A DNA stretch of 64,000 nt, taken from positions 478,147-542,146 of the forward strand of contig NZ_JACHNU010000002.1 in assembly GCF_014199525.1 (NCBI RefSeq), in the 5' to 3' direction. How positions within the stretch are numbered: the stretch's first letter is position 1; the number at the start of each line of letters is the position of its first letter. This DNA comes from Conexibacter arvalis. Lineage in GTDB: Bacteria > Actinomycetota > Thermoleophilia > Solirubrobacterales > Solirubrobacteraceae. The notes under the pieces are model-generated. The model saw nothing but the letters and a program-made list of their open reading frames with translations. It was not told where the DNA came from and did not search any database. Positions 1 through 64,000 of this stretch are shown piece after piece. A program made the translations under genes and the position numbers.

Positions 1-457
1 ACGGCAGCACCATCCAGGAGGCGAGCAGGCGCGTCCCGCAGAGGAAGGTCATCGAGCTGATGCCCATCACCTCGAGCGCGTCGATCTCCTCGGTGATCCG
101 CATCGAGCCGATCTCGGCGACGATGCCGGTGCCGACCTTGGCGGCCATCATGTAGCCGAAGGCGTACGGGACCAGCTCGCGCAGGTCGCACCACGCGGTG
201 AAGACGCCGGCGTAGTTCGGCGTGCCGGTGCCGCGCGTGAAGTACGCGCCCTCGATGCCGCACTGGAGGCCGATGATGAAGACGAGGCCCCAGATCACCA
301 GCGTCGAGGAGAGGATCAGCAGGCCGGCCTGACGCAGCGCCTCGCCGAAGAAGCGGAAGACGCGGCCGCCGTAGACCTCGCCGAAGATCCGCAAAGCGAA
401 GCGAACGATGTCGCCGAAGCTCTCGATCCAACTGCGCGGAACCGCCCACCAGCTCAT
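1..457 (-). CDS. MlaE/YrbE-type ABC transporter permease (partial, C-terminus beyond window)
   Basis: The visible 152 residues begin MSWWAVPRSWIES and match the start of the MlaE (YrbE) permease family, which with an Mce/MlaD protein and an ATPase moves lipids across the envelope. After an amphipathic N-terminal helix comes a hydrophobic segment (LLILSSTLVIWGLVFIIGLQ, about residues 46-65). Then come the MAAKVGTGIVAEIGSMRITE stretch and the EIDALEVMGI motif that marks the cytoplasmic coupling loop of this family. The start is the ATG at 457-455. The 3' part runs off position 1, so the rest of the transporter operon lies to the left. Family assignment is firm; the cargo cannot be told from this fragment. 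In actinobacteria such permeases usually come as pairs beside mce genes. Confidence 0.88.
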   Translation of the reverse strand, partial: MSWWAVPRSWIESFGDIVRFALRIFGEVYGGRVFRFFGEALRQAGLLILSSTLVIWGLVFIIGLQCGIEGAYFTRGTGTPNYAGVFTAWCDLRELVPYAFGYMMAAKVGTGIVAEIGSMRITEEIDALEVMGISSMTFLCGTRLLASWMVLP

Positions 458-627
458 GCGGCGCCTCCGCCGTTCGCTCTCCTCCACGCCATGCTGGGGC
501 GCGAGTCTAAGGGAGGGGCGCGCAGACCACCAAGTGGGAACCGTCGCGGGCGCTGCGGGCGAGCGCGAAGCGGCGCGGGCGGACGTGGAGCGACGGACGG
601 CCGAGCGGCGCGCGACCGGTGGCGCGC

Positions 628-3375
628 CTACGCACCCTCGGCGGCGAGCAGGCGCGTCAGCTCGGTGCGGGAGCGGACGTCGAGCTTGCGGTAGATCCGC
701 GACAGGTGGCGCTCGATCGTCTTCGGCGAGAGGAAGAGGGCGGCGGCGACCTCGCGGTTGGTCATCCCGTGCGCGACCATCAGCGCGACCTTCAGCTCGT
801 GCGGGCTCAGCTCGTCGCGGCCGGGCGGCGCCTCGCGATCGCGGTGCGCGCCGCCGGCCGCCGCCAGCTCGTCGGCGGCGCGCCGCGCCCACGGCTCGGC
901 CCCCAGCGCCCTGAACGTCTGCAGCGCCCGCTCGAGCGGCTCGCGCGCGTCCATCCGGCGCCGCCGCCGGCGCAGCCGCTCGCCCCACGCCAGCTCGGTC
1001 CGCGCCCGCTCGAACGGCGCCCCGTCGCGCGCGTGCCAGGCGAGCGCGGCGCGCGCGTGGTCGTCGACCGCCTCGACCGGCGCCAGCAGCATCCGCCCCC
1101 GCTCCAGCGCCGCGTGCGCCCAGGCGCCGCCGGTCCGCTCGGCGTCGGCGGCGAGCTCGGAGAGCTCCTGCTCTGCCTCGGCCGTCGCCCCGATCCGCAC
1201 GAGCGCCTCGACGAGGTCGCCCGCGAAGCGGACGACGTTCGGCTCGCGCCACTGCAGCAGCCGCGCCCGTTCCCGCGCCTGCCGCAGCGCGGCGGCGGCC
1301 GCCTCCGGCCGATCGGCCGCCAGCTCCGCGAGGCCCTCCGCGGCGAGCAGGTGGGTGCCGAGGTTGCGGGCGTGCGCGGCGTCGGTCAGCCGCAGCCCCT
1401 CGCGCGCGTGCGCGCGCGCCTGCTCGCTGCGCCCGCGCGCCGCCTCCAGGCGTGCGAGCGTCGAGAGGCAGAAGCCGTGGATCGTCTCCTGGTCGATCTC
1501 GCGCGCCAGCCGCACCGCCTCCTCGGCGTCGGCTTCGGCCTCGACCCAGCGGCCCTGGCGCTCGCGCAGCATCGCGCGCACCGTCAGCGGGTATGGCAGC
1601 GCGCCGAAGGCGCTGGCGGCGCGATAGCGGTCGATCAGCAGCTCGACGACGCGCTCGGCGCGCGCCGTGTCGTCGAGCCACAGCGACGCGTGCGCGAACA
1701 GCCCGACCTGCTCGCCGAGACCGGTCAGGTCGATCCCCGCCAGCCGCGGCTCGATCTCCGCCAGCTCGGGCGCGACCGCCGGCCCCTGCCCGTGGACGAC
1801 CCGCTGGACGCAGCTCATGATCCACGTCACCAGCTCGGCGACGCCGCCGACGCGCGCCGCCGAGGCTCGCGCGCGCTCCAGCACCGACGTCATCCCCGCG
1901 GGATCGCCCGTCATCGTGTAGCTGAACGACGACTCGAGCAGCAGCGCGGCCGCGCTCTCGTGGTCGCCGTCGGCGGCGGCGCGCGCCGCCTCCCCCTCGA
2001 GGATCCGCTGGGCCGCGAGCGGCTCGCCGCGCCGCATCGCGAGCTTGCCGCGCAGCCTCGCGACCGCCGGCGCCAGCTCGGGCGCGAGCTGCGGCTCGGC
2101 GCCGTCGAGCAGCGTCAGCGCCGTCGTCACGTGGCCGGCGACGGCGTGCTCCTGCGCGGCGTCGAGCGCGCGGCGGGCGCGGGCGGCCGGGTCGGTCGAC
2201 AGCTCCGCGGCGCGGGCGAAGGCGCGGGCGGCCTCCGCGTGGCCGTGGCGGGCACGCGCGTCGAAGGCGGCCTCCTCCAGCGCCGCCGCGACCGCCTCGT
2301 CGGCCCCGGCGGCGGCGTGCGCGAGGTGCCACGCGCGCACGCGCGGGTCGTCGGCGACGGCGCCGAGCGCGGCATGCGCCGTCCGCCGCTCGCTGCTCGC
2401 GGCGGCGTGGTAGACGGCCGAGCGCAGCAGCGGATGGCGGAAGGTCAGCTCGCCGCCGCGCTCGGTCACGATCCGCGCCTGCTCGGCGGGGACGAGCACC
2501 TCGTCGGCCAGGCCGAGGCGGCGCAGCGCGGCCGTCAGCAGGTCGACCTGGCCGCGGTGGAGCGCCGCCGCGACGAGCAGCGCGGCCCGCGTCGTCTCGG
2601 GCAGCTCGGCGACCTGGCGCACGTAGGCGCGCTCGACCGCCGCGCTCGCCGGCAGCGGGTCGGCGAGCGGCGCCTCGCCGGCCCGCTGCGCCGGCGTCAG
2701 CGCCGCCGGCAGCTCGATCAGCGCGAGCGGGTTGCCGGCGGTCGCCGCGACGATCGCGCGGGCGACGCCGTCGGGCAGCCGCGGCGCTCCGCGGCGCAGC
2801 AGCGTCAGCGCCGCCGGTTCGTCGAGCCCGTCGAGCGGCAGCTCCTCGACGCCGCTGAGGTCGAGCGCCGGCGCGACGCCGTCGCGGGCGGCGAGCAGCA
2901 CCCCGACGCCGGCGGCGGCGAGCCGGCGGGCGGCGAAGAGGACGGCGTCGCGGGAGGCGTCGTCGAACCAGTGGAGGTCGTCGACGACGGCGAGCAGCGG
3001 CCGGCGCTCGGCGGCGCGGGCGAGCAGGCCGAGCAGGGCAGCCGGCACCGCGAGCCGGTCATGCGGCGTCGGCGGCTCGAGCGCGAAGGCGCTGTCGATC
3101 GCGTGGCGCTGGGCGTCGGGCAGCCCGGCGCGCAGCGGGAGCAGCGGCGTGGCCAGCTCGAGCAGGCCGGCGTACGGGATCTCGGTGTCGGACTCGTAGC
3201 CGCGGGCGCGCAGCACCTGAAGACCCTCGCCGCCGGTCGCGATCGCCGCCTCGACGAGCGCGCTCTTCCCCACGCCAGCCTCGCCGCGGACGACCAGCGC
3301 GAAGGACGATCCCTCGTGCAGCGCGCGCAGCGTCCCCGTCAGCTGGGCGATCTCCCTCGTGCGACCGTCGAGCAT
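628..3375 (-). CDS. LuxR-family transcriptional regulator with N-terminal AAA/STAND ATPase
   Basis: This 915-residue protein resembles the large ATPase LuxR regulators of actinobacteria. A Walker A motif (GEAGVGKS, residues 31-38) is followed near residue 130 by a Walker B-like VVDDLHWFDD. A long Ala/Glu/Arg-rich helical middle (about 280-840) looks like TPR-type repeats. The last 65 residues form a GerE/LuxR helix-turn-helix (LSPHELKVALMVAHGMTNRE, then PKTIERHLSRIYRKLDVRSR). Such proteins are thought to bind a ligand or partner through the repeats, hydrolyse ATP and activate promoters. It stands alone between a lipid-transport operon and small hypothetical genes, so its target cannot be inferred. 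Arginine is written almost wholly with CGN codons, unlike several envelope genes in this window. Confidence 0.9.
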   Translation of the reverse strand: MLDGRTREIAQLTGTLRALHEGSSFALVVRGEAGVGKSALVEAAIATGGEGLQVLRARGYESDTEIPYAGLLELATPLLPLRAGLPDAQRHAIDSAFALEPPTPHDRLAVPAALLGLLARAAERRPLLAVVDDLHWFDDASRDAVLFAARRLAAAGVGVLLAARDGVAPALDLSGVEELPLDGLDEPAALTLLRRGAPRLPDGVARAIVAATAGNPLALIELPAALTPAQRAGEAPLADPLPASAAVERAYVRQVAELPETTRAALLVAAALHRGQVDLLTAALRRLGLADEVLVPAEQARIVTERGGELTFRHPLLRSAVYHAAASSERRTAHAALGAVADDPRVRAWHLAHAAAGADEAVAAALEEAAFDARARHGHAEAARAFARAAELSTDPAARARRALDAAQEHAVAGHVTTALTLLDGAEPQLAPELAPAVARLRGKLAMRRGEPLAAQRILEGEAARAAADGDHESAAALLLESSFSYTMTGDPAGMTSVLERARASAARVGGVAELVTWIMSCVQRVVHGQGPAVAPELAEIEPRLAGIDLTGLGEQVGLFAHASLWLDDTARAERVVELLIDRYRAASAFGALPYPLTVRAMLRERQGRWVEAEADAEEAVRLAREIDQETIHGFCLSTLARLEAARGRSEQARAHAREGLRLTDAAHARNLGTHLLAAEGLAELAADRPEAAAAALRQARERARLLQWREPNVVRFAGDLVEALVRIGATAEAEQELSELAADAERTGGAWAHAALERGRMLLAPVEAVDDHARAALAWHARDGAPFERARTELAWGERLRRRRRRMDAREPLERALQTFRALGAEPWARRAADELAAAGGAHRDREAPPGRDELSPHELKVALMVAHGMTNREVAAALFLSPKTIERHLSRIYRKLDVRSRTELTRLLAAEGA

Positions 3376-3486
3376 CGGCGCGAGTGTGCCAGCCGCCCTC
3401 GCGGCGCGGGAGGGAGAAAGGTGGAAAGCGCACGGTGCGAACGTCGCAGGCGCGCGCGACGTTCGTCGCAGGCCGCGCGCGCCCGC

Positions 3487-3858
3487 TCAGACCTGCACGC
3501 CGTGGTCGGCGAGCCAGTCGGAGACCGAGGTCGGCGGGTCGCCGCGCCATTCGGCGCGCGCGGCGAGGCGCATGATCGCGTCGGAGTCGGCGTCGAGCTC
3601 GTCGCGGCGGCGGGCGAGGTACTGGATCACGGCGCCGGTGACGGCGACGGCGGGGTCGTCGAGCTCGACGTCGGCGCCCTCGATCGCGTCGGCGAGCCGC
3701 TCCTCCAAGCCGTCGAGCACGCCGGTGACCGGCTCGTCGGCGTCCTCGAAGCGCTCCTGGATCGCGGCGATCGCGGCGTCCTGGCCGTCGGGATCTGTCA
3801 CGTCGACGGCGCGGTTGACGACCTCGGCGAGCGTGACGGGCTGTGGTTCGGTCGGCAT
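3487..3858 (-). CDS. Hypothetical acidic protein, 123 aa
   Basis: I do not recognise a family. The protein begins MPTEPQPVTLAEVVNRAVDV, is strongly acidic with many Asp/Glu residues, has no signal peptide or membrane segment and seems all-helical (EERLADAIEG, AVIQYLARRRDELDADSDAI). It ends WLADHGVQV. High GC at third codon positions and a clean ATG support real coding. It lies between the LuxR ATPase regulator and a small membrane protein, all on the minus strand, with gaps of about 100 bases that suggest separate transcription. Function unknown. Confidence 0.7.
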   Translation of the reverse strand: MPTEPQPVTLAEVVNRAVDVTDPDGQDAAIAAIQERFEDADEPVTGVLDGLEERLADAIEGADVELDDPAVAVTGAVIQYLARRRDELDADSDAIMRLAARAEWRGDPPTSVSDWLADHGVQV

Positions 3859-3958
3859 GTCGTCAGGGGTACCCAGCAGGGCGCGCGCGAAAGCGGCGCT
3901 CGCCTGACATGCCGACGCGGGGCGGCGACGGCGCGGCGGGGCTGCCGCGCGGGCCGCG

Positions 3959-4180
3959 TCAGCCGCCGCCGACGGTGCGGCGGAACATCAGGAAGCAGAC
4001 GACCGCGACGATCGCGGAGATCACCCACACCGCCGACGGGAACGAGGTCGCGAGCGCGAGCACCAGCCCGACGACGGCGACCAGGCCGAAGGCGCCCGAG
4101 GCCATCACGAGCTGGTAGGCCCGCTGCTCTCTCTGGCGACGGGTGGGGCGGTTGGAGGAACGGCGTTGGATGTCGCTCAT
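3959..4180 (-). CDS. Small membrane protein, 73 aa
   Basis: A short protein with a basic N-terminus (RRSSNRPTRRQREQR) and two hydrophobic stretches (about residues 24-45 and 49-66) separated by a Phe-Pro turn. It ends RRTVGGG. The arrangement predicts a two-pass inner-membrane protein with a positively charged cytoplasmic start. No family is recognised. It lies 31 bases downstream of the DedA/PAP2 gene on the same strand and could share its transcript. Confidence 0.7.
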   Translation of the reverse strand: MSDIQRRSSNRPTRRQREQRAYQLVMASGAFGLVAVVGLVLALATSFPSAVWVISAIVAVVCFLMFRRTVGGG

Positions 4181-4211
4181 CGGTCCATCTTCGCACGCGC
4201 CGGAAGCGCGC

Positions 4212-5831
4212 TCAGCGCGGGCCGAGCACCGGCGGCTCGGGCTCGGGCTCCAGCCTCGCGCGGCCGCTCGTGAAGAAGCCGACGACGAGCGCGACCATCC
4301 CGGTCAGCGCGAGCGTCGTCGAAGCCAGGCCCCAGCCGCCGGCGACGTCGGAGAACCAGTGGACGCGCAGGTAGATCCGCGACAGCCCGACGGCGACGGC
4401 GATCGCGATCCCGGCCGTCAGCACGATCGCGCGCGACGCCAGGCCCGGGAAGGCCCGCCGCAGCGCGATCGCGATCGCGACCCAGAAGACGGCGTAGGCG
4501 GCGTGGCCGGAGGGATAGGCGGAGCCGGCCGTCTCGACCAGCGGCTGCAGCGGCCGCGGCCGGTCGGTCGCCGCCTTCGTGATGTGGACGCCGGCGTAGG
4601 TGATGACGAGACCGGCGAGCAGCGCCAGCCCCTCCAGCCACTCGCGCCGCCACAACAGCACCGCGGCGACGAGCACGAGCGCGCCACCCGCGACCGGCAG
4701 CGCGCCGAGATGGGTGACGACCTTGGCGGCCTCGGTCAGCCACGCGGCATGGAGGTCGGCCGACCAGCGGACGCCGCGCTCGTCGCCCGGGGTCAGCTCG
4801 GTGATCGGGTCGAGCACGATCAGGTAGCCGAAGAAGACGAACGAGCCGACCGCGGCGATCGCCAGCAGAGAGGTCAGCTCCAGCCCCAGCTGCCCGGGCG
4901 TGAGGCGGTTCCAGAGGAAGCGGGCCGGCCCGACCAGCCGACGGCCGAACGCGCGCACGAAGCGCACGACCGGGCCGATCGCCGGCTTGCCCTCCTGGGC
5001 GTCGAGGAAGGCGTCGAGCTGCTCGCGGTTGCGCTCGACCCGCAGCCAGCGGACCGCGACGACGATCGCGACGACGACGGTGATCACGACGCCGAGCGCG
5101 AACGTCCCCTGTCTGGCGATCTCCAGGACTCTGTCGATCGATCTCCAGAAGAGGTAGCCGAGCAGGCAGAAGAAGGTGACCATGATCCCGGCGGCGAGCA
5201 CGTCGTACGGGAGGAAGCGGCGGGTTCTCATGCCCGAGGAGCCGGCGACGAACGGCGAGACGGCGCGCACGAGGCCGACGAAGCGGCCGAGGAAGACGGC
5301 CTTGCCGCCGTGCTTGGCGTAGAAGGCCTCGACCTGCTCGATTCTGTGCTCGTCGATCTTCACGCGCGGGCCGTGCTTGACGAGGAAGGCGCGTCCCAGC
5401 TTGCGTCCTATGAAGAAGCTCGTGAGGTCGCCGGCGACCGCGGTCACCCACGCGATCGCTATCAGCAGGACGATGTCGATCTGCCCCTGGCCGGCGACGA
5501 CGCCGCCGACGACGATCGCGGTCTCGCCGGGGACGAGCAGGCCGATCCCGGCGCCGCTCTCCAGGAAGCAGAGCAGCGCGACGAGCAGGTAGGTCCACGT
5601 GCCGAGCGCCTCGCCGACGTCGGTCAGGACCTGCTCGAAGTCGGGCATCTCGATCAGCCCGGTGCCGTAGACGGCGGCGCCGATCGCGACGAGGCCGAGC
5701 CCGATCATCAGCGGCGGCTCGAGTCTGCGCCGTCTCCACCAGACGAACGCCGCCAGCGCCGCGGCGACGGCGAACCAGATCGGCTTCACGCGCTGCCCCG
5801 TCCGCCGTGCATGGGCGACATCCTGACGCAC
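4212..5831 (-). CDS. DedA-family / PAP2-phosphatase fusion membrane protein
   Basis: A 539-residue integral membrane protein made of two known modules. The N-terminal half (about residues 20-220) is a DedA/SNARE-associated domain, with the re-entrant helix signature LLVPGETAIVVGG, then DLTSFFIGRKLG and FLGRFVGLVRAVSPFVAG. DedA proteins act as lipid scramblases or polyprenyl-phosphate translocases. The C-terminal half (about 320-530) is a PAP2 phosphatase with all three catalytic motifs: KAATDRPRP, YPSGHAAY and SRIYLRVHWFSD. Joining a translocase-like domain to a lipid-pyrophosphate phosphatase suggests recycling of undecaprenyl (pyro)phosphate, but this is inferred. The start taken is a GTG at 5831; a second GTG about 14 codons later (VKPIWFAV) is equally plausible and nearer the first membrane helix. 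Confidence 0.9.
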   Translation of the reverse strand: MRQDVAHARRTGQRVKPIWFAVAAALAAFVWWRRRRLEPPLMIGLGLVAIGAAVYGTGLIEMPDFEQVLTDVGEALGTWTYLLVALLCFLESGAGIGLLVPGETAIVVGGVVAGQGQIDIVLLIAIAWVTAVAGDLTSFFIGRKLGRAFLVKHGPRVKIDEHRIEQVEAFYAKHGGKAVFLGRFVGLVRAVSPFVAGSSGMRTRRFLPYDVLAAGIMVTFFCLLGYLFWRSIDRVLEIARQGTFALGVVITVVVAIVVAVRWLRVERNREQLDAFLDAQEGKPAIGPVVRFVRAFGRRLVGPARFLWNRLTPGQLGLELTSLLAIAAVGSFVFFGYLIVLDPITELTPGDERGVRWSADLHAAWLTEAAKVVTHLGALPVAGGALVLVAAVLLWRREWLEGLALLAGLVITYAGVHITKAATDRPRPLQPLVETAGSAYPSGHAAYAVFWVAIAIALRRAFPGLASRAIVLTAGIAIAVAVGLSRIYLRVHWFSDVAGGWGLASTTLALTGMVALVVGFFTSGRARLEPEPEPPVLGPR

Positions 5832-5867
5832 GCGACACCCGCAGGGGGTGCGGTTGGCCGCACGTCG

Positions 5868-6335
5868 TCAGTCGGGGCGGCCGTGCAATGCCAGCGCCTG
5901 GTTCTTCCAGCGCGGGTCGTCGGTCACCTCGCGACCGAGCCAGTCCGGCGTCGTGAAGGCGTTCGCGGCGGCGTCGTCGGGGAACTCGACCTCGGCGACG
6001 ACCAGCCCCGCCAGCTCCTCCTCGTAGAGGTCGACCTCGAAGACGAGCCCGTCGGCCGCCGGCACGCGGTAGCGGCGCTTGACGATCCGGCGCCCCGCGG
6101 TGAGCGGCCACAGCGCCTCGAACCGCTCGCGCCCGATCTCGACCTCCTCCTCGACCCGCCGCCGTCCGCCGCCGGCCTTGACCGTCAGCAGGGCGCGCTC
6201 GCCGGCCCGCCGGACCCGCACCTCGACGTCGCCGTCGAGCGCGAGGTAGCCCTGTGCGATCGCCTCGCTCGGATGCTCCTCGACGCCCTGGGGCGGGGCG
6301 TCGAGCAGGAACTTGCGCTCGATCTCGGCCGCCAC
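5868..6335 (-). CDS. CYTH-domain protein (triphosphate tunnel metalloenzyme family)
   Basis: This 155-residue protein begins MAAEIERKFLL, which carries the ExExK signature of the CYTH family. It continues with the alternating charged strands of the tunnel barrel (DVEVRVRRAGERALLTVK, EEEVEIGRERFEAL, RRIVKRRYRVP, VFEVDLYEEELAGLVVAEVE). CYTH enzymes bind triphosphates and a divalent metal; many bacterial members are inorganic tripolyphosphatases or of unknown substrate. It starts with GTG one base after the stop codon of the CHAD gene. This pairing recurs across bacteria and points to polyphosphate-linked metabolism. The exact substrate is not shown by the sequence. Confidence 0.9.
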   Translation of the reverse strand: MAAEIERKFLLDAPPQGVEEHPSEAIAQGYLALDGDVEVRVRRAGERALLTVKAGGGRRRVEEEVEIGRERFEALWPLTAGRRIVKRRYRVPAADGLVFEVDLYEEELAGLVVAEVEFPDDAAANAFTTPDWLGREVTDDPRWKNQALALHGRPD

Positions 6336-6336
6336 G

Positions 6337-7272
6337 TCACGCCCCGTCGGCGGACCGCGCGGCGGCGCCGGCCTCGGCGGCCGCCGCGTCGACCCAAGCG
6401 CGCACGCGCCGCTCGAACGCCTTCGGCCGCTCGGCGTAGAGGCGCGCCGCGATCCGCCTCGCCTCGTCCTGCAGCTCGCCGCGACGCCGGTCGACCAGCT
6501 CCAGCAGCGGCTCCGGGTCGGCGGCGATCGCCGTCGGCAGGCCGTCGCCGCGCTCCAGCCGCGCCCGCAGCACGGCGAGGTCGTGGTCGTCGCCGAGCAG
6601 CTCGGAGAGCAGGTGGGCCTCCTCCCCGACCGCGTCGACGACCGGCGGCCAGACCGGCTTCAGCAGCCGGTGGTGGTACCAGAGGTCCTTCACGCGCTTG
6701 CGCCACTCGTGCAGCCGCTCAACCGTCGGCTCCTCCTCAGCTCTCGCGCGCTCGCGCGTCCCGCGCGCGTAGGCACGCGAGATCCCGGCGACGGCCGTCT
6801 CCCAGCCGGCGCCGTCGAGCGGCCACGCCGCGACGCGCTCCTGCGCGGCGCGCAGCTCCTGCGCGACGGCGGCGACGTCGGGCGCCCGCGCGCCATCGCG
6901 GGCGGCGGCGGCCTCGGCGGCCATCAGCGCCCGCAGCGCGGCGAACTCGCTCGCCGGCAGGCGGCCCGCGGCGCGCTCGGCGAGCCGCTCCACGGTCGCG
7001 ACGAGCACGTCGGCGTCGCGCGTCGAGGAGAGGCGCGCCTGCGCGTCGCGCAGCGCGGCGTTCTCGCGCCGGTAGGCGTCGTCGCCGAGCCGGGCGCGCA
7101 CGAGCCGCAGCAGCGCGCGCGTCTTCTTCAGGTGCTTGCGCGCCTCGTGGACGGCCGCGGCCGGGTCGTCGCCGGCATCCTCGAGGCGGGCGACGGCGCC
7201 GGTCAGCTGCTCGCGAGCGCTGGCGCGGACCGAGTCGGCGAGCGGATCGGAGATGCCGAGCCGATAGGACAT
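6337..7272 (-). CDS. CHAD-domain protein
   Basis: 311 residues forming a single CHAD (conserved histidine alpha-helical) domain. Conserved basic helices are seen at HEARKHLKKTRALLRL (about 43-58) and LHEWRKRVKDLWYHHRLLKP (about 195-215); both carry the His/Arg/Lys residues that bind polyphosphate in known members. Long Ala-rich amphipathic helices fill the rest. It is the first gene of a two-gene operon with the CYTH gene, one base apart. CHAD proteins associate with polyphosphate granules and are believed to partner or guide CYTH enzymes. Start ATG at 7272; the short gap to the divergent gene at 7387 must hold both promoters. Confidence 0.9.
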   Translation of the reverse strand: MSYRLGISDPLADSVRASAREQLTGAVARLEDAGDDPAAAVHEARKHLKKTRALLRLVRARLGDDAYRRENAALRDAQARLSSTRDADVLVATVERLAERAAGRLPASEFAALRALMAAEAAAARDGARAPDVAAVAQELRAAQERVAAWPLDGAGWETAVAGISRAYARGTRERARAEEEPTVERLHEWRKRVKDLWYHHRLLKPVWPPVVDAVGEEAHLLSELLGDDHDLAVLRARLERGDGLPTAIAADPEPLLELVDRRRGELQDEARRIAARLYAERPKAFERRVRAWVDAAAAEAGAAARSADGA

Positions 7273-7374
7273 CGCATTGCCAGCCTAACCCGGTCGCCTC
7301 CACGTCAAGCGCTCCGAACGCGCCAGCGCCACGCCGTGGCGCCCTACGCGCGGCGGCGGGCCCGGCCCGTCGGG

Positions 7375-7380
7375 TACGGT
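7375..7380 (+). promoter_or_regulatory. -10-like hexamer of a probable leaderless promoter
   Basis: TACGGT lies exactly six bases before the ATG of the next gene. Transcription would then start at or next to the A of the ATG, leaving no room for a Shine-Dalgarno site. The same arrangement (GGGTACG-C-T, six bases, ATG) recurs before the gene at 54676. No convincing -35 box is seen. Confidence 0.5.
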
Positions 7381-7386
7381 CGGGCC

Positions 7387-7782
7387 ATGGCCCCCGGACG
7401 CACGCCCGACACCGTCCCGCCGCGCGGCGGCAGATTCGACGCCGACGGCGACGCGACCCGGCGCACCCACCTCGCCAACGAGCGCACCTACCTGGCGTGG
7501 TGGCGCACCGGCCTGGCGTGCATGGCCGGGAGCCTCGGCGTCGGCAGGATCGTGCCGGCGCTGACGACCGGCAGCGAGCTGCTCGCGGCGATCGCCGGCG
7601 TCGCATTCGGGCTGCTCGGCGTCGCCTGCTTCCTCTACGGGGTGGTCCGCTACCGCCAGGTCGAGGAGGCGGTCCGTCGCGGCGAGTACCTTGGTCCCGA
7701 CGACCGCTTCGTGACGACGCTCGCCGTCGTCGGCATCGCGCTGACCGGCCTCATCATCGCGATCGTCGTGATCGACGCCTGA
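7387..7782 (+). CDS. DUF202/YidH-family membrane protein
   Basis: A 131-residue protein with the DUF202 (YidH) signature: the N-terminal LANERTYLAWWRTGLACMAG segment followed by three hydrophobic helices (about 34-55, 63-86 and 109-130). The family is widespread and uncharacterised; members are small inner-membrane proteins of unknown role. The ATG at 7387 is chosen because the LANERTYLAW motif follows soon after and a -10-like box sits six bases upstream. It is transcribed divergently from the CHAD gene and converges on the TetR gene, leaving only 15 bases between stops. Confidence 0.85.
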   Translation: MAPGRTPDTVPPRGGRFDADGDATRRTHLANERTYLAWWRTGLACMAGSLGVGRIVPALTTGSELLAAIAGVAFGLLGVACFLYGVVRYRQVEEAVRRGEYLGPDDRFVTTLAVVGIALTGLIIAIVVIDA

Positions 7783-7797
7783 GCGCCGCGCGCGAGC

Positions 7798-8403
7798 TCA
7801 CCCCGGCACGCCGATCGCCCGCCGCATCGCGCGGCGGGCCCGGTCGGGCGCGCTCGCGTCGCCGTGCAGCTGCAGCGCCTGGTTGAGCCCCATCGCGAAC
7901 GCGTTCCACTCGAACCAGACCTGCGCCGGGTCGCTGTCGGCGGGCAGCTCGCCGGCGGCGACGGCGGCGCGCACGTCGCGCTCGATCACCGCCCGCCACC
8001 GCCCCAGCGCCGCCACCACCCCGTCGCGGACGGGTCCCTCGCGGCCGTCGAACTCGGCCGCGGCGGCGGCCAGGAAGCAGCCGCCGGGGAAGACGCCGCT
8101 CTCGAGGTGCGCGACCCAGGCGTCGCAGATCGCAAGCAGCCGCTCGCGCCCCGCCGGCCGACTGGCGACCGGCTCCCAGACGGTCCGCGTGAAGATCCCG
8201 ACCGCCTCCTCCAGCGCCGCGAGCTGCAGCCGCTCCTTGGAGCCGAAGTGGCCGATCACGCCGGCCTTGCTCATCGACAGGTCGCCGGCGAGGCGGCCGA
8301 TCGTCAGCCCCTCCAGGCCGTCGGTCGAGGCGACCGCGACGGCGCGCGCGACGATCGCGTCGCGGGTCTCGAGCGCTGCGGCGGCCGACTTGCGCGGGCT
8401 CAT
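7798..8403 (-). CDS. TetR/AcrR-family transcriptional regulator
   Basis: A 201-residue repressor-type protein. The N-terminal DNA-binding domain contains the helix-turn-helix LTIGRLAGDLSMSKAGVIGH followed by FGSKERLQLA, typical of TetR. The C-terminal half resembles the YxaF/TetR_C ligand domain (CDAWVAHLESGVFPGGCFLA and FDGREGPVRD). It is divergent from a metallo-hydrolase gene, and a palindrome lies 20 bases from its start, so repression of both genes is likely. The ligand is unknown. Confidence 0.92.
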   Translation of the reverse strand: MSPRKSAAAALETRDAIVARAVAVASTDGLEGLTIGRLAGDLSMSKAGVIGHFGSKERLQLAALEEAVGIFTRTVWEPVASRPAGRERLLAICDAWVAHLESGVFPGGCFLAAAAAEFDGREGPVRDGVVAALGRWRAVIERDVRAAVAAGELPADSDPAQVWFEWNAFAMGLNQALQLHGDASAPDRARRAMRRAIGVPG

Positions 8404-8424
8404 GCCGCCGCAGTATAGATTACG

Positions 8425-8434
8425 AACGATCGTT
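8425..8434. promoter_or_regulatory. Palindromic operator between divergent tetR and metallo-hydrolase genes
   Basis: AACGATCGTT is a perfect 10-base palindrome embedded in a 14-base near-palindrome (CGAACGATCGTTTG). It sits in an AT-rich pocket (TATAGATTACG...TTGCTAAAT) inside otherwise very GC-rich DNA. Its place between the TetR gene (start 8403) and the plus-strand gene at 8533 is that of an autoregulated TetR operator overlapping a promoter. Confidence 0.65.
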
Positions 8435-8532
8435 TGCTAAATGGCCGGATGCTCCGCCGCGCCCGCGCTGCCGCCCCGCGGCGGCGCGCGGCCGCGGGCC
8501 GCAGGCGCCGGCCGCGACCCAAGGAGGGCACG

Positions 8533-9342
8533 ATGCTGATCCGCCGACTGGGCTGGGCCGGGCTGGAGCTGGAGGCCGACGGCGAGAGCGCCGTCGTCGA
8601 CCTGTTCCAGGACGGCGCGCCGCTGGAGCCGCACGTCGGCGCGCCGCGCGGGCCGCTGCCGCCGCCGCAGACCGCCGGCCGTGTCGCGACCGCGCTCGTC
8701 ACCCACCTCCACTCCGACCACGCCGACCCCGGCGCCGTCGCCGCCGCGCTGCGGCCCGAAGACGGCCTGCTGCTGCGCCCGGCGCCGGCTCCGCCCGGCG
8801 ACCTGATGGAGAACGGCGCGCTGGTCGTCGCCGAGCAGCGGATCGCCGAGCGCGGGATCGCGACCCGCGCGCTCGCCCCGTGGGAGTCGCTGACGCGCGG
8901 CCCGTTCACCTTCACCGCGCTGCCGGCGGTCGACGGCTTCGGCGACCCGCAGCTGTCGTGGGCGATCGAGGCCGGCGGCCTGCGGATCCTGCATGCGGGC
9001 GACACGATCTTCCACGGCTCGTGGTGGCGGATCGCGTTGCGGCTCGGCCCCTTCGACGCGGTCTTCCTGCCGTGCAACGGCGCGCGCGTCAGCCTTCCCC
9101 ACCGTCAGCCGCCGAGTCCGTTCGCGGCCGCGATGGAGCCCGAGCAGGCGGCGTTCGCCGCGCGCGTCCTCGGCGCCCGCCTCGCGGTCCCGATCCACTA
9201 CGACACGATCGAGCGGCCGCCCGCCTACGAGCAGGTCGACGATCCGGCGGGGCGCTTCCTCGCCGCCGCGCGCGAGGAGGGCGTCGAGGCGCGGGTCGTC
9301 GAGACCGGCGCCACGATCGAGCTGGAGCCGGCTGCGCGCTAG
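8533..9342 (+). CDS. MBL-fold metallo-hydrolase (UlaG-like)
   Basis: A 269-residue metallo-beta-lactamase-fold enzyme. The zinc motif HxHxDH appears as THLHSDHAD near residue 57. Later metal ligands are seen in [11 protein letters not shown] (Asp) and VPIHYDTIE (His). The sequence resembles UlaG/YycJ-type cytoplasmic hydrolases rather than secreted lactamases. The ATG at 8533 has a strong Shine-Dalgarno AAGGAGGG (8521-8528), which decides the start although the frame stays open further upstream. It faces the TetR gene across the operator and is probably its target. Its stop shares CTAG with the stop of the convergent purU gene. Confidence 0.88.
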
Positions 9343-10232
9343 AACACGACCGTCTTGTTCTCGTGCACGAGGACGCGGTCGGCGAGGTGGCGGGCGACGG
9401 CGCGCGCCAGCACGGTGCGTTCGATGTCGCGGCCGATCCGCACGAGGTCGGGGACGTCGTCGCGGTGGCTGACGTGCGCGACGTCCTGCTCGATGATCGG
9501 CCCGGCGTCGAGCTCCTCGGTGACGTAGTGGGCGGTCGCGCCGATGATCTTCACGCCCCGCTCGCTCGCCCGCTGGTAGGGGTCGGCGCCGGCGAAGGCC
9601 GGCAGGAACGAATGGTGGATGTTGATCAGCGGCGCGCCGGCCGCGGCGAGGAAGTCGCCGGAGAGGATCTGCATGTAGCGGGCGAGCACGACGAGGTCGA
9701 ACGGCCCGTGCTCGCGCAGCAGCGCGAGCATCGCGGCCTCGGCCTCCGGCTTGCGCCCGCGCTCGACGGGGACGTGTGCGAACGGGACCTCGAAGCCGCG
9801 CACGTCGCGCTCCGCGTCGCGGTGGTTGGAGAGGACCAGCGCGATCTCGGCGTCGAGGTCGCCGCGCCGCCACCGCCACAGCAGGTCGAGCAGGCAGTGC
9901 TCCTCGCGCGAGACCAGCAGCGCGACCCGCTTCGGCCTGCAGGCGTACGCGATCCGCCACTCCATCCCGAACGGCTCGCCGACGCGCTCGGCGAACGACC
10001 GCTCCAGCTCCGGCCCGCCGACGTCGAGCCCCTCCAGGTGGAACTCCATCCGCATGAAGAAGGTGCCGCCCTCGGGGTCGGTCGTGTGCTGGTCGGCGTC
10101 GAGGATGTTGGCGCCGTGGTCGAACAGGAAGCGCGAGACCGCGGCGACGATCCCGCGCCGGTCGGCGCAGGAGATCAGCAGCCGGGCGGTGTTCGGCCGC
10201 CCGCGCGTCGCGGTGTCGCCGGTGCTCGCCAT
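9339..10232 (-). CDS. purU: Formyltetrahydrofolate deformylase
   Basis: 297 residues. An N-terminal ACT domain ([20 protein letters not shown]) is followed by a formyl-transferase-like catalytic domain. The catalytic region shows [12 protein letters not shown], the [11 protein letters not shown] motif with the active-site His, and [20 protein letters not shown] with the catalytic Asp. PurU hydrolyses 10-formyl-THF to formate and THF, balancing one-carbon units and feeding formate to purine synthesis. The ATG at 10232 ([11 protein letters not shown]) is preferred over an upstream GTG. It overlaps the convergent metallo-hydrolase stop by four bases. Confidence 0.93.
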
Positions 10233-10302
10233 CCCCGCCGCGATCCTACGCGCTCGGCGCGAGTGCGTCACACCGAACCGCTCCCGCGCGAAGATCGATC
10301 AG

Positions 10303-10872
10303 ATGCCAGCAGAGGACCGCACCGACGCCGACCTGCTGCGCATGGCCGCGACCGACCCGGAGGCGTTCGGCCGCTTCTACCGCCGGCACGTCCGCTGGGT
10401 GCTGGCGCTCTGCGCGCGCCGCTGCGGCGACGCCGAGCTCGCCGCCGACGTGACGGCCGAGACCTTCGCGACGGTGCTCGCGCAGCGCGACCGCTTCGAT
10501 CCCGACCGCGGCTCGGCCGGCAACTGGCTGTTCCAGATCGCGCTCAACAAGCTCGCCGACGCCCACCGCCGCGGCGCGGCCGAGCGGCGCGCTCGCGACC
10601 GTCTCGGGATCCCGCCGATCGCGCTGACCGAGGAGGACGTCGAGCGGATCGACGAGCTCGCCTCGCTCGCCGGGGCCGGTGACGCGGCGGCGCTGCTCGC
10701 CGCGCTGCCCGACGATCAGCGGCGGGCGGTCGAGGCGCGCGTCGTCCACGAGCGCGGCTACGACGAGATCGCCGCCGAGCTGGCGCTGTCGCCGGCAGCG
10801 GTGCGGCAGCGCGTGAGCCGGGGCCTGACGGCCCTGCGCGCACGGCTGCGACCCGAAGGAGGCGAGCGATGA
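10303..10872 (+). CDS. ECF-type RNA polymerase sigma factor
   Basis: 189 residues with sigma-70 region 2 (PEAFGRFYRRHVRWVLALCA, then TAETFATVLAQRDRFDPDRG and NWLFQIALNKLADAHRR). Region 4 is at the C-terminus (LPDDQRRAVEARVVHERGYD, then LSPAAVRQRVSRGLTALRAR). There is no region 3, as in ECF sigmas. Its stop overlaps the start of the next gene by ATGA, the usual arrangement for a sigma factor and its membrane-bound partner. Arginine codons are nearly all CGN. The regulon is unknown. Confidence 0.93.
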   Translation: MPAEDRTDADLLRMAATDPEAFGRFYRRHVRWVLALCARRCGDAELAADVTAETFATVLAQRDRFDPDRGSAGNWLFQIALNKLADAHRRGAAERRARDRLGIPPIALTEEDVERIDELASLAGAGDAAALLAALPDDQRRAVEARVVHERGYDEIAAELALSPAAVRQRVSRGLTALRARLRPEGGER

Positions 10873-11771
10873 GCAGCGATTTCGAGGACCGCCTGGAGCG
10901 GGAGCTGGTCGCCGCGGCCCGCCGCGAGGCCGAGGTCGCGACCGCCGCCGCGGCCCGCCCCCGCCGCGTGCGGCGCCCGGGCCGCCTGCGCCCGCTGCCG
11001 GTCGCCGCCGTCGCGCTGCTGACGATCGCCGCGCTCGCGGTCGCCGTGCTCGCGCTCCCGGGCGCCGAGGCGCCGGTCCCCGCCCCCGCGACGGGCCCGA
11101 CCGAGTGTGAGCGGCGCGCCGCCGCCGGCGAGCTCGTGCTGACGGCGGAGCCCCCGCCGCCCCGCCTGCTCGCGGCGTTCGCCGTCCTGCGCCGCCCGCA
11201 GACCGACGCCGATCGCGCCGACTGCGGCGTCGGGGTGCCGGAGCGGCCGCTCAACCCCTCGGCGGTCCGCCTCGCCGGCCGTGATGCGACCGGTGGGCGG
11301 GTCTTCGTCGCCCCCGTCGGCGCGGTCCCCGACCTCGACGCACGGCGCGGCGGTGACAGAGGCCCGCAGCACGAGCTGCCGGCCAGCGCGCGGCAGCCGC
11401 TGCTGTGCGTCGTCATCGTCGGCCCGAGCACCGGCGGCGGCGGCTGCGCGACGTCGTCGCACGTCGGCCGCGGCCGGTTCGTCGGCTCCAGCTTCGCCGA
11501 TGGCGTCGCACGGGTGGTCGGCCTCTTCACCGACGGGATCGCGGCGGTCGAGCTGGAGCTCGACGACGGCAGCACCCGCCGCCTCGAGGTACGCGACAAC
11601 GTCGCGACGGTCCAGCTGCGCGAGAGACCGGGCGAGCGCGCGGCGAGCGTCGTCCGCTACCGCCTGCTCGACGCCGACGGCGAGACGATCGTCACCCGGC
11701 GCGATACGTCGATCCTGCGGGTGATTGAGCCGCCGGCCTCGAACGAGTCCCGCGGCGCCCGCCCCCGCTGA
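10869..11771 (+). CDS. Membrane-anchored protein coupled to ECF sigma factor (putative anti-sigma or sensor)
   Basis: 300 residues with a charged cytoplasmic N-terminus (SSDFEDRLERELVAAARREA), one hydrophobic helix (about residues 45-66, PLPVAAVALLTIAALAVAVL) and a large outer region with four to five Cys residues. The topology and four-base overlap with the sigma gene fit an anti-sigma factor. No zinc-binding HxxxCxxC anti-sigma signature is visible, so it may be a diverged regulator or an exported co-transcribed protein. The outer part does not match a family I recognise. Confidence 0.7.
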   Translation: MSSDFEDRLERELVAAARREAEVATAAAARPRRVRRPGRLRPLPVAAVALLTIAALAVAVLALPGAEAPVPAPATGPTECERRAAAGELVLTAEPPPPRLLAAFAVLRRPQTDADRADCGVGVPERPLNPSAVRLAGRDATGGRVFVAPVGAVPDLDARRGGDRGPQHELPASARQPLLCVVIVGPSTGGGGCATSSHVGRGRFVGSSFADGVARVVGLFTDGIAAVELELDDGSTRRLEVRDNVATVQLRERPGERAASVVRYRLLDADGETIVTRRDTSILRVIEPPASNESRGARPR

Positions 11772-11774
11772 CGG

Positions 11775-12167
11775 TCAGCGCTCGTCGTCGAACGCCTTGG
11801 CGTACCAGGCGCCGTCGCGCCGGCCGAGCGTGATGCGGGTGGCCCCGCCGCTCGCCGTCGCGCGGTAGATCGCGAGGTCGGAGTCGGTGCCGGGTTCGTC
11901 GACGATCTGGAGCAGCTCGAGCCTGTCGGGCGCGGCACCGGGGCGGTGCTGCGCGAAGGCGGCGTGCGCCGCCGCGTCGAGCGTCTCGCGTCTCCAGCCG
12001 TGATCGGTGGCGATCGCCTCCGCGAGGTGGCGGTCGACGGCGGTGAGGCTCTCGGAGAAGCGGGCGGCCCCGGCGCGGTTGCGGCGGGTCGCGGCGATCG
12101 ATCCGAGCACGGCCAGCACGATCAGCAGGCCGATGACGATGAGCACGACGAGCAGGATGGTGTCCAC
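11775..12167 (-). CDS. Single-pass membrane protein, 130 aa, unknown function
   Basis: It starts with GTG at 12167 (VDTILLVVLIVIGLLIVLAV), giving an N-terminal membrane anchor. A cytoplasmic or outer domain follows with a helical segment (FSESLTAVDRHLAEAIATDH) and a C-terminal beta-rich part (SDLAIYRATASGGATRITLG, RRDGAWYAKAFDDER). No family is recognised. It converges on the sigma-factor operon with three bases between stops. The longer open frame upstream of 12167 lacks a convincing start and was not used. Confidence 0.7.
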   Translation of the reverse strand: MDTILLVVLIVIGLLIVLAVLGSIAATRRNRAGAARFSESLTAVDRHLAEAIATDHGWRRETLDAAAHAAFAQHRPGAAPDRLELLQIVDEPGTDSDLAIYRATASGGATRITLGRRDGAWYAKAFDDER

Positions 12168-12280
12168 GCGCGGGATCCTAGAGGGCGGCGGGCACGGAGG
12201 CGGCCAGGGGCGGGACGGCGTGGCCGCGGCGCGGGGTGTGGGCGCGCCGCGGCCTGCCGTTCGAGGGACCGCCTGCTGGG

Positions 12281-12985
12281 CTACAGCAGGACGTTGCGGG
12301 CGGCGAGGTGCGTGCCGACCTTGCGCTTCACGCGCTGCAGCGCGTTGTCGACCGTCTTCGTGTCGCAGCCGAGCTTGGCGCCGACGGCCTCGTAGGAGTG
12401 GCCGTCGAGGTAGAGCGAGAGGACGCGCGACTCGAGGTCGGAGAGGACCGTCGAGAGGCAGGCGACGAGGGCGCGCAGCTCCTCGCTGGAGATCACCTGG
12501 TTGACGGGATCGTGGACCGTCGGGCCGGGGATCACCTCGTCGAGCGTCGGGTCGCCGTCGCCCTGCGCGGAGGCCGGCGAGGCGGAGAAGGAGACGTACT
12601 GGTTGAGCGGCGTGTGCTTGTTGCGTGTCGCGGTCTTGACCGCGGTGATGATCTGGCGCGTGATGCACAGCTCCGCGAAGTTGCGGAAGCTCGACTCGCG
12701 GTCGGTGCGGTAGTCGCGGATCGCCTTGTAGAGGCCGACCAGCCCCTCCTGGATCAGGTCGTCGGCGTCGCCGCCGGCGAGGAAGTACGAGGAGGCCTTG
12801 AGCCGGACGAAGCCGTAGTAGCGGCGGACGAGCCTGTCGTAGGCGTCCGGGTTCCCCTGCTTGGCAAGGGCGATCAGGAATCCGTCATCAAGCTGGACCT
12901 GACCTTGAGGGTTATGGGAGATTCGAGCCACGAGCACACCCTTCTGACGCCCCCTGCTCAGTGTGGGCGTCGCTTCGTAGCGCAT
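12281..12985 (-). CDS. sigH: RNA polymerase sigma factor, SigH/Spo0H-like
   Basis: 234 residues, closest in look to the Bacillus SigH (Spo0H) group. Region 2 shows DAYDRLVRRYYGFVRLKASS, then FLAGGDADDLIQEGLVGLYK and FRNFAELCITRQIITAVKTA. Region 4 is LSDLESRVLSLYLDGHSYEA with TKTVDNALQRVKRKVG. Its place at the end of the radA-disA-ispD-ispF-cysS-rlmB run is where sigH lies in Firmicutes, which supports the name. Two starts compete: the ATG at 12985 has GGGGAGG only two bases away, whereas a GTG at 12931 (VARISHNP) has AAGGG at good spacing. In an organism that does not make endospores the role is probably stationary-phase or competence-like control, which is inferred. Confidence 0.87.
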   Translation of the reverse strand: MRYEATPTLSRGRQKGVLVARISHNPQGQVQLDDGFLIALAKQGNPDAYDRLVRRYYGFVRLKASSYFLAGGDADDLIQEGLVGLYKAIRDYRTDRESSFRNFAELCITRQIITAVKTATRNKHTPLNQYVSFSASPASAQGDGDPTLDEVIPGPTVHDPVNQVISSEELRALVACLSTVLSDLESRVLSLYLDGHSYEAVGAKLGCDTKTVDNALQRVKRKVGTHLAARNVLL

Positions 12986-13327
12986 TACCTCCCCAGGCGC
13001 TGCTACCGATATGAGCGGGTGGCTGAGAACGAGACCCGGGACCTTGGTCGAGCCTCAAGCTCAGGTCCACCCTTATGAGGCGGGCAGCTTGCCACAGTTA
13101 TGGAACGCCTGTCAAGCCGTCATTGCACGATCCGTTGCAGCGTCGGCGAACGCGTGCAGGAACTGGCGCGTCGGCGCCGTGCGGCGTACACGGGCAGGAC
13201 TGCCCGCGGGCCGCTCGCGACCCCCTCTCCCCCACCCCGCCCGCGCGACGGACGCAGTGCCATCGAGGTGCGCAACGCGGCCGCGCGGCACGCGCCGTGG
13301 ACGGCCGCTCGGGGAGCGCGCGGGCGC
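12986..13327. other. 342-base leader/intergenic region upstream of sigH
   Basis: No gene is evident. The part nearest sigH (12986-13115) is less GC-rich than its surroundings and holds a promoter-like pair reading towards sigH, giving a leader of about 100 bases before the ATG. A T-arm-like stretch near 13045 does not fold as a tRNA. The rest, next to the rlmB stop, is plain GC-rich sequence in which I see no clear terminator. Confidence 0.6.
13086..13115 (-). promoter_or_regulatory. Probable promoter of sigH
   Basis: On the minus strand a perfect TTGACA (13115-13110) is followed after 18 bases by CAAGCT (13091-13086), a weak -10. It is the only consensus -35 in the region and points at sigH about 100 bases downstream. 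Confidence 0.5.
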
Positions 13328-14362
13328 TCAGCGCGCCTTCGCGGCGACGTCGCGCTGGCGGACGATCTCGTAGATCAGCGCCGACGCGGCGGCGCTGACG
13401 TTGAGCGACTCGATCTGGCCGCGCAGCGGCAGCGCGATCAGTCCGTCGCAGGAGGCGGCGACGCGTGGGCGCAGGCCGCGCCCCTCGGAGCCGAGCACGA
13501 GCACGACCCCGCCGCCGGCGTAGTCGACGGCGGTGTACGGCCGCCCGCCGTCTCCCTCGGCGCCGTAGCACCAGGCGCCGGCGTCTCTGGCGTCGAGCAG
13601 GAAGTCGGCGAGGTTGCGCACGCGCGCGATCGGCAGGTGCTCGACCGCGCCGGCCGACGCCTTGCAGACCGCCGGCGTCACCTCGGCCGAGCGCCGTTCC
13701 GGGATCACGACGCCGGTCGCGCCGGCGCACTCGGCGGTGCGGACGATCGCGCCGAGGTTCTGCGGGTCCTGGATCTCGTCGAGCGCGACGATCAGCGGCC
13801 GCGGCCGCAGCAGCAGCTCGGCCGCGTCGGCGTAGCGGTAGGCGCCGACCTGTGCGCAGACGCCCTGATGATCGGGCGAGCCGCTGCGCCGCTGCACCCA
13901 CTCGGCGTCCGGCACGACGTTGACGTCGACCTGCCCGCCGGCCACGGCCGCCTCCAGCCACGGCTCGGCCGCGGCGCCCGGCGTCGCCCAGACGTGCTGG
14001 ACCTGCCGCGGACCGCGCAGCGCCTCGTGGACGGCGTTGCGCCCGTAGAGCACCATCGTGTCCGGCGGCGGCGTCCACGCCTCGCGCTCGCGCGCCGGCT
14101 CCTGCGGTCTCGCGGCCTCCGGCCGTCGCGCCGCCCGCTCGTCGCGCCGCCCGGGCCGCCCCGGCCCGCGCCCGCCAGGCCCGCGCTCGCCGTCGCCGCG
14201 TCTGCCCGGCGCGCCAGACCCGCGCCCGCCAGGCCCGCGCTTCCCGGGACCGCCAGCACCGCCCGGCCCGCCGGAGCCGCGCCCCGGCCCGCCCGGCCTG
14301 CCGCCGCGTCTCGGCCCGCGCTCGCCGCGCCCGCCGCCGCGTCCTCCTCGCCCGGCCGCCAT
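13328..14362 (-). CDS. rlmB: 23S rRNA (guanosine-2'-O-)-methyltransferase, TrmH/SpoU family, with Gly/Arg-rich N-terminal extension
   Basis: 344 residues. The C-terminal 250 are a SpoU methyltransferase: a substrate-binding start (MVLYGRNAVHEAL), then the three knot motifs NLGAIVRTAECAGATGVVIP, VVLVLGSEGRGLR and IALPLRGQIESLNVSAAASA. RlmB methylates a conserved guanosine of the 23S rRNA peptidyl-transferase region. The first 95 residues are a low-complexity tail almost wholly of Gly, Arg, Pro, Glu and Ala, which may bind RNA. The ATG overlaps the cysS stop by one base (TGATG), so the two are translationally coupled. Confidence 0.92.
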   Translation of the reverse strand: MAAGRGGRGGGRGERGPRRGGRPGGPGRGSGGPGGAGGPGKRGPGGRGSGAPGRRGDGERGPGGRGPGRPGRRDERAARRPEAARPQEPAREREAWTPPPDTMVLYGRNAVHEALRGPRQVQHVWATPGAAAEPWLEAAVAGGQVDVNVVPDAEWVQRRSGSPDHQGVCAQVGAYRYADAAELLLRPRPLIVALDEIQDPQNLGAIVRTAECAGATGVVIPERRSAEVTPAVCKASAGAVEHLPIARVRNLADFLLDARDAGAWCYGAEGDGGRPYTAVDYAGGGVVLVLGSEGRGLRPRVAASCDGLIALPLRGQIESLNVSAAASALIYEIVRQRDVAAKAR

Positions 14363-15732
14363 CAGCCGCGCGGGATCAGCTCGGGGCCGGCGGCGCCGTC
14401 GCGGACGGTCCAGCCGAGCGCGGCCAGCTCGTCGCGGAGCGCGTCGGCGGCGGCGAAGTCCTTCGCCGCGCGCGCCGCCTCGCGCCGCGCCAGCAGCTCG
14501 CGCGCCGCCTCGTCGGGGGCGTCGCCGTTGCCGGCGGCGTCGAGCAGGTTGTCGAGCGCCAGCACCTGCAGCATCTCGCGCAGGTCGGCGTCCCCGACCT
14601 CCTCGCCCGCCTCCGTCAGGCGGTTGGCGGCGCGCACCCACTCGAAGACCGACGCGAGCGCTCTCGGCGTGTTGAAGTCGTCGGCGAGCGCGGCGAAGAA
14701 GCTCTCGCGCAGCTCGGCCAGCTGCGGCGGGCTCGCCACCCCGGCGGTCAGCCTCCGCCCGGCCTCGCGGATGCGCCCGACCGAGCGCGCCGCCTCGGCG
14801 AGCCGCTCGTCGGAGTAGGCGATCGGCTGGCGGTAGTGTCCGCCGGCGAAGTAGGCGACGAGCGCGTCGCGACCGTGTGCGGCGATCGCCTCGTGCAGCA
14901 GGAAGATGTTGCCGACCGACTTCGCCATCTTCTCGCCCTCGAGCCGCACCATCCCGTTGTGCATCCACAGGCGGCTGAGCGGCTCGCCATGGGCGGCGCA
15001 GGTCTGGGCGGCTTCGTTCTCGTGGTGCGGGAAGACGAGGTCGGAGCCGCCGCCGTGAATGTCGAAGCCGACGCCGAGCAGCATCTCCGCCATCGCCGAG
15101 CACTCGATGTGCCAGCCGGGGCGGCCTCTCCCCCACGGCGTCTCCCACGAGGTGTCCTCGCCCTCCTTCCACGCCTTCCACAGCGCGAAGTCGAGCGGGT
15201 CGCGCTTCAGCTCGGCGCCGGCGACGCCCTCGCCCTGGTCCATCTGGTCGACCTGGCGATGCGACAGCTCGCCGTAGCGCGGGTAGGAGCGCACGTCGAA
15301 GTAGACGTCGCCCTCGACGGCATAGGCGTGGCCGCGCTCGATCAGCTTCTCGATCAGGGCGACCATCTCCGCGATCGTCTCTCTCGCCAGCGGCTCGTGG
15401 TCGGGGCGGCCGAGTCCGAGCGCGTCGGTGTCGGCCTTGTAGTGGGCCGTCATCTCGGTCGCGAGCTGCTCGCTGGCGACGCCGGCCTTCGCCGCCGCGT
15501 CGTAGATCTTGTCGTTGACGTCGGTGACGTTGGCGACGAACGTCACCGCGTAGCCCTCGTGCTCGAGGAAGCGCTTGAACAGCGAGAAGACCACGAACGG
15601 CCGGGCGTTGCCGACGTGGATGCGGCCGTAGACGGTCGGCCCGCAGGCGTAGATCCCGACCTTCCCCGGGTCGCGGGGCTCCAGCGGCTTCAGCTCGCCG
15701 CTCAACGTGTCATGGATCCGGATCATGCGCAT
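14362..15732 (-). CDS. cysS: Cysteinyl-tRNA synthetase
   Basis: 456 residues of a class I synthetase charging tRNA-Cys. Visible marks are the N-terminal zinc Cys in YACGPTVYGRIHVGNARP, which also holds the HIGH-type HVGN box, further zinc ligands in WHIECSAMAEM and FPHHENEAAQTCA, and the KMAKSVGN (KMSKS-type) loop. The C-terminal DALR/anticodon region follows. Length is normal. It lies in the conserved order ispF-cysS-rlmB and overlaps rlmB by one base. Confidence 0.96.
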   Translation of the reverse strand: MRMIRIHDTLSGELKPLEPRDPGKVGIYACGPTVYGRIHVGNARPFVVFSLFKRFLEHEGYAVTFVANVTDVNDKIYDAAAKAGVASEQLATEMTAHYKADTDALGLGRPDHEPLARETIAEMVALIEKLIERGHAYAVEGDVYFDVRSYPRYGELSHRQVDQMDQGEGVAGAELKRDPLDFALWKAWKEGEDTSWETPWGRGRPGWHIECSAMAEMLLGVGFDIHGGGSDLVFPHHENEAAQTCAAHGEPLSRLWMHNGMVRLEGEKMAKSVGNIFLLHEAIAAHGRDALVAYFAGGHYRQPIAYSDERLAEAARSVGRIREAGRRLTAGVASPPQLAELRESFFAALADDFNTPRALASVFEWVRAANRLTEAGEEVGDADLREMLQVLALDNLLDAAGNGDAPDEAARELLARREAARAAKDFAAADALRDELAALGWTVRDGAAGPELIPRG

Positions 15733-15754
15733 CTCGCCCTGCCAGCGACGTACC

Positions 15755-16249
15755 CTACCCGCGACGCTCTGTCGCCGGGCGCTCCAGCGTCGCGATCGCG
15801 AGCGCGGCGGCGCCCTCGACCCGTCCGACGAAGCCCATCCCCTCGCCGCGCGTCGCCTTCACGTTGACGCGCGCGAGCGGGATCTCCAGCGCGCCGGCGA
15901 GGTTCTCCCGCATCGCCGGCTTGTGCTCCAGCAGCTTCGGCCGCTCGAGCAGGACGGTCGCGTCGACGTTGGCGATCTCGACGCCGCCGACGGCGACCAG
16001 CTCGCGGGTCGAGCGCAGCAGCGCGATCGAGTCGGCGCCTCTCCAGCGCTCGTCGGTGTCGGGGAAGTGCTCGCCGATGTCGCCGAGGCCGGCCGCGCCG
16101 AGCAGCGCGTCGATCACGGCGTGGACGAGCACGTCGGCGTCGGAGTGGCCGTGCAGGCCCAGCTCGAACGGGATCGTCACGCCGCCGATCACCAGCGGCC
16201 GGTCCGCGGCGAACCTGTGGACGTCCCAGCCGATGCCGGTCGCGACCAT
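15755..16249 (-). CDS. ispF: 2-C-methyl-D-erythritol 2,4-cyclodiphosphate synthase
   Basis: 164 residues of the MEP isoprenoid pathway enzyme. The metal-binding GIGWDVHRF opens the protein; the family motif HGHSDADVLVHAVIDALLGA and GDIGEHFPDTD follow, with NVKATRGEGMGFVGR near the end. The ATG at 16249 overlaps the stop of the PHP gene by one base. The frame continues upstream but only as antisense-free overlap with that gene, so the short form is right. ispD lies one gene away, separated by the PHP enzyme. Confidence 0.96.
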   Translation of the reverse strand: MVATGIGWDVHRFAADRPLVIGGVTIPFELGLHGHSDADVLVHAVIDALLGAAGLGDIGEHFPDTDERWRGADSIALLRSTRELVAVGGVEIANVDATVLLERPKLLEHKPAMRENLAGALEIPLARVNVKATRGEGMGFVGRVEGAAALAIATLERPATERRG

Positions 16250-17088
16250 CAGCTCGGCCCGATCGGTTCCATGCGGCGCTGCCGCTTCTCGAAGACGGCC
16301 AGCTCGGTGACGCCGAAGCCGGCGAGCCACTCGACCGTCTGCTCGTAGTCCCAGCCGACGTGCTCGGGCAGGTGGGCGTCGCTGGAGAGCGCGACCGGGC
16401 AGCCGGCCTCCAGCAGCATCTCCAGGAACGCCGCGGCCGGGTAGCGCTCGCCGACCGGCTTGCGCAGCCCGGCGGTCGAGACCTCCACCGCGATCCCCGA
16501 CTCGACGATCCCCTCCAGCGCCAGTTCGTAGTAGCGGCGCAGGTCGCCGTCGGGCCGCGGCCGGTCCTTCCCCCACACCTTCACGAGGTCGGGGTGGGCG
16601 AGGATGTCGTAGAGGCCGCTGCGGGCGCACTCGCCGAGCGTCTCGAAGTAGCGGCGCCAGACCTTCTCCGGCGACTCGAACGTCGTTCTCCAGACGTCCC
16701 AGTCGCCGGGCATGTCGACCGCGTGGTCGCGCACGAAGTGGACCGAGCCGACGACGTAGTCCCACTCGCGCGCCTCCAGCAGGTTGCCCATCTGGTCCTC
16801 GCGGCCGGGGATGAAGTCGGCCTCGATCCCCAGCTTCAGGTCGGTCTGCTCGCGCACGAACTGGCAGTAGGCGTCGATGTCCTCGCGCGCCTGGCTCTGC
16901 CAGAACGGGTGCTGCCACACCTCGAGCGCCTGCTTGAAGCGGTAGATGTGCTCGGAGACGCCCAGCTCGGCGATCCCGCGCTCGCTCGCCGCCTCGCGGT
17001 AACGCTCGGCGTTGGCGGGCACGAAGTACTTGTCGGCGGTCGTCCCGGGCTCGTCGGGACGCAGGTGGACGTGGTAGTCGGTCAGCAT
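16249..17088 (-). CDS. PHP-domain phosphoesterase, histidinol-phosphatase (HisK/HisJ)-like
   Basis: 279 residues beginning MLTDYHVHLRPDEPGTTADK, with the first PHP metal motif (HVH). Later metal ligands are seen in LGIEADFIPG, VVGSVHFV, ILAHPDLVKVWG and ALSSDAHLPEHVGWDYE. The HisJ branch dephosphorylates L-histidinol phosphate in histidine synthesis, and this is the best guess. Its position, overlapping ispD by seven bases and ispF by one, makes it the middle gene of an isoprenoid operon, so another phosphate ester as substrate cannot be excluded. Confidence 0.85.
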   Translation of the reverse strand: MLTDYHVHLRPDEPGTTADKYFVPANAERYREAASERGIAELGVSEHIYRFKQALEVWQHPFWQSQAREDIDAYCQFVREQTDLKLGIEADFIPGREDQMGNLLEAREWDYVVGSVHFVRDHAVDMPGDWDVWRTTFESPEKVWRRYFETLGECARSGLYDILAHPDLVKVWGKDRPRPDGDLRRYYELALEGIVESGIAVEVSTAGLRKPVGERYPAAAFLEMLLEAGCPVALSSDAHLPEHVGWDYEQTVEWLAGFGVTELAVFEKRQRRMEPIGPS

Positions 17089-17747
17089 CGTTCTTCCAGG
17101 AGGAGGGCGGCGAGGCGAAGGTCGACCGGCGTGGTGACCTTGAGGTTCTCGCGCGGGGACTCTACGAGGTGGACGCGGCCGCCGGCCTGCTCGACGAGGC
17201 TCGCGTCGTCGGTCGCCGCGGCGAGCACCTCGTCGGGCTGAGCGAGCACGCGCTCGAGCGCGGCGCGCCGGAATGCCTGGGGCGTCTGGACGGCCCACAG
17301 CGCGCTGCGGGGGACGGTCTCGGCGACGCGCAGCTCGGCGTCGGCGACCCGCTTGATCGTGTCGACGACCGGGGCGGCGGCGACGACGGCGTCGGCGCCG
17401 GTCGTCTCCAGCGCCTCCAGCGACGCCCGCACGATCGCCGGCGTCAGCAGCGGGCGCGCGGCGTCGTGCACGAGCACCGGCTCGTCGGGCCCGCTCTCGC
17501 CGGCCGCCGCCAGCGCGGCGCGGACCGAGTGGGAGCGCTCGGCGCCGCCGGCGACGCCGATCGTCCCCGCCGGCGCCTGCGCGCCGGCCGGCAGGGCGAC
17601 GACGATGCGCCGCACCTGCTCGACGGCGCGCAGCGCGTCGAGCGACCACTCCAGCATCGGGCGGCCCGCCAGCATGACGAACGCCTTGGGGCCGTCGGCA
17701 CCAAGGCGTTCACCACGACCGGCGGCCACGAGCAGCGCGACCGCCAT
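17082..17747 (-). CDS. ispD: 2-C-methyl-D-erythritol 4-phosphate cytidylyltransferase
   Basis: 221 residues. The nucleotide-binding start VALLVAAGRGERLGADGPKA is followed by LVHDAARPLLTPAIV, the TPQAFRR motif and TDDASLVEQAGG, all typical of IspD. It couples CTP to MEP in the third step of the non-mevalonate pathway. The start lies 21 bases after the carD stop, so carD-ispD-PHP-ispF-cysS-rlmB probably form one transcript. Confidence 0.95.
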   Translation of the reverse strand: MAVALLVAAGRGERLGADGPKAFVMLAGRPMLEWSLDALRAVEQVRRIVVALPAGAQAPAGTIGVAGGAERSHSVRAALAAAGESGPDEPVLVHDAARPLLTPAIVRASLEALETTGADAVVAAAPVVDTIKRVADAELRVAETVPRSALWAVQTPQAFRRAALERVLAQPDEVLAAATDDASLVEQAGGRVHLVESPRENLKVTTPVDLRLAALLLEERC

Positions 17748-17768
17748 TCGAAATCCGTCTCCCGGCCG

Positions 17769-18335
17769 CTACTCCGCGCCGACGGCCACCTTGCCGCTGG
17801 CGGAGGCGGCGAGCAGCTCGTCGAGGTGCTCCTCGGCCTGCTGCTCCTCCATCTCGAGCGCGTACATCAGCTCGGACGCGAGGATCTTCTTCGCCCGCGT
17901 GAACATCTGCTTCTCACCAGTCGACAGACCCTTCTCCGCCTCTCGGATGGCGAGATTGCGCACGACCTCGGCCAGCTCGTAGATGTCGCCGGTCTTGATC
18001 TTGTCGCGGTTGTGCTTGAAGCGCCGATTCCAGTTCTTCGGCATGTCCGAGCACTCTTCCTGGAGCACGGCCAGGACTCTTCTGACGGTCTCCTCGTCGA
18101 TCACGCGCCGCAGGCCGGCGACCGCGGCGTTGGCGGTCGGGACCATGACGGTCATGTCGTTGTGGAGGATCTTGATCGTGAGGTATTCCCGGGTCTCCCC
18201 AAGGATCTCCTTGTCTTCCTTCTTCAGGACCTTGCCTGCACCATGGTGGGGATAGACGACGTTGTCGCCGATCTCGAACTCGATGTGCTCGACCTCAACG
18301 GTGATCTCGAGGTCCTCGAGCTGCTCTTCGCTCAA
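17769..18335 (-). CDS. carD: CarD-family transcriptional regulator (RNA polymerase-binding)
   Basis: 188 residues. The N-terminal RNA polymerase-interaction domain is seen in FEIGDNVVYPHHGAGKVLKK and YLTIKILHNDMTVMVP. A helical DNA-binding domain follows, with the Trp-bearing stretch MPKNWNRRFKHNRDKIKTGD that wedges the upstream edge of the bubble in known CarD. The C-terminal EMEEQQAEEHLDELL is acidic. CarD stabilises open complexes at rRNA and many housekeeping promoters in actinobacteria. It lies directly before ispD, the usual position, and after disA. Confidence 0.95.
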   Translation of the reverse strand: MSEEQLEDLEITVEVEHIEFEIGDNVVYPHHGAGKVLKKEDKEILGETREYLTIKILHNDMTVMVPTANAAVAGLRRVIDEETVRRVLAVLQEECSDMPKNWNRRFKHNRDKIKTGDIYELAEVVRNLAIREAEKGLSTGEKQMFTRAKKILASELMYALEMEEQQAEEHLDELLAASASGKVAVGAE

Positions 18336-18385
18336 TTCAGTGATGGTCGTCCTCCTTGTTCCAAGCAGTACGGATCCACAGGCCC

Positions 18386-19531
18386 TCAGGTCTGCAGGTA
18401 CCGGTCCACGAGGTTGATCTCCTGCTGTCGGCGAAGGCCCTCTCGGATGTCCTTCGCCCGGATCTCGCCGACGCCGTCGACGGTTTCGAGCTCGCCGTCG
18501 GTGGCGGCGAGCATCTCCTCGAGTCCCCCGAACTCCTGCACGATGCGCTGAACGACGAGGCGCGGCAGACGCGGGATGCGACCGAGGATCCGGTAGCCCC
18601 GCGGGGAGACGGGATAGTCAAGCGTGTTGACCTTGCGGTCGTACCCGAGCAGCTCGGCCAGGCGGCCGAAGTCGAGCAGGTCCTGATGCGGCAGCCGCAC
18701 GAGCTGGTCGAAGGCGACCGCGAAGTTCTCGTCGCTGTCCTCGGCGAGGTAGTCGTGCACGAGCGCCGACTTGTCGCCGGCGACGCCGACCATCGTCTCG
18801 TCGAGCTGCATCTCGATCAGACGCCCCTCGGTGCCGAGCTCGACGATGTAGCGCTCGATCTCGACGCCCATCCGCGTCACCAGCTCGGCGCGCTGCAGGA
18901 CCGTCAGCACGTCGTGGAGCGTCGCGCCGCCCTCGAACTCGAGCGCGGTGAGGCGCGTCGAGACCTGGTCGAGGCGGCTGCGGTACTTGTCGAGCGTCGC
19001 GAGCGCCTGGTTGGCCTTCGCGAGCACGACCGGGATGTCCTCGAGGATGTACTTGGCGCCGTCGACGTAGAGCGACACGACATCCCTGCGTTGCGAGACC
19101 GCGATCACGAGCGCCTCGGTCTGCTTCGAGATCCGCTCCGCGGTGCGATGGCGGGTGCCGGTCTCCAGCGTCAGGATCGTCGGGTCGGGCGTCAGCTGGA
19201 CGTTGGCCCAGATGATCTTCGTCGCGTTCGCGTTGACGACGAGCGCCCCGTCCATCTTCGCGAGCTGGTACAGAAACGCCGGTGTGTAGTCGATGTCGAG
19301 CTTGATCCCGCCGGAGAAGAGGAACGCCAGGTCGTCGGCGTCGCCCATCACGATCAGACCGCCAGTGCGGGCGTGGACGATGTTGTCGATTCCCTCGCGC
19401 AGCGAGGTGCCCGGAGCGACCATCTCGAGTGCCTTGACGAGCCGGGGCTCTTGGCGAGACTCGAGCTCTTCTCTGAGCTCTTCCCCGGATCGCGGCGCCA
19501 TGACGATCCATTCTACCGGGTTTTTCCGCAT
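18386..19531 (-). CDS. disA: DNA integrity scanning diadenylate cyclase
   Basis: 381 residues, about 20 longer than typical at the N-terminus if the first ATG is used. The diadenylate cyclase domain carries the catalytic DGA motif (MDGALVVNANATK, about residue 93) and the RHR motif (TGTRHRTAERIS, about 127). A helical spine and C-terminal HhH region (LVVQRIVQEFGGLEEMLAAT, VDGVGEIRAKDIREGL) complete the protein. DisA makes c-di-AMP and its activity falls when it meets branched DNA. An ATG ten codons later (MAPRSGEELRE, 19501) fits the family start better. It lies next to radA as in Bacillus. Confidence 0.95.
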   Translation of the reverse strand: MRKNPVEWIVMAPRSGEELREELESRQEPRLVKALEMVAPGTSLREGIDNIVHARTGGLIVMGDADDLAFLFSGGIKLDIDYTPAFLYQLAKMDGALVVNANATKIIWANVQLTPDPTILTLETGTRHRTAERISKQTEALVIAVSQRRDVVSLYVDGAKYILEDIPVVLAKANQALATLDKYRSRLDQVSTRLTALEFEGGATLHDVLTVLQRAELVTRMGVEIERYIVELGTEGRLIEMQLDETMVGVAGDKSALVHDYLAEDSDENFAVAFDQLVRLPHQDLLDFGRLAELLGYDRKVNTLDYPVSPRGYRILGRIPRLPRLVVQRIVQEFGGLEEMLAATDGELETVDGVGEIRAKDIREGLRRQQEINLVDRYLQT

Positions 19532-19582
19532 TTTTCGGCGGCGCGGAGGGTTTTCTGGCCACGCCGCGACGCAGCGGAGAAA

Positions 19583-19606
19583 CGGCGCCGTTCTGGAACG
19601 GCGCCG
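19583..19606 (-). terminator. Inverted repeat downstream of radA
   Basis: An 11-base perfect inverted repeat (CGGCGCCGTTC, two bases, GAACGGCGCCG) in the 89-base gap between radA and disA. There is no U-tract, as is common in high-GC actinobacteria. It would separate radA from the disA-carD operon. Confidence 0.55.
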
Positions 19607-19620
19607 CCGTGCCGCGAACG

Positions 19621-21126
19621 TCAGGCGGCCTGCTGGCGGCGTCTGCCCGGCAGGGCGGCGCGCAGCGCCGCGCGCAGCGTGCGCGCGTCCGGCCCGACGA
19701 TCGTCGACAAACCGAACTTCGCCGCTTCGGCGATCCGCCGCTCGGGATGGGCGACCGTCCGCAGCTCACCGGTCAGGCCGAGCTCACCAAAGCAGGCGAG
19801 CGGCGGACCCGGTGCGGGACCGTCCGCGCCGTCGCCCTCGCCGGCGGCGAACAGGTCCGGCGCGCCGCCGTCGCGCCCGTCCCCCATCCCGGCCCCGCGC
19901 CCGCGCAGCGCGCCGCCGTCGCGCCCGTCCCCCACCGTGGCCGCGCCCCCGCGCAGCGCGACACCGCGCGCCGCGCTGGCGACCGCGAGCGCGACGGCGA
20001 GGTCGGCGCCCGGCTCGTCGACGCGCACGCCGCCGACGACGTTGACGAAGACGTCGGCGCTGCCGGTCGCGACGCCGCCGTGGCGCGCCAGCACCGCGAG
20101 CACGAGCGCGAGGCGGTTGCGGTCGATCCCGCTGACCACCCGGCGCGGCGGCACCAGCTCCTGCGCGGGCGAGACGAGCGCCTGCACCTCCACCAGCAGC
20201 GGCCGCGACCCCTCCATCGCGCAGAGAACGACCGAGCCCGGCGCGTGGGTCGCCTCCCCGACGAAGCGAGCGGAGGCGTCGAGCACCTCGACGAGGCCGT
20301 CGCCGCGCATCTCGAAGACGCCGGCCTCGTTGGTCGAGCCGAAGCGGTTCTTCAGCGCGCGCAGCGTCCGGTAGGTGCGCTCGCGCTCGCCCTCGAACTG
20401 CAGCACGCAGTCGACGAGGTGCTCGAGCACGCGCGGCCCGGCGAGCGCCCCCTCCTTCGTCACGTGGCCGACGAGCAGGACGGCGATGCGGTGCTGCTTG
20501 GCGACGCGCATGATCTCGCCGGCGACCTCGCGCACCTGGCCGACCGAGCCCGGCGCGCCGGTCAGCTCGGCGGCGTGCAGCGTCTGGACCGAGTCGATCA
20601 CGCAGACGTCGGGGCGCTCGCGCTCGAGCGTCGCGAGCACGGCGCCGAGGTCGGTCTCGGCGATCACGGGGATGTCGAGCGCCGCGCCCCTCAGCCGCTC
20701 GGCGCGCAGCTTGATCTGCGCCGGCGACTCCTCGGCCGAGACGTACAGCGTGCGGCGCCCGGCGCCGGTCAGGTTCGCGACCGCCATCGTGGTCAGCGTC
20801 GACTTGCCGATGCCGGGCGAGCCGCCGATCAGCACGAGCGAGCCGGGGACGATGCCGCCGCCGAGGACGCGGTCGAGCTCGCCGATCGCGGTCGGCAGGC
20901 GGGCGACCTCGGTCGCCTCGACGGCACCGAGCCGCACCGGCGCGACTGCGGCGCCGCCGCGCGCGGTCCCGCCGAGCGCCCCGCCGCCCCGCCCGCCTCT
21001 GCGGCCGGCGCTGCGAGCCTCCTCGACGAGCGTGTTCCACTCGCCGCAGCCGGGGCACTGGCCGGCCCAGCGCGGCGTCTCGTGCGCGCAGGCGGAGCAG
21101 ACGTGGACAGTCGTCGAGCGGGCCAT
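19621..21126 (-). CDS. radA: DNA repair protein RadA (Sms)
   Basis: 501 residues. An N-terminal zinc finger (CSACAHETPRWAGQCPGCGEWN) leads into a RecA-like ATPase with Walker A GGSPGIGKST, Walker B DVCVIDSV and the RadA-specific KNRFGSTNEAGVF motif. A Lon-like C-terminal domain follows. RadA is a branch-migration helicase in recombination. The ATG at 21126 gives the zinc finger at once. Unusual: residues about 391-422 are two copies of a 16-residue Gly/Asp/Arg-rich repeat, encoded by a 48-base tandem duplication, in the Lon-like domain. Confidence 0.95.
   Translation of the reverse strand: MARSTTVHVCSACAHETPRWAGQCPGCGEWNTLVEEARSAGRRGGRGGGALGGTARGGAAVAPVRLGAVEATEVARLPTAIGELDRVLGGGIVPGSLVLIGGSPGIGKSTLTTMAVANLTGAGRRTLYVSAEESPAQIKLRAERLRGAALDIPVIAETDLGAVLATLERERPDVCVIDSVQTLHAAELTGAPGSVGQVREVAGEIMRVAKQHRIAVLLVGHVTKEGALAGPRVLEHLVDCVLQFEGERERTYRTLRALKNRFGSTNEAGVFEMRGDGLVEVLDASARFVGEATHAPGSVVLCAMEGSRPLLVEVQALVSPAQELVPPRRVVSGIDRNRLALVLAVLARHGGVATGSADVFVNVVGGVRVDEPGADLAVALAVASAARGVALRGGAATVGDGRDGGALRGRGAGMGDGRDGGAPDLFAAGEGDGADGPAPGPPLACFGELGLTGELRTVAHPERRIAEAAKFGLSTIVGPDARTLRAALRAALPGRRRQQAA
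19861..19956. repeat. 48-base in-frame tandem duplication inside radA
   Basis: Units 19861-19908 and 19909-19956 differ at only a handful of positions. Because 48 is divisible by three, the copies encode LRGGAATVGDGRDGGA and LRGRGAGMGDGRDGGA without breaking the frame. The insert falls in a region that is a short loop in typical RadA proteins. Confidence 0.8.
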
Positions 21127-21195
21127 CGGACGACGCACCCTACGCGCCGCACCGGACGAACACCCGTTCGCGATCGCCCGACGACCGAGCCGCCC

Positions 21196-21244
21196 GATGA
21201 GGTGCGCTTTCCGGTCGCTGTGCGACCGAAAGGCGCACCTCATC
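21196..21244 (-). terminator. Long hairpin between the PLP-enzyme gene and radA
   Basis: Two 23-base arms (21 of 23 pairing) around a TGT loop: the left arm begins GATGAGGTGCGC and the right ends GCGCACCTCATC. It lies 15 bases after the stop of the PLP enzyme and before radA on the minus strand. It is more AT-rich than other terminators here. Confidence 0.6.
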
Positions 21245-21258
21245 GCGACCCCAAGGGC

Positions 21259-22407
21259 TCAGCGGGTCGCGTCGAGCGCCTGCGTCAGGTCGGCGATCAG
21301 GTCGTCGGCGTCCTCGATCCCGACGCTCAGCCGGATCAGGCCCTCGGTCACCGCGTCGGTCCCCCAGCGGGCGCGCCGCTCGGCCATCGTGTGCACGCTG
21401 CCGAAGCTGGTCGCCTCGATCACCAGCTCGCACGCGGCGAGCATGCGGCGGGCGCGCTCGGCGTCGTCGCCGAGGTCGAAGGTGAGGACGGTCCCGAACG
21501 CGCGCATCTGGCGGCTCGCCAGCGCGTGCGCCGGGTCGCCCGGCAGCCCCGGGTAGCGGACGGCGAGCAGGTCGTCGCCGACGCGGGCCGCGAGCGCCGT
21601 GGCGATCGCCAGCGCGCTGTCGCACTGCCGCCGCAGGCGGAGCTCGAGCGTCGCCAGCGAGCGGTGGGCGAGCCACGCCTCGAACGGCCCAAGGATCGCC
21701 CCGGCGCGCTCGCGCCAGCGGCGGGCGGCCGCCAGCAGCTCCTCGTCGCGCGTCGCGACCGTGCCGAGCAGCAGGTCGCCGTGGCCGGTCAGGTGCTTGG
21801 AGCCGCTCAGCAGCGAGGCGTCGGCGCCCAGCTCCAGCGGCCGCTGGCCGAGCGGCGAGGCGAGCGTGTTGTCGACGACCAGCCGCCCGCCGGCCGCGTG
21901 GACGGCCTCGGCGACCGCCGCGACGTCGACGAGGTCGAGGCCGGGGTTCGACGGCGTCTCCAGCAGGACGACCGCGGCGCCGGGCGCGGCGGCGACGAAC
22001 GCCTCGGTCGTCGACGGGATCTGGCGCACCGTCACGCCGAGCTCGCCCAGCTCGTCGCTCGCGAGCATCCGCCCGGTCGGGTAGGCGTCCTCCTGCACGA
22101 CGACCGTGTCCCCGGCGCGCAGGAGCGGGAACAGGACCGCCGCGATCGCCGCCGATCCCGACGGGAAGACGAGCGCCTCGACGTCGTCGCCCTCCAGCTG
22201 CGCGACCGCCTGCTCGAGCGCGGTCCACGTCGGGTTGCCGTAGCGGCCGTAGGGATAGGCGGCGCCGAAGGCGTCGTCGCCGCGCAGGTGGTACGGCGCC
22301 GCGAACGCCGGCCCCGGCAGGAACGGCTGCTCCTGCTCGGCCGGCGGCAGGCCGGCGTGGACCGCGCGCGTGCCGTCGCCGAAGCGCTCCAGCCGCCGGT
22401 CAGCCAT
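21259..22407 (-). CDS. Cys/Met-metabolism PLP-dependent enzyme (cystathionine gamma-synthase/lyase family)
   Basis: 382 residues of the trans-sulfuration family (fold type I). Seen are the YGRYGNPTWTALE motif, the cofactor-stacking SGSAAIAAV, the VVDNTLASP aspartate and the Schiff-base lysine in LLSGSKHLTGHGD. The C-terminus has the family's FGSVHTMAERRAR and IRLSVGIEDADDLIADL. Members catalyse beta- or gamma-eliminations or replacements on Cys/Met precursors. Which reaction applies cannot be read from motifs alone. Its start overlaps the CDGSH gene by eight bases. Confidence 0.9.
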   Translation of the reverse strand: MADRRLERFGDGTRAVHAGLPPAEQEQPFLPGPAFAAPYHLRGDDAFGAAYPYGRYGNPTWTALEQAVAQLEGDDVEALVFPSGSAAIAAVLFPLLRAGDTVVVQEDAYPTGRMLASDELGELGVTVRQIPSTTEAFVAAAPGAAVVLLETPSNPGLDLVDVAAVAEAVHAAGGRLVVDNTLASPLGQRPLELGADASLLSGSKHLTGHGDLLLGTVATRDEELLAAARRWRERAGAILGPFEAWLAHRSLATLELRLRRQCDSALAIATALAARVGDDLLAVRYPGLPGDPAHALASRQMRAFGTVLTFDLGDDAERARRMLAACELVIEATSFGSVHTMAERRARWGTDAVTEGLIRLSVGIEDADDLIADLTQALDATR

Positions 22408-22630
22408 TGTCGGCCTTCCGCGCGGCCCGCACGCACGAGGTGAAGCCGCTCGTCTTGTGGGCGGCGTCGCAGAACGGCTTGGTGTGCGACTGCCCGCAGC
22501 GGCAGAGCACGATCGGCCGGCCGGGGTCGGGCGGGACCAGCTCGTGCCCCTCCGGATCGACGATGACGACCGGGCCGGTCACCTTGTACGGCCCGTCGTC
22601 GCGGACTCTGATCTCGACGCGCGCATCCAT
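22400..22630 (-). CDS. CDGSH-type iron-sulfur domain protein
   Basis: A 76-residue protein with the CDGSH/mitoNEET motif CRCGQSHTKPFCDAAH, whose three Cys and one His bind a 2Fe-2S cluster. The N-terminal half (VRDDGPYKVTGPVVIVDPEG) is the usual strand preceding it. Such proteins transfer electrons or clusters. It overlaps the start of the sulfur-amino-acid enzyme, so the two are made together; a link to sulfur or redox metabolism is likely but inferred. Confidence 0.93.
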   Translation of the reverse strand: MDARVEIRVRDDGPYKVTGPVVIVDPEGHELVPPDPGRPIVLCRCGQSHTKPFCDAAHKTSGFTSCVRAARKADNG

Positions 22631-22645
22631 GCGGCGAACGGTAGC

Positions 22646-22799
22646 GCCCCCTCAAACGCGATGAGGGCGGCCCCCGACCGCCCGCCCACGAGCCGATCCG
22701 CCCCCGAAACGCGACGAGGGCGGCCCCCGACGGGCCGCCCATGCGCCGATCTGCCGCTCAAACGCGACGAGGGCGGCCCGTCGGGCCGCCCTCGTGCGG
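22646..22799. repeat. Three tandem copies of a 53-base hairpin-forming unit
   Basis: Units begin at 22646, 22699 and 22752 (the last one slightly short). All share AAACGCGAYGAGGGCGGCCC followed by a complementary arm and CGCCGATC. Each copy can fold as a GC-rich stem; the third is perfect. They fill the gap between clpC and the CDGSH gene. Confidence 0.8.
22767..22795 (-). terminator. Strong hairpin downstream of clpC
   Basis: A perfect 14-base inverted repeat (ACGAGGGCGGCCCG, T, CGGGCCGCCCTCGT), 25 bases after the clpC stop on the minus strand, forming the third unit of a tandem repeat. There is no U-tract. Two degenerate copies behind it may act as back-up terminators. Confidence 0.65.
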
Positions 22800-22819
22800 A
22801 ATCCAGTCTGCGACCGGTG

Positions 22820-25417
<2,598 letters not shown>

Positions 25418-25592
25418 GGGTGCGACGTTCCTTCCCTACGGGCGGGTGAGGCGGGATCTTGCGGAGGTATGCGAAAGCACCCGAACACTCCCTTCATCGG
25501 CAGCACCTCGCACGATGATGAGCGGTCGGGTTCGTTCGCCGGGCATACGCCAGTCTACCAACAGGGTCGATGGTTCCTTGGGGTCAGCTGCG

Positions 25593-25614
25593 CGCGCCTC
25601 TGCACAGAGGCGCG
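25593..25614 (-). terminator. Inverted repeat downstream of lysS
   Basis: A 10-base perfect repeat (CGCGCCTCTG, CA, CAGAGGCGCG) about 37 bases after the lysS stop and before clpC. No U-tract. It fits the end of the lysS transcript; a TAGACT-like -10 for clpC lies just beyond it. Confidence 0.5.
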
Positions 25615-25650
25615 TTGGCCTGCGACTCCTCTGCCCCGGATCGCCGTCCG

Positions 25651-27138
25651 TCAGTCGCGCATCGCGGGGAACAGGACCACCTCGCGGATCGATCTGCGGC
25701 CGGTCAGCAGCATCACGAGCCGGTCGATCCCGACGCCGACGCCGCCGGTCGGAGGCATGCCCTGCTCGAGCGCCTGCAGGAAGCTCTCGTCGTAGGGCTG
25801 GGCCTCCTCGTCGCCGGCCTCGGCGTCGCGGCGCTGCTGCTCGAAGCGGCGGCGCTGCTCGTCGGGGTCGTTCAGCTCCGAGAACGCGTTCGCGATCTCC
25901 ATCCCGTTGACGTACGCCTCGAACCGCTCGACCAGTCGCGGGTCGTCGCGGTGGCGCTTGGCGAACGGCGACAGCTCGACCGGGTAGTCGAGCAGGAAGG
26001 TCGGCTCGATCAGCGTCGGCTCGACGTGCTTGGAGACCAGCTCGTCGACGAGCTGGGCCCAGGTGTCGTCGGGCGGGACTCTCAGGCCCTTCTCGGCCAT
26101 CGCGGCGGCGAGCTGGTCGCGCTCGGTCGCGGCCATGATGTCGATCCCGGTGCGGGAGAGGATCGAGCCGGCGAGCGTCTCGCGTCTCCACGGCGGCGCC
26201 AGGTCGATCTCGCCGGCGTAGCCGGCCGCGTCGGCCGCGGCGGCGACGAGCCGCTCGGTCCGCTCGGCCATGTCCTCGTAGTCGGCGTAGGCCTCGTAGA
26301 ACTCGACCATCGTGAACTCGGGGTTGTGCTTGTGCGAGATCCCCTCGTTGCGGAAGTCCTTGCCGATCTCGTAGACCTTCTCCAGGCCGCCGACGATCAG
26401 GCGCTTGAGGTACAGCTCGGTCGCGATCCGCAGGTACAGCTCGCGGTCGAGCGCGTTGTGATGGGTCGTGAAGGGACGCGCGTTGGCGCCGCCGTAGAGC
26501 GGCTGCAGGACGGGCGTCTCGACCTCGACGAAGCCGGCGTCGTCGAGGAAGCGGCGGACCGCCGAGACGATTCTCGCGCGCGTGAGGAACAGGTCGCGCG
26601 CCTCCGGCGAGGACATCAGGTCGAGCTCGCGGTGGCGGTAGCGCAGCTCGACGTCCTGCACGCCGTGATGCTTCTCCGGCGGCGGGCGCAGCGACTTCGC
26701 CAGCAGCGTCCAGCCGTCGACCCGCAGCGACAGCTCGCCGCGGCGGGTGCGGAAGATCGCGCCGTCGACGCCGATCAGATCGCCGAGATCGAGCGAGATC
26801 AGGCGGTCGAACGCCTCGCGGCCGAGCACGTCCACGCGCGCGTGGAGCTGGATGCGGCCGGAGCGGTCTACGAGATCGAGGAAGGCAGCCTTGCCCTGGC
26901 CGCGACGGGCGGCCAGACGGCCGGCGACGCGGTAGACGTCCTCGGTCTCCTCGCCGTCTTGAAGCGCCTCATGGGCGGACTTGACGTCGGCGATCGCGAC
27001 GACGCCGTCGTACTCGTGCGGGAACGGCTCGATCCCGTCCGCGCGCAGGCGCTCCAGCTTCTGCCGGCGCGCCGCGAGCAGCACGGAGGTCTCCTCGCCG
27101 GACGGGGCGGCGGGTCTGTCGTCTTCGGTGGCGGCCAT
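25651..27138 (-). CDS. lysS: Lysyl-tRNA synthetase, class II
   Basis: 495 residues. An OB-fold anticodon domain (VYRVAGRLAARRGQGKAAFL and IQLHARVDVLG) is followed by the class II core: motif 1 FVEVETPVLQPLYGGANARP, motif 2 FRNEGISHKHNPEFTMVEFY and motif 3 GVGIDRLVMLLTG. It charges tRNA-Lys. Length is normal. The start is the ATG at 27138, 16 bases after the greA stop, so greA and lysS are probably co-transcribed. Confidence 0.97.
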   Translation of the reverse strand: MAATEDDRPAAPSGEETSVLLAARRQKLERLRADGIEPFPHEYDGVVAIADVKSAHEALQDGEETEDVYRVAGRLAARRGQGKAAFLDLVDRSGRIQLHARVDVLGREAFDRLISLDLGDLIGVDGAIFRTRRGELSLRVDGWTLLAKSLRPPPEKHHGVQDVELRYRHRELDLMSSPEARDLFLTRARIVSAVRRFLDDAGFVEVETPVLQPLYGGANARPFTTHHNALDRELYLRIATELYLKRLIVGGLEKVYEIGKDFRNEGISHKHNPEFTMVEFYEAYADYEDMAERTERLVAAAADAAGYAGEIDLAPPWRRETLAGSILSRTGIDIMAATERDQLAAAMAEKGLRVPPDDTWAQLVDELVSKHVEPTLIEPTFLLDYPVELSPFAKRHRDDPRLVERFEAYVNGMEIANAFSELNDPDEQRRRFEQQRRDAEAGDEEAQPYDESFLQALEQGMPPTGGVGVGIDRLVMLLTGRRSIREVVLFPAMRD

Positions 27139-27154
27139 GGCGCGGCGGACGGCG

Positions 27155-27634
27155 CTACGCGAGGCCGACGTCGATCTTCTTGATCTTCAGCTCGCGCTGC
27201 CTGCCGTTGGGCAGGTGCACGGTGACGGTGTCGCCGACCTTGGCGCCGACGAGCGCCTTGCCGACCGGCGACTCGTTGGAGAGCTTGCGCTCGGCCGGGT
27301 TGGCCTCCGAGGAGCCGACGATCGTGTACGTCGCGCTCTTGCCCGCGTCGTCGACCTCGACGGAGGAGCCGATGCCGACGACGTCGGTGCCGAGGTCGGC
27401 GGAGTCGATCACCGTCGCCGCGCGCAGCTTCTCCTCCAGCTGCGCGATCTTCGACTCGAGCATCGCCTGCTCGTTCTTGGCGTCGTCGTACTCGGCGTTC
27501 TCGGAGATGTCGCCGAACTCGCGCGCCTCCTTGATCCGGGCGGCGACCTCGCGACGCTTCTCGGTCGAGAGGTACTCGAGCTCGCTCTTGAGCTTCGAGA
27601 GACCGTCCGGCGTGAGGATGACGTCCTTGGGCAT
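27155..27634 (-). CDS. greA: Transcription elongation factor GreA
   Basis: 159 residues. The N-terminal coiled coil (VILTPDGLSKLKSELEYLST, then RIKEAREFGDISENAEYDDA with its acidic tip) reaches into the RNA polymerase channel to trigger cleavage of backtracked RNA. The C-terminal FKBP-like domain (TYTIVGSSEANPAERKLSNE, SPVGKALVGAKVGDTV) follows. The ATG at 27634 (MPKDVILT) is the conserved start. A terminator-like hairpin lies about 53 bases upstream inside the probable leader. Confidence 0.95.
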   Translation of the reverse strand: MPKDVILTPDGLSKLKSELEYLSTEKRREVAARIKEAREFGDISENAEYDDAKNEQAMLESKIAQLEEKLRAATVIDSADLGTDVVGIGSSVEVDDAGKSATYTIVGSSEANPAERKLSNESPVGKALVGAKVGDTVTVHLPNGRQRELKIKKIDVGLA

Positions 27635-27686
27635 AGGCGTGACCTTGGCAGTGCGATGGTGTGCGTTGCCCGCCGCCAGACAACGA

Positions 27687-27706
27687 AAAACCCGCACATG
27701 GCGGGA
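27687..27706 (-). terminator. Rho-independent-type hairpin with U-tract before greA
   Basis: On the minus strand CCCGC, five loop bases and GCGGG are followed at once by five T residues. This is the only hairpin in the window with a real U-tract. It ends 53 bases before the greA ATG. It may end the dus transcript or act as an attenuator in the greA leader, because a -10-like box lies upstream of it. Confidence 0.6.
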
Positions 27707-27737
27707 TTTCGGTCCGATCTGGACAGCGGGGCGCGAC

Positions 27738-27743
27738 AGTATA
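27738..27743 (-). promoter_or_regulatory. -10-like box upstream of greA
   Basis: TATACT on the minus strand (five of six to TATAAT) in an AT-rich island between dus and greA. No good -35 is found at 16-18 bases. If used, transcription would begin about 25 bases before the U-tract hairpin. Confidence 0.45.
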
Positions 27744-27781
27744 GCGCCGCGTTTCTAATGATTCGGTAAGGGTCCTCGTCG

Positions 27782-28771
27782 TCAGGCGGCGGCGAGCGCC
27801 GGGAGGCCGAACGCCTCGCGCGCCTGGGCGATCGTCTCGGTCCGCTGCAGGCGGTCCTGCAGCTCGGCGCCCTCGCCGAGCCGCTCGACGTACCAGGGGT
27901 AGAACTTGCGCAGGTAGCGCGCCGCGCGCCCCTCGCCGAGATGCTCGACGGCGCGGTCGAGCACCCACGCGACCTCGGTCAGGATCTCCTCGCGGCTCGG
28001 CTCGCCGTCGCGCAGGCCGAGCACCTGCTCGAACAGCCACGGGTTGCCGAGCGAGCCGCGCGCCAGCAGGACGGCCTCGGCGCCGGTGTACTCGAACACC
28101 TCTCTTACGCGCGCGGCGCTTCTGAGCCCGCCGGAGATCAGCACCGGTACCGGCAGCTCCTCGACCAGTCGCCGGGCGAGGTCGTAGTCCGGTCTGCCTC
28201 TGTGCTGCTGGGAGGCGTGGCGCGGGTGGATGCAGAGCCCCGCGATCCCGGCGTCCTCGACGAGCCGGTAGGCGAGCTCGATCCCGTGCCGATCGCCGGG
28301 GCGCATGCCCGGGCGCAGCTTGACGGTGACCGGCAGGCCGCTGCCCTCGCGCGCGGCGACGGCGAGCGCGACCGCCAGCTCCGGGTCCTTCACGAGCGCG
28401 GCGCCGGCGCCGGTCTTGCAGACCTTGGGGACCGGGCAGCCCATGTTGAGGTCGATCAGGTCGGCGCCGGTCTCAGCCGCTCTGGCCGCCGCCGAGCGCA
28501 TGATCTCCGGGTCGTTGCCGAACAGCTGCAGCGACACCGGCCCGCGGACCCGCTCCTCCGGATGGACCCGCAGCAGCTCGGTGCAGGTCTTCTCGTTGCC
28601 GTAGTGGATCGCGTGGCTGGAGACCATCTCGGAGACGGCCAGCCCCGCGCCGTAGCGCTTCGCCTGCAGGCGCACGAACCAGTTGCCGATGCCGGCCAGC
28701 GGCGCCAGCACGACGCGATTCGGGATCTCGACGCCGCCGAGCGTCCAGGAGTCGTGGAGGGAACGGGTCAC
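27782..28771 (-). CDS. dusB: tRNA-dihydrouridine synthase (DusB-like)
   Basis: 329 residues of an FMN TIM-barrel enzyme that reduces uridines in the tRNA D-loop. Motifs: VLAPLAGIGNWFVRLQAKRY, DLNMGCPVPKVCKTGAGAAL with the catalytic Cys, the HPRHASQQHRGRPDYDLARR RNA-contact loop, and VLLARGSLGNPWLFEQVLGL for phosphate binding. Neighbourhood with lysS matches the dusB-lysS order of Bacillus, which supports DusB over other Dus types. AGA codons are frequent among its arginines. Confidence 0.92.
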   Translation of the reverse strand: MTRSLHDSWTLGGVEIPNRVVLAPLAGIGNWFVRLQAKRYGAGLAVSEMVSSHAIHYGNEKTCTELLRVHPEERVRGPVSLQLFGNDPEIMRSAAARAAETGADLIDLNMGCPVPKVCKTGAGAALVKDPELAVALAVAAREGSGLPVTVKLRPGMRPGDRHGIELAYRLVEDAGIAGLCIHPRHASQQHRGRPDYDLARRLVEELPVPVLISGGLRSAARVREVFEYTGAEAVLLARGSLGNPWLFEQVLGLRDGEPSREEILTEVAWVLDRAVEHLGEGRAARYLRKFYPWYVERLGEGAELQDRLQRTETIAQAREAFGLPALAAA

Positions 28772-28796
28772 GGGAGACGATGGTAGCCGCGCGCGA

Positions 28797-29561
28797 CTAC
28801 CGGTTGCGCTCGTGCAGCAGGCGCAGGCCGGTGAGGGTGAGGAGGTCGTCGGTCTCGTCGATCTCCTCGGTGAAGGGGACGATCGCCTGGGCGAGGCCGC
28901 CGGTCGCGATCGTCGCGGTCTCCTCCCCCAGCTCGTCGCGCAGACGGCGGACGATGCCGTCGACCTGGCCGGCGAAGCCGTAGACGATCCCGGAGCGGAT
29001 CGCGTCGACGGTCGTCTTGCCGATCAGCGTCCGCGGTTCGACGAGGTCGATCTTCGGCAGCGCCGCGGCGCGCTCGGTCAACGCCTCCATCGAGATCTCG
29101 ACGCCGGGGGCGATGATGCCGCCAAGGTACTCGCCGTCGGCCGAGACGGGGTCGAACGTGATCGCGGTGCCGAAGTCGACGACGACGCAGGCCTCGCCGA
29201 TGCGCTCGTAGGCGGCGACGGCGTTGACGAGCCGGTCGGCGCCGATCTCGCGCGGGTTCTCGTAGCGGATCGGCATCCCGGTCTTGATGCCGGGACCGAC
29301 GACGAGGGTCTGGTGGCCGAGGTAGCGCTCGCCGACGACGCGCCATTCGGCGCCGAGCTGCGGCACGGTGCTGGAGACGATCGACGCCTGCACGTCGCCG
29401 AATCCGAGGCCGCGCAGGCCGAGCAGGTTGGCGAGCTTGGCGCCGAGCTCGTCTGCGGTCGACTCGCGCACCGTCGCGAAGCGCCAGTGCTGCGTCAGCT
29501 CCTCGCCGTCGAAGGTTCCGAAGTGGGTCTGCGTGTTGCCGACGTCGAGCACGAGGAGCAT
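28797..29561 (-). CDS. coaX: Type III pantothenate kinase
   Basis: 254 residues of the ASKHA-fold kinase making 4'-phosphopantothenate, the first step of CoA synthesis. The P-loop-like VLDVGNTQTHFGTFDGEEL opens the protein. GADRLVNAVAAY, VVDFGTAITFDPVSADGEYL and ATGGLAQAIVPF follow. The start is the ATG at 29561. It is read in the same direction as dus, 26 bases away. Confidence 0.95.
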   Translation of the reverse strand: MLLVLDVGNTQTHFGTFDGEELTQHWRFATVRESTADELGAKLANLLGLRGLGFGDVQASIVSSTVPQLGAEWRVVGERYLGHQTLVVGPGIKTGMPIRYENPREIGADRLVNAVAAYERIGEACVVVDFGTAITFDPVSADGEYLGGIIAPGVEISMEALTERAAALPKIDLVEPRTLIGKTTVDAIRSGIVYGFAGQVDGIVRRLRDELGEETATIATGGLAQAIVPFTEEIDETDDLLTLTGLRLLHERNR

Positions 29562-29616
29562 GACCGGGGCATTATCACGGCTCGGTCGCGGCGATGACGC
29601 GTCACGCGCCAGAACG

Positions 29617-29647
29617 GACGCGGCCGGGCGAGTCGCCCGGCCGCGTC
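29617..29647 (-). terminator. Strong inverted repeat between secreted-protein island and coaX
   Basis: A perfect 14-base repeat (GACGCGGCCGGGCG, AGT, CGCCCGGCCGCGTC), about 66 bases after the stop of the large exported protein and before coaX. No U-tract. Confidence 0.6.
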
Positions 29648-29712
29648 GTCCATCTGGTTCTGCGCAGCCGCGGCGGGCTCGGCGTCGCTCCGAGCCCGCG
29701 TGGCCGGTCAGC

Positions 29713-32616
29713 TCAGCGCGCGCTGCGCGCCGCGCCGCGCTTCTTGGCGGCGCGCTTGGCGCCTCTGCCTCTCTTCGCCTTCGCCGACTGTCTGGCGCTC
29801 TTGCAGCCGGCGACCTTCATCCGCTGGTTGACGTTGACCCGCTTGCCGCTCTGCGCGCGGAAGGCCAATCTCGCGACGGAGGCCTTGCGCACTCTCGCGG
29901 TGCAGAAGTTGCCGATCGCGCCGACCGCGCCCCGCTTGCCGGCCACGAGCGACAGCTTGAAGCTCGTGATCGGGACGTCCGGGATCGTGTCGAAGGCGGT
30001 CCGCAGCGTCAGGTTGCGGTTGATCGTGATCTTCCCGGTCACGTCGACCGCGACCAGCGACGCCGTCCCCTGACCTCTCAGCCGGACGACCATGTCCGGC
30101 AGTCTGCGGGCCGGGTTGCGGACGAGGTAGATCGGGCCGGTCAGCGGCTCCTGCAGGAGCGGCGTGACGGCGGTCGCCGAGCCGATGCTCTGCGGGCATC
30201 TGTCGGCGATGAACTGCTCCATCGTGCACGCCTTGTCGTTGTTGATGACTTCGAGGCGCGCGTTGACCGTCCGCGGCAGGTCGACCCGAACGAGCCGGTT
30301 GTTGGCCTGGCCGGGGGTCATCTTCAGCGTCGCGGTCAGCGGCATCGTCAACCCGTTGCGCGGTGACCGTCTGGCGTTGCCCGCCGTCAGCGTCAGCTTC
30401 GGCTTGAACGGCAGCGCGGCGCAGTCGGCCACCTGGAAGCGCGCCGAGCGCGCGACCTCGGTGCCGGTCTGCGAGCCGATCACGCCGTCGACCGAGGCGC
30501 GCGAGCAGTTGGTCGGGTTGACCATGAACTGGTCGCGATCCATCGTCACGTTGAGCGTCCGCAGGTTCAGCGGCACGCCCTCGAGGATCGTCGGCATCGG
30601 GTCGGAGGCGATCGTCAGCGACGTGTCGTTGCGGTCGATCGCCACCGCCGCGCGCACCACGACGGTGCCGAGGTCGAACGGCCCGGCGATCGCCGGCACG
30701 ACGATCGAGAGGCTGTACGGCGCGCCCTTGTACGGGCCGCCCATGTAGACGCGGCCGCCGAGGTGGTACGGCGAGGCGCCGGCGCCCGCGCCGACCGTTA
30801 CCGACCCGACCCGCGACTGCTCGCCGCAGGCGCCGTTGGCGGCGGCGGAGTCGTCGCACAGCGGCACGTCGCCGACGCGCGCGAGCAAGCCCTTGGGCAT
30901 CTCGACGCGCAGCGTGCGCAGCACCTGCGGCCCGCCGGCCCGCCGCAGCGTCAGCGAGAAGGCGCCCGACTTGCCCGCGACCGCGTTCTGCACGCCGGCG
31001 CTGAACGACGGCGCGAAGACGTCAGGACCGCAGCCCTCGATGTTGAACGTCGAGCTCGAGCTCACGACGGCACCGGTGTGGGCCGTGATCTCGGTCGTGG
31101 TCGTCTTCGGCCCGCACGTGGCCGGGTTGACGAGCGGCGCGCGGTCGCCGCCGCGCAGAGACATCCGAAGGTTGCTGAACGGCAGCTGCGGGTTGTTGTC
31201 GAAGATCGCCGTGATCTGCCCCGTCTGCGGATCGCGCAGCACGGTGCCCGGCAGCTTGATGACGATGCCGGAGCCGCGCGCCTCGATCAGCAGCCGGAAG
31301 AGGTTCCCCGGCTGCGGCGAGCGCAGGAAGACGTCGCCGACGAGCGGATTGGGGAGCAGCGGCGTGTCGATCGCGACCGAGCCGATCTTCGACGTCTCGG
31401 GGCAGACCGCGGCCTCAGCCGTGCCGAGCTTCGTCGCCGCGTCCGAGCAGCCGTCCAGACCCCACGCCGACGGCGGCGAGATCGCGACGCCCTCCGGCAG
31501 TCTGACCTGGACCTTTCTGACCGTCGGCGACGACAGCCCGTCCGGATCGTCGTTCTGCTTGACCTTCAGGTCGATGTCGAACCCGGCAGGCTCGTCAGGC
31601 CGCCCATGCTGCGGCTTGAGCTGCAGCCCGGCCTCGAATCTCAGCGCCTCGCAGCCGGTCGGCTGCGGCACCGGAGCCGAAGCCGTGACCCATCTGTCCT
31701 GGTCATACCAAGAACGAGCTCTCAACTCGGAGCGGAGCGACCCGTTACAGGCCGACGGCGCCGTCAGGAATGGGCGGCGCGGGTGAGGGTTCGTCGCTCC
31801 GGGCGCGCCGTTCGCGTCGAGGCGTTCGTAGTCATGCACCGGATCGGCGGGCACGCCCCAAAGGGTGAGCATAACGCCGCCGATGTCGGCGAAGCCTGTC
31901 GCGTTTCTGACCACCGCCCGGATGCCATAGTCGCTTTCACCACGCACACCGACGCGGATCTCCGTGATCGCATTGAAGACCTTGAACGCGAACGCCGCGG
32001 CATGGTTTCTGTCCGGCACGATGCTGAACACGGGGATCGGCGTCCACCCGTCGTAAGGGCCGTTCGCGGTACCGCTGCTGAGAACCCAAGCGATGCCAAC
32101 CTGCGTGTCGGGTGGGCAGCCGTACCCATAGGGCACCTCGTCGTACAGCGTGCCTCGCGGGCACTGAGGCAAGACCTGCGGGTTGCCATAGAAGCCGACC
32201 GGGAGATCGAGCGTCATGTCTTTCATCGACGCGACGATCTCTCTCCCCTCGCGTGTCACCGTGCGGTCGAACGAGAAGAAGGTGGTCAAGTCGGGATGGG
32301 CCCCGGCCTGCGTCGCAGGCGTCAGCGCCGGCGGAGGCGGCAGTGGATCGCCGTTCATCATCGCGTTGAACCAGTCCTCCAGATACGGCGCCGGTGCGTG
32401 AAGCGTGGTCGAGAACGACTCCACGCCGAACTCGGCCTGCGCCGGCTGGGCCGCGACCAGCGCAGCGAGTGCCGCAAACGCTGCGACGAGCCACCGCACC
32501 GCTCGCCCACGTCCTTCGCGGGCCGATGTCCCGCTCGCCGCCATGCCCCTCGTCTCCTCGTCTCGTGCCGTGATCCGCGGCGATGTCCGCATCGACTGTC
32601 CGGCGAACGTCATCAT
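29713..32616 (-). CDS. Large exported protein with repeated Cys-bracketed modules and basic C-terminal tail
   Basis: 967 residues from the first ATG, which overlaps the upstream gene's stop (ATGATGA) and has AAGGGGG at good spacing. A second ATG at 32544 gives 943 residues with a more usual signal peptide (WLVAAFAALAALVAAQPAQA). No family is recognised. The mature part has three related modules of about 130-190 residues. Each begins with a Cys and an IGS-type motif (CPETSKIGSVAIDTPLLPNP, CGEQSRVGSVTVG, CPQSIGSATAVTPLLQEPLT), continues with beta-rich sequence (VFLRSPQPG, VYMGGPYKG, IYLVRNPAR) and ends near a conserved NPATC/NPTNC-type Cys. The last 30 residues are almost all Lys, Arg and Ala. 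Probably a cell-surface protein. AGA codons abound and the 5' third is lower in GC. Confidence 0.8.
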   Translation of the reverse strand: MMTFAGQSMRTSPRITARDEETRGMAASGTSAREGRGRAVRWLVAAFAALAALVAAQPAQAEFGVESFSTTLHAPAPYLEDWFNAMMNGDPLPPPPALTPATQAGAHPDLTTFFSFDRTVTREGREIVASMKDMTLDLPVGFYGNPQVLPQCPRGTLYDEVPYGYGCPPDTQVGIAWVLSSGTANGPYDGWTPIPVFSIVPDRNHAAAFAFKVFNAITEIRVGVRGESDYGIRAVVRNATGFADIGGVMLTLWGVPADPVHDYERLDANGAPGATNPHPRRPFLTAPSACNGSLRSELRARSWYDQDRWVTASAPVPQPTGCEALRFEAGLQLKPQHGRPDEPAGFDIDLKVKQNDDPDGLSSPTVRKVQVRLPEGVAISPPSAWGLDGCSDAATKLGTAEAAVCPETSKIGSVAIDTPLLPNPLVGDVFLRSPQPGNLFRLLIEARGSGIVIKLPGTVLRDPQTGQITAIFDNNPQLPFSNLRMSLRGGDRAPLVNPATCGPKTTTTEITAHTGAVVSSSSTFNIEGCGPDVFAPSFSAGVQNAVAGKSGAFSLTLRRAGGPQVLRTLRVEMPKGLLARVGDVPLCDDSAAANGACGEQSRVGSVTVGAGAGASPYHLGGRVYMGGPYKGAPYSLSIVVPAIAGPFDLGTVVVRAAVAIDRNDTSLTIASDPMPTILEGVPLNLRTLNVTMDRDQFMVNPTNCSRASVDGVIGSQTGTEVARSARFQVADCAALPFKPKLTLTAGNARRSPRNGLTMPLTATLKMTPGQANNRLVRVDLPRTVNARLEVINNDKACTMEQFIADRCPQSIGSATAVTPLLQEPLTGPIYLVRNPARRLPDMVVRLRGQGTASLVAVDVTGKITINRNLTLRTAFDTIPDVPITSFKLSLVAGKRGAVGAIGNFCTARVRKASVARLAFRAQSGKRVNVNQRMKVAGCKSARQSAKAKRGRGAKRAAKKRGAARSAR

Positions 32617-34832
32617 CGTGCCCCCTTCGCTCTGGATGACAGACGCAGAACGAAGCCTCGGGACACCGTGCCAGTGGTGCGCGACGATCTCGCCTCGATG
32701 CGGACTCGCAGCGCGCCGGCCGAAGCCAATGCTCTCCGCGCCCGCCGCGTGAGCGCAACCCGGACCTTCGCGGTACCAGCCTTGTTCAACGCCTTAGCGG
32801 CGCGCGCACTCCTGACCCAGCGACCGCCCATGCGGACACGCAACGTGACGTTGACCTTGGCCTTCGTCGTCGTGCGGACGCGGACCACCGTCGCGCCGGT
32901 GCGCGCGAACCGCTTGCGCGCCGCGGTGCCGATCGGCTGCAGCCGCAGCGACGGGAGCGCGATCGCGGGCTCGTCGACATTGCCAACTCCGTCCAGCAAC
33001 TCGCTGGCCGGTGTGGCGAAGTCCGGCACCGGCGCGGGCAGCACGCACGCAGTGCCTCTGCACGGGATCACCGGATCTTCTGGCAGCGGCGGAAAGCCGC
33101 CACCGCGGCGCGCAGTGTAGACGTCGTTCAGATCGTCAATGTCGTCATCGGCGAGCTGCTCGCGCGTGACGAAGAAGACGTCGATGCCGTCGTCGGAGCT
33201 GTCGCCGTAATGGCTGTTGACGGATCCGCGGCCGGACGAGATCAGGAGCGGCTCGTGACCGTCGAAGGCGTACACGTCGCGCACGCCGTTGACATCCGCC
33301 TCCACGAGCCGGTCCGCGGTCGTGAAGTAGACCTCGCCGTCATCGCTGAGGTTCCGGCCGACGATGCCGATGTTGAGCAGCGTGTCGGTCTCCGCCGCCG
33401 ATCCGTCGGGGCGGCAAGAGGCGCAGAGCAGCTCGCCCTCCTGGGCGTCGTACCGGTAGACGACGCGATTGCCTCCCGTCAGCGCTCCGTTGACGGATGC
33501 AGCCGTCTCGAACAGCGCGAAGCGCCCGTCGCGCCCAACGCGCTCGATTCTCGGCGCGCCGCCGCCGAAGGCTGCGACCAGTCTGGTGCCACCCGTCTCG
33601 CTCCAGACGTAGCCGTTGAAGGTGCCAGCGTCGGCGGTCAATCTCTGGTTGGAGACGAAGTACACATGGGTGCCGTCGCCCGAGATCATCGCGCTGGAGA
33701 TTGCGACGTTGGTGCCGCCGATCGACGCCGAGGTGACCTGGCTGAGTCTTCCGTCGGCGAAGGTGTAGCGATAGATGCCGCCACCTTGTGTCGCGTCGTC
33801 GGCGAGCATCTCGGTGCTGCTGAAGTAGACGGCGCTCCCATCCGGTTTGGCGCCGAGGAACCGCGTGGCGGTCGGGTGCGTGCCGGCCGGCGTGCCGCCG
33901 GACGCGGACCGCTGCGACGTCGTGTAGGCGATGGTCGTGTTCCCGTCGATGCGCGCGAACAGTCTGCCGAGCTGGGTCGGAAGCGCCGTCGCCTGCCAGA
34001 AGACGACCGAGCCGTCGTCGGAGACGTTGTGCATCCCGCCGTGGGGAAGGCGGACCTCGAAGGTCTGGACGGATGACATCGACGTGCGCTGGTCACTCTG
34101 CTGCGTCGCGGCGGGGGCGACCGGATCGTCATCCGAGTTGCGCGAGACGAGCGTGATGGCGCCGTCACGCCACTGATAGACCCCACCGTTGGTCGGAGCG
34201 TCTGGCGTGAGCGGATCAGCCTGTCGGAACGTGATGACGCTGAGATCGTTCGTAACGCCCGCCATGTATGGCTTGCTGCCGGCAGCGTCGTGTCCTGACT
34301 CCGCTGCGCTCACGAGCCGCGCCTCACCGGAGGAGATGTCGAGCAGGTAGAGATCCTGCTCCTCGTCCTCGTCGCGCTCCTCGAGCGCGTACGGCGTCTT
34401 CACGAGCGCAGTCGCCCCGTCGGACGACGTAGCGAGGACGACAGCCTCCTTGTTGGAATCGAGCCCCGACACGATGCGGGTCTTGGGCGTGACAGCGTCG
34501 TTCCACCAATGCGTCGCCGTACGCGACGCGCGGAGCGGCGTCCGCACGCCGAAGCTGTGCTGGCCTTCTACGGCGCCGTAGAGCGTGTAGTTGATGCTGC
34601 CGCCGTCGTCGGCGACCGCGAAGATGTCCTGCGCTGCCGAGGTGCCCTTCTGTGCCGGCGAGACACGCTCGTAGACTCGTCCGTCCGATCCGGGCTCCGC
34701 GGCGACGGCTCCCGTAGCGAGCGCCGAGGCGACGCCTGTGGCGAGCAGCGCCGAGCGCGCCGCCCTGACGGCAGCCGCCCGTGCGCCCGGCGCAGCGGGC
34801 ACTGGCCGAACTGACGACCATCGTTCGTCCAT
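32613..34832 (-). CDS. Exported beta-propeller-like (WD40/PD40-type repeat) protein
   Basis: 739 residues from the ATG at 34832, chosen because AAAGAGGAGAG lies at ideal spacing; the frame stays open upstream. The N-terminus has an Ala-rich export signal (ARSALLATGVASALATGAVA). The body repeats blade-like units of the TolB/PD40 type: a DDG or DG turn followed by aromatic strands (SDDGSVVFWQATALP, PDGSAVYFSSTEML, GDGTHVYFVSNQRL, DDGEVYFTTADRL, DDGIDVFFVTREQL). It ends in a basic Ig-like tail (VRVRTTTKAKVNVTLRVRMG, SSRAKGAR) like other large exported proteins of this lineage. Ligand unknown. It is coupled to the next exported protein by an ATGATGA overlap, so the two may work together on the surface. 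GC content is below that of flanking housekeeping genes. Confidence 0.82.
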   Translation of the reverse strand: MDERWSSVRPVPAAPGARAAAVRAARSALLATGVASALATGAVAAEPGSDGRVYERVSPAQKGTSAAQDIFAVADDGGSINYTLYGAVEGQHSFGVRTPLRASRTATHWWNDAVTPKTRIVSGLDSNKEAVVLATSSDGATALVKTPYALEERDEDEEQDLYLLDISSGEARLVSAAESGHDAAGSKPYMAGVTNDLSVITFRQADPLTPDAPTNGGVYQWRDGAITLVSRNSDDDPVAPAATQQSDQRTSMSSVQTFEVRLPHGGMHNVSDDGSVVFWQATALPTQLGRLFARIDGNTTIAYTTSQRSASGGTPAGTHPTATRFLGAKPDGSAVYFSSTEMLADDATQGGGIYRYTFADGRLSQVTSASIGGTNVAISSAMISGDGTHVYFVSNQRLTADAGTFNGYVWSETGGTRLVAAFGGGAPRIERVGRDGRFALFETAASVNGALTGGNRVVYRYDAQEGELLCASCRPDGSAAETDTLLNIGIVGRNLSDDGEVYFTTADRLVEADVNGVRDVYAFDGHEPLLISSGRGSVNSHYGDSSDDGIDVFFVTREQLADDDIDDLNDVYTARRGGGFPPLPEDPVIPCRGTACVLPAPVPDFATPASELLDGVGNVDEPAIALPSLRLQPIGTAARKRFARTGATVVRVRTTTKAKVNVTLRVRMGGRWVRSARAAKALNKAGTAKVRVALTRRARRALASAGALRVRIEARSSRTTGTVSRGFVLRLSSRAKGAR

Positions 34833-35010
34833 CTCTCCTCTTTCCTCGTGCGACCGAATGGCGCCACAGGGTCGTGCGACCTTCCCCTGGTGCCCCTCGC
34901 GCCAAGCGTAAACACACACGGCTCCAAAGTCCAACAGGGGTCCGTCAGGCCACGACGAGATTCGTCGCATCCCCCGAGCCCCGTTGGTCTCGATCCCGCC
35001 AGACACGCGC

Positions 35011-35035
35011 ACGGGGCGGCCGTCGGCCGCCCCGT
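35011..35035 (-). terminator. Inverted repeat downstream of the 179-residue secreted-protein gene
   Basis: ACGGGGCGGCC, GTC, GGCCGCCCCGT: an 11-base perfect stem 46 bases past the stop on the minus strand, separating this gene from the beta-propeller gene. Confidence 0.6.
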
Positions 35036-35080
35036 ACGTACTGCGGATGCTGAGTGAATCAGTCGCCGAAGCGGCCGGGG

Positions 35081-35620
35081 TCAGAGCTGGACCGGCACAC
35101 CGAACTGGTCGACGACGTTGTAGGTGCCCACGACGGGCTGGCTGCTGCCGCAGAGCGAGCTGCCCGCGGTACGCGTGAGCGAGCCGCTGAGGACGACGTC
35201 ACCCGACATCGGATCGTACAGCCCGCTGACCGCCCCCTCGAAGGTGCAGCTCAGGAGACCCCACCGGAGCGTGACGTTGATGTCCGAGAGCGTCATGTTG
35301 CCGGCACCGTCGATGTCGAGCGCCCACGGCAGGCCGTTCGCCGTCACGGTCGAGCTGCTGCCAAGCGTTCTGCAGCCGCTGAAGCTGGCCGCGGTGACGG
35401 GACCGCCGCCGCCGTTGCCGACGCCGTTGTCGTAGCCGACCACGCCGCTCACGGTGCTGCCGGTGCAGTGAGAGATCGAGCCGAGCTGGATCTGCGGCGA
35501 GACGAGCGTGCCTATGACCGGATCGCCGACGCTGATGCCGTCCAGCGCTGCAGCGTTGGCGGAGAACAGCATGACGCCAGCGGTGGCCGCCGCGAGGGCG
35601 GCGCCGAGGAACTTACGCAT
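35081..35620 (-). CDS. Small secreted protein, 179 aa, unknown function
   Basis: A clear Sec signal peptide (MRKFLGAALAAATAGVMLFS, cleaved after SANA or AAA) leads into a Gly/Ser/Thr-rich beta protein with four Cys (HCTGS, SGCRTLG, LLSCTFEG, SSLCGSS) that could form two disulfides. It ends FGVPVQL. No family is recognised, though the layout resembles small secreted proteins common in Thermoleophilia. AGGAG stands eight bases before the ATG. Upstream lie a perfect 20-base palindrome and a consensus-like promoter about 270 bases away, so expression is probably controlled. Confidence 0.78.
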   Translation of the reverse strand: MRKFLGAALAAATAGVMLFSANAAALDGISVGDPVIGTLVSPQIQLGSISHCTGSTVSGVVGYDNGVGNGGGGPVTAASFSGCRTLGSSSTVTANGLPWALDIDGAGNMTLSDINVTLRWGLLSCTFEGAVSGLYDPMSGDVVLSGSLTRTAGSSLCGSSQPVVGTYNVVDQFGVPVQL

Positions 35621-35638
35621 GAATTACACTCCTGATCG

Positions 35639-35658
35639 GCTCGTTCAATTGAACGAGC
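35639..35658. promoter_or_regulatory. Perfect 20-base palindrome upstream of secreted-protein gene
   Basis: GCTCGTTCAATTGAACGAGC is fully self-complementary, AT-centred and ends 18 bases before the start codon of the minus-strand gene, next to its ribosome site. Perfect symmetry with no loop suits a dimeric repressor's operator better than a terminator. Confidence 0.6.
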
Positions 35659-35888
35659 GACTATTCGATGGATTCGCTTGGAGCCGAGCGCACGGCAACA
35701 TGCACGCCGCGCTTGCGACCCAGCGCATAACGTGTGAATCATCGACGCGCGCAACGGGCGCGCGCCCCCTTCACGACCAAGTCTGGTGCAGCTCCACCCC
35801 CGGAGCTGTCCGACCCCCTTTCCCCTTCGCGACCGTGACGCGGCGCAGATCTCTGGGTGGATGACCCTCTGCGGCCGGCGTCGGGACG

Positions 35889-35918
35889 ACCATAAACCCT
35901 CGCCTTCCCAAAAGTCAA
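35889..35918 (-). promoter_or_regulatory. Sigma-70-like promoter reading towards the secreted-protein gene
   Basis: TTGACT (35918-35913, five of six) and TATGGT (35894-35889, four of six) are separated by 18 bases on the minus strand. If active, the transcript has a leader of about 260 bases before the ATG at 35620. Confidence 0.5.
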
Positions 35919-36042
35919 CTGCAAGTTGCCTCATTCAGACGTTCTGTCGCGGCGGCGCTGAGGCGTCTCACCTTCACTTCATTAGATGGCGAAAGTGGAG
36001 TCATACGGCGCGCAGGCAGCTGAGGAGGCGTACTCTCGCGCG

Positions 36043-36795
36043 ATGGGCCACATTCTCTTTGCGATACACGGCTCGCATCCGTGCGTCGCGGTCGAGCGGG
36101 CGCTGGAGCTCAAGCGCCAGCCATATCGCGTCGTCGAGCGGATCCCGGCCGTCCACGTCCCGCAGCAGTGGCTGCGCTTCCGGCAGATCACGGTGCCGGC
36201 GCTCGAGCTCGGCAACGGCGAGCGGATCGTCGGCTCGCGCGCGATCTTGCGCCGGCTCGACCAGCTCGTCCCCGCGCCGCCCCTCGTGCCGGCCGATCCC
36301 GCCGCGCGCGAGCGGGTCCTCGCCGCCGAGCGGTGGGGCGACGAGGTGCTGCAACCGGCCGTCCGCCGGCTGTTCTGGGTCGGCGTCGGCCGGCGGCCCG
36401 GGGCGTTCGCCTCCTACGCCGCCGGCTCGGCGCTGCCGATCCCGGACTTCGCGGCGCGCATGTCGCTGCCGTTCATCGGCCGCGCGGCGCGCTGGCGCCA
36501 CGGCGCCGGCGACGACCGCGCGCGGGCGGACCTCGACGCGCTGCCCGGCTGGATCGACCGGATCGACGGCTGGATCGACGACGGCGTGATCGGCGGAGAG
36601 CAGCCGAACGCCGCCGACCTCCAGATCGGCTCCAGCCTCGGGATGCTGTCGACCTTCGCCGACCTCCGCCCGCTGCTCGACGCGCGGCCTGCCGGCGAGC
36701 TGCGCCGGCGGCTCTTCCCCGACTACGACGGGGAGATGCCGGCCGGGACCTACGCGCTCACCACGCGATCGGCACCCCTCGCGGCGAGCGCATGA
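36043..36795 (+). CDS. Glutathione S-transferase-like protein
   Basis: 250 residues from the ATG at 36043 (MGHILFAIHGSHPCVAVERA). The N-terminal third fits a thioredoxin-like GST domain (ALELKRQPYRVVERI, the VPALELGNGERIVGSRAILR cis-Pro/SNAIL region). The C-terminal helical domain includes NAADLQIGSSLGMLSTFADL, like the GST_C Asp box. Actinobacteria mostly lack glutathione, so it may use another thiol or have a non-enzymatic role. GAGGAGG lies about 13 bases before the ATG, rather far. It stands alone on the plus strand inside a long minus-strand cluster and marks the edge of the inserted island. Confidence 0.8.
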   Translation: MGHILFAIHGSHPCVAVERALELKRQPYRVVERIPAVHVPQQWLRFRQITVPALELGNGERIVGSRAILRRLDQLVPAPPLVPADPAARERVLAAERWGDEVLQPAVRRLFWVGVGRRPGAFASYAAGSALPIPDFAARMSLPFIGRAARWRHGAGDDRARADLDALPGWIDRIDGWIDDGVIGGEQPNAADLQIGSSLGMLSTFADLRPLLDARPAGELRRRLFPDYDGEMPAGTYALTTRSAPLAASA

Positions 36796-36864
36796 ACGCT
36801 GCCGCCCGTCCGGATCGCCGCGATCCGGACGGCGCGAGCGGACGCAGGAAGCGCCGGCGCGCTC

Positions 36865-37386
36865 TCAGGTGAGCGGCTCGCCGGCGCGACGGACGGCGTC
36901 TCTCTGCCCCACCGGCAGCGCCGCCAGCGCGTCGGCGAGGACGGTGCCGTCGGGCAGCGTCAGTCCGGGCTCCAGCTCCAGCAGCGGGACGAGCACGAAG
37001 CGGCGGCTCGTCACCTCGCGGTGCGGCAGCCGCAGCCGCGGCGACTCGTAGGGCTCGTCGCCGAGCAGCAGCAGGTCGACGTCGATCGGCCGCGGGCCGT
37101 GTCTGACGTAGCCGGGGCTGCTCTCGGCGGCCCGGCCCAGCTCCCGCTCGACCGCCTTGCAGGCGGCGAGCAGCTGCTCGGGCTCGAGCTCGGTCGCGAT
37201 CCGCAGGCAGGCGTTGAGGAAGTCGGGCTGGTCGAGCACGTCGCCGACCGGCTCGGTCTCATACGTCGAGGAGGAGGCGAGCACGCGCACCCCGTGGGCC
37301 GGCAGCGCGGCGACGGCGGCCGCGAGGTTGTCGCGCGGCACGCCGACGTTGGAGCCGAGGCCGAGGTAGCCGATCCGCTCGGGCAC
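36865..37386 (-). CDS. folK: 2-amino-4-hydroxy-6-hydroxymethyldihydropteridine pyrophosphokinase
   Basis: 173 residues. Motifs: YLGLGSNVGVPRDNLAAAVA at the start, the magnesium/ATP site RPIDVDLLLLGD, and LPHREVTSRRFVLVPLLELE. It transfers pyrophosphate to the pterin for dihydropteroate synthesis. It is the last gene of folP-folB-folK, four bases after folB. Confidence 0.95.
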   Translation of the reverse strand: MPERIGYLGLGSNVGVPRDNLAAAVAALPAHGVRVLASSSTYETEPVGDVLDQPDFLNACLRIATELEPEQLLAACKAVERELGRAAESSPGYVRHGPRPIDVDLLLLGDEPYESPRLRLPHREVTSRRFVLVPLLELEPGLTLPDGTVLADALAALPVGQRDAVRRAGEPLT

Positions 37387-37390
37387 GCGG

Positions 37391-37813
37391 CTAGCCGTCG
37401 GCCTCGCGGAAGACCTCGACCGAGACGTCCTCGACCGGCAGCGGGATCGGCGGCTCGGGCTTGGAGGCCTTCACCCACACGGTCTCCGCGTCGTACTGGT
37501 CGAGCAGGCGGTCGGCGATCGCGCTGCAGAGACGCTCGAGCGTTCTGTAGGAGCGCTGCTGCGCCACCAGCGCGACGACCTGGCAGACCTCGCCGTAGTC
37601 GATCGTGTCCTCGACACGGTCGGTGATCGTCGCGTCGCATTCGCCGACCTCGAGCCTGAGGTCGAGGACGAGCCGCTGCCCGACCTCGCGCTCGGCCTCG
37701 CTCACCCCGTGGTGGGTGAAGAGCGAGAGGCCGTTGACCTCGATCGTGACGACCGGCTCGGAGGCCTCGTCGTCGTCGAGGTCGTCCTCGAAGTCGTCGT
37801 CGTCGGCGCTCAT
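37391..37813 (-). CDS. folB: Dihydroneopterin aldolase with acidic N-terminal extension
   Basis: 140 residues. After an unusual run rich in Asp/Glu (residues 2-19, SADDDDFEDDLDDDEASEP) the family sequence starts at VTIEVNGLSLFTHHGVSEAE. YGEVCQVVALVAQ and TLERLCSAIADRLL follow, with KASKPEPPIPLPVEDVSVEV near the end. It cleaves dihydroneopterin to the hydroxymethyl pterin used by FolK. The start overlaps the folP stop by four bases. Confidence 0.93.
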   Translation of the reverse strand: MSADDDDFEDDLDDDEASEPVVTIEVNGLSLFTHHGVSEAEREVGQRLVLDLRLEVGECDATITDRVEDTIDYGEVCQVVALVAQQRSYRTLERLCSAIADRLLDQYDAETVWVKASKPEPPIPLPVEDVSVEVFREADG

Positions 37814-38616
37814 GGTGCGCGCAAGGTAGCAGCAGCGACCGTCAACGCGTCTCTCAGCGGCGCGACGTCGTGGACGCGGAAGATCGTCGCCCCGCGCTCG
37901 AACGCGAGCAGGTTGGCGGCGACCGTCGCGGCCACCCGCGAGCCGACCGGGCGGCCGGTGAGCGTCCCGAGGAAGCTCTTGCGCGACACCCCGACCAGGA
38001 CGGGCCGGCCGAGCGCGACCAGCTCGTCGATCCGGCGCAGCAGCTCGAGGTTGTGCGCGGTCGTCTTGCCGAAGCCGATCCCGGGGTCGAGCTGGATCCG
38101 CGTCTCGTCGACGCCCTCAGCGACGGCGAAGGCCATCCGCTCCTCCAGGAACGCCTTCACCTCCGAGACGACGTCGTCGTACCTGGGGTCGCGCTGCATC
38201 GTGCGCGGCTCCCCGCGCATGTGCATCAGGCAGCAGTCGAGGTCGGCGTCAGCGACGAAGCCGGCCAGCTCGGGATCGTGGCGGAAGGCGGTGACGTCGT
38301 TGACGTAGCTGGCGCCGGCCTCGCAGGCGGCGCGGGCGACCGCCAGCTTGACGGTGTCGATCGAGATCTGCGCCTCCGTCCCGCCGGCCGCGAGCGCCTC
38401 GATCACCGGGACGACGCGGCGCAGCTCCTCGTCCTTGGGCACCGGCTCGGCGCCCGGTCGCGTCGACTCGCCGCCGACGTCCAGGATCGCCGCCCCCTCG
38501 GCCTCCAGCTCGCGCCCGTGCGCGGCCGCCGCCGCCTCGTCGAACCACTCGCCGCCGTCCGAGAAGGAGTCGGGGGTCACGTTGACGATCCCCATGATGC
38601 GGAACGGCTCTGGCAT
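37810..38616 (-). CDS. folP: Dihydropteroate synthase
   Basis: 268 residues, TIM barrel. Seen: MGIVNVTPDSFSDGGEWFDE, ILDVGGESTRPGAEPVPKDE, YVNDVTAFRHDPELA, QLDPGIGFGKTTAHNLELLR, VGVSRKSFLGTLTG and the final IFRVHDVAPLRDAL. It joins p-aminobenzoate to the pterin and is the sulfonamide target. It lies 33 bases after ftsH and leads the fol operon. Confidence 0.96.
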   Translation of the reverse strand: MPEPFRIMGIVNVTPDSFSDGGEWFDEAAAAAHGRELEAEGAAILDVGGESTRPGAEPVPKDEELRRVVPVIEALAAGGTEAQISIDTVKLAVARAACEAGASYVNDVTAFRHDPELAGFVADADLDCCLMHMRGEPRTMQRDPRYDDVVSEVKAFLEERMAFAVAEGVDETRIQLDPGIGFGKTTAHNLELLRRIDELVALGRPVLVGVSRKSFLGTLTGRPVGSRVAATVAANLLAFERGATIFRVHDVAPLRDALTVAAATLRAP

Positions 38617-38649
38617 GGCGGCGTCAGCGGCGCCGAGGCGCCAGCGGGG

Positions 38650-40623
<1,974 letters not shown>

Positions 40624-40753
40624 GAACTCGTTCCGGGCGCCCTCGGCGCCGATCTGACGGTGGACGGAGTGGTTAGCCTAGCACTTGGGTTTTCCCGCCC
40701 CCGCAGGGGTCGCTGTACCTTCGAGGCGGTTTTCTCCCTGCATCGGCATGGGT

Positions 40754-40779
40754 GCGGCCGGACCTGAGCGACCGGCCGC
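40754..40779 (-). terminator. Inverted repeat between hpt and ftsH
   Basis: GCGGCCGG, ten loop bases, CCGGCCGC, 18 bases after the hpt stop on the minus strand. It may end or weaken the tilS-hpt transcript before ftsH. Confidence 0.45.
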
Positions 40780-40796
40780 GGCAGGCGCCGAGGCGC

Positions 40797-41336
40797 CTAC
40801 TCCGGCTTCAACGCGGCGACGTACGGCAGGTTGCGGTAGCGCTCGCCGTGGTCGAGCCCGTAGCCGATCGCGAACCGGTCCGGGATCTCGAAGCCGACGT
40901 AGCGCGGCGACAGGTCGACCTGCAGGCGGTCGGGCTTCGTCAGCAGCGCGCAGACCGACAGCGACGCCGGGCCGCGGGCGGTCAGGTTGCGCAGCAGGTA
41001 CTGGAGCGTCAGGCCGGAGTCGACGATGTCCTCGACGATGATCACGTCGCGCCCCTCGATCGCCGCGTCGAGATCCTTGAGGATCCGCACCACGCCCGAG
41101 GACTGAGTCGCCGAGCCGTAGGAGGCGACCGCCATGAAGTCGACCTCGCACGGCACCTCGATCTCCCGCATGAGGTCGGCGAGGAAGAAGACCGCCCCCT
41201 TCAGGACGCACACCAGCAGGGGCTCTTTCCCGGCATAGTCGCGAGAGATCTCGCGTCCGAGCTCGCGCACGCGGTGGTGCAGGTCGTCGGGCTGGACGAG
41301 GATCTCGCCGATCGCCGTGTCTCGCATCGAAGCCAT
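40797..41336 (-). CDS. hpt: Hypoxanthine phosphoribosyltransferase
   Basis: 179 residues. The PRPP-binding motif VIIVEDIVDSGLTLQYLLRN and upstream VCVLKGAVFFLADLMREIEV identify a purine salvage PRTase; DLSPRYVGFEIPDRFAIGYG is the base-binding end. It makes IMP/GMP from hypoxanthine/guanine. It lies between tilS and ftsH, the order found in Bacillus, where tilS and hpt are co-transcribed. Confidence 0.95.
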   Translation of the reverse strand: MASMRDTAIGEILVQPDDLHHRVRELGREISRDYAGKEPLLVCVLKGAVFFLADLMREIEVPCEVDFMAVASYGSATQSSGVVRILKDLDAAIEGRDVIIVEDIVDSGLTLQYLLRNLTARGPASLSVCALLTKPDRLQVDLSPRYVGFEIPDRFAIGYGLDHGERYRNLPYVAALKPE

Positions 41337-41385
41337 GTCGCCGCGCAGTGTAAGCAGCGCGCCCGCGGGACGCTGCGGCGGACGC

Positions 41386-42705
41386 TCAGCCCGCCGCGCG
41401 CGCCGACAGCCGCACCGCGGCCGTGGTCGCCGCCGTCACGCCGAGGCGGGCGGAGGTCGCCACCCCCGGCACCCACGCGATCTCGCCGTCGCTGACGACG
41501 ACGGGGACGGCGCCGCGGCGGGCGCGCGGGACGCGGCGGGCGGTGAAGAGGTCCTGCAGCGACTTCGTGCCGCCGAGCCCGACCGGCGCCATCCGGTCGC
41601 CGTGACGCCACGCGCGCACGAGCAGCTCGCCGCCGAGCGCCGCGCGGTCGAGCACCCCGTCGGCGGCGGCGACCTCGCTCTCCTCGCAGCGGACCTCCCA
41701 CCCGCCGAAGGCGACGGCGCCGGGCACCGGCAGCGCGACCGGCTCCGGCGCGGGCGGCGGCGCATCGTCGCGCGGCGGGCGCTCGGCACGCAGCAGCCCG
41801 TACTCGGCGACCGCGCGCACGCCGCCGCCGAGGTCGAGCGACGCGCTGCCGCGCCGTCTGAGCGCGGCGACGGCGTCGGCGCGACGGGCGGCGCCGGGGA
41901 CCGGCCGGCCGGCGGCGTCGTCGGCGAGCCGCTGCACGACCAGCCGCCGCAGCGCCGGCGCCAGCGCGGCGAGGCGGTCGAGCGGGATCGTGCCGTCGTC
42001 GGCGATCTGCTCGGCGACGAGCGCGTCGAGCAGCTCGGCCTCGTCGCGCAGCAGCGCGGCGAGCCGCAGCACGTTCGCCTCGGCCGCCGGATGGAGGTCG
42101 CGCAGCGCCGGGACGAGACCGTGGCGGACGCGGTTGCGGGCGTATCTCGTGCCGGCGTTGGTCGCGTCGTCGCGCCACGGCAGGCCGCGCGCCTCGCACC
42201 ACGCCGTCGTGTCGGCGCGCGTCAGCTCCAGCAGCGGCCGCACGAGCAGGCCGTCGCGCGGCGGCATGCCGAGCAGCGCGCGCCGGCTCGGCGAGGAGGC
42301 GAGCCGGTAGAGGATCGTCTCGACCTGGTCGTCGGCGGTGTGGCCGGCGGCGATCGCGGCCGGCGGATCGACGGCGCGCGCGAGCCGCTCGGCGGCGGCG
42401 TAGCGGCGCTCGCGCGCCCACGCCTGCACGTTGCCGTCGCCGGCGCCGTGGCGCGGTCGCTCGACCGCGAGCGGCACGCCGAGCCGGGCGCACAGCTCCG
42501 CGCAGTGGCGCTCGTCGTCGTCGGCCTCCTCGCGCAGGCCGTAGTTGACGTGCAGCGCCGTCACCTGCCCGGCGCCGGCGAGCAGGACGGCGAGGTCGAG
42601 CAGGCAGACCGAGTCGCGGCCGCCCGACAGCAGCACGACGACCGGCGAGCCGGCCGGCAGGAGGCCGCTCGCGCGCACACGCTCCAGTAGCTCGTCGCGC
42701 TCCAT
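41386..42705 (-). CDS. tilS: tRNA(Ile)-lysidine synthase
   Basis: 439 residues. The PP-loop SGGRDSVCLLDLAVLLA (about 28) is the ATP site. VTALHVNYGLREEADDDERH and ERLARAVDPPAAIAAGHTAD follow, with DQVETILYRLASSP. It converts C34 of the AUA-reading tRNA-Ile to lysidine. The C-terminal TilS domain (LLVRAWRHGDRMAPVGLGGT, RRVPRARRGAVPVVVSDGEI) is intact. Upstream the next gene is 190 bases away. Confidence 0.94.
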   Translation of the reverse strand: MERDELLERVRASGLLPAGSPVVVLLSGGRDSVCLLDLAVLLAGAGQVTALHVNYGLREEADDDERHCAELCARLGVPLAVERPRHGAGDGNVQAWARERRYAAAERLARAVDPPAAIAAGHTADDQVETILYRLASSPSRRALLGMPPRDGLLVRPLLELTRADTTAWCEARGLPWRDDATNAGTRYARNRVRHGLVPALRDLHPAAEANVLRLAALLRDEAELLDALVAEQIADDGTIPLDRLAALAPALRRLVVQRLADDAAGRPVPGAARRADAVAALRRRGSASLDLGGGVRAVAEYGLLRAERPPRDDAPPPAPEPVALPVPGAVAFGGWEVRCEESEVAAADGVLDRAALGGELLVRAWRHGDRMAPVGLGGTKSLQDLFTARRVPRARRGAVPVVVSDGEIAWVPGVATSARLGVTAATTAAVRLSARAAG

Positions 42706-42822
42706 GGGGGCGAATGTAGCCGCCGCGCCGCCTCCGCGCGCGCGAGGAGACTGTCAGCGCGGCTCGGGCTGACAGCGCGCTCGGGCGCCGCATTGCGCGC
42801 ACCGACCGCGTCAGATGAAATC

Positions 42823-42855
42823 GGCGGCGGGGCCGCGCTCGGAGGCCCCGCCGCC
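42823..42855 (-). terminator. Strong hairpin downstream of candidate small gene
   Basis: GGCGGCGGGGCC, nine loop bases, GGCCCCGCCGCC: a 12-base perfect stem. On the minus strand it lies 46 bases past the small open frame and before tilS, so it isolates the two. Confidence 0.6.
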
Positions 42856-42900
42856 CGCGGGCGAGTCGGCCCGCCGCGTCGGCCGACGGCGCTCGTCGCC

Positions 42901-42999
42901 TCAGCAGCGGCGGCACCTTGCAAGCTGCACTCCCATCGCCGGTCCGCTGGACCGACGTTCGGGTGGCGGGCTCACTGTTCCGGCCTTGTGCTGTGCCAT
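42901..42999 (-). CDS. Candidate small gene, 32 codons
   Basis: The reading frame starts at the ATG 42999-42997 (MAQHKAGTVSPPPERRS), ends LARCRRC and stops with TGA. GGGGAG lies eight bases before the ATG, better placed than for most genes here, and a strong terminator follows 46 bases after the stop. The peptide is basic, Pro/Ser-rich at first, with two Cys at the end (CRRC). The DNA is AT-richer than its flanks. No family is recognised. It could also be the leader of an RNA gene. Confidence 0.4.
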   Translation of the reverse strand: MAQHKAGTVSPPPERRSSGPAMGVQLARCRRC

Positions 43000-43096
43000 T
43001 AGGCCTACTCCCCGCCCGCGGGGGTGTCAACCGCCGCGGTCCGCCGACCCCGGCAGGCCCGCGCCGCGGCGGTCAGAGGGCCGCCGAGCGGCGTTC

Positions 43097-43525
43097 CTAG
43101 ACCTTCAGGTGCGGGTAGTCGCGCTCGACCAGCTCGACGTAGCGCGCGAAGACCGGCTTGACGACCGGGATCAGCGCGAGCGCCGCCTTGATGTCGCCGC
43201 CGGTCTTGATCCGCCGACGGGCGATCGCCATCGCGATGTTCTCCTTGCCCTGGAAGTACTTGTTGGCCGTCTCGGAGGACATCTCCATGCGGACCTTCGG
43301 CTCCCAGTCGACGTCGTCGCTCCACTCCCACACGATGTAGCGGCCGTCCTCGCCCGAGCGCGCGGCGCGGACGTTGACGACGAGGTCGAGGTCCTCGAAC
43401 TCGAACCGCTGCGGCACGTCCGCGTCGCGCAGCTGCGGCCCCATCTCGGGACCGTCCATCAGACCGAAGATCTGGTCGATCACCTCGCGGAACTCGCTCG
43501 GAGACCTGAAGCTGCTGCTGCCCAT
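43097..43525 (-). CDS. SCP2 sterol-carrier-like domain protein
   Basis: 142 residues. The C-terminal two thirds resemble SCP2 lipid-binding proteins: the LDLVVNVRAARSGEDGRYIV strands, then the SSETANKYFQGKENIAMAIA helix with the IKTGGDIKAALALIPVVKPV segment typical of SCP2. It may bind acyl-CoAs or sterol-like lipids. It is divergent from a nucleoside phosphorylase gene. Confidence in the fold is fair, in the function low. Confidence 0.75.
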   Translation of the reverse strand: MGSSSFRSPSEFREVIDQIFGLMDGPEMGPQLRDADVPQRFEFEDLDLVVNVRAARSGEDGRYIVWEWSDDVDWEPKVRMEMSSETANKYFQGKENIAMAIARRRIKTGGDIKAALALIPVVKPVFARYVELVERDYPHLKV

Positions 43526-43596
43526 CCGGGACCTCCCGTTCGACCACGCCCGCCGCCGGGCTCCAGTGTCCGCGGCAGTCTATGCTCGCGGCCGGC

Positions 43597-44301
43597 ATGG
43601 AGACGACGCTCCACATCCACCCGACCGCCGACCTGGCCGAGCGGGTCCTGCTGCCCGGCGACCCCGGCCGCGCGCTGCTGCTCGCGCAGTCGCTGCTGGA
43701 GAGACCGAAGATGTTCAACCACAACCGCGGCCTGTGGGGCTACACCGGCGCCGCCGCCGACGGCGCGCCGCTGACGATCCAGAGCACCGGCATGGGCGGC
43801 CCGAGCGCCGCGATCGTGGTCGAGGAGCTGGTACGGCTCGGCGCGCGCCGGATCGTGCGCGTCGGCAGCTGCGGCGCGCTGCGCGACGGCTTCGAGCTCG
43901 GCGACGCGATCGTGGCGACCGAGGCGATCGCCGGCGACGGCGCCAGCCGCGCACTGGGCGCCGGCGCGCGGGTCGCCGCCGACGGAGCGCTGACGGCGGC
44001 GCTCGCGGCGGCCGCGGACGCCAAGGGGGGCGCCCGGCGGGGAGCGGTGCTGACGACCGACCTCTTCTACGACCCGGCCGGCGCCCACGCCGACCCGTCG
44101 GCGGAGACGGCCGAGGCCGCGCTCGCGATCGAGATGGAGACCGCGACGCTGTTCCAGCTGGGTGCGCTGCGCGGAGTGCAGACGGCCTGCGCGCTGGTCG
44201 TCAGCGACCTGCTCGGCGCCCGGCGGGGCCGGATCGACGCCGACGCGATGGAGGCGGCGGCGATCCGCCTCGGGCGGATCGCCGTCACCGCGCTCGGCTG
44301 A
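43597..44301 (+). CDS. Purine-nucleoside/uridine phosphorylase family protein (PNP_UDP_1)
   Basis: 234 residues from METTLHIHPTADLAERVLLP. Family marks are LLPGDPGRALLLAQSLL, NHNRGLWGYTG, IQSTGMGGPSAAIVVEELVR, RVGSCGALRDGFELGDAIVA and the substrate-binding IEMETATLFQLGA with VVSDLL. It splits a nucleoside with phosphate, in salvage. Purine versus pyrimidine preference cannot be set. An in-frame ATG five codons earlier (43582) overlaps a TATGCT box; the ATG at 43597 then lies ten bases behind that box. Confidence 0.9.
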   Translation: METTLHIHPTADLAERVLLPGDPGRALLLAQSLLERPKMFNHNRGLWGYTGAAADGAPLTIQSTGMGGPSAAIVVEELVRLGARRIVRVGSCGALRDGFELGDAIVATEAIAGDGASRALGAGARVAADGALTAALAAAADAKGGARRGAVLTTDLFYDPAGAHADPSAETAEAALAIEMETATLFQLGALRGVQTACALVVSDLLGARRGRIDADAMEAAAIRLGRIAVTALG

Positions 44302-44304
44302 GCG

Positions 44305-44811
44305 TCAGGCTCTTCTGGCTCTTCTCGCCGCCGCGCGTCTTCTGGCGGCGGCCGCGCGCGTGCGCGACGGCCTTCTCGACGCGGCGGCCGAGGTGACGAC
44401 CGGCTGCGGCGCCGACGGCGTCAGCTGGTCGGCGAGGCGCGACAGCTGCGTCGCGAGCGCGGCGACCTGCGCCTCGAGCGCGTCGAGGCGCCGCTCGACC
44501 GCGCTTGCGCCGCCGAGCGTGTCGACCCGCTGCTCGACGCGGTCGAGCGCGTCCTCGATCCCCTCCAGCCGCTGCGAGACCGAGCGGACGCGGCGGGTCA
44601 GCTTCTCGAGGTCCGCGGCCGACGGCAGGTTGAGCGCGCCCATCGCGACCTCCTGCGCCGCGGCCGCCTTCTCGCGCGCGTCGAAGGCCCGCGTCAGCGC
44701 TCCGCTGACGAAGGGGCTCTCGAGCAGCTCCTGGGCCAGCTTGCCGAGGGCATCCTCCCCCTGCCGCGAGATGCGGGCTCGGAGGCCGTCGGCGGAGGTG
44801 TCGTTCGTCAT
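44305..44811 (-). CDS. Coiled-coil protein with basic Ala/Arg tail
   Basis: 168 residues from the ATG at 44811 (MTNDTSADGLRARIS), which has AGAGGA at good spacing. Residues about 75-130 form heptad-type helices (LTRRVRSVSQRLEGIEDALD, VERRLDALEAQVAALATQLS). The last 25 are Ala/Arg ([19 protein letters not shown]). The layout, a helical body with a histone-like tail, resembles phasin or PHA-granule proteins and nucleoid proteins, but the identity is not proven. It converges on the phosphorylase with three bases between. Confidence 0.72.
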   Translation of the reverse strand: MTNDTSADGLRARISRQGEDALGKLAQELLESPFVSGALTRAFDAREKAAAAQEVAMGALNLPSAADLEKLTRRVRSVSQRLEGIEDALDRVEQRVDTLGGASAVERRLDALEAQVAALATQLSRLADQLTPSAPQPVVTSAAASRRPSRTRAAAARRRAAARRARRA

Positions 44812-45187
44812 CTGGTCGTCCTCTGCGGTCGGTCTGGCGCGGACGCGGCCGACTGTAGCGCAGCCCATCCGGCGGCTCGCCGGTCCGGGCCGCCGCGCCA
44901 CGGCGGCCCGATCGCCACCCTGTGGACGCGAGACCGCAACGTCGGCCTTATGACGTTGTTAGACGGGTTGGTTACCCTCGCGCCACCGGGCGTGTGGTAC
45001 TCAAGTCGGGGCGATGCGGCGCCGATGGTTCCGCGCCGTCGCGGACCGACCGGAACGCCAATAGCAAACACGCGGGTTCTTCTTTGCAAACGTCCAGAAC
45101 AGCAGGTAGCTTCCGATGCGGTCGTCGCGACGGCGGCCGTGTGATGTGGCCGTTCGGACGGCCGTGCGGGAGGAGATTGTCGGTTCG
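44812..45187. other. 376-base divergent intergenic region before the wall-hydrolase gene
   Basis: It separates the coiled-coil gene from the cell-wall hydrolase. The middle (44940-45120) is AT-richer, with a repeated GCAAACACG/GCAAACGTC pair near 45065-45095. A GGCCGTTCGGACGGCC hairpin lies just before the hydrolase ribosome site (about 45150-45165). I looked for a c-di-AMP riboswitch, common before such genes in actinobacteria, and did not find its conserved core. Confidence 0.5.
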
Positions 45188-47782
45188 ATGAAGGCAACGA
45201 AGCTGCGCATCGCCTCGCTCGCCGCGGGCACGGCACTCATCATCGGTGGGCTCGCGTCCGACGCCGCGGCGGAGAAGCGGAGCGTCATCGTGAACCTGCT
45301 CGGCGGCAAGCAGGTGACGCTGACCGTCGACGTCCCGCCCGGCACGACGATCGACAAGAGCATCCTGCCCGACCTCGGACTCCCGGTCGTCTCGATCGTC
45401 GACCTCGGCAGCGTCGAGCCGCCGGCCGTGACGGCGCCCCAGACGCAGGCGCAGACGCAGACGGCCCCGCCGTCGACGATCACGACCACCCCGACGGTCC
45501 CGACGGCGCCGTCGACCACGACGACCCCGCCGTCGACCGGCACCACGACCGGCCCGACCCCGCCGACCGGCACCGGCACGACCGGCACCACGCCGACGAC
45601 GACCCAGCCCTCCGCGGTCGGCGGCGTCGTCAAGCCCAGAGGCAAGGGCAAGGGTAAAGCGAAGGGTGAGGGTTCGGCCCAGGCCGTCCGCGGCCGCCGC
45701 GGCGCCGCGAACGACGACCCGGCGCTGACCGACGCCAACCGCGACGGCACGGCCACGAGAGGCGAGACGCCCGACACGCCGCCGCAGACCGACGGCGCGC
45801 AGCCGACGCCCGACACGCCCGGCTTCACCGTCGCGCCGACGCTCGACGCGCCGAGCGGCGTGCCGAACTTCTTCATCGAGCAGTTCCGGATCCCGCCGTT
45901 CCTGCTCCCGATCTACCAGGCCGCCGGCATGCAGTACGGCGTCCCGTGGCAGATCCTCGCGGCGATCAACGAGATCGAGACCGACTACGGCCGCAACCTC
46001 TCGGTCTCCTCCGCCGGCGCGCTCGGCTGGATGCAGTTCATGCCCTCCAGCTGGGAGGCGTACGGCGTCGACGCCAACGGCGACGGCATCAAGGACCCGT
46101 ACAACCCGGTCGACGCGATCTTCGCCGCCGGGCGCTATCTCAAGGCCGCGGGCGCCGAGACCGACCTGCCGAAGGCGATCTTCGCGTACAACCATGCCGA
46201 CTGGTACGTCGAGTCGGTGCTGCTGCGCGCGAGAGTGATCGGCGGCATGCCGGCCGATCTCGTCGGCTCGCTCACCGGCCTCACGCAGGGCCGCTTCCCG
46301 GTCGCCGCGCGCGCCACGTACGCCAACTCGATCGACACGAGAAGCGCGACGAGAAGAGTCGCCGGCTCCAACGCCGCCGTGACCGTCGAGGGCGACGCCG
46401 AGCGGCGCTCGATCAACATCTACGCCAGACGCGGCGCGCCGGTCGTCGCCGTCAACGACGGCACGATCGTCAAGCTCGGCGAGAACGAGCAGCTCGGCCG
46501 CTTCGTCGTGCTGCAGGACGTCTACGGCAACCGCTACACGTACAGCCACCTCGGCTCGGTCGCCGCCAAGCACCCGGTGCTGAAGGAGCGCGACCAGCAG
46601 CCGGCCGGCAGCGACATCGAGCAGCCGAGAAGAGACGCGGCGCCGACGCAGCCGGCCAGCGACGGCACGAGACAGGCCGCGACCGGCGAGGCGCGCGGCA
46701 GAGCCCGTCGGTCCGCCGCCAGAGGCGGCAGCGCCGGCCACGCCGAGCAGCGCCAGTCGAGAGCCGGGACCGACGCGCCCGCGGCGCCGGCGGTCGAGAA
46801 GGAGCGGCTGTTCGCGAACCCGTCGCGCCCGCAGGCGTTCGCCGCCGGCGGCCAGCACCAGATCCAGCAGATGGGCGAGCGGCTGACGACCTTCGACGGC
46901 TACTTCACCGGCCCGCTCGAGCTCGACCCCGACGACTACGTGCTGAAGCCGCTCGCGAAGGGCTCGACCGTGATCGCCGGAACCGTGCTCGGCCGCATCG
47001 ACAAGACCGACGAGAGACTTGCGCCGCACGTCGAGTTCCAGATCCGCCCGGCCGGCCGCGGCGCGCCGCGGATCGACCCGAAGCCGATCCTCGACGGGTG
47101 GAAGCTGCTGGAGTCGACGGCGATCTACAAGGCCGGCAACGAGAACGCGCTGTTCGGCAGCGACGGCAGAGGCAGCCCGTCGATCGGCCAGATCCTGCTC
47201 ATGAGCAAGGAGCAGCTGATGGCGCGGGTGCTCGCCAACCCGAACGTCGAGATCTACCAGTGCGGCCGCGACGACATCAGAGCCGGGATCGTCGACCGCC
47301 GCGTCCTCGCGACGATCGAGTTCCTCGCCGCCAGCGGCCTGAAGCCGACGATCAGCTCGCTCCAGTGCGGTCACGGCTACTTCACGAGCTCCGGCAACGT
47401 CTCCGAGCACTCCAGCGGCAGCGCGATGGACATCGCCGCGATCAACGGCATCACGATCACCCCCTCGACCCAGGGCGAGGGCTCGATCACCGACATGACG
47501 ATCCGGCGGCTGCTGACGCTGCAGGGGACGATGAAGCCCCACCAGATCATCAGCCTGATGACCTACCCGGACGCCGACAACACGCTCGCGCTGCCCGACC
47601 ACGGCGACCACATCCACGTCGGCTTCCACGCCGCCGGCGAGGACGGCGAGCTGCCGCGGATCCGGAACCTGATGAGACCGGATCAGTGGCCGAAGCTGAT
47701 GCGCCAGCTGAGCGGCATCCAGAACCCGGTCGTGCCGCTGAGACCGTCGAGATACGCGATCAGGGACAGAGACGGCGAGTAA
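45188..47782 (+). CDS. Exported three-module cell-wall hydrolase (lytic transglycosylase + M23-like + M15-like)
   Basis: 864 residues from MKATKLRIASLAAGTALIIG, a signal peptide; a GGGAGGAG lies about 12 bases upstream. A Thr/Pro-rich linker (about 80-150) is followed by an SLT-type transglycosylase domain (about 248-354) with the catalytic Glu in AAINEIETDYGRN and GALGWMQFMPSSWEAYG. Next is an M23-like LytM domain (about 404-627) split by a Gln/Ala/Arg-rich insert: TYSHLGS and PHVEFQIRPAG. The last module (about 695-818) resembles M15 peptidases, with SEHSSGSAMDIAA and HGDHIHVGFH as zinc ligands. It could cut both glycan and peptide in peptidoglycan. AGA codons are very frequent. Confidence 0.88.
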   Translation: MKATKLRIASLAAGTALIIGGLASDAAAEKRSVIVNLLGGKQVTLTVDVPPGTTIDKSILPDLGLPVVSIVDLGSVEPPAVTAPQTQAQTQTAPPSTITTTPTVPTAPSTTTTPPSTGTTTGPTPPTGTGTTGTTPTTTQPSAVGGVVKPRGKGKGKAKGEGSAQAVRGRRGAANDDPALTDANRDGTATRGETPDTPPQTDGAQPTPDTPGFTVAPTLDAPSGVPNFFIEQFRIPPFLLPIYQAAGMQYGVPWQILAAINEIETDYGRNLSVSSAGALGWMQFMPSSWEAYGVDANGDGIKDPYNPVDAIFAAGRYLKAAGAETDLPKAIFAYNHADWYVESVLLRARVIGGMPADLVGSLTGLTQGRFPVAARATYANSIDTRSATRRVAGSNAAVTVEGDAERRSINIYARRGAPVVAVNDGTIVKLGENEQLGRFVVLQDVYGNRYTYSHLGSVAAKHPVLKERDQQPAGSDIEQPRRDAAPTQPASDGTRQAATGEARGRARRSAARGGSAGHAEQRQSRAGTDAPAAPAVEKERLFANPSRPQAFAAGGQHQIQQMGERLTTFDGYFTGPLELDPDDYVLKPLAKGSTVIAGTVLGRIDKTDERLAPHVEFQIRPAGRGAPRIDPKPILDGWKLLESTAIYKAGNENALFGSDGRGSPSIGQILLMSKEQLMARVLANPNVEIYQCGRDDIRAGIVDRRVLATIEFLAASGLKPTISSLQCGHGYFTSSGNVSEHSSGSAMDIAAINGITITPSTQGEGSITDMTIRRLLTLQGTMKPHQIISLMTYPDADNTLALPDHGDHIHVGFHAAGEDGELPRIRNLMRPDQWPKLMRQLSGIQNPVVPLRPSRYAIRDRDGE

Positions 47783-47855
47783 GGCAGGATCCGGAGGCCG
47801 CGCGCCGTCGCGCGCGGCCGGCGGCACGGAGCGGGCGCAGCAGCTGTTCCGCTTC

Positions 47856-48692
47856 GTGCAGTTCGAGTTCCCGTGGGCGCTCGGTCCCGCCGACGGCCGC
47901 TACGTCGTGCGCGCGCCCGGCGCGTCCGACGCCAGCCACGTGATCGTCGTCGCGACGCTCGGCGCGCCGGAGCGTCGCTGGCTGCGCGGCCGCCGCGGAC
48001 GCGGCGAGGTCGCGCCCGAGCCCGACCCGACGCCCGTCGCGACCAGCCGCGTCACGATCATCGACGCGCGGCCGGCCGACGCCGCCGAAGCCGAGCGCTG
48101 GCTGGCCGCCGCCGACCAGGAGACGGCGCGCGACGGCCTCGGTGACCTGGGACGGCTCGTCCGCGCCCACCGGATCGCCGCCGCCGACCCCGGGGTGCCG
48201 CTCCCCCATCTCGGCCAGGCGCTCGTCGCCCGCGTCGGCGTCGGGGCCGGCGAGCAGGTCGCCGACGGCCGCTGGAGCGAGGCGCGCGAGCTGCCGCTGC
48301 CGGGCTCCGAGCGCCGCCCCAGACGGAGCGTCGCGCTGCGCCCGCAGGAGCGGCTCGCCGCGCTGCTCGGCGGCCGCTCGCGTCCGCTCGCCTGCGAGGA
48401 GCTCGCGCTGCGCGCCCGCCACGACCTCGACCACGGGCAGCTGCGCGAGGCGGCGCTGGAGCTGCGCTCGGCCTTCGACGCGGCGCTCCACGAGCTGCCG
48501 GCGACGCCGCAGGGCGCGCGGCTGTCCGAGCGCCTCGAGCAGCTGCGCGAGCTCGCCGGCGAGGTCGACGGCCTCGGCGACGCGGCGATCGCCGGCGTGC
48601 TCGGCCCCGACGCCGGCGAGACGCTCGAGCGCGCGCTCGGCCGCCTGGAGGCGGCGCTGCGCGCCCGCACCCTGATCGAGACGGAGGGTTAG
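47856..48692 (+). CDS. Hypothetical protein, 278 aa
   Basis: I do not recognise the family. The start is unclear: the GTG at 47856 (MQFEFPWALGPADGRYVVR) has no ribosome site. The sequence in front (TERAQQLFRFV) reads like true protein, but no ATG, GTG or TTG lies between there and the preceding stop. The N-terminal 70 residues are beta-like (RYVVRAPGASDASHVIVVAT). The C-terminal 120 are helical (LRARHDLDHGQLREAALELR). No membrane segment. It follows the wall hydrolase closely, so the two may be co-expressed. Confidence 0.68.
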   Translation: MQFEFPWALGPADGRYVVRAPGASDASHVIVVATLGAPERRWLRGRRGRGEVAPEPDPTPVATSRVTIIDARPADAAEAERWLAAADQETARDGLGDLGRLVRAHRIAAADPGVPLPHLGQALVARVGVGAGEQVADGRWSEARELPLPGSERRPRRSVALRPQERLAALLGGRSRPLACEELALRARHDLDHGQLREAALELRSAFDAALHELPATPQGARLSERLEQLRELAGEVDGLGDAAIAGVLGPDAGETLERALGRLEAALRARTLIETEG

Positions 48693-49504
48693 CCGAGCGC
48701 CGTGAGCAGGGCGTCGAGCTCGGCGACGACGTCGCCGTCGAGCTTGACGACCGCGTCGCGGTCGAAGCGGGTCGGGCCCTGGGTGAGCAGCGCGACCTCG
48801 CCGCCGGCGCGGAGCGTCAGCGACGGCAGCTCGGCGACCGGATAGACCTCCAGCGAGGTGCCGATGCAGAGCAGCAGGTCGGCCCGCAGCGCGAGCGTCT
48901 GCGCCCGCTCCAACGCCTCCGGCGGCAGCAGCTCGCCGAACAGGACCACGTCGGGCTTGAGCGGGCGGCCGCAGTCGCAGCGCGGCACCCCCTGCACGTC
49001 CTCATCCAGCCGCCGCTGGACGTCGTCCAGCGGATAGCGGCGACCGCACGAGAGACACGAGGAGTGGGCGATCGTGCCGTGCAGCTCGATCAGCTCGGCC
49101 CCGCCGACCTCGCGTCCCGCGCCGCTGCCGGCGCGTTCGTGGAGGCGGTCGATGTTCTGCGTCACGACCGCGTCGAGCAGCCCGCGGCGCTCCAGCTCGA
49201 CGAGCGCCTCGTGGGCGCGGTTGGGCCGCTTGTCGCGCAGCGACTGGAAGCGGTCGCCGTAGAACATCCAGAAGCGCGCCGCGTCGCGCCGCCAGGCGTC
49301 GATGTGCGCGACCTCCATCGGATCGACGTTCTCCCACAGGCCGGTCCGCGGCGTGCGGAAGTCGGGGATCCCGGACGGCACCGAGATCCCCGCGCCGGTC
49401 AGCGCGACGACCGAGCGGGCGGCGCGCACCCGCTCGGCGAGCAGCGCGACGGCGGCGGCCGGCTCGGCTCCCGCCGCCTCGAAGCCGCCCGCCGCGCCGC
49501 TCAT
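48689..49504 (-). CDS. NAD-dependent protein deacylase, Sir2 family
   Basis: 271 residues. NAD-binding ALTGAGISVPSGIPDFRTP, the TQNIDRLHERAG motif, the catalytic His in IELHGTIAHSSCLSCGRRYP and a zinc site formed by CLSC and RCDCG are all present. VVLFGELLPPEALERA and CIGTSLEVYPVAELP complete the family set. Sirtuins remove acyl groups from lysines, often activating acetyl-CoA synthetases. It lies one base after the beta-oxidation fusion gene, which suggests deacylation of acyl-CoA enzymes as its role. Confidence 0.94.
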   Translation of the reverse strand: MSGAAGGFEAAGAEPAAAVALLAERVRAARSVVALTGAGISVPSGIPDFRTPRTGLWENVDPMEVAHIDAWRRDAARFWMFYGDRFQSLRDKRPNRAHEALVELERRGLLDAVVTQNIDRLHERAGSGAGREVGGAELIELHGTIAHSSCLSCGRRYPLDDVQRRLDEDVQGVPRCDCGRPLKPDVVLFGELLPPEALERAQTLALRADLLLCIGTSLEVYPVAELPSLTLRAGGEVALLTQGPTRFDRDAVVKLDGDVVAELDALLTALG

Positions 49505-49505
49505 C

Positions 49506-51479
<1,974 letters not shown>

Positions 51480-51560
51480 GCTTGCCCTTCCTCGGATTTG
51501 GATCGCAGGCGATTGTATGGACGGCCGCGCGCTCGGAACCCCAGGAGCGGGCCGGCCGGA

Positions 51561-52016
51561 TCAGCCCAGCTCGCGCGCGAGCCGCTCGAGCGTCCGCCGC
51601 AGCGAGTCGCGCAGCGCGCGCCGTACGAACAGCGGGTCGGCGACGACCATGAACGGGCTCCTGCGCAGCAGCGCGTAGTCGAGCTCGAGCGCGACGCCGA
51701 CGCGCGCGCGGCCGTCCGCCGCCGCGTCGACGGGCGCGAAGGCGAGCCGCTGGACGCCGCTGAGCTGGCTGTCCTGCTGCTCGACGACCAGCTCCGCGCC
51801 GGGCTCGCGGCGCAGGACCTTCTCGGTCACGCGGCCGCGGCCGCCGGGATGCGACTCCCATACGAGCCGCGCGCCCGGCTCGGGCCAGTCGGGGTCGAGC
51901 TCGACGACGCGCTCGAAGCCGTCGAGGAACGCTCCCCAGCCGGCCGGGTCGGCCCACAGCCCCTCGACCGCGGCGGCCGTCGAGCCCAGCTCGAGCGCGG
52001 CGCGCGCCTTCCCCAT
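51561..52016 (-). CDS. SRPBCC-superfamily (START/polyketide cyclase-like) protein
   Basis: 151 residues from the ATG at 52016 (MGKARAALELGSTAAAVEGL). The pattern fits the SRPBCC lipid-binding barrel: WADPAGWGAFLDGFERVVEL, the GARLVWESHPGGRGRVTEKV strands and a long C-terminal helix (RRALRDSLRRTLERLARELG). Such proteins bind hydrophobic ligands. It lies between beta-oxidation and exported-protein genes. Ligand unknown. Confidence 0.78.
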   Translation of the reverse strand: MGKARAALELGSTAAAVEGLWADPAGWGAFLDGFERVVELDPDWPEPGARLVWESHPGGRGRVTEKVLRREPGAELVVEQQDSQLSGVQRLAFAPVDAAADGRARVGVALELDYALLRRSPFMVVADPLFVRRALRDSLRRTLERLARELG

Positions 52017-52160
52017 CAGACGCTGCCCTCGACGCTGCTCTGCATGCGGAATCGGCGCACGGGGCAGGGATGTTCGCAGAGCCGGCAGCCGCAACTCGTC
52101 CCTTCCGCGGGTGTTCGAGCAGCGCGGGACCGGAACCCGGAGCTTGGAGGACCGACACAG

Positions 52161-53162
52161 ATGCAACGACGAGTGGCGCACGTCGCCGTCGCGGCGGTCG
52201 CGGCGACCGCGGCGTTCGCGACCGCGGCGCAGGCGGCGAGCCCGACCGTCACGACGCGGACGGCCGGCACGGTCAGACAGACGGCGGCGACCCTGCGCGG
52301 CACCGTCAACCCCCACGGCACGCCGACGACCTACTCGTTCCAGTGGGGCACGTCGGCGACGTACGGCCAGCAGACGCCGAACCGCTCGGCGGGCAGAGGG
52401 ACGGGCGGCAGAGACGTGAGCGTCCGCGTCGGCGGGCTGGCGCCGGGGACGGTCTACCACTACCGGATCGTCGCGACCAACGCCGACGGGACGACCGTCG
52501 GCAGAGACCGCACGTTCAGAACGGCGCTGCCGCCGGCGACCCCGCCGGCGATCCTCGGCACCGCGCCGTTCGCGCCGTACGCCAACAGCGTGACGCTGAC
52601 GGCGCTGCTCAACCCCGGCGGCGCGCAGACGACCTACAAGTTCCAGTTCGGCACCACGAACGCGTACGGCGCCGAGACCTTCGCGGCAACCGTGCCGGCC
52701 GGCGTCCAGCCGGTCTCGGTCAGAGTGCCGCTGAGCGGGCTGCAGGCGCGGACGACCTATCACTTCCGCACGATCGCCTCCAACCGCAGGGGCACCGTCG
52801 TCGGGCCCGACACGACCTTCACGACCGGCCCCTTCCCGCCTGCGCGGCTGGGCGCCCGCACCCAGCCGACGCGCCAGCGCCGCTCGCACCCGTACTTCAT
52901 CACCCGCGGCGTGCTGCGGCTGGCCGAGGGCGTCTCGGTCGCCGACGGCTGCAACGGGATCGTCGGCGTCCGCTTCACCAACGGCAGACGGACCGTCGCC
53001 CACCGCCGCATGAGACTGGCCAGCGGGCACTGCAGCTACCGCCTCCGCATGCGCGCGGTGCCGCCGCGCGGCAAGAGCAAGCTGCGGGTCCACGTGCGCT
53101 TCTACGGCAACGCGATCCTCACGCCGGCAGACGCGCGCACCTACCTCGTCCGATTCCGCTGA
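52161..53162 (+). CDS. Exported protein with two fibronectin type III-like domains
   Basis: 333 residues. Signal peptide MQRRVAHVAVAAVAATAAFA. Two Fn3-like repeats follow, each with a TVYHYRIVATN/TTYHFRTIASN strand: ATLRGTVNPHGTPTTYSFQW to RTFRTA, and VTLTALLNPGGAQTTYKFQF to DTTFTT. A C-terminal beta domain of about 110 residues carries two Cys (DGCNGIVGVRFT, GHCSYRLRMRA). GGAGG stands ten bases before the ATG. Likely a surface or wall-associated protein; AGA codons are common. Confidence 0.87.
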   Translation: MQRRVAHVAVAAVAATAAFATAAQAASPTVTTRTAGTVRQTAATLRGTVNPHGTPTTYSFQWGTSATYGQQTPNRSAGRGTGGRDVSVRVGGLAPGTVYHYRIVATNADGTTVGRDRTFRTALPPATPPAILGTAPFAPYANSVTLTALLNPGGAQTTYKFQFGTTNAYGAETFAATVPAGVQPVSVRVPLSGLQARTTYHFRTIASNRRGTVVGPDTTFTTGPFPPARLGARTQPTRQRRSHPYFITRGVLRLAEGVSVADGCNGIVGVRFTNGRRTVAHRRMRLASGHCSYRLRMRAVPPRGKSKLRVHVRFYGNAILTPADARTYLVRFR

Positions 53163-53174
53163 CCGGCGAAGCAC

Positions 53175-53199
53175 GGCCCCGGGGCGGCGCCCCGGGGCC
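53175..53199. terminator. Bidirectional terminator between convergent genes
   Basis: GGCCCCGGGGC, GGC, GCCCCGGGGCC: an 11-base perfect stem followed on the plus strand by TTGTT. It stands between the Fn3 protein gene and the acyl-CoA dehydrogenase gene and could serve both. Confidence 0.65.
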
Positions 53200-53231
53200 T
53201 TGTTCACCACACAAGCGTGGGAAAGGCGGCG

Positions 53232-54398
<1,167 letters not shown>

Positions 54399-54462
54399 GT
54401 GATTGCTCCTTGAAGCGGTGCGGTGTTCCGCGTGCGTGACTCCGACGCTTGCGGACAGCAGA

Positions 54463-54478
54463 TTGACTGGTCAGTCAA
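54463..54478. promoter_or_regulatory. Inverted repeat operator upstream of acyl-CoA dehydrogenase
   Basis: TTGACTG, GT, CAGTCAA: seven-base arms two bases apart, typical of a TetR/FadR-type operator. On the minus strand the left arm reads TTGACTG and doubles as a possible -35 box, so a bound repressor would block the promoter. Confidence 0.65.
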
Positions 54479-54663
54479 CGACTGGCGCAAGGGTAGCGGA
54501 CGCCCTGCGACGGAACAACAGAGAGCCGAGGCCGGCGGGCCGGATCCGCCGTGGCGGCGGCGATCGGGCGCGGGTCAGCACGGTGACGACCGCCGCGACC
54601 GCGAGCGGCGGCGCGACCGCGGTCGGCAGCGCGAGCCGGCGGCTGACCGCCCGACCGGCGGGG

Positions 54664-54669
54664 TACGCT
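54664..54669 (+). promoter_or_regulatory. -10-like hexamer of a probable leaderless promoter
   Basis: TACGCT, six bases before the ATG at 54676, preceded by GGG, matching the GGGTACGGT box six bases before the gene at 7387. No ribosome site fits in between. Confidence 0.5.
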
Positions 54670-54675
54670 GCCGAC

Positions 54676-54993
54676 ATGGCTGAACTTCGCCGCTTCGAGC
54701 TCGACGAGCTGCTCGTCCGCCCGGGCACCTACTTCAACCCGCAGACCGAGGTGCTCGTCGTCGTCGACGACTCACCGGAGATCGACCAGGCCGTCTTCAA
54801 CATGGAGGAGGCGGAGGGCGCCGACTGGGTGCTCGTCTCCGACGAGTCGCCGATCGACGAGGCCGAACGCGACGAGCTGCTCGAGCGCTTCCAGGTCACC
54901 TACCACGCCGGCGCCGCCAACGCGATCACCGACGACGGCGACGAGGTCGTCGACGAGCTCGAGGACGACGACCAGGAGGTCGGGCGCGAGTAG
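54676..54993 (+). CDS. Hypothetical acidic protein, 105 aa
   Basis: It begins MAELRRFELDELLVRPGTYF and is acidic throughout, ending in a Glu/Asp-rich tail (VVDELEDDDQEVGRE). The VLVVVDDSPEIDQAVFNMEE and WVLVSDESPIDEAERDELLE stretches suggest an alpha/beta core. No family is recognised. The ATG is supported by a -10-like box six bases upstream, consistent with a leaderless mRNA. Confidence 0.75.
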   Translation: MAELRRFELDELLVRPGTYFNPQTEVLVVVDDSPEIDQAVFNMEEAEGADWVLVSDESPIDEAERDELLERFQVTYHAGAANAITDDGDEVVDELEDDDQEVGRE

Positions 54994-55044
54994 CGCCCGC
55001 GGGCGGCCGCGCACGGGCGCGGCCCGCGCCGATCGGCGTCGTCG

Positions 55045-56184
55045 TCACGCGAACGCGAAGGCGAGCGCGACGACCGCGTAGACGCACAGCAACTGGACCC
55101 CCTCGAACCAGGTCGACTCGCCCTCGGCGGTGACGTGGTTGGCGATCAGCACCGCGAGCAGGAAGGCGCCGAGCTCGAAGCCGTTGAAGACGAGCGGCAT
55201 CGGCCCCGGCCCGAGCACGAACGAGACGAGGACCAGCACCGGCGCGACGAACAGCGCGATCTGGGCGCTCGAGCCGATCGCGATGTTGACCGACAGGTCC
55301 ATCTTGTTCTTGTGGGCGACGAGCACCGCGACCCAGTGCTCGGCGGCGTTGCCGACGGTCGCGACGACGATCGCGCCGACGAAGAACTCGGTCAGGCCGA
55401 TCGAGGTCGCCGCCTCGGAGATCGAGCCGACGAGGATCTCCGACATCACCGCGACGGCGACGCCGGCGAGCGCGAGCGCCCCGACCGATCTGCGCACGCT
55501 CCACGGCTGCGCCTCCTCCTCGTCCGGCTCGTGCGGCGGGTTGAAGAGGCTGCGATGGGTCTTCAGCGAGAAGACCAGCCCGGCGCCGTAGGAGGCGATC
55601 AGGACCAGCGCGACGACGAGCGAGAGATGCTCGACGTCACCGTCGTAGGCGACCCGCTCGGCCCCCGGGCTCGGCAGCCCGGAGCCGTTGATCCCCTCGA
55701 AGATCGCCGGCATCACGAGCGCGACCGCGGCCAGCAGCAGCATCGACGACTGGGCGCCCGCGGCGACGCGGTTGAACTCCTGCTTCTCGCGCCCAAGGCC
55801 GCCGACGAACATCGACATCCCGAGCACGAGCAGGATGTTGCCGATCACCGAGCCGGTCAACGACGCCTTGACGACCTCGTGCAGGCCCTTCTCCAGCGCG
55901 AAGAGGGCGATGATCAGCTCCGGCGCGTTGCCGAATGTGACGTTCAGCAGGCCGCCGACCCCCGGGCCGGAGCGGGCCGCGAGCTCCTCGGTCGCGCGGC
56001 CCATCAGCGCCGCGGTCGGGATCACCCCGAGCGCGGAGGCGAAGAAGATCGCGACCGCCGAGACGCCGGCGAGGTCGAGCACGATCGCCAGCGGGATGAA
56101 CGGGACCAGCAGGTAGGGCCAGCCGTCGCTCGACAGCAGGAACGCCCGCGGGCCGGCACGTCGACCGGAGGTTGCGCCCGTCAC
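55045..56184 (-). CDS. Ca2+/H+ antiporter, CaCA superfamily
   Basis: 379 residues with about eleven membrane helices. The two inverted alpha repeats are seen as NVTFGNAPELIIALFALEKG (about 82-101) and ATVGNAAEHWVAVLVAHKNK (about 270-290); their Glu residues bind the cation. The Cax/ChaA-type layout fits a proton-driven exporter of Ca2+ (or Na+/Mn2+). A cytoplasmic acidic loop (NPPHEPDEEEAQPW) separates the halves. The last helix is TWFEGVQLLCVYAVVALAFA. Confidence 0.92.
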   Translation of the reverse strand: MTGATSGRRAGPRAFLLSSDGWPYLLVPFIPLAIVLDLAGVSAVAIFFASALGVIPTAALMGRATEELAARSGPGVGGLLNVTFGNAPELIIALFALEKGLHEVVKASLTGSVIGNILLVLGMSMFVGGLGREKQEFNRVAAGAQSSMLLLAAVALVMPAIFEGINGSGLPSPGAERVAYDGDVEHLSLVVALVLIASYGAGLVFSLKTHRSLFNPPHEPDEEEAQPWSVRRSVGALALAGVAVAVMSEILVGSISEAATSIGLTEFFVGAIVVATVGNAAEHWVAVLVAHKNKMDLSVNIAIGSSAQIALFVAPVLVLVSFVLGPGPMPLVFNGFELGAFLLAVLIANHVTAEGESTWFEGVQLLCVYAVVALAFAFA

Positions 56185-56267
56185 AGGGCGAAGCTACCCC
56201 GGCGCGGCGCCGGTCAGACCCCGCGGCGAACGGCCGGAGAGCGGCCGTAAGCGGTGGTGCGCACGAC

Positions 56268-56294
56268 GGGGCGGCTCCGCAGCGGAGCCGCCCC
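56268..56294 (-). terminator. Strong inverted repeat downstream of the lipoprotein gene
   Basis: GGGGCGGCTCCGC, A, GCGGAGCCGCCCC: a 13-base perfect stem, 23 bases after the lipoprotein stop on the minus strand and before the antiporter gene. Confidence 0.65.
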
Positions 56295-56316
56295 ACGCGG
56301 ATTCAGGCGGGGGTCG

Positions 56317-57360
56317 TCAGCCGCCGAGGAGTCTGGAGCACTCCTGCGCCTTCTCGACGTCCGCGCCCGCGTCGGCGATGCATCTGGCGTAGTCGCCGGC
56401 GCCCTCCGGCGTCGCGCTCCCGCTGTCGGCGCCGCCGAGGCCGTCGAGGCCGGAGCTGCCGAGCAGCGCGCCGAGACCGGCGAGCAGCTCGTCGAACGGC
56501 CGCGTTCTGTCGGGCGCGGCTATCGACTGCGGCTCGTTGAGGTCGGCGAGCTCCAGCACGAACGAGACCGTGCCTCTTCTGTCGTCTCTCGGCTCGACGA
56601 CGAGATCGACCTGCAGCTTGCGCAGCGTCTTGTCGTCCTTGCCGGTCCAGACGTCGACCTCGGCCGATCTGACGGCCTCCTCGATGTCGGCGCGCGTGTC
56701 GGCCGGCAGCGATCTCGGCACCTCACCCCCGGTCACGCCGGAGAGGCCCTGTCTGTCGGCCTCCGCCAGCACTCTGTCGATGCTGTCGAGCAGCGCGGCG
56801 ACGTTGACCTCGCCGGTGATGTGGTAGGTCTCGGCGCCGCCGACGCTCTCCTCCCCGGCGACCTCGGGATCGTCGATCCAGCTCTGCGGGTCGAGGTCGG
56901 GGATCGACAGTCTGCCGGCGGGATCTCTGCTTCTCTGCGCGCTCTCGAGCAGCTCGGCCGGCAGCTCGTAGGCGTTGCCCTCGACCTCGAGGAACAGTCT
57001 GTCGCTCGTCGAGACGGCGCCGGCCGTGAAGCTGCCCTGGGCGCCGAGTCTCGCGTCGATCGAGAGGTCGAACTTCGGGTAGGCGTCGTCGCCGACGTTC
57101 TCGAACGGGCCCGCGAGGCCGAGCGAGAACGCCTGGCCGCCGGCGTCGACCGCGAGCGAGAGCGAGATTCTGCCGCTTCTGACGTCCTTGGTGCCGGTGA
57201 AGGTGTCGTTCAGCAGCGTCCGCGCGTCGGCCGAATCGCCCCCGCCGCCGCTGCCGCCGTCGTCGTCGCCGCCGCACGCGGCGAGCGTGAGCGCTGCGAT
57301 CGCGGCGAGCAGCAGCGCGACAATCGCGCGTGCTCGGTGTTGCGGGGCACGATGGGTCAC
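56317..57360 (-). CDS. Lipoprotein, LppX/LprAFG-like
   Basis: 347 residues from a GTG at 57360 (MTHRAPQHRARAIV), set by AAGGAG seven bases upstream. The signal peptide ends in the lipobox LTLAAC at residues 24-29, then an Asp/Gly linker. The mature part (SGRISLSLAVDAGGQ, YPKFDLSIDARLG, RLFLEVEGNAYELPAELLES, TYHITGEVNVAALLDSID, DVWTGKDDKTLRKLQVDLVV) follows the lipid-binding half-barrel pattern of LppX/LprG. It would sit on the outer face of the membrane. Nearly all arginines in the mature region are AGA. Divergent from the epimerase-like gene, 58 bases apart. Confidence 0.82.
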   Translation of the reverse strand: MTHRAPQHRARAIVALLLAAIAALTLAACGGDDDGGSGGGGDSADARTLLNDTFTGTKDVRSGRISLSLAVDAGGQAFSLGLAGPFENVGDDAYPKFDLSIDARLGAQGSFTAGAVSTSDRLFLEVEGNAYELPAELLESAQRSRDPAGRLSIPDLDPQSWIDDPEVAGEESVGGAETYHITGEVNVAALLDSIDRVLAEADRQGLSGVTGGEVPRSLPADTRADIEEAVRSAEVDVWTGKDDKTLRKLQVDLVVEPRDDRRGTVSFVLELADLNEPQSIAAPDRTRPFDELLAGLGALLGSSGLDGLGGADSGSATPEGAGDYARCIADAGADVEKAQECSRLLGG

Positions 57361-57417
57361 GTGCAATCTCCTTCTCACTGGTGGCGGCGGGTCGGCCGGG
57401 GCGTAACACTCGTCCGC

Positions 57418-58923
57418 GTGCCTCCCCTGCGCTTGCTGTCTGCATGCATCGTCGCAGGTGCACTGCTTTCGAGTTCCGCTTCCGCCGTCGCCGCGCCGGT
57501 GCTGTCGATGGACCGCGACGGGACGGTGCGCCGCGTGAACGACCCGGCGCTGCCGCCGCTGAACAGCCCGCTCGGCGAGCTGCCCGCGCTGCGCAAGGCG
57601 TACGGCGGCCCGCAGGCGCGAGCCGCGGCGACGACGACCACGCCGAGGCTGCGGCGGACGGCCCAGCGCAACGTCACGAGAGCGCTCAGGGGCCTGCTGA
57701 AGCGCAGACAGGTGACCCGCGCCGTCTACAACGGCCACAAGAGGACGCTCGACGACGCCGTCGCGACCGCGGCGCGGCTCGGCGGCACCCGCGGCGCCGC
57801 GATCCAGAGCGTGCTCAACAACACCAGCCACATGGCGAGCAGCGGCAACCTCACCGCCAGCCGCCTGCCGGCCGCCTTCCTCACGCTCAGACGCAACCGC
57901 GAATGGTGGACCAGCGGGCGGCTGCTCAGCTACGGCCAGCGGGTCGAGTTCAACGACAGCGAGCTGGTCTGGCAGTACTACCCGGGCGAGGGGATCCAGC
58001 TGCAGGTGCTCGGCACCTTCGGCAAGGCCAACGGCCTGTGGATGTCGAAGGATCGCGACAAGCTCGGCAACCTGCTCGACGAGATGAGGGCGCTCGCCTC
58101 GACGCGCGGCGGCGCGCTCGCCTGGGAGTACTACTTCTACTTCGGCGGCGGCAAGCCGCCGTGGGCGAGCGCGATGGCGCAGGCGACCGGCCTGCAGGTC
58201 TACGCGCGCGCCTCCCAGCTGCTGCGCAAGCCGGCCTACCTGGAGACCGCGAAGAAGGGCGTGCGGCTGTTCGGGGTCGGCGCGCCGGCCGGCGTCGGCG
58301 TCAAGACGAACGCGGGGCGGCGCTTCCTGCTGTACTCCTACGCGCCGAGCCAGCAGGTGCTCAACGGCTTCGTGCAGACGCTCGTCGGTCTCAACGACTA
58401 CTGGGCGATCTCCAGAGACGCCCGCGCCCGCCGGCTGTTCCGCGCCGGCGAGCGGCAGGCGCGGCTCGACCTCGCCGCGAGCGACACCGGCGCCTGGTCG
58501 CTCTACCAGGTCGGCGGCAGCGAGGCCGACCTCGGCTACCAGGAGCTGGTCACCGAGTTCATCGGCAACCTCTGCGACCGCAGCAGAATCGCCTTCTGGT
58601 GCGAGGCCGACAGACGGTTCTCGCGCTACCTGAAGGAGCCGCCGACGCTGCAGCTGATCACCAGACGGGTCCGCGCCGGCGCCCAGACGCTCGTGCGCTT
58701 CCGCGTCTCGAAGATCTCGAAGGTCGGCCTGACGATCCGCACCCCCTCCGGCGCCACGTCGCTCAGCACCAGCGCGACCGTCTCGCGCGGGCCGCACGGC
58801 TACGCCTGGAAGGTCCCCTCGACGCCCGGTACCTACGACGTCGTGCTGACCGGCACCGACCTCGCGGGCAACGACGGGCGCGAGACCTTCACGCTGACCG
58901 TCCTCGGCAGGGCGAGAACGTAG
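57418..58923 (+). CDS. Exported D-glucuronyl C5-epimerase-like protein
   Basis: 501 residues from the GTG at 57418, which gives a signal peptide (LLSACIVAGALLSSSASAVA). The middle matches the D-glucuronyl C5-epimerase C-terminal domain, an (alpha/alpha) barrel: VWQYYPGEGIQLQVLGTFGK, WEYYFYFGGGKPPWASAMAQ, FLLYSYAPSQQVLNGFVQTL and GLNDYWAISRDARARRLFRA. A C-terminal Ig-like domain (VSKISKVGLTIRTPSG to RETFTLTVLG) follows. In animals the domain changes glucuronate to iduronate; in bacteria it may act on surface polysaccharide. A TAACAC box eight bases upstream suggests a nearly leaderless mRNA. Confidence 0.8.
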   Translation: MPPLRLLSACIVAGALLSSSASAVAAPVLSMDRDGTVRRVNDPALPPLNSPLGELPALRKAYGGPQARAAATTTTPRLRRTAQRNVTRALRGLLKRRQVTRAVYNGHKRTLDDAVATAARLGGTRGAAIQSVLNNTSHMASSGNLTASRLPAAFLTLRRNREWWTSGRLLSYGQRVEFNDSELVWQYYPGEGIQLQVLGTFGKANGLWMSKDRDKLGNLLDEMRALASTRGGALAWEYYFYFGGGKPPWASAMAQATGLQVYARASQLLRKPAYLETAKKGVRLFGVGAPAGVGVKTNAGRRFLLYSYAPSQQVLNGFVQTLVGLNDYWAISRDARARRLFRAGERQARLDLAASDTGAWSLYQVGGSEADLGYQELVTEFIGNLCDRSRIAFWCEADRRFSRYLKEPPTLQLITRRVRAGAQTLVRFRVSKISKVGLTIRTPSGATSLSTSATVSRGPHGYAWKVPSTPGTYDVVLTGTDLAGNDGRETFTLTVLGRART

Positions 58924-58953
58924 CGGCGCCGTCCGCCGGCGCCCGCCCCCGCG

Positions 58954-58959
58954 TAGAAT
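58954..58959 (+). promoter_or_regulatory. -10-like box before the membrane-protein gene
   Basis: TAGAAT (five of six to TATAAT). A GTG seven bases behind it opens a 15-codon frame; the main gene's first GTG lies only three bases behind it. Confidence 0.45.
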
Positions 58960-58962
58960 CGG

Positions 58963-59943
58963 GTGGGTGTCCGACGCCGCGCCGCAGACCTCGATCGGGA
59001 CGTCGCCGTGCTGACCCGCGTCACGCGCGCGTGGCGGACGCTCGTGCCCGAGGAGCGCCTCGCCGCGTTCGCCTCGCTGCTGCTGTTCGTGACGATGTTC
59101 CTGCCGTGGTACCAGCTGAACGCCGTCGTCAACGACAGAACCGGCGGGAGGCTGCTCGGCAACGACCTGACGGCCTTCGGGGTCTTCTCGTTCGTCGAGG
59201 CGGCCGTCCTGCTCGTCGCGATCGCCGTGCTCGCGCTGCTGTTCGCGCGCGCCGAGGGACGGGCCTTCCACCTGCCCGGCGGCGACGGCACGATCGTCAC
59301 GATCGCGGGCGGCTGGGTGGTGCTGCTGCTCGTCTGGCGGCTGTTCGACAAGCCCGACGTGAGCGGCTCGGGCGTCGGCAACGTCGGGATCCAGTGGGGG
59401 ATCTTCTTCGCGCTCGGCGCCGCCGGCCTGCTGACGCTCGCCGGCACGCGGATGCGCGCCGCCCACCGGCCCGAGCCGGGCTCGGCATCCGGCGACGCCG
59501 AGGACGGCCCCGACTTCGTCGACGCCGAGCAGCGCGCCCGCCGGCGCCGCGCCGCGAGCGCCGCGCCCGGGACCGAGCTGACGCGCCCGCTGCCGGCCGA
59601 GCCGGCGCCGGCCGATGCCGACCGCAGCCGTCCGGCGCGCCGCCGCGCCCGTCCCGCGCCAGCCGCGGCGCCCGCGCCGCCCGCGCCGAGCGACCGCGGC
59701 GAGCGGCCGCGCCGACGCACCTCCTCCACCCCGCTCCCGCCTCCGCCCGCGACCGAGCGACTGCGCGACCGGCCGACCGAGCGCCTGCCCGAGCCGCCGA
59801 CCGAGCGCCTGCCCGACCCGCCGACGGAACGGCTGCCCGACCCGCCGACGGAACGGCTCGACCCGCCGACCGAGCGCTACGACGAGCGGCGCGCGCGGCG
59901 CGGCGAGAACCCGCAGGCCGAGCGGCTGTTCGACGACCGCTGA
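58963..59943 (+). CDS. Four-helix membrane protein with Pro/Thr/Glu/Arg repeat tail
   Basis: Up to 326 residues. The start is open: the GTG at 58963, or a GTG at 59008 (MLTRVTRAWRTLVPEE) that overlaps the stop of a 15-codon upstream frame. Four hydrophobic helices lie in the first half (LAAFASLLLFVTMFLPWYQL, AVLLVAIAVLALLFA, WVVLLLVWRLF, WGIFFALGAAGLLTLAG). The second half is a charged Ala/Pro/Arg tail with four to five copies of PPTERLPD-type units (about residues 265-305), ending AERLFDDR. No family is recognised; the tail looks disordered and cytoplasmic. Confidence 0.8.
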   Translation: MGVRRRAADLDRDVAVLTRVTRAWRTLVPEERLAAFASLLLFVTMFLPWYQLNAVVNDRTGGRLLGNDLTAFGVFSFVEAAVLLVAIAVLALLFARAEGRAFHLPGGDGTIVTIAGGWVVLLLVWRLFDKPDVSGSGVGNVGIQWGIFFALGAAGLLTLAGTRMRAAHRPEPGSASGDAEDGPDFVDAEQRARRRRAASAAPGTELTRPLPAEPAPADADRSRPARRRARPAPAAAPAPPAPSDRGERPRRRTSSTPLPPPPATERLRDRPTERLPEPPTERLPDPPTERLPDPPTERLDPPTERYDERRARRGENPQAERLFDDR

Positions 59944-59967
59944 GCGGCCGGCCGACGTCGCGCGGTC

Positions 59968-60669
59968 CTACTCCTCGCCGTCGAGCAGCCGCCGCTCGAC
60001 CGCCCAGCGGCTCAGCTCGTGGCGGTTGGAGAGCTGCAGCTTGCGCAGCACGGCCGAGACGTGCGCCTCGACCGTCTTGACCGAGATCCCCAGCCTCAGC
60101 GCGACCTCCTTGTAGAGGTAGCCGCGCGCGATGTGGCGCAGCACCTCGCGCTCGCGCTGGGTCAGCTGGTCGAGCTCGGGATCGGCCGCTGCCGCGGCGC
60201 CCGTGCCGCCGGCCGTCGACGCCGCGCCGGACGCGGGGACCCCGCCGCCGTCGCCGCCGGCCGCGAAGGCGTCGAGCACGAAGCCGGCCAGGCGCGGCGA
60301 GAAGACGGCGTCGCCGTCGGCGACCCGCTCGACCGCCTCGACCAGCTCGTCGGCGGCGATCGTCTTCGTCACGTAGCCGCGCGCGCCGGCGCGGATCACG
60401 GCGATCACGTCGTCGGGCGCGTCGGAGACCGACAGCGCGAGGAAGCGGACCTGCGGGCGCCCGGGCGCGGCACGGCGGATCACCTCGACGCCGCCGCCGT
60501 CGGGCATGTGGACGTCGAGCAGGACGACGTCGGGCGCCAGCGCGGCGATCGCCGCGACCGCCTCCTCGACGCCGTCGGCCTCGCCGACGACCTCGACCCG
60601 CGCGCCGAGCTCGGCGCGCACGCCAGCGCGGAAGAGCGCGTGGTCGTCGACGATCAGCACGCGGGTCAC
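59968..60669 (-). CDS. Two-component response regulator, NarL/LuxR family
   Basis: 233 residues. The receiver has RVLIVDDHALFRAGVRAELG, the phospho-acceptor Asp in DVVLLDVHMPDGGG, and KTIAADELVEAVERV near its end. After a Gly/Ala linker the HTH is QLTQREREVLRHIARGYLYK, then ISVKTVEAHVSAVLRKLQLS. The GTG start overlaps the kinase stop (GTGA), so the pair is coupled. It is the response half of an envelope-stress-type system. Confidence 0.94.
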   Translation of the reverse strand: MTRVLIVDDHALFRAGVRAELGARVEVVGEADGVEEAVAAIAALAPDVVLLDVHMPDGGGVEVIRRAAPGRPQVRFLALSVSDAPDDVIAVIRAGARGYVTKTIAADELVEAVERVADGDAVFSPRLAGFVLDAFAAGGDGGGVPASGAASTAGGTGAAAAADPELDQLTQREREVLRHIARGYLYKEVALRLGISVKTVEAHVSAVLRKLQLSNRHELSRWAVERRLLDGEE

Positions 60670-61988
60670 GACGGCGCTCCCGCCGCTCCGGCGCCGCCGG
60701 GCCGCGCCGCCTGCGTCGGCGGCGCCCCGCCGCCGGCCGTCTCCGGGGAGGCCGCCCGCTCGACCGTCAGCTCGACCTCGGTGCCGGCCCCCGGCGCGCT
60801 GTGGACGACGGCGCGGCCGCCGTGGCGCTCCATCCGCCCGACGATCGACTCGCGCACGCCGCGGCGGTCGGCCGGGACGGCGGACGGGTCGAAGCCGACC
60901 CCGCGGTCGCGCACGAACGCCTCGACGCTCCGCCCGCCGACCTCGACGTAGAGGTCGATCTGCTCGCTGCCGGCGAACTTGGCCGCGTTCGCGATCGCCT
61001 CGCGGGCCGCGCCGACGAGCGCCGCGGTGCGCTCGTCGAGCGGGCAGTCGCCGACCGCGACGACCTCGACCGGGACGCCGTGGAGCCGCTCGAGCTCGGC
61101 CGCCGCCTCCTCCAGCGCCGCGACGACGCTCTCCCCCGCCGGCTTCGCCGGGCGGTCGTTCAGCCAGCTGCGCAGCTCGCGCTCCTGGCGGCGCGCGAGG
61201 CTCGCGACCTCGCGCGGGTCCGACGCCCGCTTCTGGATCAGCGCGAGCGTCTGCAGGACCGAGTCGTGCAGGTGGGCGGCGACCTCGGCCCGCTCCTGCG
61301 AGCGGATCCGCTCGGTCCGCTCGTCCGCGAGCGAGCGCGCCATGCGGCCGAGCCACGGGCCGAAGACGAGCGCCGCGGCGGCGGCCAGGACGACGATGCC
61401 GCCGATCGCGTTGCCGACCGCCTGGGCGGTGCCGGTCGAGCGCAGCAGCACGTAGGCGGCCGCCGCGACGAGCGCCGCGCCGAGCACCGTGCGCCGGCCG
61501 TCGGCGCCGCGATCGCCGCGCAGCCGGTCGCGCAGTCCGCGCAGCGGGTGGCGCAGCTCCGCCGGCGTCCAGGCGGCGGATTCGTCGGCCTGGCGCACGA
61601 TCAGCGCGACGCCGGTCGAGCCGAGCAGCAGCGGCCACACGAGCTCGTCGCCAAGCCACAGGCCGAGCTCGCGCAGCGCCAGCAGGCCGGCGAGCGTAAG
61701 CAGCGCGACGCCTGCGATCTCGCGCGAGAGGCCGCTCCCGCGCAGGTCGCGCAGGCGCCAGCCGCCGCCTGCCGCCGCGCCCGCCTCGACCGGCAGCAGC
61801 GCCCAGCCGAGCGCGTAGATCGCGATGCCGACGCCGCCGAATGCGGCGAGCACGACCATCGCCACCTGCACGTACGGCGCCGGCACCCCAAGGTGGCGGG
61901 CGATCCCGGTGCAGACGCCCGCGATCGCGCCCTCGTCCGGCAGGCGGCGCAGCGGCGGTCGGGCTCGGTGCTCCGACATCGCGCTCAT
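60666..61988 (-). CDS. PspC-domain sensor histidine kinase (HisKA_3)
   Basis: About 440 residues from MSAMSEHRARPPLRRLPDEG; a GTG at 62021 that overlaps the upstream gene's stop is an alternative. The PspC domain (GAIAGVCTGIARHLGVPAPY, AIYALGWALLPVEAG) comes first, then about four more membrane helices. The NarL-type phosphorylation helix is AEVAAHLHDSVLQTLALIQK. The ATPase region has VGAAREAIANAAKFAGSEQI and RDRGVGFDPSAVPADRRGVR. PspC kinases of actinobacteria sense membrane or wall stress. It works with the coupled response regulator. Confidence 0.92.
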   Translation of the reverse strand: MSAMSEHRARPPLRRLPDEGAIAGVCTGIARHLGVPAPYVQVAMVVLAAFGGVGIAIYALGWALLPVEAGAAAGGGWRLRDLRGSGLSREIAGVALLTLAGLLALRELGLWLGDELVWPLLLGSTGVALIVRQADESAAWTPAELRHPLRGLRDRLRGDRGADGRRTVLGAALVAAAAYVLLRSTGTAQAVGNAIGGIVVLAAAAALVFGPWLGRMARSLADERTERIRSQERAEVAAHLHDSVLQTLALIQKRASDPREVASLARRQERELRSWLNDRPAKPAGESVVAALEEAAAELERLHGVPVEVVAVGDCPLDERTAALVGAAREAIANAAKFAGSEQIDLYVEVGGRSVEAFVRDRGVGFDPSAVPADRRGVRESIVGRMERHGGRAVVHSAPGAGTEVELTVERAASPETAGGGAPPTQAARPGGAGAAGAPS

Positions 61989-62017
61989 GATCCCACGCGT
62001 CCGCGTGACCGCCGGGC

Positions 62018-62206
62018 TCACCGCCGGCGGCGGTCGCGCAGGCCGCTGGCGAGCAGCGCCGCGCCGATCAGCGCCAGCAGCGCCGGAGCGACGGCGCCGG
62101 CCGACAGATCGACCTCGTCGAGCGCGTCGAGCAGCAGCGCGACCCCGAACAGGACCAGGCCGAGGCCGGTAACCAGCGACGGCAGATGCGGCTCGCGCCC
62201 GCTCAT
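62018..62206 (-). CDS. Small two-helix membrane protein, 62 aa
   Basis: It begins MSGREPHLPSLVTGLGLVLF and has two hydrophobic helices (about 10-28 and 35-56) ending LRDRRRR. Its ATG overlaps the stop of the PspC/LiaF-like gene (ATGA), and its own stop overlaps the kinase's possible GTG start. It is therefore the middle gene of a tightly coupled four-gene envelope-stress operon. The fold resembles the small toast-rack-type membrane parts of LiaF systems, but no family is certain. Confidence 0.72.
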   Translation of the reverse strand: MSGREPHLPSLVTGLGLVLFGVALLLDALDEVDLSAGAVAPALLALIGAALLASGLRDRRRR

Positions 62207-63414
62207 CGCAGCACCCCCGCGAACGGGCCGGAGCCGGGCAGCGTCCGCTGCGACCACTCCCAGTCGTCGTCCTGGCCGGGCCGGTCGCCGACGGCGATGA
62301 CGCCGACGCCGACGTGGGCGTCGATCTCCAGCCGGCGGTCGCCGTCGCCGACGACGATCGTGCGCTTCACGTCGACGCCGCCGGATGCCTGCCCGTCCCG
62401 ACGCGTCCGCGTGCCGCCGGCGTCGAGGAAGCGGCCGTCGTCGGCGACGATCTCGATCATGCCGACGTCGAGGTCGGCCTCGACGCGGGTCGTCCCGCGC
62501 GCCAGCTCGATGCCGCGCAGGTCGAGCTGCAGGTGGCCGACGCCAAGCTCGTAGCGGCCGCGCAGGTCGTCGCCGTGCAGCACGCGATGGTCGCGCTCGC
62601 CGATGCCGCTGTTGAAGCTGACGCCGGCCGCGGCGGTGCCGCCGAGCAGCAGCGCCAGCACGATCCCGAGCGGGACCAGCGCCCGCGCGCCGCCGAAGAA
62701 GGAGCTGACGACGAGCGCGACGCCGGTCGCGACGATCGCGAGCGCGGCGACGCCGCCCCAGCCAAGGTCGACCGCGCCGGTCGCGTCGAGCGCGCCGACG
62801 ATGCCGACGACGACGCAGACCGCGCCCGCGGTGATCGCCGTCACCGCGAACGAGCCGCGCCGCCGCTCCGGCGCCGGCGTCGCGCCGTCGGCGAGGCCGC
62901 CCGGGAGGTCGCCGGCGGCGCCCTCGCCTCCCGCGGCTGCCGCGGCGGCGCCCGTGCCGGCCGGCGCGCCGGCGTCGTCGCGGTCGCGCTCCATCACGAA
63001 CCAGACGACGGCCGCGCCGAACAGCACCAGCACGAGCGGCCAGCCGCCGAAGACGAGGCCGGCGTCGGCCCAGACCCCGAGCAGCCCGACCGCGGCGAGC
63101 GCGATGCCGATCACGATCGCGACCTGCGCGGTCTGTCTCGGCCGTGCACCGCCGAGCAGCGGCTTCTCGGCTCCCTCCTCAGGCACCATCAGCCACGCGG
63201 CGAGGTAGGCGACGACGCCGAAGCCGCCGAAGACGACGGTCGCCAGCACGACGATCCGCACCAGCACCGGGTCGACGCCGAGATGGCGCGCGAGGCCGCC
63301 GCAGACGCCGGCGATCACGCGGTCTCCCCTGCTGCGCTCGAGCCGCCGGCGGGGCAGCGGCTGCGACGCGCCCTGCGGCTGGCTCCCTGTCGTCTCGGTC
63401 GTCACGTCGGTCAA
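62203..63414 (-). CDS. PspC-domain / LiaF-like membrane protein
   Basis: 403 residues. An N-terminal PspC domain (DRVIAGVCGGLARHLGVDPV, VVAYLAAWLMVPEEG) is followed by about five membrane helices interrupted by a Gly/Ala/Pro linker. The C-terminal beta domain (FNSGIGERDHRVLHGDDLRG, YELGVGHLQLDLRGIELARG, LDVGMIEIVADDGRF, LEIDAHVGVGVIAVG) matches the LiaF/toast-rack adhesin pattern. Such proteins gate a neighbouring kinase. It leads the operon with the kinase and regulator. Confidence 0.9.
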   Translation of the reverse strand: MTDVTTETTGSQPQGASQPLPRRRLERSRGDRVIAGVCGGLARHLGVDPVLVRIVVLATVVFGGFGVVAYLAAWLMVPEEGAEKPLLGGARPRQTAQVAIVIGIALAAVGLLGVWADAGLVFGGWPLVLVLFGAAVVWFVMERDRDDAGAPAGTGAAAAAAGGEGAAGDLPGGLADGATPAPERRRGSFAVTAITAGAVCVVVGIVGALDATGAVDLGWGGVAALAIVATGVALVVSSFFGGARALVPLGIVLALLLGGTAAAGVSFNSGIGERDHRVLHGDDLRGRYELGVGHLQLDLRGIELARGTTRVEADLDVGMIEIVADDGRFLDAGGTRTRRDGQASGGVDVKRTIVVGDGDRRLEIDAHVGVGVIAVGDRPGQDDDWEWSQRTLPGSGPFAGVLR

Positions 63415-63480
63415 CCCCTTCGGCGTCGGTTCTGGACGCTCTCGATGCTGCCGCCCGCGACGCCCGCCGCCTATTGGGAA

Positions 63481-63497
63481 TCGCCCCTAAGGGGCGA
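63481..63497 (-). terminator. Short inverted repeat downstream of the 52-residue membrane protein
   Basis: TCGCCCC, TAA, GGGGCGA: a seven-base stem 19 bases after the stop on the minus strand, in an AT-richer spot, before the PspC gene. Confidence 0.5.
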
Positions 63498-63515
63498 CCC
63501 TCGGAGGCCCCGGGG

Positions 63516-63674
63516 CTACTCGCCGACGCGCAGCAGCGGCATCAGCACCGCGACGAGGAAGATGATCCCGATCCCCGTCGCGATCAGGGCGTTGGACTTG
63601 ATCAGATGCCCGAAGCCGCCGACGGCGAAGCCGACGACGATGCCGATCAGGTAGGGGGCGAACTCGGGGTCCAT
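63516..63674 (-). CDS. Small two-helix membrane protein, 52 aa
   Basis: A short gene starting at the ATG 63674 (MDPEFAPYLIGIVVGFAVGG) and ending MPLLRVGE with TAG. Two hydrophobic helices (about 8-22 and 29-49) flank HLIKSN. Codon third positions are GC-rich and a terminator-like hairpin follows. No family is recognised. It lies between the envelope-stress operon and a divergent MoxR gene, and could belong with either. Confidence 0.7.
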   Translation of the reverse strand: MDPEFAPYLIGIVVGFAVGGFGHLIKSNALIATGIGIIFLVAVLMPLLRVGE

Positions 63675-63736
63675 CGGCGGCGGATCATCCCATGCCGGAG
63701 GCGGCGCGGTCGCGGACGCCTATCATTCGCCGTCGC

Positions 63737-64000
63737 ATGACGATCGAGCCCACATCCGTCGAGCAGGTCTCAGAGGGGCTTCGCTCGGTCGGCTATCTCC
63801 CCGGGGAGGCGACCGCGCTCGTCTCCTACCTCGCGACGAAGCTCGGCAAGCCGGTGCTCGTCGAGGGTCCCGCCGGCGTCGGCAAGACCGAGCTGGCGAA
63901 GGCGCTGTCGAAGTACCTCGACCGCGAGCTGATCCGCCTGCAGTGCTACGAGGGCCTCGACGAGGCGAAGGCGCTGTATGAGTGGAACTACCGCAAGCAG
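63737..64000 (+). CDS. MoxR-type AAA ATPase (partial, C-terminus beyond window)
   Basis: The first 88 residues begin MTIEPTSVEQVSEGLRSVGY. Walker A is VEGPAGVGKTELAKALSKYL (about 43-62), followed by IRLQCYEGLDEAKALYEWNY, which is characteristic of MoxR/CoxD-type ATPases that activate metalloenzymes together with a VWA protein. A TATCAT box lies ten bases before the ATG. The gene is cut by the window end, so its partner genes are unseen. Confidence 0.9.
   Translation, partial: MTIEPTSVEQVSEGLRSVGYLPGEATALVSYLATKLGKPVLVEGPAGVGKTELAKALSKYLDRELIRLQCYEGLDEAKALYEWNYRKQ

What the first reader, a model, noticed from the sequence alone, without database searches (positions are those of the whole stretch)
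29713..32616. Large exported protein built of repeated Cys-bracketed modules, with a polycationic tail
At least three modules share an IGS motif after a Cys, a beta-rich body with a (V/I)(F/Y)L-x-x-P turn, and a Cys near an NP(A/T)xC end. The protein ends with about 30 Lys/Arg/Ala residues. I know of no named family; the layout suggests a surface fibre or adhesin held to acidic wall polymers by its tail.
Basis: partly seen in the sequence, partly recalled or inferred. Interest (0 to 1): 0.65.

Follow-up and report, generated by a model that had tools for sequence, protein, structure and literature searches.

The report
Four-module exported rod paired with propeller
A soil bacterium and its relatives make an unnamed family of exported proteins built from four copies of the same cysteine-containing module, often encoded right behind a propeller-shaped partner protein and kept in up to some thirty different copies per genome, which probably act as a repertoire of surface stalks and heads whose targets nobody knows.

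Summary
The 967-aa protein Q has a signal peptide, FOUR (not three) homologous modules with four cysteines each (all 16 Cys used), and a +13 basic tail. Profile comparison joins all six module pairs (95.5-99.8%; shuffled controls at most 4.2%). AlphaFold2 gives a confident beta-rich model (pLDDT 88, pTM 0.77). No Pfam, NCBIfam or PDB sequence family matches it. Q is the second gene of a two-gene cassette. The gene before it, P, is an exported beta-propeller; stop and start overlap (ATGA). The window's genome has 10 P-Q pairs plus one lone Q. In 12 other genomes 58 of 58 strong P matches lie beside a Q, while 43 of 101 Q matches have no P; one genome has 30 pairs. Array length varies among relatives: M1-(M2M3)n-M4, n = 0, 1, 9, 11, 15. 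It is confined to Solirubrobacterales-type Actinomycetota as far as searched. Best reading: a surface head-and-stalk system, Q the disulfide-braced stalk, P the fast-diverging head. Binding, anchoring and P-Q contact are inferred, not shown.

The parts
29713..32616 (-). Q: exported four-module protein, 967 aa (start at 32616 overlaps the P stop; another ATG at residue 25)
32434..32544 (-). Q signal peptide, about residues 25-61, cleavage after AQA (read from sequence, no predictor run)
   Evidence: sequence; helix 38-54
31651..32421 (-). Q module M1 (residues 66-322), N-cap, least alike among own paralogues
31030..31650 (-). Q module M2 (residues 323-529)
30421..31029 (-). Q module M3 (residues 530-732); highest identity among own paralogues; fold match to YcnI
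29803..30420 (-). Q module M4 (residues 733-938), C-cap
29716..29802 (-). Q polycationic tail (residues 939-967)
32613..32616 (-). ATGA overlap of P stop and Q start
32613..35012 (-). P: exported beta-propeller partner (probable start ATG at 34832, read from sequence)
33087..34688 (-). P propeller domain (residues 109-642)
32973..33119 (-). P conserved motif after the propeller (family consensus YDARVGGGFP...CxGxxCQG; C651 and C656 invariant in 34 sequences)
32643..32948 (-). P C-terminal beta-sandwich domain (residues 689-790), related to the C-terminal domain of some Q relatives

Best explanation
Q is the stalk of an exported two-protein surface structure. Shown: Q and P carry export signals by sequence, Q has four homologous modules each with four conserved cysteines, P is predicted as a beta-propeller, the genes overlap and are conserved as a pair. 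Inferred: each module forms two disulfides; P and Q are made together, leave the cell separately and join outside; Q's M1 end, the most variable module, meets P; P's fast-changing propeller is the recognition head; M4 and the basic tail (or an Ig-type domain in other relatives) face the anionic wall or matrix. Ten different pairs per genome would give a repertoire of binding specificities, for cell-cell, surface or polymer attachment. Relatives without P use Q modules alone, some stretched to 20-32 modules.
For: Four modules and 4x4 Cys; 10 of 16 Cys invariant and 5 more at least 90% conserved in 52 sequences. Confident beta-rich model. Fold matches: YcnI for M3 (Z 10.6, rmsd 2.4, 117 aligned), then adhesin/pilin domains at Z 8.2 and below; Foldseek lists an adhesin extender repeat (6xi3, E 4.5e-07, but TM only 0.13/0.24). 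P model: propeller (Z 17.8 to CylK, rmsd 6.0, 300 aligned). Own genome: 10 P, each directly followed by a Q. Twelve other genomes: 58 of 58 strong P matches lie within 1 kb of a Q on the same strand, 57 as P then Q. 34 of 49 pairs overlap as ATGA/GTGA, 3 more as TGATG (no chance control made). One clean single-polypeptide Q-P fusion with a Lys-rich joint (L108). P is less conserved than Q in 45 of 45 own comparisons and 1176 of 1176 overall; distance matrices correlate (r 0.52, 1 of 2000 permutations as high; r 0.68, 0 of 2000). Stalk-type additions elsewhere: DUF11 over its cut-off before Q in 2 of 8 extensions tested, fn3 before P in 2 of 2 and NHL in 1 of 2. M1-(M2M3)n-M4 lengths.
Against: No binding, localisation or P-Q contact was tested. 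43 of 101 Q matches in 12 genomes lack P, and three genomes (G344, G322, G304; 26 Q matches) have Q but no strong P, so Q does not need this head everywhere; some gaps may be contig ends or pieces of one gene. No sortase-type motif in the last 50 residues of the 11 Q and 10 P of this genome, although it has two sortase matches. 11 of 45 complete paired Q lack a strongly basic tail. Matrix correlation is also expected if pairs merely duplicate together. YcnI, the top fold match, is a copper protein, not a stalk. A fast-diverging P could equally be under relaxed constraint.
Confidence: 0.5

Rival explanations
1. Wall or matrix building material: Q (and the giant versions) is a structural layer protein and P is its assembly or cross-linking partner; there is no specific recognition.
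For: Q occurs without P (43 of 101 matches) and as 20-32-module giants with no P hit in the stretches read; basic tails; many copies.
Against: Ten to thirty diverged copies per genome with P changing faster than Q fit recognition better than a uniform layer.
Confidence: 0.25
2. An exported enzyme or enzyme scaffold: P's propeller is catalytic or substrate-binding (as in CylK, DPPIV-type proteins) and Q is its stabilising scaffold or carbohydrate binder.
For: P's best fold matches are propellers of enzymes (CylK Z 17.8, DPPIV Z 15.4); PD40 matches in 21 of 34 P at E up to 0.1.
Against: Propellers match one another in general; the window P has a small beta-sandwich, not a hydrolase domain, behind the propeller; no convincing enzyme family for Q or P (one search has stray single-member hits such as phytase-like 0.016 and DPPIV_N 0.034); P diverges to 28% identity.
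Confidence: 0.15
3. Metal or small-molecule binding modules of the YcnI (DUF1775) kind repeated four times.
For: M3 superposes on YcnI, Z 10.4-10.6, rmsd 2.4-2.6, 117-118 of 128-129 residues.
Against: No DUF1775 match in 52 members at E up to 1; YcnI's copper site uses an N-terminal His with Glu and Trp (PMC8424229, passages); Q modules are internal and mature M1 would begin with Glu (read from sequence).
Confidence: 0.05

Closest known systems
Fibrillar adhesins of Gram-positive bacteria (PMC9210967, passages seen)
   Same: Large exported protein, tandem array of beta domains, candidate head, DUF11 domain in some relatives
   Different: Module family not in Pfam; candidate head encoded by a separate overlapping gene; no sortase motif in this genome's copies; four Cys per module
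Periscope proteins (PMC8201768, passages seen)
   Same: Number of stalk units varies among relatives
   Different: Units here are only 37-44% identical on average within giants, so not near-identical repeats; strain-level length change untested
YcnI / DUF1775 copper protein (PDB 7me6, 8um6)
   Same: Fold of module M3
   Different: No sequence match, no N-terminal His site, repeated in tandem with conserved cysteines
PD40/WD40-like propellers (Pfam PF07676), for P
   Same: 21 of 34 P relatives match at E up to 0.1 (best 7.1e-07); propeller fold
   Different: Window P is below the curated cut-off; carries a conserved C..C motif behind the propeller and a C-terminal sandwich; every strong match examined sits by Q

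Membership tests
Fibrillar adhesin-like protein | Exported, large, repeated stalk-like domains | tested here: met
   Signal peptide by sequence (no predictor run); four homologous modules; beta-rich model; that they form a rod was not tested
Fibrillar adhesin-like protein | Adhesive domain | tested here: inconclusive
   No known adhesive family in Q or P; P is only a candidate head
Fibrillar adhesin-like protein | Cell-surface anchor (sortase motif or other) | tested here: inconclusive
   No sortase-type motif in the last 50 residues of 11 Q and 10 P of this genome; basic tail instead
Fibrillar adhesin-like protein | Binds a target at a distance from the cell | not testable with these tools
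   Needs binding and imaging
Periscope protein | Highly identical tandem repeats | tested here: not met
   Mean unit identity 43.9, 39.5, 36.8% in three giants, maximum 67.3%
Periscope protein | Repeat number varies between strains of one species | not tested
   One genome per species held
DUF1775 (YcnI) | Match to the Pfam family | tested here: not met
   Not among the families matched by any of 52 members at E up to 1
DUF1775 (YcnI) | Fold | tested here: met
   M3 only, Z 10.6, rmsd 2.4, 117 aligned
DUF1775 (YcnI) | N-terminal His copper brace | tested here: not met
   Modules are internal; expected mature N-terminus is EFG (sequence); site described in PMC8424229 passages
PD40 propeller (for P) | Score over the curated cut-off | tested here: not met
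   14.8 bits against 20.9 for the window P; 21 of 34 relatives match at E up to 0.1

The most novel reading that the evidence does not exclude
A lineage-specific repertoire of two-protein surface receptors: each cassette pairs a variable propeller head (P) with a disulfide-braced rod (Q) whose head-near module varies and whose far end is kept alike by gene conversion, ten to thirty different cassettes per genome, used for recognition of kin, partners or polymers in soil.
Probability: 0.3. Interest if true: 0.8.

Novelty: new variant of a known kind. Interest (0 to 1): 0.62.

Why it matters
[quoted passage not shown] This family can fill tens of genes in one genome (33 Q and 30 P matches in a 3.3-Mb genome), yet nothing in Pfam or NCBIfam recognises it. 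It gives a new four-cysteine beta module with a clear cap-repeat-cap growth rule and a candidate head and stalk split over two overlapping genes, which makes surface recognition in this order testable.

Tried and rejected
Known families: nothing for Q in Pfam, NCBIfam or PDB sequences; weak hits of one or two members taken as chance. Whole-model Foldseek hits (CD109, integrins, complement, transglutaminases, adhesin extenders) reach E 1.6e-07 but TM 0.04-0.24 and rmsd above 16 in the 50 rows shown; the viral library likewise, best E 5.9e-10 (a DUF11 protein), TM at most 0.22: read as generic beta repeats. Copper binding as in YcnI: fold yes, site no. A third conserved gene: none in the window region and nine own loci; shared neighbours were ABC-type genes, and glycosyltransferase-like genes in two loci (names recalled). 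Shared promoter motif upstream of P: nothing clear; one 8-mer in 8 of 10 against 5-6 in five shuffles, nothing at 10 or 12. Plasmids and phages: no match. Viral contigs: 1 locus, three tandem Q beside an integrase-like and a tRNA-like stretch (labels recalled), read as host flank. P-Q fusion in L103: rejected, because the joint reads like an out-of-frame stretch. A listed Thermoleophilia-specific protein of 993 aa (PMC6544083, passages) might be a Q; a relative's frame offers starts for 994, 996 and 999 aa but not 993, so undecided. Literature: nine searches listed no title or abstract start naming this family; subscription papers are mostly not held.

Rows left out of counts: one search used 51 Q segments picked from the loci, shorter ones dropped; one search used 33 of 43 P segments (ten mostly long P dropped); one search used 49 pairs with long P and Q; one search also had a separate first piece of one P and three weak C-terminal-only matches (7.2e-5 to 0.11), two short weak ones (7.2e-6, 0.013), not counted as genes. 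One search used 101 of 117 Q matches (16 weaker pieces dropped; the 101 may still hold pieces of one gene) and 58 of 78 P matches (one second piece and 19 partial matches of 45-112 bits dropped; these look like other propellers and lie near no Q listed). Searches scored only 2-4 candidates per genome and up to 8, so their negatives are soft. One search counted tails of 49 Q; four are cut by contig ends, corrected.

Full report
WHAT IS THERE. The frame 29713-32616 (minus) encodes Q, 967 aa, with an export signal (AQA before EFG, read from the sequence), four modules and a basic tail. Sub-alignments of the four modules match each other with hhalign probabilities of 95.5 to 99.8%; 20 column-shuffled controls per pair never exceeded 4.2% and reversed controls 3.0%. 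Each module holds four cysteines, 16 of 16 in all. Ten are invariant in 52 sequences and five more are at least 90% conserved. AlphaFold2 on that alignment gives pLDDT 88.1 and pTM 0.77, with a recurring strand pattern.

FAMILY. Scans of Q and of all 52 alignment members gave no convincing Pfam or NCBIfam family; no PDB sequence matches. Module M3 superposes on YcnI (Z 10.6, rmsd 2.4, 117 residues), the next rows being adhesin and pilin domains at Z 8.2 and below. The tool warns that Z under 8 may be only a common arrangement. YcnI's copper site (N-terminal His, Glu, Trp; PMC8424229, passages) cannot form in internal modules.

PARTNER. P (32613-35012, minus) overlaps Q by ATGA. Its model is a beta-propeller plus a C-terminal sandwich (pLDDT 78.2, pTM 0.70; propeller matches led by CylK, Z 17.8, rmsd 6.0, 300 aligned). 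In the window's own genome there are 11 Q and 10 P genes, and each P is directly followed by a Q (a few short weak matches not counted); the eleventh Q, the most divergent, has no P found. In 12 further genomes, 58 of 58 strong P matches lie within 1 kb of a Q on the same strand, 57 in the order P-Q and one Q-P, whereas 43 of the 101 Q matches counted have no P. One genome of 3.3 Mb holds 33 Q and 30 P matches. Of 49 pairs, 34 overlap as ATGA or GTGA, 3 as TGATG, 10 have another start within 30 bases and 2 none (no chance control). A clean Q-P fusion of 2074 aa occurs in L108. No third gene is shared among the own loci.

EVOLUTION. P is less alike than Q in 45 of 45 own comparisons (28.8 against 45.8%) and 1176 of 1176 overall (27.5 against 40.5%); the distance matrices correlate, as both interaction and joint duplication would give. 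Among ten own paired paralogues M1 is least alike (33.1%) and M3 most (54.7%). The two tandem Q in L026 share M4 at 98.5% against a mean of 50.3%, read as gene conversion of the C-terminal end; this is one case. In a 49-row tree the ten own Q need four changes, so they are partly old lineages shared with other species and partly local duplicates.

ARCHITECTURE. Of 87 non-duplicate frames with modules that do not touch a locus end, 76 are M1-M2-M3-M4 (16 of them with an Ig-type domain behind, one, L108, with P), 3 are M1-M4 (two as split hits), 1 a giant, and 7 partial (4 M1, 2 M2-M3-M4, 1 M4-Ig) (grouping of split hits is mine). Giants are M1-(M2M3)9-M4 (4643 aa) and M1-(M2M3)11-M4 (5628 aa); a third, frame 7223 aa, shows M1 with 15 M2M3 pairs in L139 and 15 pairs with M4 in the joined stretch, whose first 157 or so residues were not fetched. 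So the caps stay and the inner pair is multiplied. Within giants the unit identity averages 37-44%. Of 8 extensions in front of Q that were scanned, 2 match DUF11 over its cut-off, 3 below it and 3 not at all; of 2 long P, both match fn3 and one NHL. DUF11 is given as an example of a stalk domain in PMC9210967 (passages).

DISTRIBUTION. 51 of 101 genomes of the same family by single-protein search. By profile 30 of 199 in the class, five of them only by short matches at E 1e-5 to 7e-4, two of these outside the order. In the phylum 4 of 296, counting the window's own genome and two weak ones, one of those outside the class. Few candidates were scored per genome. Of 55 named loci the titles are Conexibacter, Patulibacter, Solirubrobacter, Thermoleophilaceae and Solirubrobacterales or unplaced Actinobacteria MAGs, one 'bacterium' and one 'Chlamydiae' MAG. 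Two genomes of the window's genus are Conexibacter strains, since L033 and L062, and L034 and L073, share an identical 1,000-base stretch, so the window is probably Conexibacter. C. woesei is reported to form aggregates (PMC3035278, passages), which fits but does not test an adhesive role.

MECHANISM. Shown: export signals by sequence, modules, cysteine pattern, predicted propeller, neighbourhood of P to Q, variable array length. Inferred: disulfides, co-assembly, P as head, Q as stalk, charge-based anchoring by the tail, recognition. The weakest points are Q without P in several genomes (26 Q matches in three genomes), tails below net +8 in 11 of 45 complete paired Q, and the absence of any binding data. 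The structural-layer reading is the main rival.

Noticed in passing
   Followed up: partly
L026:7523-15976: Two tandem P-Q pairs whose Q share a nearly identical M4 (98.5%) and tail but only ordinary identity before it: likely gene conversion.
   Followed up: partly
L108 (Chlamydiae MAG contig, GC 0.66): Q-P fusion on a contig binned as Chlamydiae; its GC and this gene family suggest a misbinned Solirubrobacterales contig; other genes not looked at.
   Followed up: no
L145 (IMG/VR contig): Three tandem Q genes without P beside an integrase-like frame and a tRNA-like stretch; probably host DNA at a provirus edge.
   Followed up: partly
G382 (unnamed, 3.3 Mb): 33 Q and 30 P matches in one small genome, an unusual load for one surface family.
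   Followed up: partly
L029:5726-8728: Lone, divergent Q of the window's genome with a long C-terminal extension instead of a K/A tail and ABC-type genes (label recalled) next to it.
   Followed up: no
window 35081-35620 (-): Small frame with a signal-peptide-like start just upstream of P; not shared with other own loci.
   Followed up: no
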